Assembly (NCBI GenBank): GCA_020091685.1
Contig: CM034603.1
Location: 22,066,595-22,130,594 of the forward strand
Direction of reading: 5' to 3'
DNA: 64,000 nucleotides
Origin: Lutjanus erythropterus
Taxonomy: Eukaryota; Chordata; Actinopteri; Lutjaniformes; Lutjanidae
Shown: positions 1 through 64,000 of the stretch, in pieces
How positions within the stretch are numbered: the first letter of the stretch is position 1
Layout: every line of letters begins with the position of its first letter
Translations under genes and position numbers: made by a program
Notes under the pieces: model-generated
What the model was told of the DNA's origin: nothing
Databases searched by the model: none
What the model saw: only the letters and a program-made list of their open reading frames with translations

Positions 1-305
1 CGGCTTCATATAGGGAACGACATGTGTTCTCATGTGTTCTGGAACATCCTCTCTGCTGTCGCTTTCTGGCCTCAAGAGAGGACTGAAGAGATAGACAGAG
101 AGAGCATGAGGGATAGTGGGAGAGGGGGAGAGCGAGTCAGTCCCACAGGGGGCTCTAACAACCTTAAGGACAGTGGTTTGTGTAGATGGAGTCCCACTGA
201 GCTTCCAGTGGATCAGATTTTACAGTTCAGCTCAAAACCACTCCTTCCTTTTCCTTAGAAATCATGCACACAAACAAACATCAACACACTCACAGATATA
301 TTCAA

Positions 306-306
<1 letters not shown>

Positions 307-341
<35 letters not shown>

Positions 342-349
342 ACGCACAC

Positions 350-394
<45 letters not shown>
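307..394. repeat. (CA)n microsatellite, interrupted
   Basis: CA dinucleotides over 88 nt with a GTGCACG interruption near 338. The His/Thr-rich open frames across it are repeat artefacts. Confidence 0.98.
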
Positions 395-396
<2 letters not shown>

Positions 397-869
397 CCAT
401 AGTGCCCTCTTTGATTATTCCTCAGTCAGCTGACAGCAGAGTCATCTGATTTTAGCAAAGCGACACAAAGGTTTTTGTTAATCTGGATTAAGGCCTTTCA
501 TGATTTCTTTTATGAAGAAAGTATTTATTTACAATTGTGTAGTTATAATTGTGATTTCTAGTAAATATTTGTGATAACATAATTGATTCTTTTCTGTTAA
601 AAAGGTTAAAAGCATGGACACAGCCTTTACTAGAAATAGATTTAACAAACTGAACTGAAACCATTTAGGCTATTTTTAAGAGTTTGTTTATTGAACAAGG
701 CTAAATCTGTCAACAACTGAAACATTTTGGCATACCACAAATAGATATAAACAAATGCATTCAAAAGCACTTTTATAGATAAGAAACAGTTTTGATGGTT
801 GAATCTGAAATCAGGATACATTTTTACTGACTTAGCTAGTTATGTGTTTTAATTTTACTTCTTTTTAGC

Positions 870-1455
870 ATTTTTTTTTACTTTTTGGAGCAACTTGCTG
901 CTACATCACCCATCATTTTTATTTTAGGACTAAAATTTTGTGACAACATATAAGAAAACAAAAAATATAAATGTATTATATTCACAGGAAATTGAAAACG
1001 AAGAAGACTCAAAGTCACAAAAACACTGTATACAAAATAAAGGACTAAAGTTTGTGATGCTTAATTTAAAATCGCACAAAATGAATGATTATTTATTTGT
1101 TCTTTCTTTTAGCTACTAAAAAGCCAATATTTCTAAATTTTCTCCTCAGCTCCATACCAGGCCACTACAGTCTCTCTCTGTTGTTTCATTGTTAAAAAGG
1201 AATTGAGTCTAGGGCAGCAACTAACTACTTTCATTCACATCATTTTCTTGATTAACTGATGAGTGGTTTGGCCAATAAAATGTCAGAAAATGGTGTTAAA
1301 TGTTTCCCAAGCCCGAGGAGACACCCTAAAGTGTCTTGTTTTGTCCACAATGCAAAGATATTCAGTTTACTATCATAGAGGACTAAAGAAACCACCATTA
1401 TTCACATTTGAGAGGCTGAAATCTGAGGATTTGGACATTTTTTCTTAAAAACAGC
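870..1455 (+). repeat. composite dispersed repeat with TGCAAC-type MITE half
   Basis: 870-1140 and the adjoining MITE-like segment (AGGGCAGCAACTAAC at about 1212, through TGTCAGAAAATGG and GATATTCAGTTTACTATCAT) recur in inverted orientation at 15365-15760. Shared landmarks include TTAGGACTAAA and CTTTCTTTTAGC. Confidence 0.7.
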
Positions 1456-3022
1456 AACGGAGTCTTCTGCTTGCCTATCAAATTAACATGATTGACCCTA
1501 CAGACCCTAACATGCTCTCAGCTCTATGCTTTTCAGATGCATAAATTCAAATTGTGAGTTTAGATTTTGTTCTCAATCTATAGGAACCCTGACAAGAAAA
1601 ATACAGTCCCTACAGTTTCAAATGCTGTTCTGGCTGCAGTGAGACAAACATCCCACTGAAAAAAAAACTTAAACATTAAAAGCAACCTGATAAACAATCT
1701 CAAAAAAGGTACTACACAGATGCGTTCAGACATGTAAGAAGAGCCCAGACCCTGCCACCATCAGCCTAATCCCTTGGTGTTTTTACTGTGTACATGAAAC
1801 CAGCTAAAACATGAAGAAATGAAGCAACTTATTGGTGACAGAAAAAAGCAGCAGTGACATGCAGCCTGTGTATAAATATCGCTCTCTCGGGCCCTTCCGT
1901 GAACAGAAGAGGCTCCTTATTGAGGAGAGTCACTGTTTGCGAAGCGTAGCCCCTCTGTTTCTGTAGGCCCTTCAGGGGCCGGGGCTGGCTGACAATGCCA
2001 GCCATTCTTAGCACTTTACTGCCTCAGATGACTGTGTCAGTGGCCCCCAGGCTGGTGACAGAGTCCCGTGACCAGCACTACACCCCAGCCCCAACCCCAG
2101 CCCCAGCCTAGGCCAGGAACCAGAACCAGCCTTAGACATGTCTATCCACAGTCCCATCTCCAGGACGATGGGACTGCTGGAGATCTGTCCCATCCCAGCT
2201 GCACCTCTCCATCCTGGACCAACTACACCACATCACATCCTGACCTACAATGACCCTGACATTTAAAGATTTAGATCCTTTTTTACAATTTCTTAACCCC
2301 CAAGAACAGCAGATGTAGGGTGTGGATGGTTTTGAAATATATTAATTGACAAAACAGTACATATTAGATAGATTGTTAGATAATGGAAATAAATTCCCTC
2401 TCCTGACTGGAGGGATGAGACAGGGTGCTCAAAGTTCCTACATTCTGTATTTTAGTGCTCCCAGGGTCAAGCGTTAAGGTTTTTTCCTACTTGTCATGCA
2501 GGGCAAGTGATTCTCAAATCTACTTGCCCCATCTAAATTCTAACCTGCCCTGCCTAGGAGGTTCTTCTTCTGGCTGTGTGGTGCATACTTTTGCTCACAA
2601 CTTATTTCTTACTAAAATCCATTGCCTGTTGACTGTGTAAAACACTACACAACACTTCCTTCTTCAGAGAGCAGTATTTATTAGCTATATCATAGCCAAC
2701 ACAGAAGAGACAAAAGAGATAAAGAAATAGTAAAGAACAGACCAGAAACGTTTTTTTTAACTTCCTCTTATCCCTATTGAACATGAACATGAACATGGAT
2801 ATTATTTGTTCTTAATTTGTCATTAATGTGCTGTTGAGAATTCTGTTTGTCTTCTTTCTTTTTTTATAGCTTGTTTTTATTTTGTTTGTATTATTTTAAC
2901 ATGTTCAATAAACTTCAAACTCAGCTCCACATTATATTTAACCGTGAATTTGTACAGATCAGTGCAGTCAGATCAGTGAAATGTTTAAGTGCTATTTCAT
3001 AGTAATTAAACAGTACCATTTA

Positions 3023-3300
3023 TTAGGGTTGGGCAATTGGACGAATATATCATCTATCGACAATGGGCTGAATTCATCACCGATTGCCTTTTTTGGCTGA
3101 TTTTTAGGGCGATATTTGTCATTTTATTCTGCTAATGTAATAGTCTGCAGCCTCTGCACCGCGCTCTCATCCAGCGGCGCAGTACACACCCACTCAGCTG
3201 ACTATGAGTGCTCTGAGCTGGGTGACGAGTGAGAGGAAAACAGCCTGCAGTCAGACTCTTTACACTGTTTTTGCGCGGTGAATTAAGGATTTATTTTGAC
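3023..3300 (+). repeat. dispersed repeat, AGGGTTGGGCAAT start
   Basis: Starts AGGGTTGGGCAATTGGACGA, runs through ATCGACA and GATATTTGTCA, then a CpG-bearing block (about 3150-3300) unlike its AT-rich neighbours. Similar starts occur at about 17246 and 20932. The right boundary is not certain. Confidence 0.5.
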
Positions 3301-4075
3301 CAAACCAGAGTTGGTGATTGTCGGAAGAGTGGACAGACTAACAAAGACGGTTTTGGTGAGTTTTACATGTTTTTCTGTTGAGTTTAAATGAAGTGTGTTT
3401 TCTGAGGAGTTAACGAGCCAATTAAGGTCGTCTTAGTTCGGTAAAAGGGAGAAACTTGAATTCAGAAGGTGTACAGTTGTATTTCTCCATTTAAAATGGA
3501 CAATAAGTGTGAGAACATGTCATTTCTAGACAGTTTGTGTTTATTTTGTCTATTGGATGTAGTGAACACACACAGCATGCCTAACATGCCGCCATGATGT
3601 TTGAATGAACATCTGATGACTGCACGTCAGCAGAGATGTTCAGCCAATGGAGGCAGCAGCAGCACACTGTAACTGGCCTCTCCAAGACTCCACAACAATA
3701 GAAACAAAAGAGGAAAAACATAATGATGATTTAAAAAAAAAAAAGAAAGATCAGAGTCGGTGCTTGCCTGATCGGGCATATCTGGGTTAGGGTTAGGGTC
3801 AGACCCTGGCTCCAATGATTAGATGGCAACTATTCTGATAATCAATAACCTTTGGTCCTTTAAAAAAGTAGACTCAAAACAGTGGGTCTGAACTTTGCTC
3901 CAGTCTCTCCAAAGTAAAGGTTTGCTGCTTTCCTCTGTTTCTATATCATTTGAAATCAAACATCTTCAGTTTTCAGTTTGTTAGTCAGACATGGAAAGAT
4001 GCGAACTTGCACTCTGAGAACTATTTTCTGACATTTTATTCACAAAAAAATGAATCTATTAATTGATCCTCAGAT

Positions 4076-5220
4076 TAGGGCTACAACTAATAACTATTTT
4101 CAGTGTTGTATAATTTGCCAATTATAAGGATTAATTGATTAATTGTTTAGTCTATAAAATGTTCCCAATGCGATATCTTCAAATAGTTTCTTTTGTCAAA
4201 CCAACAATTCAAAACAAGATTATTCATTTACTATTACAACTGACAAAGAAAAGCAGCAAATCCTTACATTTAAGAACCAGTAAAAGTTTAACACATTTGG
4301 TTGAAAAATTTATCGTCTGCTTATCAAAATGGTTGGCAAATAATTTTCTTTCAATCAAATGACTAATCGTTGCAGCTTTGTCAGCTAATGGAAATGGATT
4401 CCTTCTCCTAGGCAGCTATTTCAATAATGTTAACACTGGATACTTTTCAAGTGAGTACATTTTAAACATAAACTCCAGCCAGAGGTCTGAACTCAGTTCT
4501 AGCTTCATTGAAGTGAAGATTTGTCATATTTCTCTGTTTAAATATCATTGTAAATTGAATATTTTACAGAACAACTGTGATCATGTCTGCAACCAATGAT
4601 TATTTTCAACATCAATTAATCTATTGATTATTTTCACGATTAATAGATTATTTTGTGAAAAATGCTCATCACAGTTTCCCACAATCCAAAGTAACTTTAA
4701 AATCTTGAGATTGCTTCTTTTGTTGAACCAACAGCCCAAAATCCAAAGACTCTTCATTTACTGTCATAAATGACACAGAAAAGCTGCAAAACTTCAGCTT
4801 TAAGAAGCTAAAGCCAGAAAAAAAAGACATTTTTGCTTGAAAAATGACTTAGATGATTAATCGGTTATCAAAATAGTTGACAACTAATTTTCTTCTTAAT
4901 CGATAAATCAACCAATCATTGCAGGTCTATCAGATAAGCCAAATAAATATCTCTTTTCCTTGGCAACTATTTCAATAATCGATTAACTCCAGTCCTTTTT
5001 AAGCAGTGGTTCTGAACTTGGTTCCAGCTTCTCTGAAGTGAAGATTTGCTGTGCTTCCTGTTCATTTGTCATTGTAAATTGAATATCTTTAGCTTTTAGA
5101 CTGCTGGTCAGACATACCAAGACATGTAAAGACAAGAACTTCCACTCTGAAAACTGATGGACATTTCTCACTATATTCAGACATTTTATACACTAAATGA
5201 TTAATCTGTTGATGATACTA
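4076..5220. repeat. cluster of three TGCAAC-type MITE copies
   Basis: First copy runs from TTAGGGCTACAACTAATAAC (4076) to AATCGTTGCAGCTTTG (4380), with inverted ends. Further copies continue through 4590-4925 (ends CAATCATTGCAGGTCT) and 4925-5220. Typical internal words: ATTAATTGATTA, TCAAAATAGTTG, AGCAGCAAATCCT, GACATTTTATACACTAAA. Confidence 0.8.
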
Positions 5221-5839
5221 TATGATAATGATAAGAAAGAATCATTAGATGTAACCCTACTATATTAACAATTTTGGTATGATTTGTGATGTTAATGGAT
5301 TAAAAACAGTCAATAAGATTATAATTAAAAACACTTTTATAACACATTTCAGACTGATTGTATTTTACCTTTGATATCCAGAAAGCTTACCAGAGGTCAA
5401 AATATTGCAACTATTTCTGTTACAGAACATGTTGTTGTGTTTAACATCTTTTGAAAGTGTGTGATGATGACACCCATTTTCCAATCCACCCTGAATAGGC
5501 CGCACTTATCCTCAGTATTTGATCTTTGCCCCTTATGTTTAATCCTCATTAGGGTTGATGGTGATGGTGCCAAAAAGTGTGAAATGTCTCTGGATGGCTA
5601 AAGCAAGAACAGTAACAAGAACAGTTTGTCTCAGTAAGAAGGGTTAGACAGGGCCAAGTATCTTCTCCCTGTATGATTTGTTTACATGTCTGTATTTGCT
5701 GGTGTGTGTGTGTGTGGTGTCACCACCATAAACTCCAGATAAAATTGTGGGGATTATTACAGTAGAGGAATGGTCATCTGGACTGAAAAAACAGGGATAC
5801 GCACAAGTATGAGTAATATATACAGTGTGTAATGCAAGC

Positions 5840-6290
5840 AATGCTGCAACTAGCAATTATTTCTATTGTCAGTTATTTTATTATTTATTTTCTTGATTAA
5901 TAAATGAATCATCTGCTCTATTAAATACCAGAAAATAGTAAAAAAAAAAGAAAAAAAAAGGTGACTGAAACGATTAATTGATCATCAAAATAGTTGGCAA
6001 TTAATGCAATTAAATTAAATGATCAAATAATCGCCTATCAATCAGTTAGAAATAATCAGTTTTTAAGAAAAAAAGTCAAAATTCTGTGATTCCAGCTTCT
6101 TAAATGTAAATATATTCTGGTTTCTTTAGTCCTCTATGGCATTAAACTGTATATCTTTGGTTTGTGGACAAAACAAGACTTTTGAGGATATCACCTTGGG
6201 CTTTGGGAAACACCGGCTGACATTTTTCACCATTTTCTGACATTTTATACACCAAACAACTTATCAATTGAGAAAATAATGTAGTAATCA
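5840..6290. repeat. TGCAAC-type MITE copies (two, diverged)
   Basis: Starts ATGCTGCAACTAGCAATTAT. Contains AAACGATTAATTGATCATCA and TAGTTGGCAATTAA, then a second partial copy through TTTCTGACATTTTATACACC at about 6255. Confidence 0.75.
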
Positions 6291-7633
6291 ACAACAAAAA
6301 AGTGTTGGTGTGGTATCCCTAATATTAATTAAAACTAAGTTTACAGCATTTAAAGCAAACTCCAGCTTCAATGTTTGTTTCATAGCCTCATTTCTTCAGG
6401 TAGACTCCCAGACTCCATCAAGCGCTGCTCTGCTCCAGCCTGGTCTCTGCTGCTGCAGCCTGGCCTCCCAGCCACAAAGCACGCACATCAACACAGGGAG
6501 AGCTCCTCACCTATCCAGACAGCATCTAACACTGGATAACCATCATCTACTACAGCAGGAAATATCTTGGCATACAAGTTGTGTTATGAATTGTGTCATA
6601 TTTGCAGAGGGACTGCAACAAATACTCACCACAGTAAAAAAAATAAATAAATAAATAAAAAAAAATAAAAAGCAGGAGGCCTGGGAGTTCAGATTTGCGT
6701 GTGAAAAAGTGTTTGATTTTGCCGTTGACACATCCAAGGCATTGCAATGGAACCAGCCCGCCGCTGCTGAAAATAGCTCATAATCAATCAACTGGCAGAC
6801 ACATATCTGTGCTCTTAAAACGTATAAATGTGCAATGCAGAGGGCAGATCAATGGGTGACAGGATTCCAAAAGCATCGATATGGACATGCTCTTTGGCAT
6901 AACAAGCGCTCGACATCAGCCCATACTTATTTCCTGTGCCTTTGTCCAATGGGCCATCCAGCGTTAGGCCTGCTGGAAAAAATATCTGCCAGTGGAGCAA
7001 GGTCTGTGAAGGACAACACAGATGGAATGGCAGCTGTATAAAATCTGCTTTCACAAAATATGACATACAGCAATATCTAACCACTGCGGTGATCGTGTTT
7101 GGTGGTTTCGTGACAAAATATATCTGTTGTGTTTGACTGCTAGCATGTAAGATTGCTGCCTGCCAATCTGTTCCTCTCACAAACAGCCACATGTAGGCCA
7201 ACTTCCTCTTTAATTTACTCTCTGAGTGACTGAAAGCACTCTTATCACATTTGTGATCCAAGACATAGCCTAGAACACAAACACAAGTCTGTGGAAGTTC
7301 AATACAAAAAAGTACGAGAGAGCAGGTGTAGAGAACAATAGTGAAAGATGAAATGAAAGCTTCCTGAGAAAGTGCTAGCTCAAAAGTAGCTAGCACTGAG
7401 AAAAAGGGGACAAGCTAACAGACCCTTACAGACAAACATGTAATTTCTGAACTTAGAGGAAAAGCCAAAACAACGGACAAACAATATAACATGTACAGCC
7501 TGAGTCCACAGTTAATGACCTCTGCTCTCTTCCTTTCAACCCAGTTGGCTGCTGAAGCTGTCTGAAACAGTTTCCCTACCTCCCAGGACAGTCACTAAGA
7601 GTAAAGTGTAGTTGAGTGGTCATAATAACAATA

Positions 7634-7634
7634 G

Positions 7635-7692
<58 letters not shown>
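7634..7692. repeat. (GT)n microsatellite
   Basis: GT dinucleotides, interrupted once by AT near 7659. On the gnal sense strand this is a CA tract. Confidence 0.98.
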
Positions 7693-7694
<2 letters not shown>

Positions 7695-8220
7695 ATACGT
7701 GTGTGGGCCTTTACACACAGACAGGTCGGCTGCCATGTAGGACAGAGTATGTATGAATGTCCTCCATCCACATAGTTCATACAGAGGTTAAAACTGAGAG
7801 AGGAAGTAACTGTGAGGCCACAGTCTGACAGATTCCAGACATCAATCAAACATACAGTGACAAAAGAAGCATAATGTGATGTTTCTACTAGAGCCTGACC
7901 CATATTATCAACCCATTATTAGCCTATCATAGTGATATTAGTATCGGAATATGTTGTCCGATAAGCACCTATATGAAAACTTTTTTTAACAGAACAAAAT
8001 GCTGATTGTTTATATTTGTTAGCTTTATAAGCAGCATTTTATGTATATCTGATCCCTTTCTCAGGTTTAATATAGGCTTTGAATATTTTGCTCTATTTGT
8101 ATTTTTTTTTCATTTATAGTTATTTATACTTTAAAAACAGCTTACTGTTTCAGTGCTCTGACATCAACAATAAAGTTTATGCTGTAAAATATCCTGCCTC
8201 CGTTACATAAATTTATCAGT

Positions 8221-8580
8221 GTTAAAGGCAAAATGTGCAGGATTTCCCCCAGAAAAACACCAATGCTAAGACTCATTCGAAAATAATCCCTGAAGTGTGT
8301 GACAGCACTTGTATCTGCACAGACCCCACCCTCTGCCCATTCTTTCTTATTTTCTCATTATTTTGCTGTGCGCAAGATGCTTTATCAACCCAAAATGTTG
8401 GTATTTGATGACGTCCTGGTAATGAGATTCAACAATCAGCTATCTTACTGATGTATTTACAAACAGCTGACAAATCCAACTGATTCTACCTTAAACAAGT
8501 TTTAAGAGACCATTGCAAAAAATGTGTGCTTATATATCATATAAGACATACAAGGGATAATGTACAGTAAGTGGGTCATT
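8221..8580. repeat. dispersed repeat family B
   Basis: Contains AGACCCCACCCTCTGCCCAT, CGCAAGATGCTTTATCAACC, GGTATTTGATGACGTCCTGG and ends around CTGATTCTACCTT. Partly the same words recur at 12340-12540, 23575-23830 and, inverted, 34110-34320. Confidence 0.75.
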
Positions 8581-11254
8581 ATTGCAAAATAAACCCCGAC
8601 AGGCAGATGCAGGACTTGCAATCTGAATATTACATCATATAATTTATTATTCCGCTTATCACACAACTGCTTACTAAAAAAAACCCCAAAACATTCATTT
8701 GGCGCAAAATATAATTTAAAAATGATTTTATTGCTCTTTAAGAGTCTATGATCAGACGTATGTCTTTAGCAACTGTCTGTTATTCAGAAATAACAGACCT
8801 TCAAGTGCCATAACTGACCAATCAGAATTGAGTATTTAATAAAGCCATGTAGTAAATTCTATGTATTATATTTTGTATAAAGAAAACCAGCCAATATATC
8901 TATATCATAATTTTTGTACTCCCTAATATCAGTACCAACAGTGGCCTCAAAAATCCAGTATCAGTTGTGTCCTAGTTTCTACTCAACAATGAGATTTCAA
9001 AATAAATTGCAAATGTTTAAACAGTTCTCCTGTCCCAAAAAATCATGGCAGGTATTGAGAAGCTTTAGCCTTTCTATCGTTGAAAGCAGATTCAAGATTT
9101 TTAATTTTGTGAATGTAATTTTCTCTTAAATTCAAACACACTTTCCTACACACAAGGAATAGCACTTTATCAACAAAACACAATTAGCACACAACCAAAC
9201 TGCCATTCCAGTAGGAAAAACCTCTGACATATAGGCTAATGTAAGAGCCACCACACTAGGACTGCATGGTTATTAACCATATCACAGTGAAATCACAGTT
9301 TTTACATATGTACCAAATGAAGCTCTAACTTATTATTTTTTAGCTCATTTACACAGACCAGTAAAATAAATTTGTCAGCTTCATGATGGTTTATTGGTCA
9401 AACATACAACTGCTCACCAGCTGTTATCCAATCATGAGCAGCAAAGACAGCCAGAGAGACGGTGATGAGAGGACAGCAAGAAGTACAAGAGAGACAAGCG
9501 ACCAAATAGAGAAAGAAGGTGAATGATACTGAAGAGAGTGAGAACAGAAGCAGGGAAAACAATTGACACGTAAAACAAACAATTAAGCATCAGTCATTCA
9601 GCAGTATTTTGGATTTGGAAGAACAGACGTACCGTAACTATCCAAAGAAACTGCTGGCTACTTAAAACTTAAGAAGAGAAAGGCAAGAGACCAAGCTCAA
9701 AACTAACACGCACTATTACACCAAAAAAGTCCCATATAAACCAGTACCACTCAATTTAAATAGTGTATGCTTTTCTCTGCCTTCATTTTACTCTGTTAAT
9801 GTTTACTTGTGTCACAGGACAGCTGTATTTGCTGTGCATTTACAGAGTTCAGAAGGAAGATTTTAAATGTTTATGACACCACAATATTATGTGGTATCAC
9901 TATGATACTGGAATATTGACTAAAAACAAACACAAGATGCTTTTTTACATATTGTGCGGTCGTACTGCACACACACGCTGACTGACTCAGAGCAGCAAAG
10001 ACAAACACAGGCCTTGGACTGTAACAGCTCCACCTTACAGATTCATGTGACTCTCCAACCATCACCTGACTATCTCTCTCCTTTCTATGGAAGCTGCTCT
10101 CAGGCAGGGGCAACCAGAGAAGACTTGACCCCAAGTCAAATTTATGTTCAAGGAACGGAAGATATTCAGGAAGAGAGTACAGAGACTGTTTGTCTACGTG
10201 CTATAACATCTTTAAAACCTCTCAACACTACACCCATGTAGCCCAGTGCGCTCACAGTTCGCTGACAACAAGACAATATCCCCAGTCACTGATAAAGAGT
10301 GCCTTTGACCGAACCCTGAGAGATAAATGCAGCCAACCTTTGGGATGGGAGGGGACAACTTCCAGAGACTGTACCATGAACATGTCCGCATATTTACATG
10401 TGAATCCAGAGGTGAGTCAGAGAGGAAGCAGAAGGAGAGCACTGTAACCAGTGAGTTACTTTGCATATCCAAACTTCCTTTTACAGGCAAGAGAGGGGCC
10501 CTCCACTGTGTCCAACCAGCACCCTAAGGTGGCCCGTGGTACTATAGGAGCTGTCCAAACAATCTGGGACACCGTGCAAAGAGGCATCAGTTTGTGCGCC
10601 TTGCCACATTGAAGTTATCAGTATTTCCTAACAACAGTATCTGCAGTACAATTGTATTCGGAAAAACTACACACAGATAGTAGCCGAAATCAAATCATGA
10701 CCCACATAGCTTTTGTCAGCCTTAGAGACACTGAAATTTAGTCTGTTAACCTCCACAGGTAGGTTGAGACCATCACCAACAATGAAATGAGAAAAAGCAA
10801 CTTTAACTACAGCATTATTACTTTTTACATGTGTAAATACACAAATCAATACTATATTCCAAAGAATTCAACAGGGCATTTTAATACAGGCCACCTCAGA
10901 CTTTGCATATTGCCATGGTGAAACATGATGAGATATATGTATAATTTTCCAAAGGACGAATACAACTGCTGCTTGCCTTGCCACACCCAGAGTAAATATA
11001 TGTCAGCTAGATTCATATATGACATGACACCAGCACACACCACAAAGCTTTCACGACAAACACGGACAAAGCAGGGACGTGACAACAATTTACAGGCCGT
11101 AAAAAACATAACGCTCACTCGTTCTCACTTTATTATAGCTGCACAAATAGCTAATTCCATAATGTATGTAGTTATAAACCATCTTCTGTAAATCTCCAAG
11201 TATCCAAAGCTCATGCAAACATACCACAAAATGTCTTTAAATGTTTGAACTCAC

Positions 11255-11352
11255 TATTGTGCACAGTCGATGAGCTGGTACTCATTGGACCTCTCAAAGC
11301 ACGCCTTCACTCCTTCATCATCCCACAGCTTCTTTGCGTGATCAAAGAACTC
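11255..11352 (-). CDS. gnal: gnal exon 5
   Basis: 98-nt exon encoding [19 protein letters not shown] and then [13 protein letters not shown] plus the first two bases of the next codon (TA, expected Tyr). This is the distal helical domain, ending shortly before the linker to switch I. The acceptor is TCTTTCAG|GAG and the donor CAATA|GTGAGT on the minus strand. It is the last gnal exon in the window, separated from exon 4 by a 13.5-kb intron. I found no match to the next coding segment (YFLERIDS) in 1-11254. Confidence 0.95.
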
Positions 11353-11485
11353 CTGAAAGAAAGAAAAACAAACATTGGGAAACAGGCAACAACATACAAC
11401 ATAAATAACAGACTAAAAAACTTGAGTACAGTGTCATGATGGGAGGGTCAGAGGGCTTGAATTCATTCATACCGATACTGTTGTA

Positions 11486-11790
11486 AATAAAGATGCAATG
11501 ATAAGTCGATTAGTCGACTGAAAGAAAATTAGTTGATAACTATTATGACAATCAATGAATCGTTTCAGTCATTTTTCAAGAAAAAACATCAAACATTTGC
11601 TGGTTTCTATTTCTTAAATGTAAGAATTTGCTGCTTTTCGTTGACATTTGGGTTTTGGATTGATGGTTGAACAAAAGAAGCAATCTGAAAATAGCACTTT
11701 GGAAACTGTGATGAGCATTTTCCATAATTTTCTGACATTTTATGAATGAGCTGATAATGAAAAAACATGTTAGCTGCAGCCCTGGCTGAA
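11486..11790 (-). repeat. TGCAAC-type MITE copy
   Basis: Starts GATAAGTCGATTAGTCGACT and ends GTTAGCTGCAGCCCTGG. Internal words AAACATTTGCTGGTTTC, AGAAGCAATCTGAA and CTGACATTTTATG match the other copies. Confidence 0.85.
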
Positions 11791-12339
11791 GCACACTGCA
11801 CAAGGTAAAACCACCTAAAGTTACTTTATGAACAGCCTTTGTGAACTCATTGAAATTATGACAGGATCCTTTCCAGAGTGTTAAAATGTTGCCTATTTAA
11901 TTGCCAATATCTATGTCTGTGTCACATTTAGCATGTAGGAAATACAATAAAGTATAGGTAAGTATGTCATCTGTTCAGTAACTTAAACCTTTTACTATGA
12001 CCAAACTTGCAAACATTTGGAAAATGTGACTTAAAAATGTTGAAACTCGTGCTGCCATGACAACAGGACAGCTAAATAAACTGAATGGAAAACTATACTG
12101 CCCATTCTGTATATACAATTATCCAGAGAAAACTAATTGGTCACATACCCTTCTTAAGCTACACAAAGTAACACACTTGCGGTTAAAGACATGCACACAT
12201 CTGCACAGCTCAACCACTGTCTTAATGTTCTTCATCACAGAGCTGTTTAATTAAAGCAGCTGCCTTGCTCGTGGGCAGTTCATGTGCAGCATCAAAGAGA
12301 GTAGTTAGAATAGCTTATCGAATTATTAGTGCTTAACTT

Positions 12340-12960
12340 TACTTAAAGGTATACTGTGCAAATCTTCCCTTAAAAACAATACAGACTCACATAAACGTAA
12401 TCCCTTTCAATCATAACTTATGACCCAACAAAAATGTGTGGTGGCTGTAACTGCCCTCAGACTGTATTTCCTTATTTGGCTTTACCAGCCCGAAATGTCC
12501 AGTTAACTTTCTGGTTAACTGATTCTACCTTTAAAGACACAGTTCAATTTCATTTTGCAAAATACAGTTTTTTAAATGTGACTTTCATATCTGTACACAA
12601 TACAGTCAATACATATGGAGGTAGAGTAGGGATGTGTATAGCCTAGCTTAGCATTCAGACCAGAATCAAGGGGAAACAGCTAGCCTGCTCTGTTCCTAAA
12701 AAATATGACTACCAACACACGCTGTAACTATTTCACGAACAGTCAGGCAGATTGAGCTTCCCAGAGTCTTGTTGTCAAAATGAGGTTGCTAGGTTTGGTA
12801 CCACTGAGCCTGTATAGGAAATTATACGAAAACAGTGCTACAGACCCCATCTAGTAACCTGCGTTGTGGCCAGAGATGCTACAAAAACATGCTGGTGGAT
12901 GTGAATAAACAACCTGTTGTTTGCTGTTGGTAAAGTGGTCCTTTAAAAATTTGCAAGTCA
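12340..12960. repeat. family B repeat joined to a common teleost repeat
   Basis: 12340-12540 shares AATACAGACTCACATAAACG, GTGTGGTGG and CTGATTCTACCTTTAAA with family B. 12600-12950 carries CCTAGCTTAGCATTCAGACC and GGGGAAACAGCTAGCCTG, words common in a dispersed teleost repeat (from memory, not searched). Confidence 0.65.
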
Positions 12961-13254
12961 TTTTAATTGTATAAGTACAATTACATGTGCTAAAATCTAC
13001 TCAAGTACAAATTAGCACTTGCAAAGACGACAGTGACTCAGTTAAACTTTCTTTATTTTAACACCTTCTCATATATTCTCTTTCTAAGGAAAAGAGGGTC
13101 ACATCAAACAAACATAATGTCCATCCCATTATGCAATAGCCACATAATTGTAGGCCACTGTGAAAAAAGTATGTCAACACAGCACTGTATCAGGAATGTG
13201 TGAAAGTGAAAATTTTAGATTTAAAAAAGTCCTAGAAACAGCTTGCATACAGCA

Positions 13255-13600
13255 GAGCTACAAACAATTGTATGATTAATTGATTAGTTGATTGAAAGAA
13301 AATTAGGCTCCAATTGTACAGTTTATTGATTAACCGTTTCAGTAATTTTTCAAGCAAAAACGTCAAACATTTGCGAGTTCCAGCTTGTTAAATGTGGGTA
13401 TTTGCTGTTTTTCTTTGTCATTTATAATAGTAAATAAAGAGTCTTTGGACTGTATGTTGGACAAAAGAAGCAATCTGAAGACATTGCTTTGGGCTCTGTG
13501 ATGAGCATTTTTGACATTTTATAGACTTAACGATTAATTGTAAAAATAATCAGCAGATTAATAGATAATAAAATCAATTATTAGTTGCAGGCCTAGTATT
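13255..13600 (-). repeat. TGCAAC-type MITE copy, nearly full length
   Basis: Starts GAGCTACAAACAATTG and ends ATTAGTTGCAGGCCTAG. Contains AAAGAAAATTAGGCTCC, AAACGTCAAACATTTGCGAG and AAAAGAAGCAATCTGAAGAC. Confidence 0.85.
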
Positions 13601-14394
13601 AAGTATTAAGGATAAAGTTACACACTTACAATTAGTTACTATACACCTCTCTTCATGGTAGTACAGGGAGGTGATTTGAGTTCTCATTCACTTCCTCGAC
13701 AGGTTTATCCAACAGTTCCTGAATTTAAACTCATGACTTTCTAGTCACAAGCTCTCTTCTCTAAACTGTAAGCTAAAGCAACAATGGTGGTGCACTCAGG
13801 TGCTATAACTTCACTGTGATCAAATTCAAATTGCTAGAGAAAATCAGAAACAGTCAATTACATCTCGTAAGATGTACAAATATAACCAGTACTCCATAGG
13901 CATGATGCTGTAACTGACTGTACATAGTCTCAGTGGGAGCATTATGAGGGGAACTCATCTTATCAATGACTTTGAGACATTTCCCAGGACTCTCTGCCCT
14001 AAACAAAGATGATTGGGCTAATATCCCTGGTTGCCTCCTGTGCACATGTCTTTCAGATGGACTCCTCCTCTAGCCTGGAACTACCACATGACTCTGTGCA
14101 CTCAGCACTGGCTCTGCGCTCCGACTGGGGAGAGAGGGTGAAAGTAGCCCCGAACCAGAGGGAGAGAGGGAGAAGGAGCCTGATAAATGATCACATGCTC
14201 CGGGAGATCTCCTCTCGGCAGATCCGGTGATTAAGTTCAACATGGAGGAAATCCACTGATCCAGTCGGCAAACGTCTTACAGAGAGATACATAAACATTT
14301 TGTTTACTTTTTTGTGTTACAGATGAATATAGGCACACACTTCAGGCACAAGTCAGGAAGAACCTTAACAGTGATGCTATCACCTTAGCTGTGT

Positions 14395-14880
14395 TTAAAG
14401 GGACAGTTCACCCCAAAATCAAAAATACATATTTTTCTTCTGACTTATTGTGCTATTTACCCATCTAGATCTTTTTTGATGTGAGTTGTCGAGTTTGGAG
14501 ATATCGGGATGTATGTCTTCTCTGGAATATAATGGAACTAGAGGACACTCAAAGTACCAAAAAATGCATTAGAAAAACTCAACACCAATGTCTCTTTCAT
14601 GAAAAATACCCAATTACTCACGATAATCCACAGAACGTGTTGTGAGCAGTTTTGTGTAGAAACTATTTTCTTTCTATGGTAGAGTTGTCATGATACCACA
14701 CTTTAAACATAGTACAAGAATTTAAAAACCAATACTCGATACCTCTTTCGATCCCACACCAAAAACCTTAAAAAGTTCTAGACACACACGTTAGTATTGT
14801 TACAGCTGATATTTCCAAAACTCTGCAACTTAAAATGTAACGTATGTATTTTTGATTTTGAGATGAACTGTCCCTTTAAT
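14395..14880. repeat. foldback MITE with GGGACAGTTCACC inverted ends
   Basis: Left end AAAGGGACAGTTCACCCCAA, right end GATGAACTGTCCCTTTAA. AAAATCAAAAATACATA on the left and TATTTTTGATTTT on the right extend the inversion. The same family is seen at 26660-28140 (three units), 37102-37621 and 57280-57443. Confidence 0.85.
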
Positions 14881-14976
14881 CTCAACAGTCTAATATCTTT
14901 ACTGGAACCTCCTACACTCCATACAGCATATACCACCATGGGTATATGGATGGAAAATAGCAGTATTGACCAGAGG

Positions 14977-15019
14977 ATATTATATTATATTATGTTATAT
15001 TATATTATATTATATTATT
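14977..15019. repeat. (TATTA)n low-complexity tract
   Basis: Imperfect TATTA pentamer repeats over about 43 nt. Confidence 0.9.
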
Positions 15020-15085
15020 TTGAGGTGAGCGTGGTTCAAATATACATTATGCATATAAAAATACTTGCCATTTTTTTCATAATAG

Positions 15086-15760
15086 ATTAATTGATTTCAG
15101 TGATTTTTTTAAGAATAAAAAGTCAAAATTCTCTTGTTTTTAGCTTCTGGTTTCTTAACTCCTCTATGACAGCAAACTGAATGAACAAAACAAGACATTT
15201 CAGGAAATCACCTTGGGCTTTGGGAAACATTTTTGACCATTTTATGGGCCAAACAGCTAATTAATTGATCTAAAAAAATTGTTAACTGGAACCCTAGACT
15301 CCATACGTGTAACAAAAAAAACATAAAGATAATAATGCTCTGGTACAGCGCACAGGAGGAAATTTAGAACATGGGCTTTTCGGTGGCTAAAAGAAAGAAC
15401 AAAAACATAAAATTATTTCTCAAATGTCATTTCAGATTAAGTACCACAAACTTTAGTCCTAAAACAAAAAATGATGGAGCAGCAACTTGTCCCTAAAAGT
15501 AAAAAATATGCTGCAAAGAACAAAATTTAAATACACGATGACCAAATCCAGTAAATGTGACCTTTTTCTGATCTATTTAGTAGTATGTGCCAGTAAACAA
15601 ACAAAACAAGACATTTGAGAATGTCACCCGGCATTGGAAAACACTGATCGACATTGCTCGCCATTTTCTGACAATTTATGGCCCAATCAATTAACCAATT
15701 AATCAAGAAAATAAGTGATGCATTAACCAACAACCAAAATAATTGTTACTTGCAGCCCTA
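15086..15760 (-). repeat. two TGCAAC-type MITE copies, second with composite flank
   Basis: 15086-15300 is a diverged copy (GATTAATTGATTTCAGTGAT, CACCTTGGGCTTTGGGAAAC). 15365-15760 ends TACTTGCAGCCCTAAATTAA and is an inverted relative of 870-1455. Confidence 0.75.
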
Positions 15761-16001
15761 AATTAACCCACCATCTTTCATTTTACAAGCATGGTCCAGA
15801 TTTTCTGTAATGTAGCATTTACCTGTTCAACCAAACAAAGAAAATGGGGGCATATTTGCTGTCTTGCCTGTATTTGGTTACAGTCAATCTTTAACACCCA
15901 GCTCAACTAATATCAATAAGATCCAACAATGCTGATTACATTCTTGTGCTATTAGTTCTGCAGGTCTCAAATTTTTACCCCAGCAGACATTGAGGGGCTC
16001 G

Positions 16002-16008
<7 letters not shown>

Positions 16009-16032
<24 letters not shown>
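16009..16032. repeat. (A)24 homopolymer
   Basis: 24 consecutive A. The flanks show no retroposed gene or obvious SINE body. Confidence 0.95.
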
Positions 16033-16033
<1 letters not shown>

Positions 16034-17054
16034 GCTAGACGAAGCTAGTAGCGAGGGTTGGGACTGGATGGAGGGAAGATTGGGCGCGCGGGAGGGGGGG
16101 TGGTTCGAGTATGGTCCTCAGGGCTCTTTTCCACAGAGGCGTGTGACACTGGGCCTTTGAATAAATGCAGTGTGTGCTGCAGTGCCCTACAGAGGAACTG
16201 ATAACACAGAATGAGACCAGGAGGGAATTTGCTTTAACACAAGCTTTTTTAACTCTTTCCTATGCTCTTCCCAGTCCACTCCCCACTTCCATCACCACCA
16301 GCCGTGAGATGCTGATTCTGTGCTGGCTCTGCTAGGACGAATGATCAGTTTCAATGTTAATCAAGTTGAGTGCAATCATATAGGTCAGGTCTGATGCAGA
16401 TGAACAAAATAGCTTAAAGCTTAGCTTATTTGACTTAGTAAAACAAAGTTGTGGAGCAAATGGCTTGCATCTTCTGTTGTGAGGGGACACCAGAATTCCT
16501 TTGGGGGGGGTTCGAGGAGACCTTTGGCCTCTTAGCAAAATGTACAGCAACGGCTGCTAACCTCAAATCCCTCCATACATAGACAGCCAGACAAGCAGCT
16601 GGCTCCTCAGTAAACCATCATCACCACATTTATTGGATTTGAATAGAATATCTGTGTTAGATAACAGTCAGCCAGCACAGAGAGACCTGACTTTCATGGG
16701 TTACCTCAGTTAAAGAGTACAGACAAATTTAGCTAAAAAAGAGAGCAAAAGCAAAAGCAGAGAGGGAGCCACTGTTCGAGACTGTTCATCTTTCATAATG
16801 TGGCTCCAAAACGGAGCAGCCCTCCGTGCCAGCCTTTGCCCCACATCGCCAATCCTCAAGTAATCAATTAAAGGGAAACAACAAACTTGTAGGACTGAAG
16901 CTGTTCATCACGAGGAAATCACCAAGAAGCTAACAACAGGGGAACGCTACAGAGGTGTCACCCTTCACAGTGGGAGTGAAGAACAAAAGCTGCACAAAGC
17001 AGGTTACATTCCTTAATTGAAAGTCAGAATTATTGGTTGGCCTGTAAACAGACT

Positions 17055-17700
17055 AGAACTGCAATGATGAGTCAATTTTTGAGAAAAAGTTTCCACATTC
17101 TCTGATTTATTGTATAAAATGTATAAAAATATTTTCTGATTTCTTTACTCATCTATGACAGAAAACTGAATATCTTTTGGTTATGGACATAACAAGACAT
17201 TTGAGGATGTCACCTTGGTCGTGGTCATTTTATAGATCAAACAACAAGGGGTGGGCAATAAGGCCCTAAAATAATATCACAATATTTCAGGATATACTGT
17301 GATAAAGATATTCTTGACAAAATAGTAATAAATACTTTTGATTAAGAACTCAACAATAGCTGTTGAGCTCTCCTCTCAGGATTTTTGGCACTCCTGTTAC
17401 TCACCCAACTACTTCTGCTTGAGGTGGTGAAATCAGTTTGTTGTATTGCTCCTTTTTGCTGTTATAGTCCGGTTGAACTTCTTACAGATTACAGTGGTTT
17501 GTTTTACATCTGGTCTTTTGTAACCAAACCACTTCCACACTACTGAAGTTGCTCCCGTTTTTGGAACTAACTACTCCAATGTGATATTGCCATCATCATG
17601 ATACGAATTTGAAATACTGCCATTATTGCAGTATAATTTTTTTTTAGCATAAAAAATCTTATCATGAACAATACGATAAGGCAAACCCCTACAAACAACT
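17055..17700. repeat. MITE remnant plus GGGGTGGGCAAT repeat
   Basis: 17055-17240 is a partial TGCAAC-type copy. 17246-17695 begins AAGGGGTGGGCAATAAGGCC and ends GATAAGGCAAACCCCT, with ATATCACAATATTTCAGGAT inside; the ends are roughly inverted. Confidence 0.65.
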
Positions 17701-18107
17701 AATTGAATAATCACAAAAATCACAGATCAACCAATAATGAAAAAACTGAAAATCCTAAAACTGATATCAGACAATATTAAATGCACAATTTGTAAGTTCT
17801 GTCGCTAGAGGTCTTTCTCACATTTAAACAATAATAAAAGACGTAGTTTGGTGACATCATGAAGTTGTGTGGAATCATGGGTGTTCGTTCTTCACTTAAA
17901 CCACCACTGTAGATGAAAATCTATCTGACATGACTCAGAAATCATGTTCATGGATGAGTCATGTCGACTTCCTTCCTCACTCTCTACTGTACTGGACGTA
18001 TCCCATGTTATCGCAATGGCTAGTAGGAAACTTGCTGATACCTAGAATAAATTACGTGTCTCTTTGGATTTGAACATTGTTTGGGGAAACATTTGGGATA
18101 ATATAAG

Positions 18108-18400
18108 AAGGGCTGCAACTAAGATTATTTTCATTGTCGATTTTCTCAATGAATCGATTAGTTGTTAAATGTCCGAAAATGATGAAAAAGATGACATCCT
18201 CAAATATTTTGTTTTGTCCACAACCCAAAAATATTTGGTTTACTGTCATAGAGGAGCTAAAGAAAACAGAAAATATTCACATTTAAGAAGCTGAACTTAG
18301 AGGATTTTTTCTTTTTTCCTTAACAAAATGACTCAAACTGGCCAACTGATTATCAAAATAGCTCTCAATTATTTAATAGTTGACAGCAAAGGTTGCAAAT
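18108..18400 (+). repeat. TGCAAC-type MITE copy
   Basis: Starts AGAAGGGCTGCAACTAAGAT and runs through AATGTCCGAAAATGATG, TTTGGTTTACTGTCATAGAG and CTGATTATCAAAATAGCTCT. Confidence 0.85.
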
Positions 18401-18800
18401 TGTAAGTATTTCCGTAATCGATCATTGGTAACATTAACACTCAATTAATTGATGAATTGTCATTTTAAAAAAAACTTTAAAACTTTGCTTACACCAAACA
18501 ATACAAAATGTTTCATACCCCCCTAAATCAATGCTTTATTTCCACAGCAATGTATTGCATATTCTCTAACAGCATTACAGTCTGTGAAACGTATAAAGAC
18601 ATAAAGACCTACAGATTAAACACATACACTCGAATATCAGATATGATCCCGACTGTGCTCATAAAAATAATCTGTTATATTTCAGATCTTTACTTGATAG
18701 TAGTTGATCAATCCAATTCTTAACAAAGACTAATCAATCATCCATTAATTGGTATCATCCCTAGTAATTGATTAATCGATGAATTGTTGCAGCTCTAAAA
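18400..18800. repeat. dispersed repeat with GATCATTGGTAAC start, copy 1
   Basis: Direct counterpart of 35465-35830. Shared words: ACCAAACAATAC, TTTATTTCCA, TATTGCATATTCTC, TAAAAATAATCT, GTTATAT and TATCATCCCT. Confidence 0.8.
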
Positions 18801-19696
18801 GTAAGTACACACCTGTACAAAGTGTAAACATATGTGTAGCTTTTTTAGACATTTTCATTTCAGAGATGTTATATATTGTAACTTTAAATTAAGTCAAACA
18901 CTCACTGACAGTGGCTGATGTGCACAGAGTAAGAATTAAACCATTCATCATCAGTACAGTAATACTGCACCATAACACAAAAATAGACCCGTTCAACAAT
19001 GGGTGGGGCTGGGTATGATATGAAGCTCACCATCCACAATGGACTGCAATTCATATCCTGAAGAAAAAAACTTTTGTGGCCCTAATCCTTGTCTTTCTGT
19101 TGACAGTGCGTATAAATAACATTAACAGGTATCAAATGCTCCTCAGTGGTTACAGTGACCTGCTTGTTTTAGCATCAAATGGACAGGATTACCTTGTAGG
19201 CTTTAACATGTCTGATGGAGAGAAAGCTACATGGTGCAAAAACAGGGGCTGTGGCTCATTTGAATTTTGCTCCATTTCAGTCGGCAGACACTGTCGGGTG
19301 GCTAGCAAAGTTACCACAGTGGCATTTGTTTCCATTTGCATAGATGACCGTTTGTATCAGTGCTTTCTTTTCCATGGCCCTACTGTTATCCCAAGCTACT
19401 GTAGGGAAAGATTTGACAAAAAAGGACACTTTGATGATAAAGAGTACAGACCAACAACACTAATCCAGATGACTTACATGTACGACAAAGGGAAACTGTT
19501 GTTTGGCTCATTATGGTTCAGAAAGATTATAATCTGTTGTTTGGCACCTTCAATACCGGTTTCCTGTCATGAAGGTGCTTGCTAAGAAATATTCATCACA
19601 AGTCTTTTATGTAAAGAAAAAAAACAAAACTGTAAGTGTAGCTCACATTTTAGGTGTTATTTTGTTGTTCGGAGGCATATATATATTCTTAATCAT

Positions 19697-20180
19697 GATT
19701 AAAGCTGCAACAATTGTGCTAGTTGATTAATCAATTTATAGATCTCAAGAAAATTAATTGCTATTGCTATTTTGACATCGGTAAAATTTGTTACCTGAGT
19801 TTCTAGTAGGGACAGTAGTGGTTTCAATAACCTTAGAATTTAGCCAAAATTTGTTTTTATTTCCTTGGTAATCTTTTAATCGTTTCAGTTATTTTTCACG
19901 CAAAAATGTCAAACAAACGCTGGTTCCAGCCTCCTAATAAGGAATTACTGCTTTTCTTTGTCATTTATTAAAGTAAATAGATCTTTGATCTTAGAGACTT
20001 TGGGTTTGAGACTGTTGTTTGGACAAAAGAAGCAATTTGAAGACATCTCTTTGCACTCTGGGATATTGTGATGAGCATTTTTTCAAACTTTTTGCCATTT
20101 TACTGCCTACACAATTAATTGTAAGATAATCTGCAGATTAATCAATAATGAAAATAATCATTATTTGCAACCCTATTCAT
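19697..20180. repeat. TGCAAC-type MITE copy with insertion
   Basis: Starts TTAAAGCTGCAACAATTGTG and ends ATCATTATTTGCAACCCTAT. Internal AAAATGTCAAACAAACGCTG and AGAAGCAATTTGAAGAC. About 100 nt of unrelated sequence splits the left part. Confidence 0.75.
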
Positions 20181-20931
20181 GATCTATCTGTACCATCACC
20201 AGCCAAATACAGATCATGTGACTTCACATGTAAAACATCAACAGTAAATGAAATTATTTTATGTCAGCATATAAAAACCATAAAGGAAGAAATCCATCCA
20301 ATAATCACTTATAAAAGATACAAACCAACAACACCAAAAGTACCTTCAAAAGTAAATAATAAAATGCAGTCATAGGTCTGTTGCTTCTCATCTTCTTATT
20401 TGACTATTTGACTAAACAGACGCAGCAATAACACCACGACATTGTTCTCTCTCAGGCCTGTTTTTATCAACTGGAAAAACTAAGTATGCGATTACATCAA
20501 ATTACAACACCCCATAAACTTATATAATTTGATAAAGAAGGTAGAGAATGTTTGTTGAATGTTTGTTTGCAATGTTTGTGCAGCAAATACAGACGAGACT
20601 CTACAGAAAAGTTTTTAATCAATATGTCTGAATAAGTGAAGGCATGATCAACCTGAAGAGTGCCTGAAGAACTTTTCTTTTCTCTCACTTAAGTACAGAG
20701 ACACATTGATGAAATTGGTTTCAAATAATTCTAGCGAGTTGCAGCCGATAAAAGCAAGCTTAATGATTCATCTCTTTAGTCACATCTGTGCAATAAATGG
20801 TGTGTGTTAAGACTGTTATAACATCTCAGCAACTAGCATCATACGATAAGATAATTTTGATCGTGATGATTGTACTGAAAAAATTAGACCCAAAGCAATT
20901 AGTTGCATAATTGATTATAAGGTTGGGTGAT

Positions 20932-21600
20932 ATGGATAATAAATAATATCTCAATATTTTTAGGCTATTCTGTGATATAAGATATTTATGTCAATATAGA
21001 CATTTTTTTCAAAAATAACATGCTGTTAGGGTTGTACAACAGTGCTAAATTCAAATATCACAATATTTTGAACAAATACCTCAATGTTGTCGGGACAATG
21101 ATTGGAGATTTCACAAAATATTACCAAAGTGAGATTTTTTTAATATATAATCATCAGTGATGTGGATATAGTGACTAAGTGGGTAAGGACAAATAACAGA
21201 ACAGCTAGACAGTCTAGTAAGTTTAGAAAGTTGCATGTCTTTATTGTAATGCAGCCTTTAAGAAAACAACACTTCATCAACATATTGTCCAGCCCTAATT
21301 GATTTTTGGATTACAGGAAAATCATTTTGATACCTGATTAATATTTTTGGCAATTTTTCAAGCTATTAAATTTATTTGACCGCAGTTAATGTAATTGTAA
21401 ATTGGATATTTTTGAGCTCTGGACTGAGCAGCTGGAAAATAAAACATCTGAACATATCACCCTGGGATCTGTGACTCTGTAATGGAAGATTTTTGCAATT
21501 CTCTGTCATGTTATACACAAAACAATAAAATCGAGGAAGCAACTTGTAATCTGATAAATAAACTGAAAACAAAAATAATTTTAAATACAGCCCTGGTAAA
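20932..21600. repeat. nested ATATGG/TGTCCAGCCC repeat and MITE remnant
   Basis: 20932-21298 begins GGTTGGGTGATATGG and ends ACATATTGTCCAGCCCTAAT. 21298-21600 is a diverged TGCAAC-type copy (CTGGGATCTGTGACTCTG). Confidence 0.6.
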
Positions 21601-23089
21601 AAACTTTCATAATGGTACAACCAAAGCTACAACCATCACTCTCCATCTATACATATACAGCAAGTCATTCAGGAAAATGTAGCAAGTCAAAGATTATTGT
21701 CTACTTCTGCTTCCTGTTCACAGCAACTCGTGTACTGTAGATCATATTTATCAAGAGAAATTTTCCCTTCAAGATTAGACTGGGACAGATTCACCATGAC
21801 ATCATCTCTCCAAAAGTTTCCAGGTGAAATGTACTTCCACATTTCACAACGGCGCCAACAGGTGAAAGCCACAGGTTACTGATTGGCCTTGTTCCTGCAC
21901 TCCTGTATTGGATATCATGCCTGGTGGCACTAAGTGACAATGTAGTGGTGACACTGACGGCACAAGTGAAGCCTGAGACTGATGACAAGCACAGACACTC
22001 CAAACAGAGCCATGTTGTTCCCTTTAGCCTGGCTGGGCCTGGGAACCCAACGCCGGCTCTCCCCATGGCCCCGGCCCTCACACAACATCACACAGCAGAG
22101 AAGTAGAGACTACTGCTGCCCTGTTAACACTCTCACTGTGGGCCTTGTCAGGAAATTAACACCCAAATCCTTTTAATGGATAGTCTTCTGATGTAGCATT
22201 AAGTTAAGTTGCTGAGAGGGAAGCTGGGAAAGATCATACATGAAGATGTAAGGCAGCAATGCAAAAGCAATTCCACTTGAAGGACAAAGCAGTGAGGTGA
22301 TGGGATGGATAAGACCTGAGAGCAACTGCAAGAACCCTGTCCTCAGGGCCTAAATAGCAGCCAGATTTTGAGGCCTTGTTGGAAAAGTCATATGCCATAT
22401 TGTGGCTGAGAGATAAAAAAACACACGTTTAATTCATTGCTCTTAAGCTTTTTTTATATGATGAACTACTACAAACATAATAAAACAAACAGAAAAGATT
22501 AACCAAAGATATAAGAAGCAAGAGCAGTACCTAACAATTATTTCATTATTGATTAAAAATAGGGATGTTTGTGGCACCTAATTTCGCTGTCAATTAAATG
22601 GAAATTGTCATTTAGACTAGTCATCTAGTCTAAAAGTAAAAAAACACTTAGAAAACAGTTCAATTTGAGTACAATGTATTGATCGATAATGTTAACATTG
22701 TCCGAAAAAAATACTGCTTGTATTAAGAGCAATTTGAAGCTATTAATCACATTCTTCAGTAACAGCTGTAATCATAAATGACATTGTTTACCCGCAGCCA
22801 ATGTTAGCTGCCACACAATGCCAGTAGCCTGCTCTCTGTGGTTATGGATTGCCCTGGTCAAGTGGTTATATGCCGATTTATTTTGACACAGCCTACATAC
22901 AACCTTATTTTCATTTTCTAGATCAAAATACTTCCAGACCACGCTGTTTTACATGATATCTGTTCCACTTTGCTGATAACAACACCTGGGCATAACATCT
23001 TAGAGGCATAGTGAACGGCATTAAAATATTAATAAACAGTTTCATCCACTAGTGTTTTTTGTTGCCAACTAGCAAAGGTTGCGGTGTTA

Positions 23090-23335
23090 AATCATTTAGT
23101 TGACTAATCGCACACATTCCTCATTAAAAAATAGTGAAGAATGTTCATATACATTTCTTAAGGCCCAATCTGCCATCTTTAAATATCTCGCTTTGTCCAA
23201 GAAATGGTTTAAAACTCAAAGATGCTAATTTTACACTTATATTACACTGACATCGGCAGCAAATCCACATACTGAAGAAGCTAGAATATGGGCATCTTTG
23301 GCCTTTTTTGTTTGAAAAATGCTGTTTAAATAGTA
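23090..23335. repeat. diverged TGCAAC-type MITE copy
   Basis: Contains GTTGACTAATCG, AAAATAGTGAAGAATG, CTCGCTTTGTCC and AAGAAGCTAGAATATGGG, all family words. Confidence 0.55.
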
Positions 23336-23574
23336 TCAAATCATAACAGAAGTTACCTCAGGGCACTTTTCATGAGCAGGGCTACACCGTACTCTTTGTA
23401 ACATTATTGACAGAGATCCAACAATTCCCCCCAAGAGCCAGCACTAAGGTGACAGTGGCCAGGAAAAACTTCCTTTCAACAGGCAGAGCCTGGTTCTGCT
23501 TGAGATTTCTATCAAAATAGTTGCCGATTATGTTTCAGTCAATCAAAAAGCATTTCAGCTCTGAAATGCATAAT

Positions 23575-23830
23575 ATGCAACATTTTCCCAAAATAAAACA
23601 ATGTACAGAGTCATATAAACATAATCCCTTTCAATCATCACTTATGACCCACTAGAAGTGTGTGGTGGTGTCTGTATCTACAGAGACCCTGCCCTCTGTC
23701 TGTATTTCTCATTATCTTGCTCTGCTCAGGATGCTTTACCAACCATAAATGTCAGTATTTGACATCCTGGTATCTTTCTGGTGTGTTTATGAACAGCAAA
23801 ATCTTATTGATTCTACCTTTAAAATAATAT
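23575..23830. repeat. family B repeat copy
   Basis: Shares AATCCCTTTCAATCAT, CAGAGACCCTGCCCTCTGTC and AGGATGCTTTACCAACC with the copies at 8221 and 12340. Confidence 0.75.
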
Positions 23831-24784
23831 TTTACATTACATTAAAAGCAAGGTGGGAAAAAACTAAAAATGTGAACATCTTTACCATCCTCTGACAGAT
23901 AAATGTTCAAATTCACCAGCCACACTAGTAAATCATTATTTTGGGTCTGAAATCTACCAGCAACTATCATATTTTATCAGCATTTGGCTAGTGGTTGGAA
24001 CTAATTTCACAACCTCATTAAAAGAAACAACAGTTTAAACTTAAATGAATCTCAGATCACCAATTCAACCAACAGCAAAAAGCTGACCAATACACCAAAA
24101 GGAGATTAAACCTCCATTTGAGTTTCCATAAAAGCCAAAATTGTCTAAACAAAAGCAAAAATACTCAAACCTCCACGACTTTACAGCTCTGCATTAATTT
24201 GTCATTCCTGTTTTGAGGTGGTGCATAGCCAGTGTCAAACAATGAACACTTTCAAAATTATGTAAAACATTATCTACATTTCCAGAACATGATCTCGTGG
24301 TATCGAATGGCTGATCGCACACTGACGAGAATCCCATGTGCTCCAGCTTGCATTCAAATCCATGTACAGTTCATCTGCTCCAGCTACAAGGGGGAACCAA
24401 ACATTCAGCAAGCACCTGAATCAACTAACTGTTGATTTCATACAAGTTAGTTGACATTTCCATTTATAACTTCATATCTCCCAAGGGAAAAACAAAGCCC
24501 TGAGCTTTGGTTTGTTAAAGAGACCCCACCACATCATAAAAAGAAGTAAATTATAGAAGAAAGGCAACATTAAGGTTGGAGCAAAATTACTTTTGACACC
24601 CCTGAGCTACATCAACACTGTTGGCTATAGAGCTCATAAAAACAGCAAAAGCTCTCATCACATACCATCTAACACCGACGCAGACACACATGCGCATTAA
24701 GAAAGACAAAAAAAAAAAAAAAAAACACACATATGTAGGCTACTAAACAAGCCCATGATAATGAGTGTGTCACACATTCACATC

Positions 24785-24786
<2 letters not shown>

Positions 24787-24838
<52 letters not shown>
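24787..24838. repeat. (CA)26 microsatellite beside gnal exon 4 donor
   Basis: 26 uninterrupted CA units. On the gnal sense strand this is (TG)26, starting 21 nt after the last base of exon 4. Confidence 0.98.
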
Positions 24839-24842
<4 letters not shown>

Positions 24843-24859
24843 ATTTGTGAACGTCTTAC

Positions 24860-24979
24860 CTGTGAATAGTCAAAGTCAGAGAGAGGTGCTATGCTTTTGA
24901 TGTATTCGATTCTGAATTGGTCCTCTGGGTTGGCTAGTGGGACTGGGGGTATTAAAGTGCTCATCGCAGACACTATAGT
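24860..24979 (-). CDS. gnal: gnal exon 4
   Basis: 120-nt, 40-codon phase-0 exon encoding [20 protein letters not shown] onward to [12 protein letters not shown], part of the alpha-helical domain that covers the nucleotide. This stretch discriminates olf from Gs-alpha and matches olf. The acceptor has a long T-rich tract ending TTTGTAG|ACT, and the donor is TCACAG|GTAAGA. A (TG)26 tract begins 21 nt into the following intron on the sense strand, close enough to affect splicing of this exon (inference). Confidence 0.95.
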
Positions 24980-25162
24980 CTACAAAGCAGAAGTTGTTGG
25001 AGAGGGAAAAAAAACAAAAAAAAACAAGCATTAAGCAGGATGAATACAGGGCAAAAATCCGTAAGCCCGTATAATAATCAGTAAAATGGGATTGCAGTGG
25101 GATTCAGTGTAACAACAGAGACATTGAGCACATTTTGGGAAGCGATACAGATGAAAACTCAC

Positions 25163-25217
25163 CACTATGGCATCCTTCACGTTTTTCCGAATATCTTGGA
25201 TTTTCTGTTTCTTTTCT
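25163..25217 (-). CDS. gnal: gnal exon 3
   Basis: 55-nt exon encoding EKKQKIQDIRKNVKDAIV after completing the split Glu codon. This is the first helix (alpha-A) of the helical domain, with the Gs/olf-class sequence (mammalian olf reads KKQKILDIRKNVKDAIV). The acceptor is CCATGCAG|A and the donor ATAGTG|GTGAGT, read on the minus strand. The following intron is only 183 nt. Confidence 0.93.
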
Positions 25218-26329
25218 CTGCATGGGGACAGAATAGATGTGTGAGGCCAGTGGTTACGAAAACATCAACCACAGCAGACCACAAAAGATTTATCATCAAG
25301 GTGGTTATGAGTGAAACAGGGGTTACTGCCAGGTTAGACTGTCTTGTAACACAATTATACATACAGTAGAGGTGTTAGTTGGGAGTAAGGCTGTCAAAGG
25401 TATACATACTTCTGTACTCTTACAATACCATGTTTGAAATTATACTAAATTTGTTAATCACAGTGTCAAACCTACAGAAGCTATAAAAAGTACAGTCTTT
25501 ATTGTCCTGCCTGAAATTTGTCTTGCAGCAAAAACGGACATTGTGAAGCGACTATTTCTCTACCAGCACTGTGTGCAGGTTTTTAAATCTTGAAAAATTA
25601 CCCAATTTTGTGTGGCTGGATTTTTTTCTTTTTGCCTGGGTATTGAGTATCATTTTATACTAGTATTGTATGAAAGTTTAAAATTCTGGCATTGTGGCAA
25701 CTCCAGGTGGGAGTATGTACCTGTGGAATGCAAGTGACAGGAAAATGCAGGATGGGGTTCAGCTAAATACAAAAGTTAAGGGGATAAGATGACTATAGTA
25801 AGGATTTTAACATTTTTTAATGTTGAAAATGCCAAAATTATGCTTCATATCCTCTAAAAATCCAGCCTCGTCTGAAAAAATACTTTTTATTTATATACAC
25901 AGATGATTTTCATACAGTTACAGGACTCTGACATGTACTAGGCCCATTTAAAATAGACCACTGGTAAGATCAATGCCATGCAAGCCCTTGCAGCAAAACA
26001 AATCATCAATAGGCCTGTGTCGATCACAACCTTTCACCCTCTCACATGAAACAGGAAACAGTGAATTATTTGGCATCTGTGTTACACTGTGATCCTCGCA
26101 TATGTATGATAACCGTACATGTATGTTCATAAAGTATATATTACAACATTAAATAGACAAAGGGAGAACAGTAGGACAAGTTTCCGTGCTAATTCACCAG
26201 CCAAAGGAGTGTAATGATGGTAGTAAGGCCAGACAAGAGCCCCATATTTCTTCATACGTTGCTGGTTTCCTCCCGTCATCAAGATCTATTCAGGTGTGCT
26301 ACAGGATGTTAATTTGTTGAACCACTGCC

Positions 26330-26655
26330 TCTGCGAATGAATCATCAATTAATCTGTTGTCTACTTTCTCAATCAATCGATTTGTTGTTTGATCTATGAA
26401 ATAGTGAAAAATGTCTGTGTTTCCCAAAGCTCAAGATGACGTCCTCAAATGTGCTGTTTTGCCCACTATGCAAAGATATCCAGTGTACTGTCATAAGAAA
26501 GTAAGAAACCTAAAAAATATTTGCGTTTAAGAAGCTGGAATCAAAGAATTTGGACTTATTACTCAGAAAAAAAAAGCTCAAACTGATTAATCAATTATCA
26601 AAAAAGTTGGTGATTAATTTAGTAGTCGACAGCTAATCAATTAATCGTTTAAGCT
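26330..26655 (+). repeat. TGCAAC-type MITE copy
   Basis: Contains AATCAATCGATTTG, TGTGTTTCCCAAAGCTCAAG, TATCCAGTGTACTGTCATAA and TGATTAATCAATTATCAAAA. Confidence 0.7.
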
Positions 26656-26659
26656 TTAG

Positions 26660-28400
26660 AGATATCAGCTGTAGACATGTCTACCCTCTCTCCAATATGA
26701 TGGAACTAGATGGCACTCAGCTTGTAGTGCTCTAAGCGCCAAAAGATATATTTGAAAAACTCAACACCAGTGTTTCCAATAATCACGACCTGGTTACTCA
26801 AGATAATCCACAGACTTTGTTGTGATGAGTGTCATGTTGGAACTATTTTCTTTTTATGATATAAAGAATATCTCCAAAACTCAGAAACTCACACTATAAC
26901 AATGTAGATGGATACATAGCACTATAGGCCAGAGGAGAAATATGCATTTTTGATTTTGGCAACAAACTGTCCCTTTTAATTTATGTCTCCCAAGATGCAG
27001 ACCCCAGGGTCAGATGGAACTTAGGTTTTCATATTATCGGAAGTTATTCTAATGACATATTTCCAAAATGCTTCCAGATAAGAGCAATTCCAAAGCAAGT
27101 AACGTGAATCTCTGTCACAAGTTTTACATCTCTGGCAACTGTTGTATATTCTATGCAGTCTATGTGGTGTATAGTACGTTCTATTACATATATTAGACTA
27201 TAATTGTTCATGTTTAGATGAGATTAAAAGGACAATTCACTTCAAAATCGAAAATACTATTTTCCCTATAAAGTTCCCAAGTTGTAGAGATGTCTGCCTT
27301 CTCTCCAATATAATGAAACTTGGTATAAACCATTTTCTTTCTATGGCAGAGTTGTATCAATAACATATACCAATACTAGTATAAAAAAATATAATTGATA
27401 CCTCTTTCTGTATCCCAGCAAGAAATGGACACATAAGTATCACAACAAATGTAAGTGTATTTTTAACACATGGTATTGAAAAAGCATTGATACTCTGATA
27501 CTTTTGACAAACTCATTTTATGGTATTAAGAACATGGCTGATATCTCCAAAACACAGCAACTCCAACCAAAACAAACTGGATAAATAGCACTACAGGCCA
27601 GAGGAGAAATAAGCTTTTTTTGTTTTTTGTTCTGTCCCTTTAAGTCCTTGTATGTCTCCCAACATCATATTTTATAAAATCTTAAGTTATTTAGGATATA
27701 TTTCCAAAATTCTTCAAAGTACGAGCAATTCCAAGGCATATGAAGTCTTCATCACAAGTTTTGCATCTCTGGCAACTGGGAGAGGCATTTTGCAATATTC
27801 TGTGCTGTCTATGTGGAGAATAGTAGGTTCTATTGAAGATATTAGGCTGTATTTGTCAATGCTAGGCTGAGATTAAAGGCAGGGTTCACAACAAAAATCA
27901 AAAATACATATTTTTCCTCTGGCCTTTAGTGCTATTTATCCATGTGAGTTGCCAAGAGCAATGTCTCAGCAGTGTCTCTTCCCAAAAATCATGGCCCGGT
28001 TAGTCAAGATAATCTACAGACCTTGTTGTGAGCAGTTTCATATAGGAACTACTAAATAACATGGCTGTTATCTCCAAAAACTCAGCAACTCACACCAAAA
28101 CAAACTAGATGGATTAATAGCACGAAAGGCCAGAGGATTTTTTTTTATTTTTTGATCAAGACCATAGAATCAGACGTAATATTGTTTTTGTAATGTATGT
28201 ATGTAAAATCTGAAGTTCATTCAACGACTTATTTCCAAATTTTTCCCAGCTAAGAGCAAATCAAAAGCATATCAAGTAATATCCATTACAAGTTTTACAT
28301 CTCTGGCAACTGGGAGAGGCATCTATGCAGTCTATGTGGACTATAGTCGGTTCTACTACAGTGGTTAGACTGTATTTGTCTATGTTCAGCTTAAATGAAT
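26660..28400. repeat. three-unit tandem array, about 600 bp per unit
   Basis: Each unit pairs a GGGACAGTT-family MITE segment (CAGATAATCCACAGA-like core, CAGAGGAGAAAT) with a spacer carrying TTTCCAAAATNCTTC, AGAGCAATTCC and the near-invariant TTTTACATCTCTGGCAACTG. Units run approximately 26660-27225, 27225-27870 and 27870-28400. Confidence 0.8.
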
Positions 28401-28779
28401 ACAGCCAGGGACACATTTCGAGGATATAACACCATTACTTTCATTCAATATCGTATTCCCATATATTTCTTTAATCTCAATTTTATTACTGACTGGCAAG
28501 TTACTCTTTAGGATAATATAATAACTGTACATGTGCACGAAAAGGAGGAAAAAGGCAGAGAGAGGGAGAGGAGGAGGAGGAGGAGGGGGGAGATATTAGC
28601 TGCTTTGCATGGGATACTGGGCCCAACAGGCGCTGCAGTGCCTGGGGAAAATCCATTCACAGGCTATGTTCTGGCCTCGACAGTGTTATTCATTAAGAGA
28701 GAGGGCATAAGAATGAGCATTAATGTGATTTCTGAGGCATTAATGTGGCTATTTAATAAGTGTATTGAGCAGCACTCAC

Positions 28780-28852
28780 TCTGCGTTGAAGCCGTTGACG
28801 TGTAGAATCCTCATCTGCTTCACAATGGTGCTTTTTCCGGACTCTCCCGCAC
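28780..28852 (-). CDS. gnal: gnal exon 2 (P-loop)
   Basis: 73-nt exon encoding [12 protein letters not shown] onward to HVNGFNA, with split codons at both ends (Gly in, Glu out). It contains the G1/P-loop GAGESGKST that binds the GTP phosphates, and the start of the helical domain linker. The acceptor is TTCGAAG|GTGCG and the donor GCAGA|GTGAGTG, read on the minus strand. It is the first exon shared by both N-terminal forms. The intron between it and exon 1b is only 271 nt, whereas the intron from exon 1a is about 19.8 kb. Confidence 0.95.
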
Positions 28853-29124
28853 CTTCGAAAATAGACCAGAAAACACATAAAAATATCACCAAACGAGCCC
28901 GAACAGAGGCATCCATGTTAGCGTGAAAACCCATGCATGTTTCAGAAATGAAGCCAGTTTAATTGTAGGCTCTGGAGCCTGCTCGCTTCCATCAATATCC
29001 ACCCCCATGACATATTATTGCAAGCGCTGTCAAATGGGGCTACGTGTTCGGTAAACGAAAGGGATTACAGTGAGCTCACATTTCAAGATAGCCATCATCA
29101 CATATAACACAAATCAAGCCTTAC

Positions 29125-29263
29125 CCAGTAATAAGAGCCTGTGTGTGGCTTTATACGCTTGTCTTTCCTTTTGCAACTGTTTCTCTATCTTTTTATTAGC
29201 CTCTCGTTGTGCCTTTTCGTCGATGCGTTGATCTTCAGTCTTGCTGTTGCCCAAACAACCCAT
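29125..29263 (-). CDS. gnal: gnal exon 1b, canonical short first exon
   Basis: Encodes residues 1-46 of ordinary G-alpha-olf plus the first base of Gly47. It starts [13 protein letters not shown] and ends [10 protein letters not shown]. Gly2 and Cys3 are the expected N-terminal lipidation residues of Gs-class subunits, and the rest is the amphipathic alpha-N helix that binds G-beta-gamma. The ATG at 29263 has A at -3 and G at +4. The donor is CTGG|GTAAGG, phase 1, identical in phase to exon 1a, so the two first exons are interchangeable. Mammalian G-alpha-olf begins with a slightly longer MGCLGGNSKTTEDQ; this start is closer to Gs-alpha, while the downstream [10 protein letters not shown] is olf-like. 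The flank upstream (29264 onward) is expected to hold the second promoter. Confidence 0.95.
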
Positions 29264-29640
29264 CTTCCGTCGCCCTAACCCTTCCTTGTGGAATCGTAAA
29301 AAATATAAAATAACACCCGGGATGATGTTTTGATTTTAAAACGACACAGGAATGAGTCTACTGTAAAATAAAAAAAGGAAGAAAAAAGGAAAATCTCTGC
29401 GAGGCTTCTCCGTCGGAGGGAGGAATATGTTCCCCCGTTACAATTCCGCTTCAGCCGCAGCCAACCGTCATCCAACCGTTTGTTAGTTCACAAACCAACG
29501 AAGAATAACAGCTCGGTGAAACTGGAGAAATATCAAAAATACATATACATAAGAGGAGAGAGAGAGGGTTTTCAATTTCTGGGAATCCAGTCAACTGTTC
29601 CTATCGCGTCTCCAACCCCTCTCTTCTCTCAGTATTTTTT
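29264..29640 (-). promoter_or_regulatory. presumed gnal exon 1b leader/promoter region
   Basis: Sequence immediately upstream of the short-form start codon; 29264-29480 is GC-richer than its surroundings with scattered CpGs (for example near 29411-29480). A promoter must lie here or a little upstream if exon 1b is used, but no TATA box at a convincing spacing is visible and the transcription start cannot be placed. The adjoining 29641-30100 is present twice. Confidence 0.5.
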
Positions 29641-30100
29641 CTATCTGAATTTCTATCAGTATTTCTGTCTCTTTAACTCAGCACTGCCTCTCTCTGTGGC
29701 ACCAGGAAGTAACCGTGGACCGTGGAGGTGGAAAACAAACCTGCGTAAAACTGTAACATTAACAACCCGCACTGATATAGCATTTTATAACTGGTGTGGC
29801 AAAGCGACAGGAGCCTTTCCCCGTTTTAGTCCTTTGCTATCCTGCTATCAAACTAATCGGCAAAGGGGTGGAAACCCGGACGCCTCTCTCTGCTGGTTTA
29901 CAGAGGGGCTGGGTCTCTTCTTCTTCGCCTTCTCTTTGGCTTGCCGTCAGTGCGGTGGCCCTGACCCAAACTGGCAACCCGTTTGTGTGCACTGGGCTTT
30001 ACCTATCTCTGTAGTTTATACACTACAGGTCTGAGGGCCATCGTGGTGTTACGGAAGACCATTTCTGCCAAGTGTGATTAAAAAAAAAGATCCTGTAAGT
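29641..30100. repeat. duplicated gnal 1b upstream segment, copy 1 (proximal)
   Basis: Runs from CTATCTGAATTTCTATCAGT to AAAAGATCCTGTAAG. Closely matches 31012-31430 in direct orientation (TTCTATCAGTATTTCTGTCT, CCAGGAAGTAACCGTGGACC, TATAGCATTTTATAACTGGT). It carries about 50 nt near 29860-29912 that copy 2 lacks. Confidence 0.92.
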
Positions 30101-31011
30101 TGTCCTATTTCAAAATAATGAGTTAGCATCTCAAATTAATGAGAAACGTTCACTATTTTGATGATAAGAAACTAAGTCTTCTCATTATTATTAGTTAGTA
30201 TCGTAAGATAATGAAAAACTTTCTAACATAATGAAAAACATTCTCAAAATAATGAAAAACTTTATAATTATTTTAATAATTAGATACTACCCCGTTATTT
30301 TGAGACACTAACTCATTGTATGGAAGCTAATTTCCACTAATCTGATGGAAAAGATCCTGGCTGTAAGTCATAATGGGAAACTTTCTCAAAATAATGAGTT
30401 AATATCACAAAATATTGAAAAACACAATGACTTACTTGTGTAGAAATGAGTTAGTATCTCAGAATAATGACAAACAGTCTTAATTGAATGAGAAACCTCA
30501 TTATTTTAACAATTAGATTATAAGACATTATTTTGAGGTACTAACTCATTGTATGGAGGCCCATTTCAGCCAGTGTGATGAAAAAAAAGGATCAAGTAAT
30601 GAGAACTCTTCTCAAAATAATGTGAAACTTTCTCATTATTTTGATTATGTTGAGATACTGAATTATTATTTTGAGATACTATTACATTATTTTAAAAAAG
30701 TTTCTCCTTATTTTGAGATACTAGCTCATTATTTTGAGGTACTGATTGCTGCCAAAGTGATGTGATGAAGAAAGATCCTCTAAGTCATTATAATGAGAAA
30801 CTTTCTCAAAATGATGGCTTAGTATCTCAAAATAATAATCTAATTATCAACTTTATTTTGAGATACAAAGCCATTATTTTTGCAAGACTAATTCACTGTA
30901 TGAAAGCCCATTTTCACCAAAAATGAAAAAAGTGATCTTGTAAATCATTATAATAAGAAACATTGTCCGTATTTTGATTATTTTGAGATACTACATCATT
31001 GTTTTGAGATA
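30100..31011. repeat. array of degenerate TCTCAAAATAATGAG units
   Basis: About 900 nt built from short words on both strands: CTCAAAATAATGAGTTAGTA, GAAACTTTCTCA and CATTATTTTGAGATACT. A longer period of about 240-290 nt is marked by TCACTGTATGGAAGCC-like and AAAAGATCCTGTAAGTCAT-like words. Confidence 0.9.
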
Positions 31012-31430
31012 CTATCTGAATTTCTATCAGTATTTCTGTCTCTTTAACACAGCACTGCCTCTCTCTGTGACACCAGGAAGTAACCGTGGACCGGGGAGGA
31101 GGAAAACAAACCTGCATTAATGTTACAGTTTAACAACCCGCACTGATATAGCATTTTATAACTGGTGTGGCAAAACAACAGGAGCCATTCCCGATTTAGC
31201 CCTTTGCTATCCTGCTATCAAACTGGGTCTCTTCTTCTTCTTCTTCTTCTTCTTCCTGGCTTGCAGTCAGTGAGGTGGCCCTGACCCAAACTGGCAACCC
31301 ATATGCGTGCACTGGGCTTCACCTATCTCTGTAGTCTATACACTCCAGGTCTGGGGGCCATCGTGGTAGTATGGAAGACCATTTCTGCCAAGTGTGTGGA
31401 ACAAAAAAAGAAAAAAAAAGATCCTGTAAG
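31012..31430. repeat. duplicated gnal 1b upstream segment, copy 2 (distal)
   Basis: Second copy of 29641-30100. It has a CTT microsatellite expansion at 31229-31254 and a deletion of about 50 nt relative to copy 1. Confidence 0.92.
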
Positions 31431-31620
31431 TCATTAAAATGAGAAACTTTCTCAAAACAATGACTTACTTATGTAAAAATACTTAGTTCCTGAAAATAAT
31501 GAGTTAGTATCTCAAAACAGTGAAAAACTCATTATTTTGATAATTAGTAATTCATTATCAAGTTTGTCATTATAATGACTTACAGGATAATTTTGTTTGT
31601 TTGTTTGTTTGTTTTTTATC
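31430..31620. repeat. second part of the TCTCAAAATAATGAG array
   Basis: Same short words as 30100-31011, ending in a GTTT tetranucleotide run (about 31594-31614). Confidence 0.85.
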
Positions 31621-31669
31621 ACAGTGGCAAAAATGGGCTTCCATATGGTAGTGAAGGAACTGCTGCTGT

Positions 31670-32360
31670 GTGGTGAAGGACGTACTCAGATCCTTTACTT
31701 GAAAAACTACTAGTGACAGTACAATTTAAAAACACTTTGTGGTCAAAAGCACAGAGGTGTAAGTATCAAAAATAAAAATACTAATCGCACAAAATGTCAG
31801 AGGTTTATATTGTATTGTTATACATATTATATTATCTAATCATTATTGTTGATGCAATGCCATGTAAGTAGCATTTTTAAAGCAAATTTAACCACTTTGC
31901 TTTATGTTTTGTAAGATATGTTGTGAATTAAAAAGTAACTAGTAACTCTACTATGTCATTGTAGGAGTAAAAAATGTAATAGTTTTCTATAAAACGGGAA
32001 AAGAGGTGTTAAGTAGCATAACACAGAGTTACTGAAGTACCTTAAAAATGTACTTGAGTGAATGCACTTTTCACAAAAGCAACATAATTGTAATTTCTAA
32101 TGTACAGTAAAGCCATGTCTGTAACTAAGTACATGTACTCAAGCACTGTGCTTAAGTATAAGTTTGAAGTACTTGTACTTTACTTGAATATGAGTATGAA
32201 TATTTGAATATGAATAAATTTGACTGATAGCATTTTTTTAAATGTTCTATAGATATTGTGATGTTATTGCTATTGTGAATCCTTTTGGCCATGATAATCG
32301 TGTAGTGAAAATATGATATCGCGACAACCCTACTTGAGTATTTCCACTTCATGCTACTTT
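31670..32360. repeat. dispersed repeat with GTACTTGTACTTTACTT words
   Basis: Begins near GGACGTACTCAGATCCTTTA and contains CAGAGGTGTAAGTATCAAAA, GTTACTGAAGTACC and AAGTACTTGTACTTTACTTG. Related words occur at 37640-37720, 40105-40200 and 58386-58795. Confidence 0.65.
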
Positions 32361-32534
32361 ATACTTCGATTTCACTACAGTTCAGTGGAAATTATTGTAC
32401 TTTTTGACCCATTACAATTATTTGACTGCTTTAATCAATTTGTTACTTTGTAGATTTAGAGCTCGACTGTTTTCTGAGATTTCACATACAAAACATGCAA
32501 TAATCATATAAAATCTAATACATTGTTAAAGATT

Positions 32535-32915
32535 TAAAGATTAAAGAATTAGTGTGTAGGATTTAGTGGCATCTAGTGGTGAACTTACAGATTACAACCA
32601 GCTCGCCTCATTCTGCCTTTCTAAGCATTTAGGAGGACCTGTGTTGACCTCAAAGCTTGCAAAAAGAAAGAAAAAAAAATGGCCCACTCTAGAGCCAGGG
32701 TTTGATTTGTCCCTTCTGGGCTACTGTAAAAACATGGTAGTGCAACATGGCAGCCTCCATGGCACAGAACCTTCACCCTCTGTAGATATTAACAGCTCAT
32801 TCAAAGGTAAGGAAACAACAATTCTTATTTTCAGCAGATTATATACTAATGTAAACATATGGCATATTCATGCATATTCTGCCAATAAATCTTACACACT
32901 GGACCTTTAAGAAAA
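32535..32915 (+). repeat. MITE with GTGTGTAGGATTTAGTGGC end
   Basis: Left end TTAGTGTGTAGGATTTAGTG with GGCATCTAGTGGTGAA, right end AATCTTACACACTGGACCTT. The ends are inverted relative to each other. The 114-codon open frame across it is the repeat. Confidence 0.8.
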
Positions 32916-34109
32916 AATGTACTTTTACATGTAATAGGGTATATATTTATATAATATTTTTACATTGTTGTATTGCGACTTCCATCTGATTAAAAGATAT
33001 GATTACTTATTCCCCAGCTGCTATAAAGACAAAATATTAACAAAGAGGATTTTTTTTACCTAATGTTTGTCTATTTTAGGCTTTTGATTTTTGATAATTC
33101 TCATAAACCAGTGATTCCCAATCCTAGGGTCGAGATTTCATCTAAAGGCTTGTGAGATAAATTCACAAAATAATCAATGCAATCAGAAAGAAGAAAAAAA
33201 ACATATAATTACTGGTTTCATTTTTGTGTGAATTCAGGATCATTTTACCTACTCTAAAAAATAAACAGTCCAATGCTGGTCATAACTTGTAGACATATAC
33301 AAACAGCGTCAAGAAGTGGCAAGTAGACATACAGTAGATTGTTTAGCCAAATGGCTGGGACGCGTTGCTACTGAGTATGTATCATGCAAACTGACCTGAT
33401 CATGAAAATACAATTTCCCTTATTAACTAACAAAACATATGAAATCAAACAACATATAGCAGCAAAATCATGTGCTAAATGCGGTATATAATCTCACTGT
33501 AAAGCATACCAGAGGAAATACAAGTGCCATTCAGTTTCATTTTGTCACCATAAAGACATCATCATCAAGCCTGCCACAAAAACACTGTTTCAATAAGTCC
33601 CAGTACAAGATATGGTATACCTAAGGTCATGAAAAGAAATGTCAGGAAGTATAAGGGTTACAGAAAACTCCATGTTGAGCACATTATCACTCTTATAGTG
33701 ATGTTTTCTGTATCAGGGTTCAACAGTGATGGCTGCCAGGTTGCCATTGGCAGTCATTTTGAGAAATTGGCAACCAATTATTGGCCTTTGTTTGCCATCA
33801 GTGGTAACCACTTTTTAATATTCAAAAAAATAGGAACAGCAAAGAGCAAAGCATGCATCCCCAAATCAATAAATTCTTAATTGTCATATTGGTGATATTT
33901 AAATATTACAGTTACAGTTGGAACTGGAACCAGACAATGCTGTACATGCACTCGTGTGCGCACAGTAGGGCTGGACAGTATGACTTAGACATAATATCTC
34001 AGTATTTATCTCTTAAATAACATACTGTAAATTCTGCATTGCTGTATTTTTATGTAGTTAAAATTAGCTCAACCTTTAACATCTACAGCAGTAAAATGCG
34101 ACATACACA

Positions 34110-34760
34110 TTAAAGGTAGAATCAGTGGAATATGTCTGAACTTTTCATTAATGCACCAGAAAGTTTATTGTTGTGTCTCATTCCCAGGATGTCAAATACT
34201 GATGTTTTGGGTTAGTTAAGTGTCCTAAGCACAACAATATGATGAGAAATACAAGAAAGAGGGCAGGTTCTCTGTAGATGTAGCCTCCACCACACACTTT
34301 TAGTTTGGAAAATGATGAATATTATGTCTTTAATGCAGCAGTAATATTAATCCAAAAACATCAATTAGAATAGAAAAAACCCTGAAACTGACTGCGACTA
34401 TTTTACTGCACAATGACTACTTTAAGTACCATTTGCTATAATATGTTATACTTGTACCTTGGTAAGGTTTAGAATGCAGATTTTTTTGCATGTAGTGGAG
34501 TATTTTTACAGTGGGGTTGGTATTAGGTCTGAGTGATGTGCACAAAATCAAATATCACAATATTTTTGAATGAACACTTCAGTATCGAAGCTTAAGGCAA
34601 ATAATAGAACAGCTAGAACAAACTGGTGATCATATCACTTTACTGTACTGCAGCCATTAAAACCAGGAAAAGACAACACTTAGGTTATCCCATATCATGA
34701 TATTCAAAATCTCAGACAATCTCATATCAAAATATCGATATAATATCAATATCTTGGCCC
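34110..34760. repeat. inverted family B copy followed by ATATCACAATATT repeat
   Basis: 34110-34320 begins AAAGGTAGAATCAGTGGAAT and is the complement of family B. 34530-34760 carries CAAATATCACAATATTTTTG and ATATCGATATAATATC, related to 20932-21300. Confidence 0.65.
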
Positions 34761-35464
34761 AAAGTGCACAGGCGTTTAGTGTTTAAAACAATGGCAAAAC
34801 AAATTTTTGAAAATGGGATCAAAAGTTCAACTAACTTGTCAACATCATGAATGAATATGCAAACTGATGAAGTGACAAAGGAATCTGTGAAGTCTTGGGA
34901 GGCCAACGATTTCAGCATCTTCGAGCTGGATGGAAAATATTAAATAATAACATTTGAGACTCTTGCTCTTTGCTGTCCTCCTCCTTTATCTCTTCCCTTT
35001 TGCTGTTGTCCTCCATGGGAGATTTAAGCAACATTGCAGTCAAAGAAATTTCTGTGTCTTAGCTCTGTTCAACTACATTTATAAGTTTACTTGCCAGCTT
35101 AAATTTGTTCTGTAGAACACTAACATATTCCCACATCCTTTGATTTGCATAGGGGCTCAAGTTATATGATCATGATAGTAGTAGTAATAGTGATAATATT
35201 GGCCAACCAAAGCCATATCTGTCTTTATCAGTATTGACGTATCAGTTGTCCAGTATGCGCTGACGTGAAAACTTTTTATTCAAACAGAACTTTTTTTTTT
35301 TTGTATTTGTGTTTTTTATTGATTCTTTTTTCATTATTATTAAAGTATCAATGCAAGTTGGTATCAGTTTGGATTTTATATAAATTATATTTCTATAGTA
35401 CCCCTCCATCTGTCTATCGTGTCTAACACAGGCTAACTTCACCCGGTCAGATCAACGCTTCATC

Positions 35465-35830
35465 AAGCACTTTCCTTAATCAATCATTGGTAACGTCAAC
35501 AATCAATGAATCCATTAATTTTAAATAAAATAATATAAAAAAATTTGCATGTACCAAACAATACCAAATGCTTCCCCCGATCAAACCTTTATTTCCAGAG
35601 TAACTATTGCATATTCTCAGACAACATAACACAGTCTATGAAAAACATATAAAGATGTCAAGGCCTACATGTTAAACACATAAATATCAGATAACATGCA
35701 GAACACACACATAAAAATAATCTCTGTTATATGTCAGAGCTTTATTTGATGGTAGATCAATTAAATTGTACTTGATCAAATTCTTAATGATCGATTAATT
35801 GATTATTTTTTAACTGTTATCATCCCTGCT
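35465..35830. repeat. dispersed repeat with CAATCATTGGTAAC start, copy 2
   Basis: Direct counterpart of 18400-18800, ending GTTATCATCCCTGCTAAAAA. Confidence 0.8.
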
Positions 35831-37101
35831 AAAAAGATGTCCAAGATCTGGGCTTCCTCATCAAAACACAATACATACAACTGGTTAGACCAGTAAGAGA
35901 AATATTTCCTTAGTGCCAACACACCTCATTCTAACTTTTTTATAAATGTTTACCTGCCAAATTAAAACTGAACTAGAGACAACCAAGGGACGAAGAATTT
36001 GACCAGAGACCCTTCATCTGACAGTTTGTCTGTCTATCATTTGTACACACCCACTGTACAGTGTGCAATTCCCCATATTTTAAACAATATACAGTGTGTT
36101 AATGATATTTGAAAAAGTTTCTACGTCTAAGTCAAGCTTTTGCAAGTAGTGAGGAAACAAACAAAAAAAAAAACTGTCACTGTTGTGAGCATTGTCTGAC
36201 ATTTATGTTTAGCTTGCTGTGGCTTCCTCTTCACTCGACCAAAACGGGGGTGTGGGTTTGTAAAGTTCGACTTCTCAGTAACCAGCTGTGCACTTGCACA
36301 TGTAGACTACCACTTTCTTATTCCTAGGTAACGGTAAAAGACGTATTTCCTTACTAATGTGTCTGTGTGCATGTGTGAGACGAAGTCTTTTCCACTCAAG
36401 AGCAACTTAGTAGGCCGGCCTTACTGTTGCATTCAAGTCACACAAAAATAGTAATATTCTGTATGTTTATAATACAAATGCTCCTGGATCAGTCAAAGGC
36501 ATGAGGGCAGCAATGAATGGTTATCTGTATAACACGTACTGTAACAAGGAGCGTACTGTTATTGTCTCCATTATGTAAATACAATGCAAATACTTGTTTC
36601 ATGTAGTGAGGTGAGTGCAACAAAGTTGTGTGGCATGCAAATCACAACTGGAACCCTGAGTTCACCTATAGTGGTGTGAAAATATCACCAACACCGCCCT
36701 CCCCACTCCCACCAAAGAGGAAAAGAAAAAAAAATCATGTCTCCCTCCCCACCTCTGAAAGCAAGGTCAAAACGAGCGACTGGCCCACATCACTCTCTAG
36801 TGGTTAGAGGCAGCACAGCACACACACGCTGTCAGCTCCATGAGAATGATACAGAATCAGGTTTACCTGCGTAATTTATTGTCCTTTTAAGGAAGTACAC
36901 AAAGATGTTTATGTTTAGGTTGAAATCCTGCAAATAAAGTCACCCTTCAGTCTGAAATGTGTTTGCCTTATTGTTATTTCACTTAAATGTTTAAATTTCA
37001 CTGTGAAGAGTTTGACTGAAAGTTTCTCCATGTTCATCTTAAATCTGAGTTCAAGACATCGTGGTGCACTGTAATTATATACAGTTACTCTACGTAATAG
37101 A

Positions 37102-37621
37102 ACAGTTCACCCCTAAATTAAAATTACATATTTTTCTTCCTACCTGTAGTGCTGTTCACCCAGATTGTTTTGGTGTGGTAATGGTACTCGGCTTGTGGTG
37201 CTCAAAGTGTTAAAAAATACATTTGAGAAAATTTTCTTCCTTTCCAGAAATCATGACCCGGTTACTCAAGATAATCCACAGACTTTCCACAGTTTCAAAG
37301 TTTCAGTAGATCCTGCCATAGAAAGAAAATAGTTCCTACATGAACCTGCTCACAACAAAGTCTGTGGATTATCTTGAGTAACCAGGTCATGATTTCTGGA
37401 AAGAGATGCCGGTGTTGAATTTTTCAAACATATTTTTTTGGAGGGCTTTGGGCAGCACACACCGAGCGCCATTTAGTTCCATCATATTTGAGAGAAGTCA
37501 GACATCTCTATGGCCAATACTCCAAAACTCAGCAGCTCATACCAAATAATCTAGATGGATAAATAGCACCACAGGCCAAAGGAAAAATATGTATTTTTGA
37601 TTTGGGGGTGAACTGTCCATA
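37102..37621. repeat. foldback MITE with long internal hairpin
   Basis: Ends AACAGTTCACCCCTAAATTA and GGGGGTGAACTGTCC. Inside, 37241-37286 and 37357-37402 are inverted copies of 46 nt with one mismatch, separated by a 70-nt loop. Confidence 0.9.
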
Positions 37622-40224
37622 TAAGTACAATTCTAAGGTATATGTACTTTACTTGAATATTTTTGTTATACTTTCCACTTCTACTCTGCTACATTTCAAA
37701 GGCAAATATGTTACTTTGTTCTCAAAAACATTAATTTGATAACTTTACAGTTACTTTCACACTAACAATACAAAGCATAATCAACATTTTTTTTACTTCT
37801 TTTTTTTATTATTTACAATTTAACTTCAAAACAATTTCTAGATCTCAACATGATGTTCCAGTCATAAAGAAGTGAAGCAAAATACTTTATTGTCGTTCAG
37901 TTCCTTAAGACATAAATGTTTTGTGCAGTTGTAGATCCACTGTGATCTGTGTATTGTAGTGCACATGTAATGTGGAATGTTTTTTACTTCAGTCATCACA
38001 GGCTGATCATCATCTGTTCATGAATTAACCGTGTCATTAATTGTGAACATTTTTCAAAATGTATTTTTTATAGGTCATTATGCAGTGGTTTTACTGGTCC
38101 AGCCCACTAGAGATTAAAAATTAGTCTGTATAACCCATGAACTAAAATGAATTTGATGTAAATTCTAGATTACGATGAAATTTTATTGAAACTAAACAGC
38201 AGATTAAGTTTTTAAAGCAATTAAAATTAGCTTCACATTTATCAACTGCAACATTAAAGTGATGAACACATTAATACACCAGTAACTATAATTCAATAAT
38301 ATAATATATATTCTTCTGAAATGGACCATCTTGCATAAAAAATACTTTTATTTTTGGTATTTTAAGTATATTAAGTATATTTTGATGCAAATGCATGATT
38401 TATACTGTTGTTCATTAATGTGCACTATCCCTATTTATCAAACAAATAAAGTAACAGAAGTAAAGGAAAATATTGAAATCGGTTATGCCACAATTTTCCA
38501 TTGCTACCCATCTTAAAAAAAAGATTCATGCATGTGTTCTTGTCTGATGGGTTCAGGGCTGTCCACAGTAAACCAGAAACAGGGTTTTACATGAGACATG
38601 GAGCTGGACGCAGTACAGTAAACGTGCAAAAGGAAATTCTTAACCCTTAGACATGTAACTGGATCAAACTGATCTTGTGGGTTTATTTTCTTGGAATAAT
38701 TTTGTAACAAAAAGAAGTTTTACTGAAAAGTGAACATGTTTAAGTTTATGTTCATAATTGCCAATTTGGCAATATTTTGAAAGTGATACAAGTACTATTT
38801 TAATTGATATTTTAAAAAAATTGTTTTAAATTTATGTTAATCAGTGTCAACATTCATAGAGATTAGTGCCGGTTTATGTTGCCTTGTACACAATTACACA
38901 AATATATTGACGGTGATTTAAAATACTATTTTAGGTAGCAAAAAAGTGGTACCAGAGTATGGTTAAGAAACACCACTTGCATCTCTTCGGACTTTTTATG
39001 GAGAAGATTTCATGAGTTATAAACACTAATTTGCTTGAGGTTGACACCTTTCTTCTAACAAAATGTCTGTAATAAAAAAGGGCATTTTTGGTAGGATATA
39101 TTACATATTTAGACAGTTTTCAAAACTGTACCTTAAGACTTTCTTTCTCTCACTCAGGATATATTGAGGACATTAAGTCCACTGAGTTAGTTTATGTTGC
39201 AGTTTGTGTGAAGCTGACGGACACTTTTGGGTAAAATGTCTGGGCTGTACACTATATACTGTTCAGCAGTTAATCTCTGAAATTAAAACTTCACCTTCTT
39301 TTTTTTTCAGACAAATTATCATTGAAAACAGATTATTTGTGTATGTCTTTAAACATGTCTGGAGGGGAGCATTAAACTATCATTATGATATTTCTAAGGA
39401 ATCGTAGCTGTTATCTTTCATAATTAATGCCTCTGTCAGCATGTGTGCGTGCACAGTGTTGGGAAAAGTTTGTCAGGTCCTTGACTTACGTAAACACAGC
39501 AATGCAACAATCTAAAAATACTCTACTACAAGTAAATCCTGTTTTCAAAGTCTGACAAAGATGTTTTTACTATTTTCAGGCTGATAGTGGACCTGTGCTG
39601 CAAAATGGCAACCACAGTGCCGGTGTTTTGTGTTTGATTCCCACACCCTGGCAGTGTAAGGCTAATAAAAATAGCTTCTAATCACTCATTCAGTCATTTT
39701 CTCTCTGCAAAATTATTACACTTACATAAATACACTGAATACAGTCAAAAACCTAGGCTTTCTGGCTGGGTTAAGAGTATAACTGCCAGTGAGCTGTTAC
39801 AATAAATCTGACACTTAGAAGAGTTCTTTTCTTTGTGTAAATCTACACTTATTTACTGCCCTGACTGTAACTGAAGCACGTACTGTAAAAACAGGGCACA
39901 CATCCAAAAGATATCCAGCTAAAATTAGCCTTCTTGATTTTTTTTTTTTTCTTTCTGAAGCCGCAAAGAGTTTTATAGCCGTACTCTCTTTAGGGACAGA
40001 GGCTCTTGATAAAGTCTAAATTATACTGTAAGCAAAACCTGGAGAACAAACACAGTCCAATGTCCTTCTGCTGTGGCTTACACTGTAAAAACAAGTAAAA
40101 GTACAGAGGTATAAGCAACTTAATGAGCTTAAAGTACCAAAAGTAGAAGTACTCATTGTGCAAAATGGCCTCCATTTCAGATGTTTGTACTATACATGTT
40201 AAATTATTACTGTGATTGCATTTC

Positions 40225-41000
40225 TGTATAAGAACTCAAACTCTTAAGTTTTGAAAAAGTTTTACCAACTAATAATGTTTTATTGAGATACTTTACTTTT
40301 CTTCTTTAGACAAACTGAAAATTCCCCCAAAAAAATGTATTTAAAAAATAGTTTAATTGAACTCACTGAAGTGAAAGTGAATAAAGTTTAGTAATTTAAG
40401 ATTTTCAGATGCAACCATTTAATTTTCAAACAACCAAATATAATCATAGCTCACTGTGAACAATTTTTGAAATGCAGAAATTGTTGGGTTTCTCAAACTC
40501 AAAGTTTCAAGTTATCTTAACAAATGACTCAAATAGTTTGGCAAAACTTTGTTTAGTTTTTTTCAAAACGTAAGGCTTCTACAACTTTCATATTTTGTTA
40601 ATTTTGGAGTTTTGAAGTCAACTCAAACTCTTAAGTTTTGAAAAAGTTTGACTAAAAATAATGTTTTGTTGAGATACTTTACTTTTCTTATTTGGATAAA
40701 CTTAACTCTTTGACTTTCTTCAAGAAATTGAAAAAATGTATTTCTAAAATCGTTGAGTAAACTCATCGATGTGAAAGTGAATAATGTTTAATTATTTAAG
40801 ATATTCAAGCGCACTTACTTAATGACAAATCAGGTTCACAGCTCACACTGAACAGTTTTTTAAATGCATTTTTGTGGAGTTTCTAAAACTCAAAGATTCA
40901 AGTTTATCAAAAGTAAATTATCTTAACAAAAGATGACAGACTTTTAAAACATAAAGCTACCACAAGAAATGTTCATATTTTGTAACCACAACATATAAAT
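40225..41000. repeat. tandem duplication, about 390-bp unit
   Basis: AACTCAAACTCTTAAGTTTT followed by GAAAAAGTTT occurs at about 40231 and again at 40621. Both copies continue through TTGAGATACTTTACTTTTCT, AAATGTATTT and GTGAAAGTGAATAA. Confidence 0.88.
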
Positions 41001-42039
41001 AAAAATCTCCTGGCTAAAGTGCTAATCACTGTAACTGTCTGGAAAAATATAATCGAGACTGCTTTATTTTTTTACAGTGCACTTTGATTCTACTGATACA
41101 AGTATCAGAACAACTCACGCCGCAGCCCTGCTATCAGTATCATAAATATGACAATAATTCATACCCCTTGCGGCACCTTGTGTTGCTCATTACATAAACT
41201 GGGAACTCTAGTAGCAAAGTTCAGCAATAGTCAATGATAAAACCCACTTAGAGAGAAGCAAAGTTCACCTGACTCGACTCGTATTCAGAGGGGAGGGCCG
41301 ACAGGGCCATACGTCCCACTGTGCACGAGTAAGCTTTTTCCAAAATATGGCTTCACATGCAGGATAGTGACACGACAGAAAAACCGACAAAACATAACAA
41401 TCAGTGACTTCCAACAAGCTACTCATTGGCCTTCTCCTACCTGGTTTCAGTGATCATTTCTGTGCTACACTGCTAGCAGCAGCCTGTTGTTCAGGCTCAT
41501 GAAGGGTGATAAGGCCGAGATATGAAACAGCCAGTTAAGGACATCTAGGAAAGCTGTAAGAGATATTATCACAGGGCCTGTACAGAATCTGATCCAACAG
41601 ACCTAACAATAAAGTCACTTCCTTTCCAAGAAATAATAGGAACTCGCCTTCCAGTTCCCATCACCGTATTCCTGTGTTCATGTACTGCAGTATAAAGTCT
41701 AAAGGAACTCTATTAAAGGAATCTGACTTTCTGGATCGTCTTCTCTTCAAACAAGTTTAATAATGAGTTTGTTTTTACATTTTTACAAGTGTTTTAGGCC
41801 TACTGGTATTTTCAAATAGGATAGTGTTTGAAATATTTTTCATGACTGCAACAATTTAAACGCAAAATATATCACGTGCTTCACATGTCTGAAATACAAA
41901 CTCACAAAGTCGTGACTGAAGGCAAACAAACTCTGATTTTCACGTCACAGCTCTGCCTTATTTTGATTAACGAACGCCATGTTTCTTTGCAACAAATAGA
42001 CGGTTGGGGGCATTGAGGACATTGAAGGCTCATGTACTC

Positions 42040-42900
42040 AGTTTTGGGCTTTTTAGCAGCCTACACTGTATGTTTTCACAGTATTATTTCAGTTCACAGT
42101 ACAGTTTTTTACTGTATAAGCTGTGTACAGAATATTGCTGTAATTTCCAATGCAGTGTGGGAAAATATTACTGCAAATCTAAATTAAGTAATACAAACTG
42201 ACCACAAAAAACAACCAAAAAACTGCCATCTTCAAACCAAAGACCGTTCTTGATTTAGTGCAATATTTTTGTTTTATTGTAAGATTTAACATCAAAGCTT
42301 AGGAAAATTCCTTGCAAACAAAAATAACATGAACATAAGAGTAACACACCTAGCTAACATTACTGTAACATAGCTGTCCTGTTAACTTGTCGGTAAGTTA
42401 GAAGTGATTAAATTAAAGTTAATAGCTTAAACAAAAATGTGTTTTGCACATGTTATTTTATAACGTCAGTATATTTATAACGATAGTATATTTAAGTCGA
42501 CTAAATGGAGTTTTGCATGTGGCTTCGGCTACCTGCATGTAACATTAATGTTAGCATGAAGTCTTTTGATTTAATTTTAACTGGCTTGTGTCTCATTCTC
42601 AATAAATTTTCAGCTTTTTGTGCGGTTAAATTTTCATGTCTTTTTTCTTATTTTACCTACATAATTAAATAACTGTAGTTCACTGTAAGAAATACAGTCA
42701 CACTGCAAAATAAATTACAGTAACATTTTCATAGCAGGATAATACTAAACTGTTATACAGTGTGCCAAGAAATAAGTAAAGTAAATAAGTATAATAATGC
42801 TAAGTATAATTTGCTTTAGAATGAAATACAGCAGCAACTGGATAATGGCTGCCAGTAAGTTACTGTTAATTTGACAACACACATTTTACAGTTTAGGAGA
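42040..42900. repeat. TACAGTA-rich repeat fragments
   Basis: 42060-42190 and 42670-42900 are rich in ACAGTA/TACTGTA words (TTCACAGTACAGTTTTTTAC, AATTACAGTAACATTTTC), suggesting ends of a small palindromic element family. Boundaries are unclear. Confidence 0.5.
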
Positions 42901-42999
42901 AGTGTACATTCTATGAATTAAAAAACAACATTTTGTGGACATTTCAGAGGCTGATTCCAGTAATTTTTAGAGTTTGAAAAATATATATATAAAAAAATA

Positions 43000-43200
43000 A
43001 AATGTCAGACAATAGTGATAAATGTCCCTCACAATCTCTCAGAGTCTAAAAGACTAACATGTCAAGCAAATACATTTGACAATCTGGAACCAGTGAAAGT
43101 TTGGAATTTTTGCTTAAAATTATAGTTAAACAATTAACTGGTAAACAGAACACTTACTGGTTAAGACGGACAAATCACTTAATCGTCTGGACATTTCAGC
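43000..43200. repeat. diverged TGCAAC-type MITE fragment
   Basis: Contains AATGTCAGACAATAGTGATA, CCCTCACAATCTCTCAGAGT and TTTTTGCTTAAAATTATAG, then diverges. Confidence 0.55.
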
Positions 43201-45224
43201 TCTCATAAAAGTTTTTAAAAAATGTATGTATAACTGTTGGAGCCCTGTACTTCTCGCAGTATTATCACCCCATGTCTTACAAAAGAAAGTAAAAATTGAA
43301 CCTAATACAGTTTAAAGCCAAAACCCTTCAATCAGGCCACTTTACTTTAAAACATTTGATTTATGAAGCTTCAATTCAGCAGGTTTACTGTGTCAAATTT
43401 GATTTAGAGCAGGTGATGTTTGAGCACTACTTAAACAGTCCTTTCAGAAATAGGCATGGATACCGAGAACACATACTTAACTTGTACCGAACGCCAAAAT
43501 ATTGATAAGCTCCTGGAAAAATGATACTACTGTTGGTATTTATTTAACTTTGCATAAACAAATGTTCAAATGTGTCGGCTAACTTTACTGAATTTGATGA
43601 AAATGCAGCTGAATGCAATAACTCAGGAAACAACTGAACTTGTTATTTCTGAAAAAAGAGCAATAATAAAATAACTGCTGAATCTTTTCACATCTTTTCA
43701 TGTCATCTCTTTATTCTTTGCACCAAATTATGGAGATTAGTATGAATAAGAGTATCAGTAAGTATCATATCGATATGCAGGATCAGCACTGATATCAGAA
43801 TAAAATCCTAACGACACCCATCCCTACTCAGAAATGAGAATTAATTTTCGGACATGGTAGAAAAAAAAAATCCTTATTACTAAAATTATTTGACAGGTAC
43901 TCTAATATGATTCATGATTAGTGGGAATGATCATTTTTGCAGCACATTTTCACTGTAAAAAAAAATACTAAACATATGAGGATGTGACAATTATTGGGGT
44001 CTGTACCAAACAAACTAAACATGTTTTCTTACATGTGGAGAACAAGATCTGTAGTCCAGAGCATCTCTGCAGCACTACAGCACTTCATTATTAAACTGTT
44101 TTATCAAAAAAAAAAACTGCAGCTTCTGCAATTTCAATATTGCACTTGGCCATATCACGATTTTGATAATATTTTGATTAACTATGTAGCCCTAGGTTTC
44201 ATATTCAGTAAATAACTTTCTGGTATATCTACAAAACATCATGAAAAACTGTTTTGTAATATCTGAATCAGAACCCTTCTGTATTTGAAAAACCTTAAAA
44301 CTGAGCAATATGAGACATTTATTATCAACTATTTTAAGATGTCTTGCAGGCATTTTGAGAGTTAAACTAAGTCTAAAATTATCAGCTATCAATTTATGTC
44401 ATATACTGATGAAGATGATCAAACGCTACAAAATTTAAGCCACTGCAAATATAATTGAAACTGATGCATTCCAGCTCCAGCTCAAGCTGAACATGGCTGC
44501 CCGTTTACGATAAACAATACTTCCTTATGGCTATCATTATTCAACTAAATACCTGCAGCAAATACAAACAGATAAAGTGACCCAGATTAGCGAGCATACG
44601 TTGCCTTGAAATGTAACACTATTTGAAAGGTGTCCACTTTCAGAGGAACACAAACCACCTCAGTCCTCTGGCATGCAACAAGAGTCCTACTGGAGACCTG
44701 CAGGGTATAAAGTCCCGAAGGCCTCTTAAGACAAACCAGACATGGCCTGTGGCTCATGCTGCTGAGGCTGCTGGGTGCACCAGGACAGATAGCTCTGAAA
44801 ATAATTATGATTCTATAGTGGTGAAGAAAGCCGCCCGAACCATAATGACATGCTGAAATGACACAGTGACACAGGTCACACACACGCTGTATATAGCTTT
44901 CAACAGTGGCTCAGGGAAGAATGTATGACACTTCCCTGCAGTGTGACTTCATTAGGATGAGCCATTTCTTCCTGTGTGTAATTACTGAGAGCTGTTTATT
45001 CAGGAAATTAAACTGGTAGCCATTTATTATATAGAGTAAGGAAGCATTACACCCTTTAAAGTAAAGTAAATACATGCAATATGGTATGACTGTCATAACT
45101 GAAAATGGATGAGTGGATTCTGTTTTTATTGTTAATGTGTCCACATTTAAATATTGTTTTCCTCATCAGGATAGATGTGATGACACTTGAGCTCCTGTTC
45201 CTGATCAACACTTTCTCTTTTTAA

Positions 45225-45960
45225 AGTTAAAGGGATAATTTCTCAAGTGGGGTAGAATGAAGTACTTATACATAGTCAGTGTATTACCAACAGTAGATGG
45301 TGATCACCATGTCCCCAGTTTGGAAAAGCAGCAGGAGTACCAGTAGCTAGCTAGCTGTAGCAAGCTAAACAATGTACTGCTGTGGACAGGGTTAGCAGCA
45401 AAACATATTTTAGCCACCTAAATAATAGCCATCAGATAGCCTTTTCCGATGGGAAACCATCATTATATAAGTCAAATATTGCTCTCTCCCAAACAACCAA
45501 ACTCCTTTGACAAAAACACAAATTTTATCTTGGAGAACACAGGACTTGCTGGTCTACCAGTGCCTCAAACCATTAGTTTGTCCGTGTTATTGTGTGACTT
45601 CTGTCACTCCAAACTAACCCTTTAGAACTTCAAAGTCACATAATAACACAAACTAACAAATTGAACTTGCCACCAGTAGAAGAGCAAGTCCCATGTTCTG
45701 TGAGGTAAAATCACTGATTTAGCCAGTGGAGTTTGGTTAGATTGGAGAGAGTGACATTTGGCTCATATTACAGCAGGTTCCCATCGGAAAAGGCTGTATG
45801 ATGGCAAAATAAAGTGGCAAAAATATTCTAAATAGATTGCATACTTAAACTGATAGTGATTTCTTAGGTGGTTAAAATATGCTTTGGTGCTGCAGCAGTA
45901 CACATGGATAAGTATATTTCATAGAACACCACTTCAAAAAACCTGTGCTATCCCTTTAAG
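45225..45960. repeat. palindromic AAAGGGATA element, full length
   Basis: Left end TTAAAGGGATAATTTCTCAA, right end GTGCTATCCCTTTAA. Inner inverted words include CACCTAAATAATAGCC / CTTAGGTGGTTAAAAT and CCGATGGGAAACC / GGTTCCCATCGG. Related copies: 57092-57962, 62369-62787 and the start of one at 63986. Confidence 0.88.
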
Positions 45961-46689
45961 CATTGACCTTTTTGACTTAAGTTCTGTTACAGCCAACATG
46001 GACCGGTGTACATTTAGATATGGTTACTGTTTGTGTGGTAAAATAATGCAACCTACAAGCTGAATCTACTGCATCACCATTTGAAAATTAAATTTATATT
46101 TCTACTCTCAAAACAGCTGGAGAGTTAAGTTTGTAAAAGTTGGTGTTAAATTATCTGCTGACATATTCTAACCTATATCCATCCTCCATCACTCCGAATT
46201 TTCCACCACGAAACAATATTGGGATGCTGCTGACCAATACTTGACCTACTCTTGATAAATTACATGAACTATCAATCATGGGATTCCAGTGAGGTAATAA
46301 AATGTATTACCTAAAACTGATATAAGCCTTGTAATTTATATGGGACACAATTAATCCGATAAGAGCTACAGCTTTAACCATTTTATTGTGAATGAATCAG
46401 ATCAGTTAAGGTTTTATCTAATTATAATCAGTTAGGCTATAAAATGCTAAAAATAATACCAAACCAATATTACAAGTTGCCACAGCCCTAACTGATATCT
46501 TAAAAATTATTATTTATGGCAGTGTGACCATTGAGCAGCTGAGAGAAACGTCCATTTGCAGTGCACCCAAATGAAAATACTAAGGCAAGCAATTCTGCAA
46601 CTATATTTGGTATCTTTATCAAACTGATGATGGACATTGGAATCAGTGAGTTAACCTTTGTGGATCAATTCATCACTTCAGCACTGGAG

Positions 46690-48400
46690 CTCATTTTGCC
46701 ACGACAATAAGGAGTAAAAGCAAAAGCTACAGTTTTACTATACTGTACAACACTCTACTATACTACACTACGAGCCACTACACCACACAGTAATCTACTA
46801 CACTGAACATTTACTTGTTGAAAACCCTGATTGCAAATGTGAAGCAGTTACTCTCATGATTATTTTTTCATCTGTTGTCCCTGAACAGATCCCACTACAA
46901 CACAGACTAACATACTACAACACTCTACTGCACTATACTTTGCTACAGGCGACTATACTACACTGTAATCTACCATACTGTACATTTATTTGTTGAAAAT
47001 CCTTATTCTAAAGGTGCAAAACTTACTCACATAGCTATTTTTCCACATGTTGTCCCTGAACGAATCACAATACAACACAGGCTAATATACTACAATATAC
47101 TGTCCCATAGTATACTACTACTAAAAATAATTTTAGATAGATTAAGAATAATATACTATATAACATAATAACAACAAGCAAACCGGTCTCTATTCAAGTT
47201 CATCATTTTATTCTAAAGCCAACCACTGTACTTTACTGCATTCTGTTATGCTATATACTGTACTGTACTCTATAACACCATTAAACATTCTACTATGATA
47301 CACTACAGGCCGCTATACTACACTATACTCAACTGTACTACATTTATTCACTGAAAGACCTTACTGTCCATGTGCCAGTTATTCAAAGGACTATTTATGT
47401 TTGGTCCCTATACAATCACAATATACCAGAGGTCACTATACCACTCTACACTCAGCTGTACTACATTTACTTATTAAAAAAAACCTTACTGTAAATGTGC
47501 CATCGATATTCAAAAGACTATTTACCTGTAGCCCCTGGACCACATGCCACTGTACTACACTGTACTATTTTTCAGAGCAACCATTGCTCAATAGCCAGAA
47601 GCTAAGTGATAGTATACTACACTACAGGCTGCTATACTACAGTATACTCAACTGTACTACATGTACTTAGTGAAAAAACTTACTTTAATTGTGCCACAGT
47701 TATTCAAACGCCTAGTCACTGGACACTGACTCACAGGTCACTATCTTATGCTATATTACACCATACCATGCTATACCAGCGTGGCACAGTAGCCAAAAAC
47801 TAAATGGTCTCTATAAGTAAATCACATCACACTACTGTATACTAAAGGTCACAATACTACACTACCATAAAACACAAGACATTTATTTATTGAAAAAATT
47901 TACTGTAGGATTTGATGGGTATTCAAAATGCTAGTTTCCATCTATTATCCCTTGACAGATGCGACACTGAACAAAAGGTCACTATAATACACAATATTAT
48001 AATCTACAACACTTTACGCGAGGGTCTTCAGAACAAGCGGGAGCCAAAACTTATGTATATATCTTGCTATACTAAAGCCTACAGTATTTTACACTATTGA
48101 ACAGTCTACTACACTATAAGCCACAACAGTACACTCTACTACAACATATACATGATTTATTTGAAAAACTTTGATCAAAAGTCCCTCGAGAGACACCCTG
48201 TACTATTTAGTTTTTAGAGAAAACATGGACTGACCCACAAAATGTAAGTGGACTCTCCTAACACTATGCCACAGCCCACTATAGTACATTATAAGTACTG
48301 AAAAGAATTAAAGTAAACATGCTAGAATTAATCAAAAGGCTGTCTTGCATCTGTAGTACTATACTCTGTCCCAAACCGTGAAGGTAAGGATGGCCCAGTA
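46690..48400. repeat. degenerate long-period satellite rich in ACTACACTATACTAC
   Basis: About 1.7 kb of diverged repeats with variable period (roughly 120-270 nt). Each unit carries ACATTTATTTGTTGAAAA-like and CTTACTGTAAATGTGC-like words followed by runs of TACTACACT. Anchors near 46808, 46982, 47341, 47463, 47660, 47880 and 48150. Confidence 0.85.
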
Positions 48401-48688
48401 GTTATAAATTGGTCCATTTTGACAGTCTACATGATGGCTTTTTAAAATTCCCTACAAACCCTAAATGTAACAGTAAGAGGACAGCAGGCCCATTGAGTCT
48501 ACACGTCCATCTTCATCATTTGTCATTGACAGCCGCAGGGGGTAGTCTTCACAGCCAAGCCAACAGATGTGGCATTAGGCCTCTCTTGCCAGAGTAGTGA
48601 CATAATTTGTGAACAGGCCAGTACGTTTTGATTTCTAATAATAAAACAGCTTCCTGGTCCAACAACAACACAGAGGTACACAACCTAC

Positions 48689-49202
48689 CGAGCAGCAGCA
48701 GCCGATGCGTCTGTTTATACTCCCGTTTGAGCTCCTTCAGCGCCCTGTCAATATTCTTACTGACTTTCTTCGCCTCCTTCTCGGCCTCCTTCTCCTCCAC
48801 CAGCAATTTGTCCCAGTTTTTCTGCTTTTGGGTGCTTGTCTTTTGAAGCAGCTGTAAGCGTCGGCCGCGGTCCTTCCCCGTCCCCTTACCGCTACCTCCA
48901 CCTCCGCCGCCGCCGCCACCGCCTCCTCCTCCGCCGCCGCCTCCGTTCTGTATGAGCACACCGTCGGTGCCGGTGTCTCCACGGCGGTGCTCCCCGGCCG
49001 GGAGCCTGGCAGGGTCCCCGGGGCGCACCGGGCCGCGTAGCGACGAGCTCTCCCCGCATCCCCCGGTGTCCTCCTGGCGAGCTCCCCCAGCGCGGGTCGG
49101 TACGGCGGCGTCTGGAGGCTGGTCGGAGTCCGAGGTAGCGTTGGAGATAGAGCCGCTCAGGTCCCCGAAGAGCCGGGGACGCAAACTGTAGCACAGCCCC
49201 AT
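48689..49202 (-). CDS. gnal: gnal exon 1a, XL-type (long) first exon of G-alpha-olf
   Basis: Encodes the 171-residue N-terminus of the long G-alpha-olf form plus the first base of the shared Gly codon. It begins MGLCYSLRPRLFG, as known XL-G-alpha-olf proteins do. It continues through a low-complexity segment rich in Gly, Pro and Arg, including 17 consecutive Gly codons (about 48899-48949), and ends in a charged helix with EEKEAEKEAKKVSKNIDRAL and QTHRLLLLG, matching the family's alpha-N helix. The start at 49202 is chosen for the MGLC match and its good context (A at -3, G at +4). The donor, read on the minus strand, is CTCG|GTAGG. The exon is much richer in CpG than its surroundings, so it probably sits in a CpG-island promoter. 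Cys4 after MGLC is a candidate lipidation site (inference). The poly-Gly tract is likely to vary in length. Confidence 0.9.
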
Positions 49203-50249
49203 GTTGAAACCAATATTTGTCTGTGAATGTGATTTTTCATAAATTAAAATATCAAAAAAATCGCGGTTGCGCCACCAGCCCTAACGAGCCATCGTTACAT
49301 TGGAGCTCCAGCGGTGCGATCTAAGTCCGGATTTGAGCGGAAAATGTGAATGAATTATGCTCCGACATTTGCTATATGTCATTTTGCATTTTCCCCAGTC
49401 AGCCTTCGCTTCGTAGTTAGTGGATCACCTGATCCTTTAGTGGACACTGCGGGTCCATCTTACCGTAAGTAACCAAAAGCACAACCTTGGAAAAAAAACT
49501 CGGCTATCCGCTGCGCAGACAGTCAACAATCTGACTGCACAGTTGTTAGGTGCAATGCACGGCACGTCATGTTACTACAGTATGGCCATTTCGAGAATGC
49601 TGGTCATGATTTTCATTCCTCACATTTCATGCCTGCATGTCTAAAGACACCTACCGCTCTGTAGATAGTGAACCTGCTCCCTATTATCACACAAATGACT
49701 CACTGCTCTTTCTTTATTTACAGGCTGTGATTGAGCTCAATAAATAGGCCTATTATTGAAAATGGAAAAGAAAAATTAAATAATATTTAAACTTCTAACA
49801 GTTTTTAGTTGATTCAAACACAGACAATTATTATCATTATAGGCATTATTGTGTCTGCTTTAACCAGACCAATTTACACAAACTGGGATTGGGCAGGGGT
49901 TGATTACATGTAATTGGGATTACATAATAAGATTACAAAGAAATGTAACTGTAGATCCTTCGGGAAAGGCGTAGTTTTAATAAAGTCACACATTATATCA
50001 GTGTAGGAATTACTGTGTCTGCTTTATTCAGAACAGTTTACACATATGACCAGGGTTGGGCAGTAATTGATTACAGGTAATCAGGATTATGTAAACAGAT
50101 TACAAAAATTGACATGTAATTTGTATTCAGTGACTGACTACATTTAAAAGTAAACTCCAACTCTGCATATGCCTGATACCATTTGTTTAAATCAGCCTAG
50201 TATAATTTTTTTATATCAGCCATCTGATTATTTATTTAAATGAATGTGA

Positions 50250-50960
50250 CATCTCCTTAATCCCCACAAACCAAGTGTCATTTAACATTTGTCCAAATAT
50301 ATAGGGCCTCTTTTGAGCCTCAAGGCGGTCCAAAGCCACAACTCCACCACAAGAGCTTTCTACAGGGATTAGGAACCTTTGGAGGAATGTGTTTCCACCA
50401 CAGGGACCAGGGTCTAAATTAACTTCCAGGGACATTATTTTACCCGCCCTGCAGCTGCAAACCAGTTTCTTGTGTACTTATTGTGGCTCGACACATCAAC
50501 ATGAACTTGTAGAAGAAACCATGCAAAAGATGGAGCAACAATGAAGTCCAGGCTTTATTGATCTGTTGCTTTATATGGCATCACATTGCTGTAGTCATGT
50601 GCAAAAATGAGGTGTACAAACTTGCTTAATTCAAGTGTTACTTACCAGTTCTCTAAATATATGAGACTTGTTTTGATTCTCAAAGTAATCTCGGGAACAG
50701 AAATGTAAAAGCTTGCTTTTTCCACACAGCAGTGATCTAATTTGCCTTATCTCCCTAGATCTTTAAACCATGGTGGAAATGTAGACAAAAAGTAACTGAA
50801 GGAACCTTTTAGTTCCTTAAAAAAATAGCTCTTGGGACTAAACATTCATAATACTTGGGGTGGAAATGAGGCTCAAGTGCCCCTGTAAATACACTGTATG
50901 TGGATGTATTCCCTTCAAATTGGGGTTCTGGGACCTTTCAAGGGCTCTTGGGTTAGTCTC
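50250..50960. repeat. imperfect palindromic element
   Basis: AAATATATAGGGCCTCTTTTGAGCC on the left is echoed at 50655 (AAATATATGAGACTTGTTTT), with ACCACAGGGACC and GGGTGGAAATGAGGCTC-type words. Likely two related short elements; boundaries are approximate. Confidence 0.45.
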
Positions 50961-51758
50961 AAGGACTTCCAGGAAAATTAGATAAATAATTATTTAATTT
51001 TACTGTAAGTTTAATTGAAACACAGCGAAACATTATGGTTAAAGATAAAGGAATAGTTGGATCTTTAGTCTTCCAACAGCAATCTCCTCATCTTGACTGT
51101 ATCTGTTTGTACAGTCACACAACCGTCTTTTAGGCACTGAATAAGTATTGACTGATAAGGGTTGTTTGTGTCATGTATAAATAAAAAGGTTTTAAAAAAA
51201 CAACAACTAGGGTTTACTTGGGTCATAGGGGCCAAAGTCAAACTCAGATGCAGTGTTGAAAATGAACCACTAGTTGGAGCACTTGTAAAGTACATGCACA
51301 CAGATTATGAAGTCAGTGGGTAGATAGTAAATAAGTCCTTGGGTGTATTTATTTCAGAGGGTGGAGTGGTTCTTGTAACTATTACTTACTTTACTATTAC
51401 TTAAGTAATTAAGTAAACCAGGGATTGGAACTGTTTCACCATATGTGTATCAAAATTTTTGGCACACTGGCACCCCTAACCCAACTTTTGATTTTTTTCG
51501 TCCAGCCCATCAGTCTGACTCTGCCGCTGTTGCAGTCCTTACCCTTTCATTTTCAATAGAGACCCAATAACAAATTTTTGGTCAAGGGTTCCCTTACAGG
51601 TTAACCAATCTCTTATATATATATAAAAAATATTACACAGTGCTGGTTGTTGACTGGAGGACCATGAGGAGCTGTAATGTGTTTGTTTGACCACTGGGTG
51701 GCGATGAAGCACTGTTTTAATGTTTTTAATGACTGCCGTTTTTCCAACAAAATGAACA

Positions 51759-51760
<2 letters not shown>

Positions 51761-51836
<76 letters not shown>
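51761..51836. repeat. (TTA)25 microsatellite
   Basis: 76 nt of uninterrupted TTA repeats in the gnal-mak intergenic region. Confidence 0.98.
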
Positions 51837-53437
51837 CCAGGAGTGGGCCGTAATAGTTAAATCAGGATATTTAAGTACACTATAACAAATTTCTTTAATT
51901 TTCACAGCCTGTCTCTGCCTACCTCTGTGTAGTTTTATTGCAACAGTGAGCAAATGCCTCACTTTCTTCAGCCTTTGACTCCAATAAGTAACTCATTATT
52001 TTCTTAAGTGTATGTTTATCTTTTTAAAAGAAGTTAGAATAGTTCAAAGCAGTTCAAATAACCTGCAGTTTTACTTTAATTAAAATAGTTTTACTTAAAA
52101 ATTACTTTAAGTAAAACTAAATTTAATACTCTACAGCTCCGGTCAAACCAAATCTGACTGACATCACTATCACAACAAAAACAAAGAACAACTCTGACTC
52201 TTCAAAAAAACTTAAAAAACATACTTTTATTTTTATAGAACATTTTGCTGAAGAATTCAAATGAAATGCTTTGACATTATCTGTCAAATCAGACAATATC
52301 AGAGCCAATATTTATCAGCTAATATATATGAATACCGATATAGACTGATATGCTGTGATAGGCCAAGATCAGTCAATAATTTATCAATACTGATATTTAT
52401 TGTGCATTCTTAGTTATATGAACTTCTTTTTAAAATACAAAACAACTGAAACCTGTCCAGAGATCTCTAATTAACTTTGTTGGGGTGGTGATTTACCCTT
52501 TAGGGTAAAAACTAAACTGAACCACTAAAACTTTCCCACAGATCCTAATTTGATTTGTTTCAGTGAAGAAGGGTTACTTGAGCCAGATTTTGAGATACTG
52601 AACTGAACAAACCGACTTCTTTTTGCTGGTTTTTGCTGAAGCCCTGAAAAGGGGTGTTTTTCTGTTAAACTCTAAAGAGTTTCAGAGAATATTTATTTTG
52701 GACTTTCCTGAAAATGACTTTCTCTCTTTCTCTTTCTGAACTGACTTGTGCTGCATTGGTACCCTGATTATTTGCTGTGATAATTTGTGTGCTGTTGGTC
52801 TGGTGGTTCATTTTTATGAAAAGTGGGTTGCATCCATGTTGGGGAAATGACCTTTAAAACCTCAAACAGTAAATTGTCAGATGAACTCATCCCCCTCTAA
52901 GTATTTTTACTTAGTTACTTCCCACCTCTGGTCAAAAATATCCTAAAATAAGAATCAAAATGTTTGAAAGGACATGCATATTCACTTCTAAAAAATCTCC
53001 TCTGTTTCTGGATCAAATTCATGATAGTCTTGGTTTGAAAGATCACAAATTCATCACACCTTACGAGACTCAAAATGTGTCACTGGATTTTTATATAAGT
53101 GGGAACCATGTCTGCAGGTTCTCCTGTTAGTCCATTTTCTGGCACACACTCTTAATCACATGTCAACTTTAATCCACTTCCCCTCGCAGGGGATCACCCT
53201 TCCCCTGTCCGCCGTCAGGGCTTAGCTAAGGATAGATGAGACACAGCGCACCAAGCAGGATCCAGACTGTGTCACTTTTCCACTCTCCCTTGCCAGGTAA
53301 ACCTCCACCTCTCATCACCAATCTGCGACAAGGTAAAGGATGAACGCTCATGTTTTATTTCTAGAATAAAAGCCTCGCAGTAGCAGCAGGACAGAGCAGC
53401 GTCTTTAAAGTTGTTGAGGGACGTTACTCTGCTTGCG

Positions 53438-53479
53438 ATGACAAACTGTTGGACTGTGTGGGACCGTCAGGGTTGGTGA
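53438..53479 (+). promoter_or_regulatory. possible upstream ORF in mak 5' leader
   Basis: ATG at 53438 opens a 13-residue ORF ([13 protein letters not shown]) ending at TGA 53479, 26 nt before the mak start and in another frame. It matters only if the leader extends this far, which the sequence alone cannot show. Possible leader splice sites nearby (GCCAG|GTAAAC at about 53294 and TTTCTAG at about 53364) could place a short leader intron here. Confidence 0.3.
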
Positions 53480-53505
53480 AGGAGAGGCAGGACTTTCTGT
53501 GGACG

Positions 53506-53606
53506 ATGAACCGGTACACCACGCTGAAGCAGCTGGGGGACGGCACGTATGGCAGCGTGTTCCTGGGCAAGAGCAACGAGACTGGGGAGCTGGTGGCCAT
53601 AAAGAG
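53506..53606 (+). CDS. mak: mak coding exon 1 (start, glycine-rich loop)
   Basis: Encodes [20 protein letters not shown] onward through GELVAIK plus two bases of Arg34. It contains the GxGxYGxV nucleotide-binding loop and the VAIK lysine (Lys33). The ATG at 53506 is fixed by the family's conserved MNRYTT start, although the frame is open further upstream. The donor is AAAGAG|GTGAGT. A short out-of-frame upstream ORF (53438-53479) precedes it if that sequence is in the mRNA. Confidence 0.95.
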
Positions 53607-55728
53607 GTGAGTGGAGCTCCAGTTAACACGCCAGGAACATACTGATTTATTGTTTTGTCTGGGAGCCATAAGCAGATTAAACCCTGAGTGAGTCCTGCAA
53701 GGTGCTTTACACTAAAACGTCCTCACAAGAGAGAAAAATGTGGGAGGCACTGAAGACTGAGTAAACTCATGAAAAGACATGGTTGAGGATTATTTTGAGG
53801 ATCAAGAGATGCAGGTTTCTTGTCAAAGCTTCAACCTTTATTATTACCAATGTTGTTGTGTTGACATGACTTACTTATTTGCCTAGGTACCACATCTTAA
53901 GGATGAGCTGTTTAAGAATCCATCTCTGGCAAGAAATTAATAATGAATGTTTCCACCAGGCACTGTTTGTAAATGTAAGCTTATAGTGCAAGCTGATACT
54001 ACTGATGACAGTGAAAGGAGTGAAAGTACACCGCATAGTGTTGCCCCAGGAGTATGGGAAACGTTATATGAAAGTCTCCAACAATAAGAAAGCTAGGTTA
54101 CAACAGCTTACAAAACAGTTAAGTAAGAACAGCTACCACCAATTTAATTTAATACAATTTATTATTATACAGGAAAAGATTAAAAGTAACATAATCGGTT
54201 ACAATTAAACAGGCCTGACTCAGTGAAAACTGGTTTATAGAAAGTTTCTGTTCTACAAAACAGAGACAGTCATCAAGAAACAAAAAAGACATAAACAGCA
54301 ACACAGAGGAGAGGAGTTAAAGGAAGTGGGCAGATATGCTGAGTTAAATCAGTGGTTGCAAGTGTGTCCTTCCATCAGATAGCATTTATATGCTATACAT
54401 GAATAAACTCTCTGTCAAAAGTAATACATATGATATTTCATAACAGAAATAAAAAGCATACAAAATAAAAAGCCTACATATCCATAGACAATATTGAAAT
54501 AGCTCAGGTTCCTCACTTTAAATTCCTGCAAGACAAAAAAATTGACATGGAAATAACATTGAATTTGTCTGTAAAAAGACAATGAAGTATTTTAGAGTAG
54601 AGGTGTTTTGAGTAGAGTTCATTCATTGTTAGATCATTCTTGTAACTTTTTATCACAGTAATATATTCTTATATTATGTATTGTAACACTGTGTTGGCTG
54701 CCACATCTCTTGTCATGACTGGCAGTGCTTTCCAGAATGTATTTAAGTTGTCCACGGATATTGACTCACGTTACACAATTCAGTACATGTTGAAATACAG
54801 AGGAACATTTTTTTTCTGAACAGTCTGCCTACATCAATCAATATCTACATTATCATTGCTCAAAAAAAGATCTGAAAAGGTCCACAATGAAAGGAGAGAA
54901 AAAGGTCAAATCTGTAGCACTTTTTGAATCTTCTTTCTTCGTTAAAAAAAAGTTTTGTATTAGTCTTGTCACTATGAAGTGTGTGTGTGTATATATAGAG
55001 AATAATACATATATATACTTTCCTCTCACTGACTCTTACCATTATTCTGTTAACTCTTTGGGTTTTTTTTAAACTGCATACTTTTATAATGCAGGATGAG
55101 GCTGTTTAGCAGCTGGTGAAGACTCTCTGAATGTTGTGTTCAGTTCATCTCTGTGCCCTCATCCTGTGGGATCTTTTTAAAGTTTATATCTTAAATAATA
55201 ATCTAAATCCTAAAAAGAATATTTAACTTAGTTTTCGCCACAGATATTAAATAAATGCCGAGTTTTGTTTTTGTACTTACACCCCTTAAAATCACGATGG
55301 TCTCACGAGTCCCCGGTTGGGAACCAATGACCTGGAACTTTGCTATTTATACAGTCGCTAAATGAATGTTCCACCCTGTGTCCAGTGTCAAAACTGCATG
55401 TGTATACATATGGCCACCTAGTATTTAAGATGGGGATAAAATAAAACAACAAAACTACATTTTGGCTCCAACGGGGAAAGTTTTATGTGCAGATCCGTGA
55501 GCTTGTAAAAGAGAGAAAAGTGTCATTATGTTCACATTAGTTCTGTGAAACATTCATGAAGCAAAAACAATTTCAACAAACGGAATAAGAAAATGTGATT
55601 TCATATCGCTTGAAAAATGTGTGTTGTGATTAGTGGTGTGGGAGGAGGACACTTACATTCAATATTACTGTCTTAAATGTAAACATTAATAAATGAAGTC
55701 ACGCAAATCTATTTTTTTCCCTCAACAG
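53607..55728. other. mak intron 1
   Basis: 2.1-kb intron, AT-rich, without recognisable exons. No dispersed repeat could be identified by eye. Confidence 0.7.
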
Positions 55729-55783
55729 GATGAAGAGGAAGTTTTATTCTTGGGATGAGTGTTTGAATCTAAGAGAGGTGAAG
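55729..55783 (+). CDS. mak: mak coding exon 2
   Basis: 55-nt exon encoding [18 protein letters not shown] after completing Arg34. [17 protein letters not shown] is the alpha-C helix signature of MAK/CILK1 kinases; the Glu of REVK pairs with Lys33. Acceptor CCTCAACAG|G, donor GTGAAG|GTGAGA. Confidence 0.95.
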
Positions 55784-56178
55784 GTGAGAATTTCTGGAGT
55801 CAAACAAGAAATTACCACCAGTTGGTTTATACAATAGCTTAAGATACAGTATATAAGCAACAACATTTAGCAATATTATCATTTTAAATTATCAATATTA
55901 CTCTAGAATAAACCCCAGCTCATTAGGACAACAAATTATATCTAATACATTATCTGCCTATTATTATAGTTTATTTTTGTAGTATGATTGAAAATTGAGT
56001 GAAATAATTAATAATTTCAGACACTGTGAGGCCACTTGTGATCGGATCTCCTAAGACACATATTAACACCAGGTGTAAACAGCTACGATGTTCAGGCATT
56101 TGGGATGATTTCCTTACATGGTGAGCTGATTCTTAATGACTCTACTCCATGTGTCGCCTAAATACTTTGTATTAACAG

Positions 56179-56300
56179 TCACTGAAGAAGCTGAACCATG
56201 CCAATGTGGTGAAACTGAGGGAAGTCATCAGAGAAAACGACTACCTCTACTTTGTCTTTGAGTACATGAAAGAAAACCTCTACCAGCTCATGACAGAAAG
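56179..56300 (+). CDS. mak: mak coding exon 3
   Basis: 122-nt exon encoding [20 protein letters not shown], then [20 protein letters not shown] and two bases of Arg93. It covers strands beta4-beta5, the hinge (EYM) and alpha-D. Acceptor ATTAACAG|TCA, donor GAAAG|GTAAGA. It ends in phase 2 and can join either of the two following alternative exons, each of which begins with the base completing an Arg codon (AGA or AGG). Confidence 0.95.
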
Positions 56301-56463
56301 GTAAGAACACACACTCACATTTATTTACTGGCCCGTCACCAGCTGTGTACACAGTTATTTTTGTGATGTTTATCTGCAGTGTGTTTTTTTTTTATTACCA
56401 TTAGGAGTGTGAGAATTATTTGGGTCAGATTGAGTCATCATGTGTCGGTCTTCATTTTTGCAG

Positions 56464-56543
56464 AAACAAGTTGTTCCCTGAGTCAGTCGTCAGAAACATG
56501 ACATTTCAGATATTACAGGGACTGTCCTTTATTCATAAACATG
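56464..56543 (+). CDS. mak: mak coding exon 4a (canonical alternative)
   Basis: 80-nt exon encoding [20 protein letters not shown] then SFIHKH and the first base of Gly. It corresponds to the family-standard NKLFPESxIRNIMYQILQGLxFIHKHG segment (alpha-E helix leading to the catalytic loop). Acceptor TTTTTGCAG|A, donor CATG|GTAGGT. A paralogous copy of the exon lies 392 nt downstream. Using both copies, or neither, shifts the frame to an early stop. Confidence 0.93.
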
Positions 56544-56935
56544 GTAGGTGACTGCAGACTGAAGAAAAACTGACTCTGATGTCTTTTCTGTCTCATGAAA
56601 TGCTGTGTCTTGTGTGTCTTGGTATAAATAGTCCATAATTGAGTAAACAGAAAACAACGTATCTACGTTTGAAAAATATATGAATGCTGGACAGCTTATA
56701 AGACATCAGGCATCACAGCCAAGAATGACTCACTTCTCCAACGGCCTGAGTGAGAAGAGGAGGTGTGAATGGTACCACAGCTTAGCTGAACAAGTTTTTA
56801 GCACTGTTTTTAGTGCTTGTGGGTGCTGGTGTCATTCCCACTTCAGCGAGGCATGATTATTTGAATAGTGTTTTATTTGTTTTTCACTCTTTCACTCTTT
56901 CTTTCCTTTGTCTTTTACTACTTTGCCACTGCCAG

Positions 56936-57018
56936 GGAAGATAAGATGTTTTCTGAAAATGAGATAAGGAACATTCTGTTTCAAGTCTTGTCTGGCTTAG
57001 CATTTGTGCATAAGCATG
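56936..57018 (+). CDS. mak: mak coding exon 4b (duplicated, predicted mutually exclusive alternative)
   Basis: 83-nt exon encoding EDKMFSENEIRNILFQVLSG then LAFVHKH, one codon longer than exon 4a, with the same entry and exit phases. It matches 4a at 14 of 26 aligned residues, keeping the hydrophobic core of alpha-E (RN, FQ, L, GL, F, HKH) and changing exposed, mostly acidic positions. It has a strong pyrimidine tract (about 56877-56920), acceptor CACTGCCAG|G and donor CATG|GTAAGA. Skipping both copies gives a stop in exon 5, and including both gives a TAA about nine codons into 4b. The intact frame, good splice sites and conserved core argue against a decayed pseudo-exon. Expression is not shown by sequence. 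Confidence 0.85.
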
Positions 57019-58878
<1,860 letters not shown>

Positions 58879-59050
58879 GTACCGAGCCCCAGAGGTTCTG
58901 CTAAAGTCGAACTCCTACAGCTCGCCCATCGACATCTGGGCCGTGGGATGCATCATGGCGGAGCTCTACACACTCAGACCACTGTTCCCTGGCAACAGCG
59001 AAGTGGACGAGATCTTCAAGATCTGTCAGGTGTTAGGAACGCTGAAGAAG
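58879..59050 (+). CDS. mak: mak coding exon 6
   Basis: 172-nt exon encoding [40 protein letters not shown] and [17 protein letters not shown]. It holds the P+1 loop/APE motif and the [11 protein letters not shown] alpha-F segment. Acceptor TTATCACAG|G, donor AAGAAG|GTGAAC. GTLKK replaces the usual GTPKK, a mild substitution. Confidence 0.95.
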
Positions 59051-59284
59051 GTGAACCATCACAAGAGGTGTCATAAATTATGGTGACACCCTGTTCTTTT
59101 TCAAACCATTAAAAGCACATTTTTCTCCTTGTGTAAGACACCAGTAGCAAAAGTTTCTGTTTTGTGACATACTGGATGTATTTTACAGCTTGAAAATTAA
59201 AATAATATTTGTGATTTTTATTTGACTGCACACAAACTCACAGATGACTCATTTGTTGTTTCCTCCTGTTTTTCACCACATCAG

Positions 59285-59452
59285 TCAGACTGGCCTGAGG
59301 GCTACAACCTGGCTACCTCGATGAACTTCCGCTTCCCAAAGTGTGTCCCCGCCAGCCTCAGATCCCTGATCCCCAATGCCAGCAATGAAGCGATCACTCT
59401 GATGAAAGACATGCTGCAGTGGGACCCTGAGAAAAGGCCGAGCGCCGCTCAG
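59285..59452 (+). CDS. mak: mak coding exon 7
   Basis: 168-nt, phase-0 exon encoding [40 protein letters not shown] and [16 protein letters not shown]. This is the C-lobe with the WDPxKRP Arg that closes the kinase fold. Acceptor CCACATCAG|TCA, donor GCTCAG|GTGCAT, a weaker than usual donor. Confidence 0.93.
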
Positions 59453-60162
59453 GTGCATTTAATACCCATTAAGTTCCAACATGAGAATAAACACAAAATG
59501 TACCAAGATTAGAGCGAAGACAACTGACTAATGTTGAGGTGACAGTGTTTGAAAATAACACAAGTCCTTCAGTGAATCCTTTTATCTGGAGCATCTTTGT
59601 ACCTTGAGTGCATCTATTTTTAGCGTGAGAGAATCAGCCAGCTTACATCGGAAGTTACTCTGATACCAAACCTGACATCTACACATGTACACATCATTAT
59701 AAAAACTCAGACTACTGCAGAAGCTTAAAAATCACAAAAAAAGGAGAATACTGCACAATTTTCTCAGATTTCTGAATCTATTTTACAGTTCTGTCTTTAG
59801 CACTGTGTAAACCTATTCATTTACAAGACGTATACATAATATTCTACATCCTGAAAACAAAAAAACAGTGTCTTATTTTTAAATTCCTTGTTTGCACATG
59901 TAGTTTGATATGACTCATATAGTATGTAACAATACATTATGTAATAACACCCGTATTATTTGATAACGAGACAAAATCTAATAAATTTTCATTTTGTTCT
60001 GTAATAACAGAAGTGTTATGACATATTGCGGTGGTTATTAAAAAATGCAGGAGTTGCACTTCTTTTGCTGAAATTACATTATGTAATACCAAAGTGGATG
60101 CCTTCATTTATTTAAAAAAATGTAAATGCGAAAATATTTTCCATCTTCTGTTTGCGTTCCAG
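59453..60162. other. mak intron 7
   Basis: 710-nt AT-rich intron. Nothing notable beyond short TATGTAAT/ATTACATA-like inverted motifs around 59935-60090. Confidence 0.75.
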
Positions 60163-60480
60163 GCTCTTCGGTATCCATACTTCCATGTTGGCCAGGCGCT
60201 CGGTGCTCCTCTCAAGTGCTCAGAGCAGCACAAGGCTCAGCCTAAGGTGTCTGAGACAAAGCCTCTTTCCCTCTGTAAGATGGATCGAGGGTCCGGTGAG
60301 CCAAGTGAGGCTCAGGCTCTCCACCAGCCCCTCCAGCAGATCTCCCTACCTCAGGACAACACAGAGCCAAGTACCAATCGGGCGATGTGTTTCAGCACGC
60401 TGACGGAGGGACAGCAGGAACCTCTCAGTCTGGTGAAGAACCGGCAGCCAATGAGCTGGCAGTCTGTAGGTGTCACTCAG
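60163..60480 (+). CDS. mak: mak coding exon 8 (end of kinase domain, start of tail)
   Basis: Encodes [20 protein letters not shown], which closes the kinase domain, and then a Pro/Gln/Ser-rich linker ([23 protein letters not shown]) of the type found in MAK tails. Acceptor GCGTTCCAG|G. The donor is uncertain: GTCACTCAG|GTACAG (60480, phase 0, used here), CAGTCT|GTAGGT (60465, phase 0) or GTAG|GTGTCA (60469, phase 1, which would pair with an exon 9 start at 60579). Confidence 0.82.
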
Positions 60481-60556
60481 GTACAGCTTCTACATGTCAG
60501 GGACCTTCGTTGGGCTTACAGAACTTTTCTTACTCCTTTGTGTGTTCGTTCTTAAG

Positions 60557-60738
60557 CCTACGAGAGCAGCTCCTGCAGGAATGGAGAACAACATGAGTGC
60601 AGTGAGGACAGGACGCCGGCGGTGGGGCCAAACGTCCTTCAAGTCCGTCGATAGCTGGGATGATAGTGAGGACACAGATACCGGAGTTTCCATCTCCAAA
60701 AAACCGAAGGACAAGGCCTTAGATAGGACCAGCTGTCG
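60557..60738 (+). CDS. mak: mak coding exon 9
   Basis: Encodes [20 protein letters not shown], then [20 protein letters not shown] and [20 protein letters not shown] plus two bases of Arg. [21 protein letters not shown] is a tail signature of MAK. The acceptor taken is CGTTCTTAAG|CCT (60557, phase 0); the alternative is TCCTGCAG|GA at 60579 (phase 1). Donor TGTCG|GTAAGA. The intron before it is short, 76-113 nt depending on the choice. Confidence 0.82.
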
Positions 60739-60817
60739 GTAAGACGTCTGCTTATATTTTCATGTAAAAGATGAGTTTTCGTCACAAGTTTGAAAAATTA
60801 CAATCATGTTTCTGTAG

Positions 60818-60939
60818 ATTTCCAGAGTCAAAGAACATCACAAAATCGAAGCTGCTGAGCAGCAGTGAGCTGAACAGAGCCGACTCCACCACCTCGTCTG
60901 CCAAGCAGCACTACCTCCGCCAGTCCAGATATCTACCAG
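60818..60939 (+). CDS. mak: mak coding exon 10
   Basis: 122-nt exon encoding FPESKNITKSKLLSSSELNR, ADSTTSSAKQHYLRQSRYLP and the first base of Gly. KQxYLxQSRYLPG is a conserved MAK/CILK1 tail block. Acceptor TTTCTGTAG|A, donor CCAG|GTGAGG. Confidence 0.92.
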
Positions 60940-62099
60940 GTGAGGAGAAATTAACTACTGTGTCACAAAAATCACATTTTTACTTTTTAGTTTTATTTTG
61001 CATGGTCAACAAATCTACACAAAAAGGCAAAGATGACAAATAATATAAAATACAAGCCTCCACCTAAATAAAAATTTGACAAAGTTATTAAGGATTCAAA
61101 AATGCAAAAAATGCATAATTAATACATGTGATGGCAAACTAATAGCAACGGCAACGGTTTGATAGCAACAATAAACAACTGAGATAAAAATATCCATTTA
61201 AAAGCGTAAAGATGTGAGTATGTGTTTCAAAACAGCAGTTAAATGCTTTTTTCAGACATCTTTTGTAACATTTGTAGATATACACGTATTTTTCCCAAGT
61301 GGAAAAAGTCATTCCATAATTTGGGTACCAAATTAAATCTTAATGAAAATACATGTGTGATTTCAGTGAATAATTTCCAGTGAGAAACATACTGTAAAGT
61401 TGACCTTTGACCTTTTGGATAAAAAATGTTAACACGTCATCATTGTATCCTATTAGATATTTGCGTTAATTTTCATCATAATTAGCCTATGAATTCTTGA
61501 GGTATGGGCGAGCATGTGTTTGTTCACCGTCACCTCGACCTTTGACCTTTGACCACCAAAATCTGATCAGTTCATTGTTCAGTCCAAGTGAACATTTCTA
61601 TCATGTTTGAAGAAATTTCCTGCAAAGTGTTCTTGAGATGCCACATTCACAAGAAGGGGATGACCTGGAAACATAATGCCTAAAGCCATAAAAGACTTTA
61701 AAACAAAGTTTTCACAAGAATGCTTAATAATTACATATAATTTCTGAGACAATGAATAAAATAAATTTCACATGTATGGAAAAAATGACAAATCTAAAAT
61801 CAGTGAAAGATGGTAGAAGACCAACACAGACACGTTTAATTAAAATACATTATGTAAATATCAACATATTGCACAGTTGTTTCTGTTGAATTACTCACAC
61901 ACTATACACATCAGTGTAGAATAACTGTTTCCTAATACAAACAATTTTCAACAAACATATCTAATAATGTACCGACTCTACACTCCACATGCTGTATGTG
62001 CTAAATATAAAAAAAATGGCCGAGCGCCATCAGATCTGGGCCAATTGCTGAGTGGGCTAAGGTTCAGCGAGTTCATTCTGAGCTGTTTGTCCTTTTCAG
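60940..62099. other. mak intron 10
   Basis: 1.16-kb intron. 61395-61670 resembles a widespread fish repeat that contains a TGACCTTTGACCA direct repeat; the rest is AT-rich. Confidence 0.7.
61395..61670. repeat. dispersed repeat with CCTTTGACCTTTGACCACC core
   Basis: Contains GTCACCTCGACCTTTGACC, TCAGTTCATTGTTCAGTCCA and TTCTTGAGATGCCACATTCA, words common in a widespread fish repeat (recalled, not searched). Carries a DR1-type motif at 61543-61555. Confidence 0.65.
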
Positions 62100-62210
62100 G
62101 CGTAAATCCAAAAAATAACACCTCAGGAGGGAGGCAGGTAGTCGGCAGAAACCTGTGGGGCAACTCATGTTTAACCAGAGGACAGGGGCTGGAGTTCCCT
62201 CCACGTAAAG
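62100..62210 (+). CDS. mak: mak coding exon 11
   Basis: 111-nt exon encoding VNPKNNTSGGRQVVGRNLWG, NSCLTRGQGLEFPPRK and the first base of the next codon. The RYLPG|VNPKK junction of MAK is reproduced as RYLPG|VNPKN. Acceptor CCTTTTCAG|GC, donor GTAAAG|GTAAGA. Confidence 0.9.
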
Positions 62211-63425
62211 GTAAGAGAGATTTTAGGACACGTGTTTATGTAGTGTGCTAATAACTGTTTAGAGAAGCAGGTGAGAGCAGGTTTATGAATATGGGTTCAG
62301 AGTAAAGGCCACATGATGAAAGTATATTAAGTTACTAGATGTTATGCTCGATACAGTGCCTGTGAGGGAATTAAAGGGATAGTTCTGATTATTTGGAGTG
62401 CAGTCAGCAATGTACTGCTGTTGACAGAGTCGGCTACAAAATGTATTTTAGCCACCTAAAAAAGGTCTAACCTAAAAAATCAAACTCTATATTCCCGATA
62501 TTTTCACAGCTTTACCTTTGTGGTCAGACGGCCTCTTCCAATGGGAAAACACCATTATATAAGCCAAATATTGCTCTTTCCAAATCAACTTGCTTAAACC
62601 GATACTGATTTTTTAAGTCGGTAAAATACACTTAAACGCTGCTGATCCTGTCCGCAGCAGAACATTTCTTCGCTTCCCATACTGGTACTCCTGCTGTTTC
62701 TCCAAACAGGGAGCGTGTTGACTGCTATGGACAATGGATACGTAGCTCATGCAACCCCACTTCAAAACATCCAAACTACCCCTTTAACTCACCTATGTTG
62801 ATGTAGAAGTTGCTCACTCAAACAGCAGTTATATATTGGAATTGATCACGAATTGCAAAATAATTAAAAATCGCAGCACTCACTTTTACGTGACACAGTG
62901 GGCTCTTGTTGATTTGTGTGAAAATCTGAGCAGTTCTACCCTTTTTTTGGTGCTTCTTGTGTTAATTTGAGTCTCTGGTGCAAGTTTTCTGATTGATTAA
63001 TTGAAAATACAATTTGACACAACTTTTAAAGTTGTCATCATGTAAGACATTTAAGTTTTACAAAGTTAGAAATAGCTTCCACTGTCTCCATTATGATTTA
63101 ATGTCACTCCATCCCAGGGCAGCGCAAGCTACTATAGTTTTCTAATTACAGAAAGTGATAACAGAGTCAAGAGATGAAGAACATAAGTGTAACATGCCAC
63201 CAGTTTTTATTTCCTCTGTACTAAAAAGAAGAAACCTGTATCATTCATCCTGTTTATGAGAGTGTGAAGCTGTGATTATATCTAAAAGTCCATCCAAGAC
63301 AGACTTAAAAAACTTCAGGTTGCACACTTCAGATCTGTTGCTTTCTTTTCATTGTGCTCTGTAGCTGTTTTCCTCCTTTACTAAACCCATCTATTTTCTT
63401 TCTATGTTGTGCTGTGGTTTTTTAG
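62211..63425. other. mak intron 11
   Basis: 1.2-kb intron containing a palindromic AAAGGGATAGTT element (62369-62787). 62800-63425 is AT-rich with no further feature. Confidence 0.75.
62369..62787. repeat. palindromic AAAGGGATAGTT element
   Basis: Left end AATTAAAGGGATAGTTCTGA, right end AAACTACCCCTTTAA. Inner words AATGTACTGCTGTTGACAG and ATTTTAGCCACCTAAA match 45225-45960; shorter than that copy. Confidence 0.88.
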
Positions 63426-63503
63426 ATGTTAGCCTTCCTAAACTAACAGATAAGCAGCAGCCTCTAAAAGAAAAGACCCTGGAGGATCTTGATCTTAACA
63501 AAG
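63426..63503 (+). CDS. mak: mak coding exon 12
   Basis: 78-nt exon that completes a split Asp codon and then encodes VSLPKLTDKQQPLKEKTLED and LDLNK. Acceptor GGTTTTTTAG|AT, donor AACAAAG|GTATCT. Assigned by phase continuity (enters phase 1, leaves phase 1). Little family similarity is visible, as expected for this variable tail region. Mammalian MAK has a retina-specific exon in this part of the tail, and whether this exon corresponds to it cannot be told here. Confidence 0.75.
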
Positions 63504-63728
63504 GTATCTCACAGATTTAGGAGCAGTTCGCAGAATTACAGGAGGTATTTATGATTTATGACGATGTCTTTACTTCACTGTCATTTGGAGATTATTAACA
63601 TTGTCGAAGCTAAAAGAAAATCAATACTAAAGTAACTCTAAAAGACGTCAGTGAGGTGTCTTACATCATTGATTCATGTTTTAAGAAGTTCATCTGTAAC
63701 CTGTGTTGGATTTCATTGTCCTTTGCAG

Positions 63729-63842
63729 ACCCCCTCATGAGCAACAACCTGACCAAGACATACATGTCACCTTTACAGAAGACTGATCCAGGAGCAGTTA
63801 GACAGAGGGTTACACTGGCACCGATAGGAGGAACCTCTGCCA
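63729..63842 (+). CDS. mak: mak coding exon 13
   Basis: 114-nt exon that completes a split Asp codon and then encodes PLMSNNLTKTYMSPLQKTDP, GAVRQRVTLAPIGGTSA and the first base of the next codon. YxxPLxKxxxGAxxQRxxLAP corresponds to the [21 protein letters not shown] block near the MAK/CILK1 C-terminus. Acceptor CTTTGCAG|AC, donor GCCA|GTGAGT. The remaining tail exon(s) lie beyond the window. Confidence 0.9.
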
Positions 63843-64000
63843 GTGAGTTTTTATTTTCTCTAGTTGAGTCAGACTTTCTTGGTTGAGTGTTGCTTGGTAC
63901 CAGTCAGGCCCGGGTCAGATGGTACTGGAGGTTAATTCTTTGTGTTTGGAGTGCAGTTTGCTCTGGGCAGCAGTACGCTTCCAACTTTAAAGGAATAGTT

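Follow-up and report, generated by a model that had tools for sequence, protein, structure and literature searches.

The mak gene of Lutjanus erythropterus contains two tandem versions of its fourth coding exon, 4a and 4b, which encode alternative forms of the segment preceding the HRD loop of the kinase domain. We consider it likely that the two exons are an old, mutually exclusive homologous pair that predates a duplication of mak, switches the surface of helix alpha-E, and is used in different cell types. The evidence comes from the exons themselves, from a second mak gene that carries the same pair, and from the pattern of substitution between the two genes.

Two tandem versions of exon 4 in mak

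The stretch of DNA analyzed here (the window, 64,000 nucleotides) is part of contig C13, and a MAK-type kinase gene starts within it at position 53506 on the forward strand. Coding exon 1 (53506..53606) is open in frame and ends at a GT donor; it is followed on the same strand by exon 2 (55729..55783) and by exon 3 (56179..56300), the upstream partner common to both versions of exon 4. Exon 4a (56464..56543) is 80 nt long and is of the type also found in cilk1. Exon 4b (56936..57018) is 83 nt long and encodes EDKMFSENEIRNILFQVLSGLAFVHKH, which is one residue longer than the 4a peptide, the extra residue standing at its start. Exon 5 (58144..58276) is the common downstream partner, and exons 6 (58879..59050) and 7 (59285..59452) complete the part of the gene that was read.

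The original prediction had described 4a and 4b as exons of 80 and 83 nt lying 392 nt apart, which begin and end in equal phases and agree at 14 of 26 residues, and each of these values, coordinates included, was reproduced. Both exons have AG/GT splice sites. It had also stated that a transcript with both exons reaches a TAA nine codons into 4b and that one with neither soon meets a stop in exon 5. This was borne out as well, the latter stop falling after four residues of exon 5. The resemblance of 4b to 4a is not a matter of chance, because the 4a peptide scored 90 at 4b when compared with the introns of this gene, against a maximum of 45 in 100 shuffles (ungapped, BLOSUM62; introns from exon 1 to about 60550, shuffled in two-base blocks).

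Either exon yields a recognizable kinase domain. The Pfam Pkinase model (PF00069) gave 258.7 bits with 4a and 258.1 bits with 4b, and a second kinase model went from 131.1 to 128.6 bits. The gene reads TDY in the activation loop, across exons 5 and 6, which we take to be the motif of MAK (RCK group, CMGC kinases). The mak genes on C13 and C21 read NFRFPK/NFRFPQ, presumably the MAK form, whereas a related gene on C16 (L010) reads NFRWPQ, presumably that of CILK1. An ELO-family gene lies some 20 kb from the C16 kinase gene, and human CILK1 adjoins ELOVL5. From this motif and this neighbor the C16 gene was taken as cilk1. It has a 4a-type exon only, and the introns flanking that exon (101 and 100 nt) are too short to hold a second one.

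Two other features of the window were seen in passing. Repeat-like fragments occur in the intron after 4b (57461-57635), at 45413-45762, and on C13 outside the window; several places on C21 resemble them, including one within intron 1 of its mak gene. The corresponding intron of the C21 gene showed no copy of the fragment that follows 4b. On the reverse strand, the frame open over 48549-49280 encodes a long run of glycines and then a segment resembling the N-terminal helix of a G-protein alpha subunit; a Pfam search with this frame gave no match.

A second mak gene with the same pair

A genome-wide search with the 27-residue 4b peptide found six places, namely two 4b exons, three 4a-type exons (those of two mak genes and of cilk1), and one weak match (C21 at 28.4 Mb, 44%, E 0.04). 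The best match besides 4b itself was on C21, at 89% identity, and a search with the 4a peptide gave five places, among them the 4a partner on C21. A search of viral and prokaryote contigs with a DNA pattern for 4b returned 0 matches in each, as expected of collections without vertebrate genomes.

The structure of the C21 mak gene was read from 9.9 kb around the 4b match (L009). Exon 4a lies at L009:3709-3788 and exon 4b at L009:4215-4297, in the same order, phase and length as on C13, and the exon lengths of the two genes are the same throughout (101, 55, 122, 80 or 83, 133, 172, and 168 nt). The C21 versions share 16 of 26 residues. In both mak genes the 4a and 4b lengths differ by a multiple of three with like phases, and on C21, too, the frame is kept with either exon alone and lost with both or neither. 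The stops come later than on C13, in exon 5 when both exons are included and in exon 6 when neither is.

The two mak genes also share a neighbor. Three matches exceeded the cut-off of the TMEM14 model (PF03647); all of them immediately follow the mak genes of C13 and C21, and near cilk1 there is a weaker similarity to the C13 tmem14. The two mak genes thus look like duplicates of a chromosome segment, with tmem14 the one neighbor recognized as common to C13 and C21 in the stretches compared. The teleost whole-genome duplication is most likely their source. Matching introns of the two genes share short matches only, of 9 to 31 nt. The best of them (E 0.008) is 16 nt long and lies in intron 3, the longest (31 nt, E 0.20) lies in the pyrimidine tract preceding 4b, and the few others measure 9 to 16 nt. 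Both mak duplicates have kept both exons.

Residues exchanged by the swap

The 4a type (three genes) and the 4b type (two genes) are told apart by seven positions, of which six are fixed on both sides. From 4a to 4b the changes are L>M, P>S, S>N, V/A>E, I>V, Q>S, and I>V. Net charge falls from +2 to -1 on C13 and from +3 to 0 on C21, and the extra residue at the start of 4b is acidic, so the earlier suggestion that 4b is the more acidic version holds in the second gene also. The swap would replace almost the whole of helix alpha-E together with the end of the alpha-D/alpha-E loop; the catalytic loop would stay as it is, and surface residues would change.

To place these changes on a known structure, positions were counted by hand, ungapped and anchored on the HRD motif (ERK2 Asp147), along the ERK2 sequence. 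On this count the V/A>E position corresponds to ERK2 His123 and the Q>S position to ERK2 Arg133. Passages of a study of ERK2 docking describe side chains of Gln117 and His123 that contact the backbone of the docking peptide, hydrophobic contacts with alpha-E and the beta7-beta8 loop, and an upper pocket of Glu81, Tyr126, Gln130, and Arg133 (PMC11982978). Five of these contacts fall within the exon (Gln117, His123, Tyr126, Gln130, and Arg133); two change with the swap, and the other three positions (K, N, and Q in mak) are the same in 4a and 4b. By analogy with this related kinase, mak exon 4 would cover part of a docking groove, and the positions of the exchanged residues suggest that 4a and 4b may act as a surface switch. 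The two products would have equal kinase activity and present different faces to docking partners or substrates, in different cell types.

It is rather unlikely, to our mind, that 4a and 4b are a true exclusive pair whose products bind in nearly the same way, the choice serving mainly to tune expression or stability between tissues. The catalytic loop does lie outside the exon, and three of the seven separating changes (L>M, I>V, and I>V) are conservative. However, near-equivalent forms sit poorly with the V/A>E change, the additional acidic residue, and a charge shift of three units in both genes, and the two types have stayed distinct, with each conserved.

Selection on exon 4b and its age

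We compared the C13 and C21 genes codon by codon, with kappa fixed at 2 and w found by grid search; the comparison is of two genes, with 26-27 codons per version of exon 4. For 4b, 24 of 27 residues are identical even as pS reaches 0.73 (dS 2.85, dN 0.047), giving a dN/dS of 0.04 (95% 0.005-0.15) and a 2dlnL against w=1 of 24.4. Exon 4a has 22 of 26 residues identical, a dN/dS of 0.07, and a 2dlnL of 18.8, and the six constant exons pooled have 215 of 247 residues identical with a dS of 1.94 and a dN/dS of 0.05. Exon 4b is thus under constraint similar to that on the other kinase exons, and its silent sites are near saturation. Silent divergence is uneven along the gene, with dS of 0.49 in exon 2, 0.77 in exon 3, and at least 1.15 in the others.

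Because the C21 gene keeps the same pair, the pair is old and probably predates the duplication of mak. Each mak 4a matches the cilk1 exon at 20 of 26 residues, compared with 14 to 16 of 26 between 4a and 4b of mak. With so large a distance between types that are each kept, 4b must either be very old or have diverged rapidly when it was new and been conserved from then on. Segments of CDK1 and CDK3 share 8 to 11 of 26 residues with the 4a type and 6 to 9 with 4b, which weakly favors 4b as the derived form. The order of events would then be a tandem duplication of exon 4, followed by duplication of the gene and by retention of both forms as protein-coding alternatives in each daughter.

This order would not hold if the two mak genes arose from a later segmental duplication, or had been subject to gene conversion, in which case 4b would be much younger. 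The low dS of exons 2 and 3 and the single neighbor recognized as common to C13 and C21 lend this some support. Yet dS is about 1.9 over the pooled constant exons and 2.9 in 4b, introns retain only the short matches given above, and recent conversion would have homogenized the silent sites. We therefore regard a young 4b as improbable.

More improbable still is that 4b is a poison exon, one that frameshifts the message when joined to 4a and lowers MAK levels by nonsense-mediated decay without a protein that contains 4b alone. Double inclusion does bring in an early stop in either gene, within 4b after nine codons on C13 and in exon 5 on C21. However, phase-matched ends and constraint on the protein are not required of a poison exon, and 4b keeps its 83 nt, its phase, and its amino acids, with a swap of 4a for 4b that barely alters the kinase-domain score. 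The mark of a poison exon chosen for this analysis was an absence of coding constraint when the exon is included alone, and 4b is constrained in that state (w 0.04, phase kept). Exon 4b could nevertheless act both as a coding alternative and as a poison exon.

That 4b is an unused relic or dead copy of exon 4 is hardly credible: the zebrafish cDNA study, in the portion available, does not mention it (PMC11273301), but its splice sites and frame are intact in two genes despite the near-saturation of its silent sites, and neutrality (w=1) is rejected (2dlnL 24.4). The original prediction had argued against a dead copy, and the intact, in-phase C21 copy with its 24 of 27 shared residues and dN/dS of 0.04 supports it.

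How the splice choice might be made

Under the reading that we prefer, an exclusive coding pair, each pre-mRNA would take either 4a or 4b, and transcripts with both or neither would be frameshifted and hence destroyed or truncated. The reading frame would in this way enforce the choice, and the loss of frame with both or neither suffices for exclusivity. The mutual exclusivity claimed at the outset thus stands as a property of the reading frame only, in both mak genes.

Two further mechanisms of exclusion were set aside. The donors of exons 3, 4a, and 4b are gtaaga, gtaggt, and gtaaga in both mak genes; they look ordinary and do not fit the U12 consensus, and incompatibility between U12- and U2-type sites is not indicated. 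Steric exclusion by a distant branch point, described elsewhere as a cause of exon exclusivity (PMC1431707, in part), was judged on the length of the AG-free zone and is likewise not indicated. The zones before 4b are 65 nt on C13 and 84 nt on C21, short of the 100 nt or more that would bring a branch point close to the upstream exon; the intron between 4a and 4b is 392 nt long on C13 and 426 nt on C21. Two exon 3 acceptors have zones of 77 and 73 nt, and 4b is not singled out.

The acceptor of 4b is preceded by a pyrimidine-rich tract (56871..56935), with 83% C/T in the 60 nt upstream of the AG and no further AG for 65 nt. When the 20 acceptors in the three kinase domains are ordered by pyrimidine content, the two of 4b take the top places (0.85 and 0.83; the third has 0.75), and they do so again for PTB-like words (13 and 12, against 8 for the third). 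A given pair takes the top two places at random with odds of 1 in 190, a figure to be read with the fact that the feature was picked after the sequence had been viewed. In a background set, 7 of 17,024 YAG sites reach the 4b values in all three tract features, a descriptive count, as it was the 4b acceptors that supplied the thresholds. Repression of 4b by a PTB-type protein bound at this tract, with release where the repressor is low, is a reasonable guess from these features. Rbfox, TAG (Musashi), Nova, and QKI-like words were also counted in introns of the two mak genes (three each) and of cilk1 (two), and nothing striking was seen by eye.

Relation to known exon pairs and significance

The closest known system is that of exons 6a and 6b of JNK1/JNK2 (MAPK8/9), likewise a mutually exclusive pair inside a CMGC kinase domain. 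The JNK exon lies nearer the C-lobe, past the activation loop, whereas the mak exon encodes alpha-E, before the HRD loop. The JNK forms are listed as differing in substrate binding (in part of PMC8699841), and their use is described as tissue-specific, with exclusivity arising from interlocked U12-type and U2-type sites (PMC8329584, in excerpt). The mak donors, in contrast, look ordinary, and exclusivity would come from the frame. A homologous exon swap is likewise known in a different but related kinase gene, MAPK14 (p38alpha), for which passages of PMC4465641 report solved structures of both forms. FynB and FynT of FYN also arise from mutually exclusive tandem duplicated exons and differ in binding affinity (PMC9741552, in the portion available), but FYN is a tyrosine kinase and its exons span the SH2-kinase linker and the N-terminal part of the kinase domain.

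Zebrafish mak has been cloned, with 15 exons and two isoforms that differ in exon 14, and in the available text of that study no alternative within the kinase domain was seen (PMC11273301). Exon 14 is a single skipped exon and not a duplicated kinase-domain exon like 4a/4b. One of the two versions may be rare, stage-specific, or lost in zebrafish. MAK and CILK1 are not named in the main text of PMC9741552, nor are MAK, CILK1, and ICK in PMC5740500 or MAK and ICK in PMC4465641. Judged by title or the start of the abstract among the matches listed, no mak exon pair of this type was found in the open-licence literature, and a search of literature text for the peptide strings gave a chance match only, in a 1954 paper. 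The kind of system is known from JNK 6a/6b, but an example in MAK, or one located at helix alpha-E, appears to be undescribed in the open-licence literature searched.

More tentatively, MAK of ray-finned fish may be two kinases from one gene, with a switch that arose before the teleost duplication, was kept in both daughters, and exchanges the docking face between, for example, photoreceptors and sperm or multiciliated cells; we put this forward as possible and somewhat doubtful. It is speculation that the switch could bear on the contrast between mak mutants of zebrafish and mouse. Axoneme formation is impaired in the former, whereas the axoneme is elongated in the latter, as parts of PMC11273301 relate. 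The stop mutation of the zebrafish mutant precedes exon 4 and would abolish the two forms together.

MAK mutations cause human retinitis pigmentosa, and zebrafish mak mutants serve as a model of that disease (in passages of PMC11273301). If fish do make MAK with two surfaces, rescue constructs and knockouts must state which form they concern. For the evolution of splicing, the retention of both exons in both mak duplicates contrasts with a case, described in part of PMC9741552, in which gene duplicates each retain a different exon of a pair. For the RCK kinases, the exon pair would offer a natural, conserved exchange of one helix with which to probe docking at alpha-E.
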